Positions 1 through 22,883 of a stretch of 22,883 bases of DNA are shown piece by piece (the first letter of the stretch is position 1; each line of letters opens with the position of its first letter). Below the pieces are notes generated by a model. That model saw only the letters and a list, made by a program, of their open reading frames with translations, searched no databases and was not told the origin of the DNA. The translations under genes and the position numbers were made by a program. Source of the stretch: a virus; IMG/VR virus record IMGVR_UViG_3300033149_007083, positions 1 to 22,883 of that record, one strand, 5' to 3'.

Positions 1-224
1 CTTTGCTGTAAAGCTAACTGACCGGTAGTATCATCAGGATCATAGAAACCCTCAATAGAGGCTCCCCAGCCCTGCATACCTACCATGGATTTCTTCCAGA
101 TGCTCCCGAAAACGGAAACATCAATATCGTCCAGATCAAAATTGATCGACCAACTCCCCAGGTTCTCAACAGTAGTAGAACCTATTTTAACCGAAGCATA
201 CCTTCCCATCAGTGGAGTACCCAT
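1..224 (-). CDS. Phage tail tube (major tail) protein, N-terminal part, partial
   Basis: The gene is read leftward from ATG at 224 and runs off the window edge, so only about 74 residues are seen. A clear AGGAGG site lies just upstream. The start MGTPLMGRYASVKIGS and the stretch around WSINFDLDDIDVSVFG, then WKKSMVGMQGWGASIEGFY, resemble the beta-rich start of tail tube proteins, in which the phrase G-W-x-A-S-I-E-G is common. Position supports this: it is the next structural gene after the tail terminator, with one glycosyltransferase in between. Such proteins stack as hexameric rings to form the tail tube. The call rests on context and general sequence character; other tail-fold proteins remain possible. 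Confidence 0.6.
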   Translation of the reverse strand, partial: MGTPLMGRYASVKIGSTTVENLGSWSINFDLDDIDVSVFGSIWKKSMVGMQGWGASIEGFYDPDDTTGQLALQQ

Positions 225-274
225 GACTTCCTCCTTTTCTTTTTACAAGAGTATATAATGATTTACAAGAAACG

Positions 275-985
275 TCAAGTCTTCTTTATTAGCTCAAAGA
301 CCCCTTTCCACCCATCCTTCTTAACCACCCTAGCTATGAGTAGATAAGAAGCCCAAAAATCTCTATCTATCCTAATATTCCGCAAATGTCCTACATCGTA
401 TTCCGTTATGATCTTTAACTTAAATCCAGAATCCGTAGCCTTACGAGTAAAGTAAACATCTTCTCCCCGCTTTATAGTAGTCTCTCCCTCCTTCTTCTCT
501 AAAACCTGAAACCAGGGCCTAGGAAGACTTTTCAAAACCTCAATTTTCACCATAAGGCAAGCCGCTCCCGTAGCTCCTGCCTCTACTAAATCCCCAAACT
601 TGTATTCCTTAAAAGGCTTCATCAATCTGTCTTCTTCCTTATGCCAAATAAGAGGATCATAAGGAGGATAGCCTCTGAAGCATAAAACCCCGGCTAAATC
701 TGCCCCTTTTGTTTCTAAGACTTCCGTCATATCCAAAAGACACCTCTGAGGAAAAACCATGTCTCCGTCTAAATACACTACATGAGTCATCCCCATTCCC
801 ACTGCGGCAGCAGATTGCATCTCCCTTTTCTCTGCTATATCTCCTCCCCTGGGGGACTGAAGAATAGTCAAATTTTGAGGGCGGTACATAGACATCAAAG
901 AGAGATATGTGTCGGAATGTATATATGACCACGATAAAGGCATAGCTATTCCCAAATGCATATCCTTTGGAAAAGTAAAACTCAT
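275..985 (-). CDS. GT-A fold glycosyltransferase inside the tail operon
   Basis: A 236-residue protein with the layout of a small GT-A glycosyltransferase. It has an N-terminal strand (HLGIAMPLSW), then YLDGDMVFP near residues 71-78, where D73-G-D75 fits the DxD metal and sugar-nucleotide motif. GATGAACLMVK follows near 137-147, then GEDVYFTRKATDSGF near 174-188, an acidic acceptor-site motif common in family-2-like enzymes. H200 could be a late metal ligand. There is no signal peptide or membrane segment, so it should act in the cytoplasm. Its start overlaps the stop of the tail terminator gene (ATGA), which implies co-translation with structural genes. It probably glycosylates a virion component; donor and acceptor are unknown. 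Confidence 0.75.
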   Translation of the reverse strand: MSFTFPKDMHLGIAMPLSWSYIHSDTYLSLMSMYRPQNLTILQSPRGGDIAEKREMQSAAAVGMGMTHVVYLDGDMVFPQRCLLDMTEVLETKGADLAGVLCFRGYPPYDPLIWHKEEDRLMKPFKEYKFGDLVEAGATGAACLMVKIEVLKSLPRPWFQVLEKKEGETTIKRGEDVYFTRKATDSGFKLKIITEYDVGHLRNIRIDRDFWASYLLIARVVKKDGWKGVFELIKKT

Positions 986-1419
986 GGATTCCTCCTGTCG
1001 AAATGGTAAGCAACCTGAATAAGTATTTCAAACATAGAAGCTCCCTCATATTCAACGGAAAACCACCCCTCATCCGTATTTAAGGACACAACATCCATAA
1101 TATCTGCATGAGTATTATAGGAAGATTCTAAAACCTTCAGAACGTCCTTTATCAAATTACAGGAAGTTTTTTCTGGATTGTCTACATCCCTAGTATAACC
1201 ACGAATAATAATTGAGAATGTAGACCTTACATCACCGTCTATAAGGGGGTCAAAAACTTCCCCCCCTCCCAAAACCATTAGCACAGGAAACTTAAAAACC
1301 CTCTCATAAGGAAGGAAGGCCCTAACCACCTGAGCAACGTCCTGATTATATCCGTTCTCCTTAGAAATCTTCTCTAAGCAGGTTTTGAAATCATCGAGTA
1401 TTTCTGTTCTGGTAGCCAT
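982..1419 (-). CDS. Probable tail terminator / tail completion protein
   Basis: A 145-residue acidic protein. It starts MATRTEILDDFKTCLEKI and has the small alpha/beta pattern of tail terminator proteins: an N-terminal helix, a middle beta region (FPVLMVLGGGEVF, then RSTFSIIIRGY), a helix, and a final strand (FEILIQVAYHFDRRNP). In HK97- and SPP1-like phages the gene between the gp10-like neck protein and the tail tube caps the tail once its length is reached. The order here matches. GGAGG lies upstream, and the ATG follows directly after the upstream TAA. The assignment is mostly positional. Confidence 0.6.
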   Translation of the reverse strand: MATRTEILDDFKTCLEKISKENGYNQDVAQVVRAFLPYERVFKFPVLMVLGGGEVFDPLIDGDVRSTFSIIIRGYTRDVDNPEKTSCNLIKDVLKVLESSYNTHADIMDVVSLNTDEGWFSVEYEGASMFEILIQVAYHFDRRNP

Positions 1420-2160
1420 TTATATTCTTCCTCCCCAAAAGTCTTCTGGACTGATGCTATAACCCTCTTTGATTCCGGCGGGCGGGGGAAGTTCTCCTCC
1501 ACGCACCGTCCCCCTCTTTCTGGGGAAGCCCATCTTAGAGGCTTTTTTCATTGCTTTCCTTCTTCTTCCCTCTAAGATAGCCAGAATTGTCTCACTCAAC
1601 TCATTATGAAGATCCCCAATCTTTCTTTCGAGGGGTCTTCCAAGATAGTGCCTTCCCTTGTAATTATAAACCTTTGGAATCCTTTTTCCTGAATGAGGAT
1701 CCCAAGCCATAAGAGTTCCCACAAACCCTTTTTCATGCCATCTAGAGAAAATTACTGGAGAACCAAAATAAAGATCCAAAGCTATCTCCTGAGAACGACC
1801 AGAAGTCATGATCTTCCCAGCCCCCTTAGAATACCTAGAAGGGTTCTTTCCTGCCCACTTAGTTTTTGGAACGATTCCTCCAGGCTCTCTCATCCTACGG
1901 GAATGGAGACTATATTTTCCCTTCCTACTCAAAGTGGTTGTTCTCACATACGGAAGAAACTGTCTATTAGCCCAATTCCTGGCTGTCCTTGGAAGAGCAG
2001 AGGCTATCTCATTTTCCATATCCATAAGTTGTCTAATTTGGTTCAACTTATCCTTATGGAGAACAAGGTGGGCAGCTACGGGACCAACACTTTTGACGCC
2101 CCGAAACCCTCTCCGTACAACAACCTCTTTCCCTCCTCTCCTTCTTATTACGTCCCTCAT
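1420..2160 (-). CDS. HK97 gp10-like neck / head-tail joining protein
   Basis: A very basic 246-residue protein. The central part has the features of the HK97 gp10-like family: a helix (MDMENEIASALPRTARNW), a strand near SPVIFSRWHEKGF, and the C-terminal signature RHYLGRPLERKIGDLHNE, equivalent to the usual P-F-L-x-P-A-L-E helix. An Arg/Lys-rich N-terminal arm (RRRGGKEVVVRRGFRG) and a Gly/Pro/Lys-rich tail (about 195-246) make it longer than typical members (roughly 110-150 residues). This class sits at the neck and is needed to join heads and tails. The ribosome site is AGGAGG. The next gene begins directly after its stop. Confidence 0.65.
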   Translation of the reverse strand: MRDVIRRRGGKEVVVRRGFRGVKSVGPVAAHLVLHKDKLNQIRQLMDMENEIASALPRTARNWANRQFLPYVRTTTLSRKGKYSLHSRRMREPGGIVPKTKWAGKNPSRYSKGAGKIMTSGRSQEIALDLYFGSPVIFSRWHEKGFVGTLMAWDPHSGKRIPKVYNYKGRHYLGRPLERKIGDLHNELSETILAILEGRRRKAMKKASKMGFPRKRGTVRGGELPPPAGIKEGYSISPEDFWGGRI

Positions 2161-2169
2161 CTCTTCCTC

Positions 2170-2424
2170 CTAATTCATCGAACCTTCTATCCCCACAAAA
2201 GACCAATGCTTAGAAGGAACAGACAAAGTATGAAGAGCATCCCCCTCCTCCTTATGATGGGAAGGTATTTTTATAAACAGAAATTCTCCCTCTACAAAAT
2301 ACTTAATATTCTCTGGACCGCCCACAGGAGAAAAACCACGCTTGCCTATATGTTTCATTATCCTGCCAATTGTCTCTATTGCTCCACCCGACAGAATAAT
2401 TTCTTCTAAAAAGACTTCTTTCAT
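2170..2424 (-). CDS. Small neck-region protein, possible head closure protein
   Basis: An 84-residue protein between the gp6-like connector and the gp10-like neck gene. Head closure (stopper) proteins are normally encoded at this place, and they are beta-rich and about 100 residues long. The sequence, with LEEIILSGGAIETIGRIMK, then FVEGEFLFIKIPSH and SKHWSFVGIEG, is compatible with a small beta-barrel. No diagnostic motif is visible. The start lies 2 bp after the stop of the connector gene, with AGGTAAGG as ribosome site. I treat it as an unknown structural protein whose position suggests head closure. Confidence 0.45.
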   Translation of the reverse strand: MKEVFLEEIILSGGAIETIGRIMKHIGKRGFSPVGGPENIKYFVEGEFLFIKIPSHHKEEGDALHTLSVPSKHWSFVGIEGSMN

Positions 2425-2426
2425 CC

Positions 2427-2972
2427 TTACCTACTTCGATAAAGATCCAGCACAAACTTCACAGACGGAAGAAGAGGAGAAGTATCAAAGGAAATAGACC
2501 CATCCGGATATGTCCTAGAAGGAATCCCAATATTTCCCTTAACCCCCTCCCTCAACATCTTAACAACCTGCTCAACACAGGCTTGCTTCAAATCCACTGG
2601 GGCCGTAGTATACCCCCCGGTATAGGATATTTTCACATTTCTGTTGCCAGCGGCAAGGGTAAAGTCGATAATGACTATCCCGTTATCATAGTCCACGGAT
2701 ATATCCTCAGCATCTACCTCATCCCCACTCCCAAATTCCCTATCCGGGTCTTCCCAAACCTGGACTGCAGGAGAGCTAGAAATAGGATACCTCTCAACAA
2801 AATACCTAGAGTACCCTCCATCAAAGTACTCTACAGAGGCTGCAGAAGAAAAAACCCTCCCACAGTAGTTCTCGAACATTTTTGTGACTCTAGAAACAAG
2901 AGAATCCACCAAGGAAGAATCCGCATCTACCTTGTAAAAGTCTAAAACCTCTTGGGCTGTTGCAAGAATCAT
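2427..2972 (-). CDS. gp6-like head-tail connector (adaptor) protein
   Basis: A 181-residue protein matching the phage gp6-like connector family. The N-terminus reads ILATAQEVLDFYKVDAD and SLVDSLVSRVTKMFENYCGR, the helical pair found in these adaptors. A beta hairpin region (FDGGYSRYFVERYPI, then VWEDPD) follows, then NVKISYTGGYTTAPVDLKQA, whose Y-x-G-G-Y-x-x-x-P-x-D-L-x-Q-A pattern is typical, and a final helix. Twelve copies normally dock under the portal after DNA packaging. Its ATG overlaps the stop of the GT4 gene (ATGA), so this neck gene is translationally coupled to the glycan cassette, which is unusual. Confidence 0.85.
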   Translation of the reverse strand: MILATAQEVLDFYKVDADSSLVDSLVSRVTKMFENYCGRVFSSAASVEYFDGGYSRYFVERYPISSSPAVQVWEDPDREFGSGDEVDAEDISVDYDNGIVIIDFTLAAGNRNVKISYTGGYTTAPVDLKQACVEQVVKMLREGVKGNIGIPSRTYPDGSISFDTSPLLPSVKFVLDLYRSR

Positions 2973-3943
2973 ATCCTTCCTCCCATTATTTCCACCAACC
3001 TCTCAGCGGATTTTTTCCAAGTGAATTTTCTCTTCACCAAAAAGCTGCCCTTTGATCCTCTCCTTACAGCTTCCTTGTAGTTATTATAAACGAAAAACAT
3101 CTGAGAAGCTAGTCCCTCTACGTCTGGAAAAGCTATTTGAGTTACCTCTTCCCTCTTATCCCCAATAAAAGTAATCTTCCCCTCCCCTAACTTGTAACCA
3201 ATAGGGAATCCAACGTCCTCAGAAAAGAAGTCTGTAACCCCGCTATAGTTGGTGGATATACAAGGAAGTCCGGTAGCCATTGCCTCTAAAAGGGTCAATC
3301 CAAAACCCTCTCCCCTAGTTGGAAACAAAAAACAATGAGAGGAACGATAAAGTTTTATCAACTCTTCTCTAGACAAATCTCTACCATCCACTACCACGTT
3401 CCCCATTCTTTGTATCCCACCAACACGGGTTGTCTTTAAATACAATTCCAGCTGCGAATAAAACTTAAATCCAAGAGTATTCCAAACTACAGAAATCTCT
3501 TCATACCCCTTCCTTGGATTAGGAGCACCTACCCATAAATACCTGAATTTCCTGTTCTTCGGAAAGGAACGCTTTTTAAATTTAAAAGCAGACTCTACTC
3601 CATGAGAACAAATTTCCGTGCGGGAGGGGGCAAAATATTTGTCAAAAATTTCTTTAACAAAGGTAGAAGGAACAATAAAATGGTCTATTCCCTTCATCTT
3701 CTCTCTATAGACTTCCGGGATAGTATTCCCCTCAAACATAGAGAAAAGAAAGGTAGGGAGTTTTGGCCTTTTTTCAGGAAGCATATCCGGAGATGTTATA
3801 TACAAAACCGCGTCTGCTTCTTCCGGAGAATCTACAATAGGAACTATACGGGATACTTCTTTTCTCAAGCACTCATTATGAACCCGATACCCATAGGCAT
3901 TCCCTATGTTCCCTTTGTAGTCCGTAGCCCAAAATATTTTCAT
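2969..3943 (-). CDS. GT4-type (GT-B fold) glycosyltransferase
   Basis: A 324-residue retaining glycosyltransferase of the GT4 type. The C-terminal half has the nucleotide-sugar binding signature: FLFPTRGEGFGLTLLEAM near residues 206-222, with E212 and E220 forming the E-x7-E motif, then GLPCISTNYSGVTDF. The start of the C-terminal Rossmann domain is RYLWVGAPNPRKGYE near 134-148. The N-terminal domain carries FLFSMFEGNTIP and IVPSTFVKEIF, typical of acceptor-side helices. No membrane segment is visible. It overlaps the genes on both sides by four bases, so it belongs to a coupled set with the methyltransferases and the connector. It probably adds one sugar of the virion glycan; substrate unknown. 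Confidence 0.85.
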   Translation of the reverse strand: MKIFWATDYKGNIGNAYGYRVHNECLRKEVSRIVPIVDSPEEADAVLYITSPDMLPEKRPKLPTFLFSMFEGNTIPEVYREKMKGIDHFIVPSTFVKEIFDKYFAPSRTEICSHGVESAFKFKKRSFPKNRKFRYLWVGAPNPRKGYEEISVVWNTLGFKFYSQLELYLKTTRVGGIQRMGNVVVDGRDLSREELIKLYRSSHCFLFPTRGEGFGLTLLEAMATGLPCISTNYSGVTDFFSEDVGFPIGYKLGEGKITFIGDKREEVTQIAFPDVEGLASQMFFVYNNYKEAVRRGSKGSFLVKRKFTWKKSAERLVEIMGGRI

Positions 3944-4641
3944 TCTTTTTCTCTATAAGCAACAATATCCCACGGGAGGTTCGTTCCTACTCTTTCAGGA
4001 AAGGAAGCAACCCTCCATTTATAACCCTCTGGCAGTCTCCCTATAATATCCATCTGGTCTGAAAAGCCGTGATCCCTTAATGCAGGAAGATTCACTTCTA
4101 TATAAAGGACTGGGGAACAATCCCTAAAAGTCTTTTTCATTCCATCTAAGACAAAGGGTTCCGTTCCTTCACCGTCAATTTTAACAAAAGAACAATAAGA
4201 AAGCCTCAAATCGTCTAGCTTTATACTAGGTATCCCATTGTCGCTTTCCCTAACTTGTCTCCCTCCTTTATTCTCTCTTGTCATGGTTCTGTCTTCATGA
4301 AAACAAGATAATTTCCTCCCATCACCAACAGCCATAGAATAGCAAAGGGCTTCCGGACAATTATGAAGAAGACAAAAGAAAGCGTCCTGATAAGGCTCAA
4401 AAGCTATAACCTTACAACCAAGGTCTAAAAACAACCTTGTGTAATCCCCTATAAAGGCTCCCACATCAATAACTGTGTTCCCTGGCTTTAGGACCTCTTT
4501 TATTTCCGGTATCTCCTGCATTTCCCTTTCATACACAATAGACCCAGCTTTCTTGTACCACCTTTTTGTGAAAAGGTCTCCCTTTAAACAAAAGAAATCT
4601 GTATTAGGAACCCGCTCAGCCCATTCGGGAATTTCTCCCAT
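3940..4641 (-). CDS. FkbM-family SAM-dependent methyltransferase
   Basis: A 233-residue FkbM-type methyltransferase. Motif I is VIDVGAFIGDYT at about residues 57-68, the acidic loop is AFEPYQDAF near 80-88, and the family hallmark VKIDGEGTEPFVLDGM lies near 153-168, followed by SPVLYIEVN. FkbM enzymes O-methylate sugars and other small acceptors, so with adjacent glycosyltransferases this one likely caps or decorates the glycan. I chose ATG at 4641 because a GGGGG-type ribosome site lies 8-10 bases upstream. The frame could open 18 bases earlier at a TTG, but that would overlap the upstream gene. Confidence 0.85.
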   Translation of the reverse strand: MGEIPEWAERVPNTDFFCLKGDLFTKRWYKKAGSIVYEREMQEIPEIKEVLKPGNTVIDVGAFIGDYTRLFLDLGCKVIAFEPYQDAFFCLLHNCPEALCYSMAVGDGRKLSCFHEDRTMTRENKGGRQVRESDNGIPSIKLDDLRLSYCSFVKIDGEGTEPFVLDGMKKTFRDCSPVLYIEVNLPALRDHGFSDQMDIIGRLPEGYKWRVASFPERVGTNLPWDIVAYREKE

Positions 4642-4642
4642 T

Positions 4643-5200
4643 TTAAAGACCCCCTTCAATAATGTCTTTTACTTCCACCTGTAGCATATGTACTTGGTTT
4701 CCAGAAGCACGAGGAATCAACAAGTAAGGAATTGATTTTCTTTCCAATAGACGTATCACAAAAGGGCCTTTCTTTACATTTTTATCTACAGGAGAAAAAG
4801 CATCGTCAATCACAATTATCCCGCTTTTATACATACGCGGAAAAAGTTCACAAAATTCTTGAAGAGTGTTTTCAGATTCGTTTACTGCATCTAAAAACCC
4901 AAGCATAAAAAGAGGCTCCACTTTCAACCTCCTTAAAAAAGTTACCCCTTTCATACAAGATTGCCTTACATTCTTTATTCCCATTTCTCCACAAATTCTT
5001 TTACACTCCCGAACAGCGTTCTGATTAACATCAACGGTTTCTATGCTCCCTATATTAGCAACACTTTTCGCCATAAGAAAAGTACTTCTATGACCATAAG
5101 TATTTGAAGACGTCCCGGATTCAAAAATCTGGATACTCCCAAACCGCTTTTTTAAAATTTCAATAGCGTCCAACAAAGGCTTCATAGGCTCTACTTTCAT
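4643..5200 (-). CDS. Class I SAM-dependent methyltransferase-like protein
   Basis: A 185-residue protein with a class I methyltransferase outline. A loop (IFESGTSSNTYG, residues 24-35) replaces the usual E-x-G-x-G-x-S motif I. IETVDVNQNAVRECKRIC near 53-70 is the strand and helix that contact SAM ribose. LFMLGFLDAVNESENT near 97-112 is like the D-x-x-x-I-D-x-x-H region of Methyltransf_24-type enzymes, and SGIIVIDDAF near 130-139 completes the core. Motif I is degenerate, so catalytic activity is less certain than for the FkbM neighbour. One base separates its stop from the FkbM start. A sugar methyltransferase in the same pathway is the likeliest role. Confidence 0.65.
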   Translation of the reverse strand: MKVEPMKPLLDAIEILKKRFGSIQIFESGTSSNTYGHRSTFLMAKSVANIGSIETVDVNQNAVRECKRICGEMGIKNVRQSCMKGVTFLRRLKVEPLFMLGFLDAVNESENTLQEFCELFPRMYKSGIIVIDDAFSPVDKNVKKGPFVIRLLERKSIPYLLIPRASGNQVHMLQVEVKDIIEGGL

Positions 5201-5216
5201 ATTTCCTCCCTTTCTA

Positions 5217-7769
5217 TCATCTCAGCCAAAAACTCCTCAAATTTCTCATTCGTCTTTGTATCGGTGCTGGATGATCCCCATCAAAAGGGAAAGTATGGGA
5301 TTTACTGCTCAGAGGCCAAGGGCCGTACCCATTCCCCTCTAGTTCTTTCCTTTTCTCAGGAACCCATTTAGAAAAGAAATTCTCGTACCAGCCCTCATGA
5401 TCTACATCACTAAAGTGAGGAACCCTACTATACATCTCCACCTTCTGTTTCACCTTGTAGTCGTATATATAAGAATAGTGATAGAAAAAAACCCCCAACT
5501 CTAAGGACTCTTCTGGAGAGATTACTTCCTCACTAGACAAAGAACCGTCCGTGTATCTAAGAGTAGGTGGATTATGGGTTGCAAAAACCGCCCCAGGCTC
5601 AAATTTAAAAATCCTTCTTATTCCGCCATTCCTATAGAGACGGTCATCCTCAAAACAATAATCAAAACCCTTAAAGAAGTGCTTAGCAAAAAAACGAACC
5701 TCTTTAACAGACGGCCTGTTTTTTATCAGGTCTATAACCTTATCAATATCCTCTTCCTTCCAAATTTCATCAGAATCTATCTGCCAAACATAATCCCCAC
5801 TCACCTGATCCATAAAGTAATTTTGCATCTCTACTCGACTATTCCATTTACTATTAACCATCTTTATTTTCTTTTTGGGATCAGGGAACTTCTTAATAGC
5901 CTGTACAGTACCGTCGGTAGAACCTCCCCGCTTTGTAGCAAACTCATATGCTTCTGGAACCGCTCCCTCTACAATAAAAATCTCATAAGCCTTATCATAT
6001 ATAGCTTCTAAACACGGTTCTACAAAAGGCATCCCGTTCCAAACAATCATAAGAAAGGAAAGCTTGGGGTCCGGGGCCTTCTTTTGAAATTCCTCTGGAG
6101 TACCCCAATCACTATCAATAACAGGACATAAATGTTCATCTCCCCAAGAATGAAAATACCTCCTCCCATATCCTATACCTAGCTGCTCCACCAAATTAGC
6201 TACACAACTATCCACACAGGCTATAGAAGAAGCCCCCTCCAGAACCCCAATCCAATCAAAAAGAGTAAAACCTTCTATCTCTTCCACTTCTACGGAACCA
6301 GGAACATCAAAGTCAAAAGACCCCCTGGTCCCCTTAGAATGAGTAACTACGTACCTGTTTGGTAAGCCTAAAAGCTCCTTAAGCTCCCTCTCTTTCTTGA
6401 AATTCCTATTTATAACAAGATTGTACTTATTGTGAAAAGGAACCCCAGCCTCTCTATACTTCCAGCGATCAAAAGAGAGACCAGAAGCCCTCCATTTAGA
6501 ATCCAATTTCTTATTTCCAAATCCTATAGAGAGATCCAGGATAGGAATATCTTTCAATATTACCTTAGCTTCCACGGGAGACGTAGATCCCAAACTATAT
6601 GCCTTCACATAATTCACATATTCAAAAAGAGGAAAGAACTCAGAAGCAACCGGCCAATGGACCTCATACCCAGCATCGTGATACCATTTGGCTATGGGAA
6701 GGGTTATGATAATATCTCCAATCCTCCCAGGCTGTACTATTCCTATCTTTGGCCTAGATTTCCTTTCCTTCCTGGCCTTTTTCATCTCCCCCTTCCAATC
6801 AATGCGCAACCTCTCCTTTTCCGACATAGTAAAGAGGGAAGCATTATAGATGGAATCTGGATCCGAGTATTCCCAATTCCTCTTATGCTCCGCATGCCAA
6901 ATCTCATCATATCTCATATCTACATTATCTTTCCCCAGGTTGACCCAAGACCAAACAGTAAGGGCACTATCCCAGGTGGGTGATCCTATGATCGCATCTG
7001 GGAACTCACGTATAATTTTCTTTAGGGTCTCCTTATCGCATACAAACCCGTCTTTCCCCACAAAAACCGTAGTACCTCCACCGGAAAAAGAATAGGCAGT
7101 TCCTGGAGGGATGTCTAACCTGTGGAAAAAGGCAATTTTCTTTCCAAGAGAGGGAAGGAGGGAAAAAATAGACCTACCAGGAGGGAGAATGACATCACTA
7201 TTAAAAAATCCATAAAAATCTTCATTGGGGAAAAGCTTGATAAATCTCTTTAGGAAATCCCCCAAAAAAGGTTTTGTCTTCTTTACCCCTTTTATCTTGG
7301 TAGCGTTTTTTTGAGAGTAAAGCTGACTACAAACCCCGGAGCCAGGAGGAATAATTCCAGGATCGGTAAGACCAAATACGACTTCAGGAAAAATCCAAGT
7401 AGAGACTGCTTCCTTGACAAGAGGGTTTCCCTCAAAATAGGGAATAAGAATTTTTACCTTCTTCTCTTTTTGTAAGGGGAGAAAACCTTTTTTCAAAGAG
7501 GAAGATTTCACCTTCACAGTGGAAAAAGAACCTCCTCCAACCAGAGAAAAAATAGACCCTCCACAGGAATGAACAAGGTTTACTTCTTTTCCTATAGGAA
7601 GGGTAAACTTTTTTTCACATTTACTACACTGGAAAAAGGCAAATATATCCTTACTCCCAGAAATTATACCGATGTGGGACCCACATTTTTGACAGGAACA
7701 ATTGATAGGAACGTCTTTACGGACCGTTAGAAAAGAATGACAGGAAGAACACTCTATGGTAATAAACAT
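5217..7769 (-). CDS. Multidomain glycosyltransferase: zinc ribbons, GT-A-like, GT9-like and GT2 domains
   Basis: An 850-residue fusion. Residues 1-75 hold two zinc-ribbon units (C7, C10, C24/C26, C29; then C48, C51, C69). Residues about 105-310 look like a GT-A domain: VKILIPYFEGNPLVKEA, then DFYGFFNSDVILPPGRS, where N-S-D is in the DxD position. Residues 341-545 resemble the GT-B heptosyltransferase family (GT9): KIGIVQPGRIGDIIITLPIA, then VVTHSKGTRG and a late helix IACVDSCVANLVEQLG. Residues 568-790 are a GT2 domain (LSFLMIVWNGMPFVEPC, DGTVQAIKKF, YVWQIDSDEIW with the D-S-D motif near 665-667). It could perform successive transfers on one glycan. The gene starts four bases after the upstream stop. 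Zinc ribbons on such an enzyme are uncommon and may bind a protein acceptor. Confidence 0.8.
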   Translation of the reverse strand: MFITIECSSCHSFLTVRKDVPINCSCQKCGSHIGIISGSKDIFAFFQCSKCEKKFTLPIGKEVNLVHSCGGSIFSLVGGGSFSTVKVKSSSLKKGFLPLQKEKKVKILIPYFEGNPLVKEAVSTWIFPEVVFGLTDPGIIPPGSGVCSQLYSQKNATKIKGVKKTKPFLGDFLKRFIKLFPNEDFYGFFNSDVILPPGRSIFSLLPSLGKKIAFFHRLDIPPGTAYSFSGGGTTVFVGKDGFVCDKETLKKIIREFPDAIIGSPTWDSALTVWSWVNLGKDNVDMRYDEIWHAEHKRNWEYSDPDSIYNASLFTMSEKERLRIDWKGEMKKARKERKSRPKIGIVQPGRIGDIIITLPIAKWYHDAGYEVHWPVASEFFPLFEYVNYVKAYSLGSTSPVEAKVILKDIPILDLSIGFGNKKLDSKWRASGLSFDRWKYREAGVPFHNKYNLVINRNFKKERELKELLGLPNRYVVTHSKGTRGSFDFDVPGSVEVEEIEGFTLFDWIGVLEGASSIACVDSCVANLVEQLGIGYGRRYFHSWGDEHLCPVIDSDWGTPEEFQKKAPDPKLSFLMIVWNGMPFVEPCLEAIYDKAYEIFIVEGAVPEAYEFATKRGGSTDGTVQAIKKFPDPKKKIKMVNSKWNSRVEMQNYFMDQVSGDYVWQIDSDEIWKEEDIDKVIDLIKNRPSVKEVRFFAKHFFKGFDYCFEDDRLYRNGGIRRIFKFEPGAVFATHNPPTLRYTDGSLSSEEVISPEESLELGVFFYHYSYIYDYKVKQKVEMYSRVPHFSDVDHEGWYENFFSKWVPEKRKELEGNGYGPWPLSSKSHTFPFDGDHPAPIQRRMRNLRSFWLR

Positions 7770-7773
7770 GATT

Positions 7774-8064
7774 CTATATTCTCCTCATTACCAACTCCTT
7801 CTTTTTCTTTTCTTTCTTTTCTTCTTTAGGAGTAATTACCCAGAGAGTTCCAAAAGATCCAGAACAATGACGGATATTCATTTCCTCTCCCTTCTTCAAC
7901 TCTACAGGCTCTCCAAACCGGTCTCCTCCAATAAAGGGTTTGGCTATTACATCCTTGTTAAAAGAAACCCTCTCTACAATTCTCTCTGGATGACAAAGAG
8001 AAGAAAGCTCCCCTTCTAAAAAACTCAAAGACTTCTTCAGCTCAGGATAGTAGGCTTTAATCAT
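7774..8064 (-). CDS. Unknown 96-residue protein at the head of the glycan cassette
   Basis: I do not recognise this protein. The body is mixed, with helix near PELKKSLSFLEGELSSL and a beta-prone section (NIRHCSGSFGTLWVITP). It ends in a highly charged tail, EEKKEKKKKELVMRRI. The ribosome site GGAGGTGAT is one of the strongest in the window, and its ATG overlaps the stop of the zinc-ribbon gene (ATGA). It comes right after the capsid gene and its terminator, where decoration proteins are sometimes encoded, but nothing in the sequence proves that. It may equally be a partner of the 850-residue enzyme that follows four bases later. Confidence 0.55.
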   Translation of the reverse strand: MIKAYYPELKKSLSFLEGELSSLCHPERIVERVSFNKDVIAKPFIGGDRFGEPVELKKGEEMNIRHCSGSFGTLWVITPKEEKKEKKKKELVMRRI

Positions 8065-8240
8065 TTTTTAATCACCTCCCGGTTCCTAGGTTTTTCTACG
8101 AGCTTGGAAAAACAAAAAGGACATATCCTATTTAGCAATAAGTCCTTATCCATAGGACGCAGAAATGTTCTTTTGAAGGAACAAGATTTGTTCGAACAAA
8201 CCAAATAAATGAGGCGCTTTCCTGGATTGTCAGTAATCAT
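8061..8240 (-). CDS. Small zinc-ribbon protein (59 residues)
   Basis: A short open frame starting at ATG 8240 and ending in an ATGA overlap with the next gene. The protein has two cysteine pairs, C15-x4-C20 (VCSNKSCSF) and C40-x2-C43 (RICPFCFSKL), which fit a zinc ribbon, and a basic C-terminus. No clear Shine-Dalgarno site is seen, because the start lies only 13 bases after the terminator hairpin of the capsid gene. The same cysteine style opens the 850-residue glycosyltransferase two genes later. Small zinc ribbons can act as adaptors or nucleic-acid binders; the role here is unknown. Confidence 0.6.
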   Translation of the reverse strand: MITDNPGKRLIYLVCSNKSCSFKRTFLRPMDKDLLLNRICPFCFSKLVEKPRNREVIKK

Positions 8241-8252
8241 TCTGTTGTAATT

Positions 8253-8278
8253 AAGCGGGGGGATTAAACCCCCCGCTT
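8253..8278 (-). terminator. Strong hairpin after the capsid gene, probable (partial) terminator
   Basis: A perfect 10-bp stem (AAGCGGGGGG with CCCCCCGCTT) and 6-base loop lie 13 bases after the capsid stop codon. The tail on the minus strand is TTAATTAC, so the U-tract is weak. It probably limits read-through from the highly expressed capsid gene into the glycan cassette, or protects the capsid mRNA 3' end, rather than stopping the operon completely. No promoter is evident between it and the next gene. Confidence 0.7.
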
Positions 8279-8290
8279 ATTTTGAGAAGA

Positions 8291-9718
8291 CTACGAAGCA
8301 GCAGTCAAAAGCCTTACAAAGGCGTTCGGAAGCGGCATGGAGCATCCCCACCTATTGTAAATCTTGAACGCCGTTCTGTTGGTCGTCCAAGCCAGATAGG
8401 GGTTTACGCTCAGCGTGGTGCTTCCCAACCTACGGCCCCAATAGAAGTTCCGCAAGTTTCCGAAGGCGACAAACGCCGTATTAGCTGCAGACGTCCCGGT
8501 AATCTTTACGCACTCCCTATAGGGAAAGCCCCAAATAGCCCCAGGAACGCTGGAGCCTACAGTCTCCATAAAGATGGGACGGTTGTTGTCATCCTTAAGA
8601 GACCGGATGTAATGAAGAGCCACGCCGTTGAAGTAGAACTTGGCGCCGTTCTTCCTTACGCCGTCCAACTTGGAGATCATCTCAGAGAGGTGAGTGCCCG
8701 TCAAGTTGGAAAAGGCTGTAGAGCCGGAGTCCATCTGGACAGAGTACCCGCACTTAGCAGAGAGGATACCGGAACAGCTGTTAGAGCCGGTCCCGTTAAA
8801 CATCTCGTTGTCAAGCTCCTGACCAATAGCGTTCCCCATCAAGTCGGTAATCCAGGAAACGATGTCAGAAGTCGCATCCGCCAACTGGGTGTTACGAACC
8901 TTGGAGTAAGCCGAAAGCTCTTTGGCTTCAATCTCAACCTCGGAGATGGTCGGATCGGACTCCTCAGTAGTATTACCCCAAGCCACCGCAACTCCGGAAC
9001 CCTCCAACGGCCAGCTGACTTTCTCCGAAGTCATATCTACGATATTGGCCTCCTGAAGAGCAATCGAAGACTCCCTTGCATAATGGAGAATCTCCACCAT
9101 GAGGGGGTCAGGAACCGGGAATACGTTCCCAGAGTCCCCAATTTCCGTAGTACCGGTCTTAGCCTCTCCATACCTCTCCCGAAAGAGAGCCTGCGCCCTA
9201 GGATCGTCCTGGAACCCAGCCTTAATAAAAAGGCACATAAACTTCGCCAATTCCTGGCGGGTTTCCTCAGACATGGTATGGCGAGAGTGAACAAGGACTC
9301 GATCCTGAAGCCTTTTACCCTGGACGGCCATATTGAAACCCTTAAGAATTTCATCCAGCTCATCCTTGGTTCCGGCCTCTTTCGCTTCCTCTGAACCCGG
9401 CATTACGAAACCGCGCTTTGCGGCCTCTCGGTATTTGGAGATTTCCTCTTCAATCTCCTCCTGCTTGTCCTTAATACCACTAATGCCGCCGGCAAGCTCC
9501 GAAATAACCCCAGCCAGTTCCTTAATAGAATCCTCAGCCTGTACCGCAGCGGTCTTCCCTTCCGGAGCCTCCTCCAAAGAAAGGGTTTCCGCAACTTCCT
9601 GGGCCACCTCTTTCAGAGAATCACCCACATAGGTGTACTTGGCGATGGATTCGTCCTTAACCTGTTCCGGGGTAGCCATTACGAATACCCCATCTTCTGT
9701 TTTGATAAAGAGTCTCAT
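8291..9718 (-). CDS. HK97-fold major capsid protein
   Basis: A 475-residue major capsid protein. Residues about 50-135 are a charged, helical segment (KDKQEEIEEEISKYREAAKR) like the HK97 delta domain that acts as internal scaffold and is cut off by the protease. The mature part carries typical HK97 features: GDSGNVFPVPDPLMVEIL, ANIVDMTSEKVSWPLEG, then ELDNEMFNGTGSNSCSGIL, and the C-terminal NRTAFKIYNRWG. The gene is visibly more GC-rich than the glycan genes beside it and favours different codons, as expected for a highly expressed gene. I kept the first ATG, with AAAGGGGT upstream. A second ATG 13 codons in, also with a G-rich site, could be the true start. Confidence 0.92.
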   Translation of the reverse strand: MRLFIKTEDGVFVMATPEQVKDESIAKYTYVGDSLKEVAQEVAETLSLEEAPEGKTAAVQAEDSIKELAGVISELAGGISGIKDKQEEIEEEISKYREAAKRGFVMPGSEEAKEAGTKDELDEILKGFNMAVQGKRLQDRVLVHSRHTMSEETRQELAKFMCLFIKAGFQDDPRAQALFRERYGEAKTGTTEIGDSGNVFPVPDPLMVEILHYARESSIALQEANIVDMTSEKVSWPLEGSGVAVAWGNTTEESDPTISEVEIEAKELSAYSKVRNTQLADATSDIVSWITDLMGNAIGQELDNEMFNGTGSNSCSGILSAKCGYSVQMDSGSTAFSNLTGTHLSEMISKLDGVRKNGAKFYFNGVALHYIRSLKDDNNRPIFMETVGSSVPGAIWGFPYRECVKITGTSAANTAFVAFGNLRNFYWGRRLGSTTLSVNPYLAWTTNRTAFKIYNRWGCSMPLPNAFVRLLTAAS

Positions 9719-9722
9719 TTCT

Positions 9723-10748
9723 TTACCCCTTTAGTCTTTTTACAGCACTCTTCAACGTATCTAAAGCCTCGTCGAGAGCAGCCGTGTTTATCGGTTCCTT
9801 CCTTTTATCCTTAAAACCAAGAAGAGAAGTATAGAGTTCTTTAGGGATTGTTGCTTCCACACAAGATTCCTTAGATTTCTCCAGAATCTGTTCAAAAGCC
9901 CTGTCTATTTTCTCTTCCAGTTCTTCAAAAAAGCAGTTGATCCTCTTTTCTATTTCTCCAAACAACTTCTCGGTAAGAATATCGAACTCCTTTCCAATGT
10001 CTGCTATATACCCTTTTTCTTTTTCCTCGTCAACCCCCTCTTCCCCCTTAACACCAATATCTTCTTCCACTGGAATCCAAATGGGTCTCTCTTCCTTCGG
10101 TATGTCTACCTGAAAGTTTCTGACCTCCAACTCTCCCAGCAAATCGTCCTCCCTCTCCGGCCTTGGAATATCATAGCCGGTAAGCATTTCCGCCATTTTT
10201 GAAGGAGTACCCCCTCCTTTCCCACCCAAAAAGTTTTGGAGGGCTGCAGGATTCGAGGGGACCGGAACGCCGCTAAGCTCAAGAAGCTCCTGTTTCAAAA
10301 ACTTAGTTCTCCCTTCTTCTTCATCCTTCAAAGGCTCCCATTTAGTAGGAAGGAACCCAACAGAGGAGGCATTTATGATTTTCTCCTTATATAATTCAAA
10401 AATCATATCCGCAAAAGGATACAACCCCTCAGTGGGAAATCGAATCTGGAACTCCAAATGAGGGAAAGGAACCCTCTTCTGAACAACCTTTGAAGCAGCC
10501 CCAATAGGAACGCTCCAATAGTCGTGAGCCCAAAGGAAAACAGGGTTCTTCCTGTAGTTTGTTAAATCCCAACCGGAAACAGAGATTACGTCTCCGTCCC
10601 TATCCTTATCCTCAGTGCTTCCTACAATAGAGAGGATCCTCTTGTCCTTATCCACACTCTTTACAGATCCAGAGAAAGTGGATTCCAATACCTCTTTCCC
10701 TTTAATCTCAACCACCTCTCCATCGGATAATTTCAGTTTCTTAGCCAT
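9723..10748 (-). CDS. Prohead maturation protease (HK97 gp4 / S78 type)
   Basis: A 341-residue serine protease of the prohead type. The core reads SIVGSTEDKDRDGDVIS, GWDLTNYRKNPVFLWAHDY with the likely catalytic His75, and IINASSVGFLPTKWEPL with the likely catalytic Ser128 or Ser129. LLELSGVPVPSNPAAL follows, the usual C-terminal core signature. Residues beyond about 200 are acidic and helical, and may be a scaffold or regulatory extension. I chose ATG at 10748, with GGAGGGAGAA upstream. It overlaps the portal stop by eight bases. The frame stays open 13 codons further, but that start would lie inside the portal gene without a good site. Confidence 0.9.
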   Translation of the reverse strand: MAKKLKLSDGEVVEIKGKEVLESTFSGSVKSVDKDKRILSIVGSTEDKDRDGDVISVSGWDLTNYRKNPVFLWAHDYWSVPIGAASKVVQKRVPFPHLEFQIRFPTEGLYPFADMIFELYKEKIINASSVGFLPTKWEPLKDEEEGRTKFLKQELLELSGVPVPSNPAALQNFLGGKGGGTPSKMAEMLTGYDIPRPEREDDLLGELEVRNFQVDIPKEERPIWIPVEEDIGVKGEEGVDEEKEKGYIADIGKEFDILTEKLFGEIEKRINCFFEELEEKIDRAFEQILEKSKESCVEATIPKELYTSLLGFKDKRKEPINTAALDEALDTLKSAVKRLKG

Positions 10749-12933
10749 TTTCTTCTCCCTCCCTAGCAATCCTGCAACCAAAATCAAAAGCAGACAAAAC
10801 TTCGACCTTGGCTACATCTTTTGCCCTTGTATTCACCTGGTTAAATATACCCTTAACATCACCCTCATCGAAATCGCTCTCTACAACCCGCAAACAAACC
10901 TGCCTCCTAATAACTCCAACTATCTCCTTCACCGCCTCCATCTTTGAAAGAAGGAAATCGGAAAGAGTTCCATCTCCAGACAAGGTTTTGTTCGGGGATG
11001 TAGAAAAAAACCCCCTACTCACCGCTTCCTTATATAAAGGAAACAAGAAATTTTGAAGCTGGAGGGTTTCCCTTTCAAACGAATAGGAAAGAAGATCTGA
11101 TTTAATAAGCTCCAAAGACTTCTTTCTCATCTCATAAAAAACCCTTCTGAGTTTTCCCCTAAAAGACTCCTCCAAATCCCCAATTATATGGGAAGTCCCG
11201 TCTGGAAGGGCTTTTATCTCCTTCTGTCCTTCTAAAGACCTCTCCTCAGAATCCAACAGAGGCATAGAGCCGTCCTCTGCAACCGGGACCATATTTATAG
11301 GAATATACCATCTATCCCTCCAGGGCTTATTATCAAACCCCAACCCCAAACGGGAGTTTATCTCCCCAGCAGTGAACCCCATCTTAAAAAGCTTCTCTCC
11401 TGTATCTACCTTGTCCGAAAAGGTATCATGAAGGGCCTCCACATTGGATACATCAAAGGAAAAACGGTTTTCTCCTGAAGATAGAAGAACAGAACCCAAT
11501 CCAGACTCAATGAGTTTCATGATAGGGATATTTGTTCCTCTCCACCACATCTTTATTTGTTCCCGGCTAGTGTTATGAACAACAATCCCATTACAAATAA
11601 AGTTGTGCCGCCCTTCAACCTCTAAATCATAAACTTCCTCTTCTTCCCCTTCTTCAATAGACATCACCTTTGAGACACCAAAATCAGGAGGGAGTATCTT
11701 AGATACATCAAGACCATTGAGGGGTTCTACCTCAGAAGCTACTACAACAAAATCCCCAACCCCTATCTTCTCTACCTGCCTCCAGACAAGCTCCTCACCT
11801 TCCAAAACCAAAACCGGGTGGTCATAACTAGCCCTAAGAGAAAAGTTTGCTGTTTTCAAGGAAAAGACCTTCTTCTTCCCCTGGAACCAAGAATTTACAA
11901 CCTTCCTTTTCTCTAATCCTTTCTCTCCCAAAGTCCAAACCTCAGAACCGGGTTCCACTTCTGCTATCGAACGGGGACCATAAGGAGTAAGAACCCTCTC
12001 GGTAGCAGGAATGCAAGCATAGTTAATGTCAGCACTGATAGAAAGTACCGCCTCCTTCATCCCAAAAACCTGAAGGATTGACTGACGGCTATATTTCCGG
12101 AGTTCAAGATACTCCATATCCTTATGACTTAGCCCAGTCTGGGTATATTTAAGACCCTGCTCCAGAACTGCAACCTTATGGGACTTCTCCACCCCCTTAT
12201 GTCTTTCTTCAAATTGACCTTTTATCCTATCAAAGGTTCTCTGAGAAATCCTCTGGTCCGTATGAAGAACCCCCCCAGGAACCGCCCCTTCTTCAAAAAA
12301 CTTCTTGTTGTAAAGGGCAGCCTGGTAATCAGAGGTCAAGCTCATCTTCCCCGCCTCCAACGGAGAAAGACCCTTATAAGGGTTATAAGGATTCCAGAAG
12401 TAGACTCTTGAGACTTCCTCATTGGTAAGAAAAATAGAAGGGGTGGAGTTGTCCTGCAGGTCCGGCATATACTTCCAGCCAATAAGATGTCCAGTCTTCT
12501 TTTCCTTTACTCCCTCCATATACTTGGAACGCACCACCCAAAGAGACTGGGGGTTTCCAGACCCAGGAGGGAAAGGCACTACAAAAACCTCTCCATCCAA
12601 TAAGAGGAAACCAACCATAGACTCAATGAAGCTATACCTATCCATATACGGGTTAGGGTTCCAAATAAGCTGTTGCCAAGGGTTTGTTTCCTCTACCGGC
12701 CTTCTCCCTCCAGGACTATCCGGGTTTGGTTCCGTAACAACTAAAGGAACCTGGCTAATAGCCCTCCCGGTAGTCGAAATACAGATATAGACAAGCTCCA
12801 TTTTCTTATAGCTTTCCGTAAGAGCCTGTTCTGTAGAGCCTTCGGGAAGGGGAAGGTTTCTATAGAACCAATTGGAGAGGGCGGTCTTAGAGACCGTTTT
12901 AGAAACCCCCAATATTTTTTGTAACCTATTCAT
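10741..12933 (-). CDS. Portal protein interrupted by a mini-intein
   Basis: The precursor is 730 residues. Removing the intein (307-454) leaves about 582, somewhat longer than most HK97-type portals. Portal features are the early helix and MELVYICISTTGRAISQVPL (residues 46-65), WVVRSKYMEG, the SLTSDYQAALYNKKFFEEG helix (198-216), and the region ADINYA joined to TSREQIKMWWRGTNIPIM, which corresponds to the conserved N-x(n)-E-Q-x(n)-P-x-M segment of portals. The protein forms the dodecameric DNA gate and the packaging motor base. After the segment IPINMVPV, a C-terminal domain of about 180 residues is rich in charged helices. It overlaps the membrane peptide (ATGA) upstream and the protease downstream. 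Confidence 0.92.
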   Translation of the reverse strand: MNRLQKILGVSKTVSKTALSNWFYRNLPLPEGSTEQALTESYKKMELVYICISTTGRAISQVPLVVTEPNPDSPGGRRPVEETNPWQQLIWNPNPYMDRYSFIESMVGFLLLDGEVFVVPFPPGSGNPQSLWVVRSKYMEGVKEKKTGHLIGWKYMPDLQDNSTPSIFLTNEEVSRVYFWNPYNPYKGLSPLEAGKMSLTSDYQAALYNKKFFEEGAVPGGVLHTDQRISQRTFDRIKGQFEERHKGVEKSHKVAVLEQGLKYTQTGLSHKDMEYLELRKYSRQSILQVFGMKEAVLSISADINYACIPATERVLTPYGPRSIAEVEPGSEVWTLGEKGLEKRKVVNSWFQGKKKVFSLKTANFSLRASYDHPVLVLEGEELVWRQVEKIGVGDFVVVASEVEPLNGLDVSKILPPDFGVSKVMSIEEGEEEEVYDLEVEGRHNFICNGIVVHNTSREQIKMWWRGTNIPIMKLIESGLGSVLLSSGENRFSFDVSNVEALHDTFSDKVDTGEKLFKMGFTAGEINSRLGLGFDNKPWRDRWYIPINMVPVAEDGSMPLLDSEERSLEGQKEIKALPDGTSHIIGDLEESFRGKLRRVFYEMRKKSLELIKSDLLSYSFERETLQLQNFLFPLYKEAVSRGFFSTSPNKTLSGDGTLSDFLLSKMEAVKEIVGVIRRQVCLRVVESDFDEGDVKGIFNQVNTRAKDVAKVEVLSAFDFGCRIAREGEENG
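11572..12015 (-). other. Mini-intein (148 residues) in the portal protein
   Basis: The in-frame segment has all splicing blocks. It begins with Cys (CIPATERVLTPYGPRSIAEV, block A), and block B is FSLRASYDHPVLV, with Ser in the place of the usual Thr of T-x-x-H. Block F is VYDLEVEGRHNFICNG and block G is IVVHN, followed by Thr as the first C-extein residue. The length of 148 residues leaves no room for a homing endonuclease, and no LAGLIDADG-like block is present. Self-splicing would join NYA to TSREQ in the most conserved portal segment. The boundaries are clear; activity is inferred from intact terminal Cys, His-Asn and Thr. Confidence 0.93.
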
Positions 12934-13064
12934 TTCTCTTCCTCCTCCTCATCAAGAAGGAAATCCAAAAGATCCTTGACCAAGCGAGTGATCCAGAATC
13001 CAGAAAAACCAATAATCCCCAACCAGAAAAGCATATCACAAAGGGTCTCATAAAAATATTTCAT
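12930..13064 (-). CDS. Small single-pass membrane peptide between TerL and portal
   Basis: A 44-residue frame starting in an ATGA overlap with the TerL stop and ending in an ATGA overlap with the portal start. The sequence has one hydrophobic stretch (MLFWLGIIGFSGFWI, about residues 10-24) followed by TRLVKDLLDFLLD and a run of five glutamates. The ribosome site is GGTGAGG. Perfect coupling on both sides argues that it is real. It does not match a known head protein, and its function is unknown. It might anchor something at the membrane, or simply sustain translation from TerL to portal. Confidence 0.65.
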   Translation of the reverse strand: MKYFYETLCDMLFWLGIIGFSGFWITRLVKDLLDFLLDEEEEEK

Positions 13065-14530
13065 ATAAGCCTCACCAGCTCTCCGCTAAGGTCTGCCTCT
13101 CCTTTTGTATAGGCCATCATCTGGCAATCTGCAGAGTCTCCAGACCTTCCCTTTAAAATTTTACGTAATTTTTCCTTATCAATAATTTTTATCTTTCCTC
13201 TAGAGGATGTTTCCTTAGTGATTCTGGAGAGTTCAAAAGCAAGGTCTTCCGAGTCTATATCTACTTCTCCAGAGATATAGGCTTCCCGGAGGTTCCAATA
13301 TCCCTGTGCTCTGAGGTTATGGAACTTCTCATAATCCTCCTGGGAGTTATCCGGTCTTTCCTGGGAGACTACTCCATTTACAGGAATATTTGCCTCCACC
13401 AACATATCCACAACACCCCCGCCGCATCCCACATCGTCCACATTTACAAAAAGCTCCTGGGAGATATTTTTATCTTTTAATATCTTTTCATAATGGCGGT
13501 AGTGGGTTATGAGTTTCCCTGCCACCTCTGTATTCCGGTACCGGTAAACAGAGTCAATGATTCGGAACCTTCCGCTATTCCAAAGTATTCCTACTTTTGT
13601 TACATCACTTCCCCTTCTAGAGACATCACAGGAGATACATTTAGGGAAGTCTTCAGGGAGTTCTCTTTGGAGGGCCTGTTCTATGTATTCATAGGGGATT
13701 ACAACGTCCCTATTTTCTTTAGGGAACTCTCCCAGGACACGGGAGAGGTACCACGGGTCATTTTTCCCCCATTTCTTTAACATTCTTTCCGGCCAATCTG
13801 GGGCGCAGAGTTTAGGGTAGATAGTTTTCTGATTGACTACATTAGGGGAGTCCCAGCAGGAGATAGTTATGGGGTAGTATCCAGAACCAGGTTTGAAGCA
13901 ATCATAGAAAAAGGTAGAGGAGTCAATTGGATTCCCAATTTGGAGGACAAAGCTATTTTCAGAAGCAAGGACAGTATCCAACATATTAAACACCTGGTCT
14001 GATATTCCTCCCGCCTCATCAAGTATGACAAAGACAGTTCCCTCATGGAACCCTGTGAAGGATACAGACGGGTTATCCGTACTGAATCCTTCTACATACC
14101 ATCTTGGACCCAGTTCTAGGGAGGTCTGGTTAATGGTTCCTCCTAGAGGGATAGGGGAGTTGCCGTACAAGTTATGAATCTCCCCCCAAAGCTGTCTTCT
14201 CACCTGCCGGAAGCCAGGGGCGGTAGTGAGTCCCAGTCCTTTCCATACATAGAGCAAGTACAAGGTAGCGATAGCCGCCGTCCATGTCTTCCCCATGGTA
14301 TGACCCGACTTCACACACACCCGCCTATGCTTCACCAACGCTTTGAGTATCTTCCTTTGTTTAGACCATAGAGGCCAATAGTTCCGTTTCCACTTCTTTG
14401 GAGGCTTGTCTTTCCTCCACACCTCACAAGATATACCAAGCTCATTCTGAACAAACAATAAAGGGTTACGCTGATAAGCAAGTAGAGCTTTTGCTTCCTC
14501 CTCAATAGGATCACGCCTTCTTGCCACCAT
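13061..14530 (-). CDS. terL: Terminase large subunit (ATPase and nuclease)
   Basis: A 489-residue packaging motor. Walker A is CVKSGHTMGKTW (residues 72-83), and Walker B is TVFVILDEAGG (165-175), with D171 and catalytic E172. The coupling motif is VLQIGNP (195-201). The RNase H-like nuclease half shows CDVSRRGSDVTKV with D302, FVNVDDVGCGGGVVDM with D365/D366, and GRSGDSADCQMMAY with D465/D468. It cuts concatemeric DNA and pumps it into the prohead through the portal. The start has GGAG upstream and overlaps the small subunit by 20 bases. Confidence 0.95.
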   Translation of the reverse strand: MVARRRDPIEEEAKALLAYQRNPLLFVQNELGISCEVWRKDKPPKKWKRNYWPLWSKQRKILKALVKHRRVCVKSGHTMGKTWTAAIATLYLLYVWKGLGLTTAPGFRQVRRQLWGEIHNLYGNSPIPLGGTINQTSLELGPRWYVEGFSTDNPSVSFTGFHEGTVFVILDEAGGISDQVFNMLDTVLASENSFVLQIGNPIDSSTFFYDCFKPGSGYYPITISCWDSPNVVNQKTIYPKLCAPDWPERMLKKWGKNDPWYLSRVLGEFPKENRDVVIPYEYIEQALQRELPEDFPKCISCDVSRRGSDVTKVGILWNSGRFRIIDSVYRYRNTEVAGKLITHYRHYEKILKDKNISQELFVNVDDVGCGGGVVDMLVEANIPVNGVVSQERPDNSQEDYEKFHNLRAQGYWNLREAYISGEVDIDSEDLAFELSRITKETSSRGKIKIIDKEKLRKILKGRSGDSADCQMMAYTKGEADLSGELVRLI

Positions 14531-14969
14531 TCAACTCCTTCACCTTATCATGCGCCGCCAGCATCCTGTCTGCGAGAGATATATTGACATCCAGCCTAGA
14601 ACTATCGGACCACCGGGCCTTGTCCCGGTTCTTCAAGTAGAACATGATTGCGTTGGTGTCAGGAACCATCTCCTTCACCTTAACCGATACTACCTCTCCG
14701 TCCTTGTTCAAAACCTCTTCCCTAGTCCTAAACCCTAAACACTTCTTAAACAAAGAAGCCTCCACTGCCCTAACAGGAGATTCCCTGGCTTCCTTCAATG
14801 CTTCAAACAAATCATCGTCTAAAGATAAGACGTTGGTAAATTCCTGCTCGGAAATACCAATAACAACGGCTATCTCCCTGTTGGTAAGCCCTAAACCCCC
14901 CAACCGGGTAATAACGTCGTAAATACTAAGGTCAACAGTCTTGCGTAAAACAGTAGAAGGAGAATACAT
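14511..14969 (-). CDS. terS: Terminase small subunit
   Basis: A 152-residue DNA-recognition subunit. The N-terminal part has a helix-turn-helix (LGLTNREIAVVIGISEQEFTN, roughly residues 26-46). The C-terminal part has the characteristic FKKCLGFRTREEVL, DGEVVSVKVKEMVPDTNAIMFYLKNRDKARWSD, shared by many small terminases, in which P-D-T-x-A-x-x-F-x-L-K-N-R is the hallmark. I use ATG at 14969. The frame stays open for about 300 bases upstream, but that part is low-complexity repeat and not protein-like. AAAGG lies upstream but also overlaps the candidate -10 box. It is the first gene of the leftward operon. Confidence 0.88.
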   Translation of the reverse strand: MYSPSTVLRKTVDLSIYDVITRLGGLGLTNREIAVVIGISEQEFTNVLSLDDDLFEALKEARESPVRAVEASLFKKCLGFRTREEVLNKDGEVVSVKVKEMVPDTNAIMFYLKNRDKARWSDSSRLDVNISLADRMLAAHDKVKELNGGKKA

Positions 14970-14978
14970 GATAAAACC

Positions 14979-15007
14979 TTTATAAAAGAATATCAATAAA
15001 AAGTAAA
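14979..15007 (-). promoter_or_regulatory. Candidate late-operon promoter, near-leaderless
   Basis: On the minus strand TTTACT (15002-15007) and TATAAA (14979-14984) are 17 bp apart. The -35 hexamer equals the one in the five right-hand promoters. Transcription would start within a few bases of the TerS ATG, giving an almost leaderless mRNA. This is a sequence match only; the real late promoter may lie further upstream in the repeat region. Confidence 0.4.
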
Positions 15008-15120
15008 CCCCCAAAATTTTCCCCAAGTTGAAAGAAAAACCCAAAAACCAGACCCAAAATTTCTCCCGGTATTTTTTGTGATAAAAAACAAAAAAGGAAA
15101 CTTTTGGATTGAAGAGTAGA

Positions 15121-15330
15121 AATGAAAGGAGTAGAAGAATACTAGTAGGAAGAGTGAAACTGGATTGAGAAGATAGGAATACTAGTAGGAGGGGTAGAAG
15201 GGTTGAGAAGATAGGAATACTAGCACTAAAGAATGATTGAATGGGAGATTGAGAAGATAGGAATGCTAGCACTAAAGAGTAGAAGGAACTAATGAGAACT
15301 GAGAGTAGAAGGATTGAAAAGAAAAACTGA
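15121..15330 (+). repeat. Purine-rich degenerate direct repeats in the divergent control region
   Basis: The plus strand is almost all purine apart from CTAG-type islands. The core TTGAGAAGATAGGAAT recurs at 15165, 15203 and 15249 (spacing 38 and 46). It is followed by ACTAGTAGGAG, ACTAGCACTAAAGA or GCTAGCACTAAAGA. Related fragments (GTAGAAGG, GAATACTAGTAGG) surround them. The frame is open on the minus strand only because of base composition. It may be a regulatory, replication or packaging site; nothing more specific can be said. Confidence 0.7.
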
Positions 15331-15344
15331 AAAATGGGAGGGGG

Positions 15345-15420
15345 TAGTGGGGGTTTTATTTGGGAACAACACCCCCGGATTTCCCGTTTTTCGGGATTTT
15401 CCGAAGGGGTATACCCCTCT
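15345..15420. other. Cluster of three inverted repeats, probable bidirectional terminator or control site
   Basis: Three dyads are packed together: GGGGGT (15349-15354) with ACCCCC (15371-15376); TCCCG-TTTTT-CGGGA (15382-15396) followed by TTTT; and the perfect 14-bp palindrome AGGGGTATACCCCT (15405-15418). They separate the repeat tract from the first rightward gene. Stem 2 plus its T-run is terminator-like for rightward transcription. The palindrome could be an operator. Confidence 0.55.
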
Positions 15421-15571
15421 TTAAGTACCTGTAATCATTACCCTTTTCCAAAGCGGTACATTGTTTGCAAATCCTTATATATACGGAAGTTTACAAACAA
15501 CCCATGCTATTAGTAACAGGCCCAAAATTAGGAATCGTCCTAGGGGCCAAAAACAAAGGGAGAGAAAGGGC

Positions 15572-15961
15572 ATGCCGAAAATGAAAGACTTGGTTAATGA
15601 ATTGTCAAGCGGTCGTGGCGGCGGTAATCGCTCCAAGAAGGAAATCGTGCCGTCAATCAGGCGCGAAATCCTTGCGCATGGAAAACTGGAGGATGGAGAA
15701 TTCGCCCTGGACATATCAACCAAGGAGATTAAGGAAAAGGCGATGAAAACAATGCTTTGTTCGGCCGAGGAAAAACAAGCCGGGTACAAGCGGGAATGGG
15801 TATCCTTTTTTTGGCCGTACTCCAGACCTTTCCGGCGTCTGTTTGAAAAGCGGGCGAAAACCATTTTGAACCTTTGCAAAATGGCCCTGGACGACAAGAA
15901 CTTGTCCGTGAGCAAGGCCCGGAAAACGCTGGAGGAAATCCAGCACCAGCTGAACAGCTAA
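15572..15961 (+). CDS. Unknown basic helical protein (129 residues)
   Basis: This is the first gene of the rightward region. I chose ATG at 15572, with GGGAGAGAAAGGG upstream. The frame is open further upstream but only through a non-ATG start in a control region. The protein begins PKMKDLVNELSSGRGGGNRSKKE. It then has an acidic helix (KLEDGEFALDISTKEIKEKAMKT), a WVSFFWPYSRPFRRLFEK section, and a C-terminal helix (SKARKTLEEIQHQLNS). I do not recognise it. It is clearly more GC-rich than the genes right of 17800, so it may come from a different source. A strong terminator follows ten bases after the stop. Confidence 0.7.
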   Translation: MPKMKDLVNELSSGRGGGNRSKKEIVPSIRREILAHGKLEDGEFALDISTKEIKEKAMKTMLCSAEEKQAGYKREWVSFFWPYSRPFRRLFEKRAKTILNLCKMALDDKNLSVSKARKTLEEIQHQLNS

Positions 15962-15970
15962 CATTTTGCA

Positions 15971-16008
15971 AAGCCCCAAGGGTTAATTCCCTTGGGGCTT
16001 TTCTTTTT
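15971..16008 (+). terminator. Rho-independent terminator
   Basis: A perfect 12-bp stem (AAGCCCCAAGGG with CCCTTGGGGCTT), 6-base loop, then TTTTCTTTTT. It directly follows the TTTGCAAA palindrome at 15965-15972. The ribosome site GGAGAAG of the next gene begins immediately after the T-run, so expression of that gene needs read-through or antitermination. Confidence 0.9.
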
Positions 16009-16018
16009 GGAGAAGAAA

Positions 16019-16399
16019 ATGATTACGATACTTTTTCCAAAAACTGACAACTGGAAGTCAAAACCCGCTGGCTGGCAGAAATGGGCCGAAAGAAACATCC
16101 GTGGCGTCAAAATTTATCGTCAAGATTGCCGGATTGTTTGCAATTTTTTGACAGACAAAACCAAGCCCAAGCCCAAAAACAAACTGGGTGGTTATCCTTG
16201 GGCAGTTCTCAACAAGCAACCGCTTTGGCGATTGCCCGGCAGTCCGGTTATCGGCAAAGGAAAGCGTACCAAATTCCGTATCTATTTCGGAACCCTTCAC
16301 GGCGAAAACTTGTCCGGATGCGTTGGTTCTATTAGCAAAACAAGCTTCTCACTTTACAAAAACGGACAGAAACTTTTTGAATTACAGGAGAAAATATAA
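16019..16399 (+). CDS. Paralogous small protein, family 1 type A (copy 1)
   Basis: A 126-residue protein starting MITILFPKTDN, with GGAGAAG upstream. It shares the family layout: an N-terminal K/T-I-x-F-P-K strand, WAERNIRGVKIYR (residues about 22-34), RIVCNFL, a variable middle, PVIGKGKRTKFRIYFGTLHG, ENLSGCVGSI, and a C-terminus LYKNGQKLFELQEKI. Where the others end LVELWGM this copy has FELQEKI, so it is the most diverged member. The pattern suggests a small all-beta domain. No enzyme motif is visible. Its stop overlaps the next start (TAATG), and that gene is its closest neighbour and paralog. Confidence 0.75.
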   Translation: MITILFPKTDNWKSKPAGWQKWAERNIRGVKIYRQDCRIVCNFLTDKTKPKPKNKLGGYPWAVLNKQPLWRLPGSPVIGKGKRTKFRIYFGTLHGENLSGCVGSISKTSFSLYKNGQKLFELQEKI

Positions 16400-16737
16400 T
16401 GATTACGATACTTTTCCCAAAAGAAGTTCATGGCCTTACGGTCCCGTCCCTCGGAAATATCTACCCTTTGCAAGCATGGGCAGAAGAAAATATCCGTGCG
16501 GTTGAGATCTACACGGACCGTAACAATCGGATTGCTTGCAACGTCATGGACTCCTGCGGCAAAATCATTGGCCCTATCGTGGGCCGGGGACAGGAGGATG
16601 ATTTTTCTATTTATCACGGCACTTTACACAGCCGAGACCTGAACGGATACAGGGCTTCAATCGGCGAAGCAATGCAGACGCCTTACTTTCTGCTTTGCAA
16701 AGATTCCGAAAAACTTCTGGAATTATGGGGGTTTTAG
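16399..16737 (+). CDS. Paralogous small protein, family 1 type A (copy 2)
   Basis: A 112-residue protein starting MITILFPKEVHGL, with AGGAG upstream. The family core is clear: LQAWAEENIRAVEIY, RIACNVMDSCGKIIGPIVGRGQ, EDDFSIYHGTLHSRDLNGYR, and the ending KLLELWGF. It shares the first seven residues with the preceding copy. It is translationally coupled to that copy and separated from the next gene by one base. The function is unknown. Compared with the copies at 17833 and 20559, the phrases G-P-I-x-G-x-G-x-E and G-T/S-L-x-x-x-D-L-x-G are in the same order. Confidence 0.78.
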   Translation: MITILFPKEVHGLTVPSLGNIYPLQAWAEENIRAVEIYTDRNNRIACNVMDSCGKIIGPIVGRGQEDDFSIYHGTLHSRDLNGYRASIGEAMQTPYFLLCKDSEKLLELWGF

Positions 16738-16738
16738 C

Positions 16739-16954
16739 ATGGACTATCAATCATTCAAGGCATGGATACTGGATACTTATCGGGACAAGATAGACCGATA
16801 CGGAGCCGTTCCGGTTAGGCCGTTGACCGGTAATCTGCTCGAGGATTGCCTTTGGACAGGGCCGGACGACAAGCCACAAGCCCCGGAACTGACTGCTTGC
16901 AAAGTCACTAATCCTTACCTGGAGCAAGCCAAGCGGTTGCGCGGCCTGGTCTAG
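16739..16954 (+). CDS. Unknown 71-residue protein
   Basis: It starts MDYQSFKAWILDTYRDKIDRYG, then PVRPLTGNLLEDCLWTGPDDKP and a C-terminal helix NPYLEQAKRLRGLV. GGGGG lies upstream, one base separates it from the previous stop, and a strong terminator follows. It is therefore the last gene of the first rightward unit. The composition is GC-rich like its two neighbours. I do not recognise the family. No catalytic or metal motif is seen. Confidence 0.65.
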   Translation: MDYQSFKAWILDTYRDKIDRYGAVPVRPLTGNLLEDCLWTGPDDKPQAPELTACKVTNPYLEQAKRLRGLV

Positions 16955-16969
16955 TCTTTCCACTTTGCA

Positions 16970-17006
16970 AAGCCCCAGGGATTGATTCCCTGGGGCTTTT
17001 CTTTTT
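16970..17006 (+). terminator. Rho-independent terminator, near copy of the one at 15971
   Basis: A perfect 12-bp stem (AAGCCCCAGGGA with TCCCTGGGGCTT), 5-base loop, then TTTTCTTTTTGG. As at 15971, TTTGCAAA (16964-16971) leads straight into the stem. The two elements are clearly related in sequence, not just in structure. Confidence 0.92.
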
Positions 17007-17088
17007 GGTTCCTACCTAGTCGATTTTCCCCTATTTTTGCGTATATCCTAACAAGGGTTTTTCCTAACCTTAGGATATAAGATACAGC

Positions 17089-17118
17089 TTTACTTAGGAT
17101 TGTTTTTTGTGCTATAAT
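17089..17118 (+). promoter_or_regulatory. Repeated promoter, copy P1
   Basis: TTTACT at 17089-17094, an 18-bp spacer, TATAAT at 17113-17118, then TCGG. It shares GCTTTACT and TATAATTCGG with the four copies to the right but has a different spacer, and it lacks the TAGCTCG that follows elsewhere. It would transcribe the hairpin-rich leader at 17152-17220. Confidence 0.75.
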
Positions 17119-17151
17119 TCGGTTTTTATCATGCCTATACTCAATCCTCTA

Positions 17152-17220
17152 TTGGCACAATCCTTGCCTTTGCAAAGGGTGTGCCAAATTGTTTGCAAAT
17201 ATCGGGCTTCCTGTTGGCAC
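17152..17220 (+). promoter_or_regulatory. Leader with mutually exclusive hairpins and TTTGCAAA palindromes
   Basis: TTGGCAC (17152-17158), GTGCCAA (17181-17187) and TTGGCAC (17214-17220) are arranged so that the middle arm can pair with either outer arm. Between them lie the 12-bp palindrome CCTTTGCAAAGG (17167-17178) and TTTGCAAA (17192-17199), with a third copy at 17225-17232. About 30 bases separate it from the P1 start. It could be an attenuator-like RNA or a repeated protein-binding site. A 77-codon frame from 17131 crosses it but has no ribosome site and an unlikely composition. Confidence 0.55.
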
Positions 17221-17289
17221 ACTATTTGCAAACATATCCAATTCCCAATACCGGAAAACCCTTTGCAACCAGTAATTATTCCTGATAAT

Positions 17290-17343
17290 AAAAAGTTAAT
17301 GATTTCAAGAGTTTACAAAAAGTTAATGATTTTAAGGGTTTAC
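17290..17343 (+). repeat. Two adjacent 27-bp direct repeats
   Basis: The unit AAAAAGTTAATGATTT..., 27 bases long and ending GTTTAC, occurs at 17290-17316 and 17317-17343 with two differences. The copies are directly abutted. No gene spans the site with any support. Confidence 0.85.
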
Positions 17344-17388
17344 GGAAAGGACCGGTCTTACTAATTCTAGGTATGCACCCAGGTACCA

Positions 17389-17696
17389 TTTTGGTTTCCA
17401 AATTGAAATTGAAACTGGGACTTGAAAACCAAAATTGGTTTTGAATCTTTGAATTTGAAATTGAAAACCAAAACTTGAAATTGAATCTTTGAATTTGAAA
17501 TTGAAAACCAAAATTGGTTTTGAATCTTTGAATTTGAAATTGAATCTTTGAACTTGAAAATTGGGACTTGGTTTTGAATCTTTGAATTTGAAATTGAAAA
17601 CCAAAATTGGTTTTGAATCTTTGAATTTGAAATTGAAAACCAAAATTGGTTTTGAATCTTTGAATTTGAAATTGAAATTGGGACTTGAAAACCAAC
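17389..17696 (+). repeat. 39-bp iteron-like tandem array with internal palindromes
   Basis: A roughly 39-bp unit built of CTTTGAATTTGAAATTG, GAAAACCAAAATTGG and TTTTGAAT repeats with variation. Unit starts are near 17447, 17487, 17526, 17580, 17619 and 17658, with a short variant at 17546. Four exact copies of AAAACCAAAATTGGTTTT (17425, 17504, 17597, 17636) form 8-bp inverted arms around two bases. Open frames run through on both strands only because 39 is a multiple of three and the repeats lack stops. It sits just upstream of promoter P2. It may be a replication origin, a partition site or an operator array. Confidence 0.9.
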
Positions 17697-17699
17697 ATG

Positions 17700-17735
17700 A
17701 ATCCCAGGTACAATCCCAGGTACAATCCCAGGTAC
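17700..17735 (+). repeat. Three 12-bp tandem repeats (AATCCCAGGTAC)
   Basis: The unit occurs at 17700, 17712 and 17724 without gaps, 16 bases before the -35 box of P2. CCAGGTAC also occurs singly near 17375, 19446 and 19917 in the surrounding non-coding DNA. It is a plausible regulator-binding array for P2. Confidence 0.85.
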
Positions 17736-17750
17736 CAATCGAAAAAAAGC

Positions 17751-17780
17751 TTTACTCCCAATAAAAAAATAGGTTATAAT
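17751..17780 (+). promoter_or_regulatory. Repeated promoter, copy P2
   Basis: TTTACT at 17751-17756, an 18-bp spacer, TATAAT at 17775-17780, then TCGGTAGCTCG. An A-tract (GAAAAAAAG) lies directly upstream, like an UP element. The leader contains TTGGAATTAAC, which recurs after P5. It drives the unit starting at 17833. Confidence 0.88.
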
Positions 17781-17832
17781 TCGGTAGCTCGAATAGGGAA
17801 TTTGGAATTAACTTTTTAACCTAGGAGATAGG

Positions 17833-18153
17833 ATGTCTATCAAAATCTTTTTTCCGAAAGACCGACCGGCTTGGGGAGAAGGACCTCTTCAACTTTACGC
17901 CGAAGAAAATATCCTTGGCGTAGACGTGGCTAAGGAAGGAGGTGAAGTGACTTGTTCCTTCCTTTGTACTACCGGTTTCTTCCTTGACCCTATCTTGGGG
18001 AAGGGGGACGAGGAGGAGTTTGTGGTTACTTCCGGTTCCCTTAATAGGGAGGATTTGACCGGATGTACCGTGACTCTCGGTGAGGGTCATGGTGACTTGT
18101 ATGTCCTGATTCGGCGGGGTTCCGAGAACCTGGTCGAGTTGTGGGGGATGTAA
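17833..18153 (+). CDS. Paralogous small protein, family 1 type A (copy 3)
   Basis: A 106-residue acidic protein, first gene after promoter P2, with AGGAGATAGG upstream. It is the most compact type A member: MSIKIFFPKDR, LQLYAEENILGVDVAKEG, EVTCSFLCTTG, LDPILGKGDEEEFVVTSGSL, NREDLTGCTVTLGEG, and the ending RRGSENLVELWGM. The last 13 residues are almost identical to those of copy 5 at 20559. It is probably a small beta-domain protein, with no membrane segment and no catalytic motif. The gene that follows is a type B relative, making a tandem pair repeated at 20559-21345. Confidence 0.82.
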   Translation: MSIKIFFPKDRPAWGEGPLQLYAEENILGVDVAKEGGEVTCSFLCTTGFFLDPILGKGDEEEFVVTSGSLNREDLTGCTVTLGEGHGDLYVLIRRGSENLVELWGM

Positions 18154-18174
18154 CTTTTAACTTAGGAGAGTGAG

Positions 18175-18564
18175 ATGTCTACAAAAATCCTTTTTCTGGA
18201 AGACGGAGAACCGAGGAACGAACTGGAAAAGTACCTCTACCAAAACCTTCTCGCGGTGGTAGTCGTTGATTCCACTGATCCTCATTCAGACGTAGAAGAG
18301 GGTAGGGTTCTTGCTTCCTTCTACGGTAAGGACGGAGAGGAGCTTTTGATCGCCCGAAACGAGAGGGGGAGTCAAGAAAAGTTCTTTGTTGACGAGCTTG
18401 TACCCTTATGGGAAACGTCCCTCGAAGTTCAAGAGGTTCTCTCCAAAGTAAGAGTAGTACAAACCGGAGAATCCCGTGGAGACTCCTACCTTATCCTGAA
18501 GGCTGGGGACTCTGAAGTAACCTTTGGATACCCCGAAAACCTAGCGGAGATTTGGGGGATGTAA
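18175..18564 (+). CDS. Paralogous small protein, family 1 type B (copy 4)
   Basis: A 129-residue acidic protein, with TTAGGAGAG upstream. It keeps the ends of the family (MSTKILFLEDG, LEKYLYQNLLAVVVVD; NLAEIWGM) but has a longer middle: GRVLASFYGKDGEELLIA, GSQEKFFVDELVPLWE, VLSKVRVVQTGESRGDSYLIL. This middle matches the type B copy at 20986 (LLKTVEKVETGYMRGSSWMF) rather than type A. It is the second member of the pair under P2. A GC hairpin follows three bases after its stop. The function is unknown. Confidence 0.8.
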   Translation: MSTKILFLEDGEPRNELEKYLYQNLLAVVVVDSTDPHSDVEEGRVLASFYGKDGEELLIARNERGSQEKFFVDELVPLWETSLEVQEVLSKVRVVQTGESRGDSYLILKAGDSEVTFGYPENLAEIWGM

Positions 18565-18566
18565 TT

Positions 18567-18590
18567 AAGGGGGGTCTCTTGGCCCCCCTT
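18567..18590 (+). terminator. GC hairpin after copy 4, possible partial terminator
   Basis: AAGGGGGG (18567-18574) pairs with CCCCCCTT (18583-18590) around an 8-base loop. The T-run after it is short (TTTAAAC), so it may only reduce transcription into the next genes, which have no promoter of their own. Confidence 0.6.
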
Positions 18591-18610
18591 TAAACTGAAA
18601 GGAGAAAGAA

Positions 18611-18811
18611 ATGGCACTCAATCCCGAAGATACTGAAAGGTTGTTTAACTTCTTCCGTGGATATGGTTGGTCCGTTCGGAAGATTGTATTCTTCCTTAAC
18701 TGCTTTGACTTCGACCCCAAAAAACCCGTCGGGTTGAGGTACTCCTACTTCGGTCCGGCCTGGTTAGAGGTTCCCACCCAAAACTGGGAGTTAGGCGAAT
18801 GGGTAGCGTGA
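18611..18811 (+). CDS. Small paralogous protein, family 2 (copy 1)
   Basis: A 66-residue protein, with AAAGGAGAAAG upstream. The pattern D-T-E-R-L-F-N-F-F-R-G-Y-G-W-S-V-R-K-I is followed by a hydrophobic helix (VFFLNCFDFD), then YSYFGPAWLEV and QNWELGEW. The gene at 19039 repeats this order (DAERVFGFYRE, YWSVRKILMFMRSFED, YYGPDWM, QGWEAGEG), so the two are clear paralogs. The aromatic content is high. I do not recognise the family. It overlaps the next gene by 13 bases. Confidence 0.72.
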   Translation: MALNPEDTERLFNFFRGYGWSVRKIVFFLNCFDFDPKKPVGLRYSYFGPAWLEVPTQNWELGEWVA

Positions 18812-19029
18812 TTCCTTTTCCAAAAAAGAAGGGTTTTGAGATAGCCTTCTACCCCACCCGCTCCGAACGGTTGGGAAGGTTTTGGGCTAGTCACACTGAG
18901 TGGACCTCCGTTGGGGGTCGAACGCTTGGTGGATACTTCGGCCCCCGTTGGGCCTACTCGGCTATGTACCCTTGTCTCTCTGAGTCTATGTTTAATCTGA
19001 GAAACGAGGAATACTTCGCCTTGAAATAG
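18799..19029 (+). CDS. Small protein, possibly a distant family 2 member
   Basis: A 76-residue protein starting MGSVIPFPKKKGFEIAFYP, overlapping the end of the preceding gene. The middle (SERLGRFWASHTEWTSV, then GGYFGPRWAYSAMYP) shows the same E-R-x-x-x-F and Y-F-G-P-x-W elements as its neighbours but lacks W-S-V-R-K-I, so the relation is tentative. A GGCGAATGGG stretch is the only ribosome-site candidate and is weak. Coupled translation from the gene before is likely. The function is unknown. Confidence 0.55.
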   Translation: MGSVIPFPKKKGFEIAFYPTRSERLGRFWASHTEWTSVGGRTLGGYFGPRWAYSAMYPCLSESMFNLRNEEYFALK

Positions 19030-19038
19030 GAGGAAAAG

Positions 19039-19254
19039 ATGGTTCAAAAGAAAATAGTATTCAACGCCGACGATGCTGAAAGAGTTTTTGGTTTCTATCG
19101 AGAGGTTCTCTATTGGTCCGTCCGGAAGATTCTGATGTTTATGAGAAGCTTTGAAGACGAGGGTAAAAGTTTTGAATACTACGGACCGGACTGGATGAAT
19201 ATCCGACTCCAAGGATGGGAAGCCGGAGAAGGTGAGTTCCTCCCCAAAAACTAG
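19039..19254 (+). CDS. Small paralogous protein, family 2 (copy 2)
   Basis: A 71-residue protein, with ATAGGAGGAAA upstream. The sequence MVQKKIVFNADDAERVFGFYRE, then YWSVRKILMFMRSF, YYGPDWMNIRLQGWEAGEGE, parallels the gene at 18611 along its whole length. The shared D-x-E-R-x-F-x-F, W-S-V-R-K-I and Y-x-G-P-x-W points to one compact fold with an amphipathic helix and aromatic core. It is the last clear gene of the P2 unit apart from a possible 21-codon frame. Confidence 0.72.
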   Translation: MVQKKIVFNADDAERVFGFYREVLYWSVRKILMFMRSFEDEGKSFEYYGPDWMNIRLQGWEAGEGEFLPKN

Positions 19255-19262
19255 GAGAATCC

Positions 19263-19328
19263 ATGATCACTTGCTTCTTTGTTTGTTGTGGTCTCTGGGC
19301 TTCCTATAACCTCTACAAGTTGATGTAA
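19263..19328 (+). CDS. Possible 21-residue hydrophobic peptide
   Basis: A short frame with a good site (AGGAGAATCC-ATG) directly after the previous stop. The peptide reads MITCFFVCCGLWASYNLYKLM, short but hydrophobic with three cysteines, enough for one membrane pass. A 12-bp stem hairpin follows immediately after the stop. The frame is too short to judge by composition, so the ribosome site and placement are the only support. Confidence 0.35.
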   Translation: MITCFFVCCGLWASYNLYKLM

Positions 19329-19476
19329 CACCAATTCTCCGAAAAGGAGATTTGGTGAAACCCATTTCTCCTTTTGGTCGATTTGGTGTCTTTGAACCTT
19401 GAATACCAATTCGCCGAAAAGGAGATTTGGTTCTAGGTATACAACCAGGTACCATTTCGCCGAAAAGGAGAAATGG
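19329..19476 (+). repeat. Three related hairpins with GAAAA loop
   Basis: CCAATTCTCC-GAAAA-GGAGATTTGG (19331-19355, arms extended by CA/TG), CCAATTCGCC-GAAAA-GGAGATTTGG (19406-19430) and CCATTTCGCC-GAAAA-GGAGAAATGG (19452-19476). Arms of 10-12 bp have one or two mismatches. Between copies the fourth and fifth arm positions change on both sides so that pairing is kept or improved, which suggests selection on structure. A deleted form lies at 20080-20095. They may be mobile palindromic elements or RNA processing or stability signals. Confidence 0.8.
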
Positions 19477-19826
19477 AAAAAAGACAACAAAAATCCTAGC
19501 TGATTCACGGAAAGAGGACACAAAAAAAGCCTCTGGTCCAAAAAACCAAAGTCAAAGAATGACCTCCGGTCCAAAAACCAGTTAGGAAAAATGGCGCTTT
19601 TCTCTTAGCCTAAGAGAGTCTTTCCCAGTACCTAAGAACAGAATCCCCAGTAACTAAACCAGGAGAAACGTCAATTTTGGGCTATTAACCCACACGGAGG
19701 GTTTCAATGAGCCATTCGGTCCCTACCGCGCTTTTGATTTAGGTTCCAAAAAAGAAAGTCCGCCTAAATGTCAAAGAACTATGGGTAAATGTTAAGTTTC
19801 TTGGTTACCTCTCTAACAAGACCAGC
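19477..19826. other. Non-coding stretch with one duplicated motif and one hairpin
   Basis: No supported gene. CCTCTGGTCCAAAAAACCA (from 19530) recurs as CCTCCGGTCCAAAAACCA (from 19563). TCTCTTA-GCC-TAAGAGA (19601-19617) forms a 7-bp stem. No promoter resembling P1-P5 is present. The rest shows nothing recognisable. Confidence 0.5.
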
Positions 19827-19989
19827 ACGATGCAACGGATCGGGTTCCCCTGGGGAACCAAACAACGGATACATGCTTTGCTGGGAAACCCCAGCAGGTC
19901 TAAATCCTCCGGGCCGCCAGGTACGATACAACGGATCGGGTACCTCCAGGATCCCATATTGGGACGGGGTACCAAACAACGGATACATA
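19827..19989 (+). repeat. Duplicated CAACGGAT element, possible structured RNA or binding site
   Basis: CAACGGAT occurs four times (19833, 19863, 19929, 19977) in two blocks of the same form: ACGATRCAACGGATCGGGT, a hairpin, then ACCAAACAACGGATACAT. The hairpins differ: GGTTCCC-CTG-GGGAACC in block 1, and outer GGTACC arms enclosing TCCCA/TGGGA in block 2. Flanks are conserved while the enclosed stem changes sequence but keeps pairing. Weak open frames on both strands are not protein-like. Confidence 0.6.
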
Positions 19990-20040
19990 CCTGAACCCCC
20001 TTATACGGGATTAGAAAGCAAAAGTAAAGAGGAAATTTAG

Positions 20041-20420
20041 AATAGGTGGAAAATGAGGTAAGAATTGAGGTATTGAGTACCAATTCTCCGAATGGTAGGT
20101 AAGAGATGAGGAATAGGTAAGAGATGAGGAATAGGTGGAAATAAATGGGAGGAAATGAGAACTGGGGGTTGGGAATTGAGGATTGGGAATGAGGATTGGG
20201 AATGAGGATTGGGATTTTGTATGGGAACACATCAAACCCCCAATATACCAATTATCTACCTAGTTCTCAAACACCAGGTATTAAGGTATTCTCCTAGTTC
20301 TCAAACCCCCAACATCTCACCTATTACACTTATTACCCCAAGTATTAAGGTATTTCCCTAGTTCTCAGTATCTCACCTATTCTCTTAGTTCTCAACCCCC
20401 AATATCTCGACAATCAATAT
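20041..20420. repeat. Low-complexity repeat tract, purine-rich then pyrimidine-rich
   Basis: The plus strand is purine-rich to about 20215 (AGATGAGGAATAGGTA twice; GGATTGGGAATGA repeated from about 20180), then turns pyrimidine-rich (CTAGTTCTCA near 20260, 20293 and 20356, with TTAGTTCTCA near 20393, and AGGTATTAAGGTATT variants). GAACTGGGGGTTGGG on the left is roughly complementary to CCCCCAA and GTTCTCAACCCCC on the right, so the two halves form a long imperfect inverted repeat. No gene is supported between 19329 and 20558. Confidence 0.65.
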
Positions 20421-20498
20421 TTTAAATTTCGGAAGGCATGAATTTTTTCAACCCTTTTCCATTTTCTATTCTCCTTTTTTATTTAATCGAAAAAAAGC

Positions 20499-20528
20499 TT
20501 TACTCCCAATAAATTTTTATATTATAAT
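20499..20528 (+). promoter_or_regulatory. Repeated promoter, copy P3
   Basis: TTTACT at 20499-20504, an 18-bp spacer, TATAAT at 20523-20528, then TCGGTAGCTCGG. The upstream A-tract AATCGAAAAAAAG is identical to that of P2, while its spacer matches P4. It drives the pair beginning at 20559. Confidence 0.88.
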
Positions 20529-20558
20529 TCGGTAGCTCGGAAGGAAAAAGGAGTTTTT

Positions 20559-20975
20559 ATGCCCACCAAAATCTTTTTTCCAAAAACTAGGGAAACCCAA
20601 GAAGAGTCTTTAACCAGCGAATCTTCCGTAAAGATGATTCTTCCAGGAACAGAAGAGGAAGAACCTTTAACCTGTGAAATGTCTGCAACAATGATTTTTG
20701 TAGAGCCTCCTCAACTTTTTGCCGAGGACCATCTTCTCGGAGTAGATATAATCAAGGAAGGAGAGGAGGTTATTTGTTCTTTCCTTCATACCAATGGTTC
20801 TTTTCTTCCTCCTATCTTAGGAGAAGGAGAGGAAACAAAGTTTACAGTAACCAAGGGAACTCTGAACGGAGAAGACCTTTGCGGGTGTCAAGTAGTCCTC
20901 AACGAGGGTCCAGACTATATTGACCTATTTATCCGGCGGGGTTCTGAAAACCTGGTAGAACTTCAAGGTATATAA
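20559..20975 (+). CDS. Paralogous small protein, family 1 type A with N-terminal insert (copy 5)
   Basis: A 138-residue acidic protein right after promoter P3, with AAAAAGGAG upstream. It begins MPTKIFFPKTRE like the others. An insert of about 40 residues follows, in which the phrase LTSESSVKMILPGTEEEE is echoed by LTCEMSATMIFVEP, apparently an internal duplication. It then resumes the type A core: LFAEDHLLGVDIIKEGEEVI, CSFLHTNGSF, PPILGEGEETKFTVTKGTL, EDLCGCQVVL, and RRGSENLVELQGI. It is closest to copy 3 at 17833. The function is unknown. Confidence 0.8.
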   Translation: MPTKIFFPKTRETQEESLTSESSVKMILPGTEEEEPLTCEMSATMIFVEPPQLFAEDHLLGVDIIKEGEEVICSFLHTNGSFLPPILGEGEETKFTVTKGTLNGEDLCGCQVVLNEGPDYIDLFIRRGSENLVELQGI

Positions 20976-20985
20976 GGAGGCTTTT

Positions 20986-21345
20986 ATGTCATTCAAAATC
21001 TTCTTTGTCGGTCAGGATAGGGAAGCCAAGAATCCTTTGGAAGAGCACCTTTTTGATAATCTTCTCGGAGTGTTTGTTATGGACCATGAGACTGACTGTT
21101 CTGATCTTGGTCCTGGGGAGGTTTTTCTTAGTAAGGGGGGTAAAGAGGAGGTCTCATTCTCCTATCCTCAAAAAGGGAACAAAGATGAGTTCCTTGTCTC
21201 CGATCCCAAAGCCTCCTTCTCTGGTCCTGTTTTTGATTTGTTGAAAACCGTTGAAAAGGTAGAGACTGGTTATATGCGTGGATCCTCTTGGATGTTTATG
21301 TTCAATTCCTCCGGGTCAAAAATTGTAGAGATGTGGGGATTGTAA
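20986..21345 (+). CDS. Paralogous small protein, family 1 type B (copy 6)
   Basis: A 119-residue acidic protein with a strong AAGGAGG site. The family start MSFKIFFVGQD, the segment EEHLFDNLLGVFVMDHE and the ending KIVEMWGL tie it to the type B copy at 18175, along with a shared middle (GNKDEFLVSD, LLKTVEKVETGYMRGSSWM). Type B always follows type A in the P2 and P3 units, which suggests that the pair functions or was duplicated together. Its TAA overlaps the next ATG (TAATG). Confidence 0.8.
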   Translation: MSFKIFFVGQDREAKNPLEEHLFDNLLGVFVMDHETDCSDLGPGEVFLSKGGKEEVSFSYPQKGNKDEFLVSDPKASFSGPVFDLLKTVEKVETGYMRGSSWMFMFNSSGSKIVEMWGL

Positions 21346-21533
21346 TGAGAATAATAACTAACTTCATAGACGGAATCATATGTTGCATAAAACTGGAAAA
21401 GGAGGATATTTTTAATGGTTGGGATGAAGGGTTAGGAAACTATGATGACCCCTTTTTCCTAACTGGAGAACCTACAGAAGAGGAAAAAGAGAAAATAATC
21501 CCAGATTTCATCAAATGGAGAATGAATCAATGA
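21345..21533 (+). CDS. Small paralogous protein, family 3 (copy 1)
   Basis: A 62-residue protein. I chose ATG at 21345, which overlaps the previous stop; the frame is open upstream but only inside the preceding gene. It reads MRIITNFIDGIICCIKLEKED, then NYDDPFFLTGEPTEEEKEK and DFIKWRMNQ. The following gene has the same ends (MRISKIVK; EEPTEEEKREVEKSFIKWRMK), so the two are paralogs. It is AT-rich and acidic. The function is unknown. Confidence 0.68.
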   Translation: MRIITNFIDGIICCIKLEKEDIFNGWDEGLGNYDDPFFLTGEPTEEEKEKIIPDFIKWRMNQ

Positions 21534-21763
21534 GAATATCAAAAATAGTAAAACCAGAAAGTAAAGAATCTTGGTTCATAATTATCTTTGATGAGGAAAA
21601 ATATAAAGAAGGGTTTGGAGGATATTACCATAACTACCTAAGAAAATGGCAAACCGGACATATCATCCACTCCATGCATCGTCCAGAAATAAGAATTGAA
21701 GAACCTACAGAAGAAGAAAAAAGAGAAGTTGAAAAAAGCTTCATTAAGTGGAGAATGAAATAA
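21530..21763 (+). CDS. Small paralogous protein, family 3 (copy 2)
   Basis: A 77-residue protein starting in an ATGA overlap with copy 1. MRISKIVKPESKESWFIIIFDEEKY is followed by a His/Tyr-rich centre (YYHNYLRKWQTGHIIHSMH) and the conserved tail EEPTEEEKREVEKSFIKWRM. Tandem duplication inside one operon is evident. No enzyme motif is seen. Promoter P4 starts nine bases after its stop. Confidence 0.68.
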   Translation: MRISKIVKPESKESWFIIIFDEEKYKEGFGGYYHNYLRKWQTGHIIHSMHRPEIRIEEPTEEEKREVEKSFIKWRMK

Positions 21764-21771
21764 AAAAAATC

Positions 21772-21801
21772 TTTACTCCCAATAAATTTTTATATTATAA
21801 T
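21772..21801 (+). promoter_or_regulatory. Repeated promoter, copy P4
   Basis: TTTACT at 21772-21777, an 18-bp spacer, TATAAT at 21796-21801, then TCGATAGCTCGG, one base different from P3. The A-tract upstream is AAAAAAAAT. From CTTTACTCCC through the -10 box it is identical to P3. Confidence 0.88.
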
Positions 21802-21827
21802 TCGATAGCTCGGAAGGAGAAAACCAA

Positions 21828-22010
21828 ATGATAAACCTAAGAAGGTTGCTTCTCAAATTTCACAAAAACCGTCCCGTTTGGACATGTCCACCAGAGGAGA
21901 AAGAAATGTACAAAATCCATAATCTCTCAGAAGAAGAAAAAGAGGTGTTAGAAATACTAAATATCTCTCCAAACAAAATTCCCAAAAAAATCTACAAAAA
22001 AACTCCTTAG
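21828..22010 (+). CDS. Unknown 60-residue protein, possibly truncated by a frameshift
   Basis: First gene after P4, with GGAAGGAGAAAA upstream. It reads MINLRRLLLKFHKNRPVW, then an acidic helix (NLSEEEKEVLEIL) and ISPNKIPKKIYKKTP. At the end a run of seven A precedes the stop. Reading on in the +1 frame gives LLRARKGEEVTIEDEG and IIFTIKRR before a TAA at 22077, which looks more protein-like than the present end. It may be a programmed +1 shift, a recent indel or a sequence error. The function is unknown. Confidence 0.6.
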   Translation: MINLRRLLLKFHKNRPVWTCPPEEKEMYKIHNLSEEEKEVLEILNISPNKIPKKIYKKTP

Positions 22011-22079
22011 AGCAAGAAAAGGAGAAGAAGTAACCATAGAGGATGAAGGCATAATCTTCACCATTAAAAGGAGGTAAAA

Positions 22080-22310
22080 ATGGCTAAAGCAAGAGTAGGG
22101 GGATCCAAGAAAGGTAGACAACACTCACGAAATAAACTGAGAGGTAAGTACGCCCGATACCAAAATGAAGGGAGAAGGGAAAAAAATAAGGCAAGAAAAC
22201 AAAGGCGTCACCAAAAAAAGATGGAAAAGAAAAAACTGAAACTTCTGAAAAAGGAGGAAAAAAATGCTCAGAAAAACAACAGGGTGGATATTCCGTCCAA
22301 AGAAGCGTAA
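22080..22310 (+). CDS. Very basic 76-residue protein
   Basis: The site AAAAGGAGG is strong. The sequence starts MAKARVGGSKKGRQHSRNKL and continues RGKYARYQNEGRREKNKARK, then a long Lys/Arg/Glu helix. About half of the residues are charged, mainly Lys and Arg. Short basic proteins with an N-K-L-R-G-K-Y-x-R-Y-x-N-E-G-R-R-E-K-N-K-A-like core occur in many phages without assigned role, as far as I recall. Binding to nucleic acid is likely by composition. The next gene begins 47 bases before its end. Confidence 0.75.
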   Translation: MAKARVGGSKKGRQHSRNKLRGKYARYQNEGRREKNKARKQRRHQKKMEKKKLKLLKKEEKNAQKNNRVDIPSKEA

Positions 22311-22470
22311 GTTGAAATGGAAAACAGTTCCCCTAAACCGAAAAATAGTTAAAGGAACGGAATCCCAAAAAACCTTCCCAAGAACGGGAACCAGCCCTAC
22401 GAGAAATCAAACAAAACTCGTAGACGATTTGGGATGGAACACCATAAACTGGAGGGGGGTTTTGAAATGA
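22264..22470 (+). CDS. Basic 68-residue protein overlapping its neighbour
   Basis: The start ATG at 22264 has AAGGAGGAAAAAA directly upstream, an excellent site despite the 47-base overlap with the previous gene in another frame. The protein is basic in the first half (WIFRPKKRKLKWKTVPLNRK) and ends LVDDLGWNTINWRGVLK, a more ordinary segment. Its TGA overlaps the next ATG. No family recognised. Confidence 0.6.
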   Translation: MLRKTTGWIFRPKKRKLKWKTVPLNRKIVKGTESQKTFPRTGTSPTRNQTKLVDDLGWNTINWRGVLK

Positions 22471-22613
22471 AAAGGAAGAACAGACCTCATAGGAAAAATA
22501 TCCGTAGGGAAAAGGCTATCTCCAGAATGGAGGAGAACATCCCTTACAGAAAAGAAAAAGCTGACCGCGTGATAGAAACAATCAAGAAAACGAAAAAGAA
22601 TATGACCAATTAA
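22467..22613 (+). CDS. Basic 48-residue protein
   Basis: It starts in an ATGA overlap with the preceding stop, with GGAGGGGGG upstream. MKRKNRPHRKNIRREKAISR, then MEENIPYRKEKADRVIETIK and KTKKNMTN, so about half of it is Lys, Arg or Glu and mostly helical. It is the third short basic protein in a row under P4. P5 begins eight bases after its stop. The function is unknown; RNA or DNA binding is possible. Confidence 0.62.
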   Translation: MKRKNRPHRKNIRREKAISRMEENIPYRKEKADRVIETIKKTKKNMTN

Positions 22614-22621
22614 AAAAAATC

Positions 22622-22651
22622 TTTACTCCCAAGAAAAAAATAGGCTATAAT
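22622..22651 (+). promoter_or_regulatory. Repeated promoter, copy P5
   Basis: TTTACT at 22622-22627, an 18-bp spacer, TATAAT at 22646-22651, then TCGGTAGCTAGG. The spacer is nearly that of P2 (AAAAAAATAGG), and the leader repeats TTGGAATTAAC from P2, so P2 and P5 form one subtype and P3 and P4 another. Confidence 0.88.
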
Positions 22652-22703
22652 TCGGTAGCTAGGAAGGAAACTTGGAATTAACCTCTAAAAACAGGAGTAG
22701 AAG

Positions 22704-22883
22704 ATGGAAAAGTTTGTTCTGAAAAAGGAAATCGAGAGGATGATCCAGGAAGGCTACTCAAACCAGGCTATCATCGAGGAGCTTCACCCCCGGCTCGCAA
22801 AAGCCAAGCCCGAACATGACAGCGCCTGGGTCACGGAGAGGATCAAAAGCGAACTCCGGTTCTTCAAGAACTACGGAGAAGTG
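22704..22883 (+). CDS. Unknown protein with possible helix-turn-helix start, partial
   Basis: First gene after P5, with AGGAGTAGAAG upstream; it runs off the right edge, so 60 residues are seen. KEIERMIQEGYSNQAIIEEL is compatible with a helix-turn-helix (G-Y-S-N-Q-A-I-I-E-E-L resembles the recognition part of response-regulator-type domains), followed by HPRLAKAKPEHDSAWV and RIKSELRFFKNYG. The coding sequence is distinctly more GC-rich than the AT-rich genes before it. DNA binding is a guess from pattern only. Confidence 0.6.
   Translation, partial: MEKFVLKKEIERMIQEGYSNQAIIEELHPRLAKAKPEHDSAWVTERIKSELRFFKNYGEV

Follow-up and report, generated by a model that had tools for sequence, protein, structure and literature searches.

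Why would a virus keep sugar-transferring and methylating enzymes among the genes that build its head? Phage-encoded glycosyltransferases (GTs) are usually explained by DNA protection or by changes to the host wall. We addressed this question in an uncultured virus of microbes whose complete IMG/VR record, 22,883 bases long, is called the window here. Its minus-strand head operon reads small terminase, large terminase, portal (with an intein), protease, major capsid protein (MCP), island, adaptor, tail terminator, and an extra GT. The island comprises 5.3 kb with six tightly coupled genes between the MCP gene and a phrog_442 adaptor gene (Table 1). An earlier note had described six such genes between capsid and connector genes, overlapping or nearly abutting, with the last running over the connector start; the open reading frames, the profile matches of both flanks, and the junctions (-17 to +16 nt) agreed with this description. 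The 59-aa and 96-aa genes overlapped by 4 nt (8061-8064), gaps of 4 nt and 16 nt preceded and followed the 850-aa gene, and the 185-aa and FkbM genes overlapped by 17 nt, given the TTG start of FkbM (an in-frame ATG lies further downstream). Overlaps of 4 nt joined the FkbM gene to the GT4 gene and the GT4 end to the adaptor start (2969-2972).

Table 1: Features of the capsid/adaptor interval and the detached GT gene in the window.
Feature	Position	Strand	Evidence
MCP, HK97 fold, upstream border	8291..9718	-	Phage_capsid 7e-40, phrog_10 2e-43
Hairpin between MCP stop and island	8252..8279	-	fold -24.6 kcal/mol, z -5.18
59-aa zinc-ribbon-like protein	8061..8240	-	C-x4-C / C-x2-C motifs
96-aa protein	7774..8064	-	ORF; same-place relatives with CxxC zinc-ribbon motifs
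850-aa multidomain protein	5217..7769	-	predicted C-terminal GT2 domain, 7e-10
Probable class I SAM methyltransferase, Methyltransf_24-like, 185 aa	4643..5200	-	E 0.016
Predicted FkbM-family methyltransferase, 239 aa	3940..4659	-	PF05050 2.8e-10, phrog_8156 5e-24, TIGR01444 1.3e-17
Predicted GT4 glycosyltransferase, 324 aa	2969..3943	-	PF00534 7.5e-15, phrog_2170 3e-33
Head-tail adaptor phrog_442, downstream border	2427..2972	-	2e-17
Second, detached GT (very probable), phrog_1574 family, behind tail terminator	275..985	-	GT-A type motifs DxD, ED, H

Elsewhere in the operon, the portal gene (10741-12933) was split by an in-frame intein at approximately aa 307-455 (TIGR01443 1e-8, TIGR01445 3e-5, both above the cut-off). 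The portal of a relative, L325 (1081 aa), likewise carried an intein, and the large terminase of L325 was enlarged (917 aa) with a sub-threshold intein match.

The island proteins were compared with those of relatives, that is, contigs whose terminases were 45-50% identical in a terminase-alignment search: L321 (G008), L322 (G002), L323 (G005), L324 (G006), and the pair L184 and L188 (G004 and G007). The GT4 enzyme proposed before the connector gene was borne out as a solid profile assignment, with its catalytic motif E-x7-E at E212/E220. In four relatives, homologues of 43-51% identity immediately preceded the adaptor gene (49-52% identity was obtained for L322 and L321), and the family profile matched chlorovirus B736L in the PDB (6e-9). 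Two methyltransferases had also been proposed. The FkbM prediction is solid in both Pfam and TIGR profiles, whereas the Methyltransf_24 assignment of the 185-aa protein is weak; at the position of the latter, L321 carried two Methyltransf_24 genes (1.7e-13 and 1.2e-5). Neither methyltransferase of the window had a clear orthologue in the nearest relatives. Hydropathy analysis detected no membrane segment in any island enzyme.

The 850-aa protein, which the earlier note had taken for a triple glycosyltransferase, reads as zinc ribbons at the N-terminus, then a GT-A-like region with an NSD motif, a GT9-like region, and a C-terminal GT2 domain (aa 572-685). Its profile match makes the GT2 domain a firm GT assignment. 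The two upstream regions resemble GTs at the motif level only and are mostly unproven as such; they matched no glycosyltransferase model in Pfam, PDB, or NCBIfam, and the triple reading was therefore dropped as a firm claim, leaving one GT domain with profile support. GT9 (heptosyltransferase) was likewise abandoned for approximately aa 336-560, no PF01075 match being found up to E 10 in G000, G002, and G008. AlphaFold2 gave a pLDDT of 35 for the whole protein and of 37 for aa 1-575 with three sequences. Homologues in L322 and L321 were 45-48% identical, and tblastn against annotated phages returned no match. The zinc-ribbon gene of the earlier note corresponded to the 59-aa protein, which we graded as zinc-ribbon-like; L321 and L322 had Cys-rich ORFs of similar size at this position. 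Relatives also had counterparts of the 96-aa protein (100-102 aa, 30% identity) where expected.

The detached gene extends this enzyme set; neither it nor the hairpin after the MCP was among the features listed in the earlier note. Its family, phrog_1574, very probably consists of GT-A glycosyltransferases, because DxD and ED were invariant and the family profile matched Mnn9 (3e-6) and STIV A197 (6e-4) in the PDB; a likely function can thus be offered for a family labelled unknown in PHROG. L321 and L322 each had a homologue (51% identity) following the tail terminator gene. Among T7-like contigs, the family stood behind the MCP in 64 of the 68 with that side visible, usually followed by a SU10-type adaptor. 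The same arrangement behind the MCP was found in annotated phages, namely three Manatee Spring phages and Microcystis phage Mel-JY34; in the window, the gene adjoins the tail terminator and not the MCP.

L321 and L322 also carried an island at this site, and their adaptors were 42-45% identical to that of the window. The order in L321 was MCP, small ORFs, a 1350-aa protein, a Methyltransf_11 methyltransferase, the two Methyltransf_24 genes, GT4, and adaptor; L322 had the same order, but its GT2 domain was a separate gene. Alignment with L322 revealed that the 1350-aa protein was an 850-aa homologue with an inserted B12-binding/radical-SAM part, and both of these domains were profile-confirmed in a 1058-aa protein of L322. 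L323 carried B12-radical-SAM, radical-SAM/SPASM, and three GT4-type genes, and L324 an epimerase, a B12-radical-SAM gene, and three GT4-type genes; in both, two tandem GT4s preceded the adaptor. In these islands, then, the two ends, formed by the N-terminal part of the 850-aa protein and by GT4, are retained, while the methylating genes between them are swapped. The island of L322 also encoded, just before its GT4, a NUMOD3 (homing-endonuclease-type) protein (L322:10622-11119), which is a possible agent of island mobility.

The earlier note had suggested a comparison with related phages lacking the insert, and such phages were found. None of these island genes occurred in L184 and L188, which at the same site (L184:16766-18234, L188:15823-17292) encoded proteins of the virion structural family phrog_1731 (2e-23), weakly matching Phage_cement_2; capsids might thus be coated either with decoration proteins or with glycans. 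In the terminase tree, this pair was nested among island bearers, indicating either loss of the island in this pair or more than one gain. The MCP-adaptor gap measured 0.3-0.8 kb in the more distant L192, L246, L259, and L297, compared with 5.3-8.6 kb where the island was present, and the island is thus an addition. Scans of viral contigs with the MCP, 850-aa protein, or terminase as single proteins returned no relatives, whereas alignment-based scans did find some. Searching genome contigs with the MCP alignment gave no match, and the terminase alignment matched mostly Chloroflexota MAGs at 27-41% identity, which is too distant for naming a host.

We then asked how widely the site is used in this way. 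The MCP matched that of Pontimonas phage phiPsal1 (MG835450), the two capsids being homologous at 28% identity, and phiPsal1 carried a GT4, a methyltransferase, and a GT2 at the corresponding site. The two loci share the position between MCP and phrog_442 adaptor, a GT of phrog_2170, a GT2, and a SAM methyltransferase. In contrast to the window, phiPsal1 has a separate small GT2 in place of the 850-aa fusion, a methyltransferase of another family, and neither zinc-ribbon genes nor FkbM; moreover, the GT4 directly follows the MCP in phiPsal1-type loci, whereas it comes last, directly before the adaptor, in the window. The source paper of phiPsal1 expressly leaves the phage undiscussed. A capsid alignment of the window and phiPsal1 retrieved 80 viral contigs, 51 of which showed both MCP and adaptor borders. 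All 51 had a GT4 in the gap and 37 had a GT2, although the contigs belong to a single lineage of capsids, which falls into 16 clusters at 90% identity and 4 at 70%, and are not 51 independent events. The remaining gap genes encoded a second GT2, cytidylyltransferase-like and sugar-nucleotidyltransferase-like proteins, an NDP-sugar epimerase, Methyltransf_24/RMNT_CmcI (rhamnosyl) O-methyltransferase-like proteins, and radical-SAM/SPASM proteins. Microcystis phage Mae-JY09 likewise had a GT4 at the capsid/adaptor site. Matches of the GT4 to Streptomyces phages were set aside as precedents, being located outside the head genes. The repeated placement behind a capsid gene points to the particle itself as the target.

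Virion glycosylation is already known from a few laboratory phages, and Corndog is a known case of head genes that include coupled O-methyltransferase and GT genes. Cluster O phages Corndog and Dylan resemble the window in that an O-methyltransferase gene (TylF/Methyltransf_24) is coupled to GT genes within the head operon; their block lies between portal and protease, whereas the island lies between MCP and adaptor, and the family profiles of the window enzymes matched no Dylan protein at E <= 10. The Corndog enzymes were detected in infected cells and not in virions. According to a citing paper's account of Freeman 2023, virion proteins of Corndog, Che8, and Myrna are glycosylated, those of Che8 (cluster F) by a GT that the phage itself encodes. 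Maravista (F1, related to Che8) has its GTs near the genome 3' end, outside the head operon, whereas those of the window are inside. As in Corndog, the window has a predicted sugar O-methyltransferase-type SAM enzyme (FkbM and, weakly, Methyltransf_24) coupled to GTs among head genes, and with its predicted GT4 and GT2 it shares the phage-encoded GTs of the Corndog and Che8 systems. Outside tailed phages, STIV, which has a glycosylated coat, and chloroviruses encode GTs linked to capsid glycans (A197, B736L, and A064R), as proposed for the window, and A064R unites GT and O-methyltransferase domains in one protein. These are archaeal and algal viruses, similar to the window GTs at the superfamily level, and the acceptor of A197 and the sugar of B736L are themselves unproven.

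Expression of the island with virion proteins had been part of the original proposal. This held insofar as the island shares an operon with the adaptor; simple co-expression with the capsid did not, as a conserved hairpin punctuates the transcript after the MCP. The G+C-rich hairpin has 11 bp and is a probable attenuator or mRNA 3'-end punctuation. A hairpin followed the MCP in 47 of 48 phiPsal1-lineage contigs, compared with 3/43 after GT4, 0/30 after GT2, and 1/30 after the adaptor. Downstream of the MCP of L323 (L323:4200-4340), a long and very stable hairpin (-64.6 kcal/mol, z -4.1) was followed by a T-run. Since phage T7 likewise has a terminator after its capsid gene, such punctuation is probably common to capsid genes in general. 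The island-less L184 and L188 had no significant fold after the MCP, but two phages are too few for tying the hairpin to the island. The conserved hairpin implies that island and adaptor lie downstream of a valve and are not expressed at the capsid level. No Rfam match was obtained, and promoter-like sites in the head operon were at the shuffle level.

Taken by itself, this position fits any late-expressed function. We nevertheless consider it probable that the island and the 275-985 gene form a virion-glycosylation island in the late operon, which would place a methylated glycan on virion proteins. This reading is favoured because the enzymes appear soluble, their position is tied to the capsid in at least two unrelated lineages, virus GTs are among the PDB matches, and Corndog provides a precedent. 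The earlier proposal of capsid or tail glycosylation with a methylated sugar is thus the best supported. We infer the acceptor, sugar, order of transfer, O-methylation, and biological role as follows. GT4, the 850-aa protein through its GT2 domain, and the 275-985 GT-A enzyme would assemble a short glycan on at least one virion protein, most likely the capsid and next the tail tube, drawing on cytoplasmic nucleotide sugars of the host. O-methylation of this glycan would fall to the FkbM and Methyltransf_24-type enzymes, and the hairpin behind the capsid gene would let the capsid outnumber the enzymes. A shield or receptor-binding role for the glycan is speculation.

The enzymes could instead alter host surface polysaccharide during infection, blocking superinfection or readsorption to debris. 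Such a role is often given for phage GTs of this broad kind, prevention of superinfection is cited in the literature, and the NCBIfam neighbours of the GT4 gene are polysaccharide GTs. However, the enzymes lack membrane segments, no flippase or polyprenol-linked partner was seen among their neighbours, and the genes accompany the capsid in at least two lineages rather than early, lysogeny, or lysis genes, so that we regard a host-surface role as unlikely. Slightly less likely still is that the gap simply tolerates the insertion of cargo genes (morons) with products unrelated to the virion. The cement-like phrog_1731 genes of L184/L188 and the homing-endonuclease motif of L322 would suit such a site, but its cargo was overwhelmingly of one class (GTs, methyltransferases, sugar-nucleotide enzymes, and radical SAM), and the GT4 was missing from none of the 51 contigs. 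Glycosylation and methylation of phage DNA bases, or of small molecules in the cell, is very improbable: DNA protection, like host-wall change, has been offered for GTs of isolated freshwater actinophages, but no thymidylate-synthase/hydroxymethylase-type enzyme (PF00303), the companion expected in T4-type DNA glucosylation, exceeded the cut-off in the window and seven related records, most of them fragments (L323 had a weak thymidylate-synthase match below it), the island enzymes look more like GTs for proteins or polysaccharides and like O-methyltransferases for sugars, and their location is capsid-linked.

If virion glycosylation is the correct reading, virions that are glycosylated and methylated would be widespread in uncultured phages, and exchanging islands would offer a fast route to new particle surface chemistry. 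A bolder and decidedly tentative extension is that the capsid/adaptor gap serves as a dedicated island for capsid glycans, filled independently by unrelated tailed phages, in which the GT end is kept and the tailoring middle is swapped as in a bacterial O-antigen locus; the B12-radical-SAM enzymes fused or coupled to GTs in some relatives could then put radical-made (e.g., C-methyl) sugars on particles. We know of no virion with such radical-made sugar changes. The literature searched, mostly without subscription journals, contained no report of the capsid/adaptor site recurring as a locus for glycosylation and no description of a zinc-ribbon/GT fusion or of B12-radical-SAM enzymes at this site.

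Outside the head operon, direct repeats, whose units contain TTTGAATTTGAAATTGAAA, lay in a low-GC stretch at 17276-17761, and the ORFs called across them are probably spurious. On the plus strand, a promoter-like repeat of 60 nt (TTTACT - 18 nt - TATAAT) occurred five times in front of genes (17080, 17742, 20490, 21763, and 22613); these copies are probably early promoters. Small plus-strand genes (106-138 aa; 16399-16737, 17833-18153, 18175-18564, 20559-20975, and 20986-21345) gave no PHROG match where tested, and their common start and end motifs suggest that they are apparently a family of paralogues.
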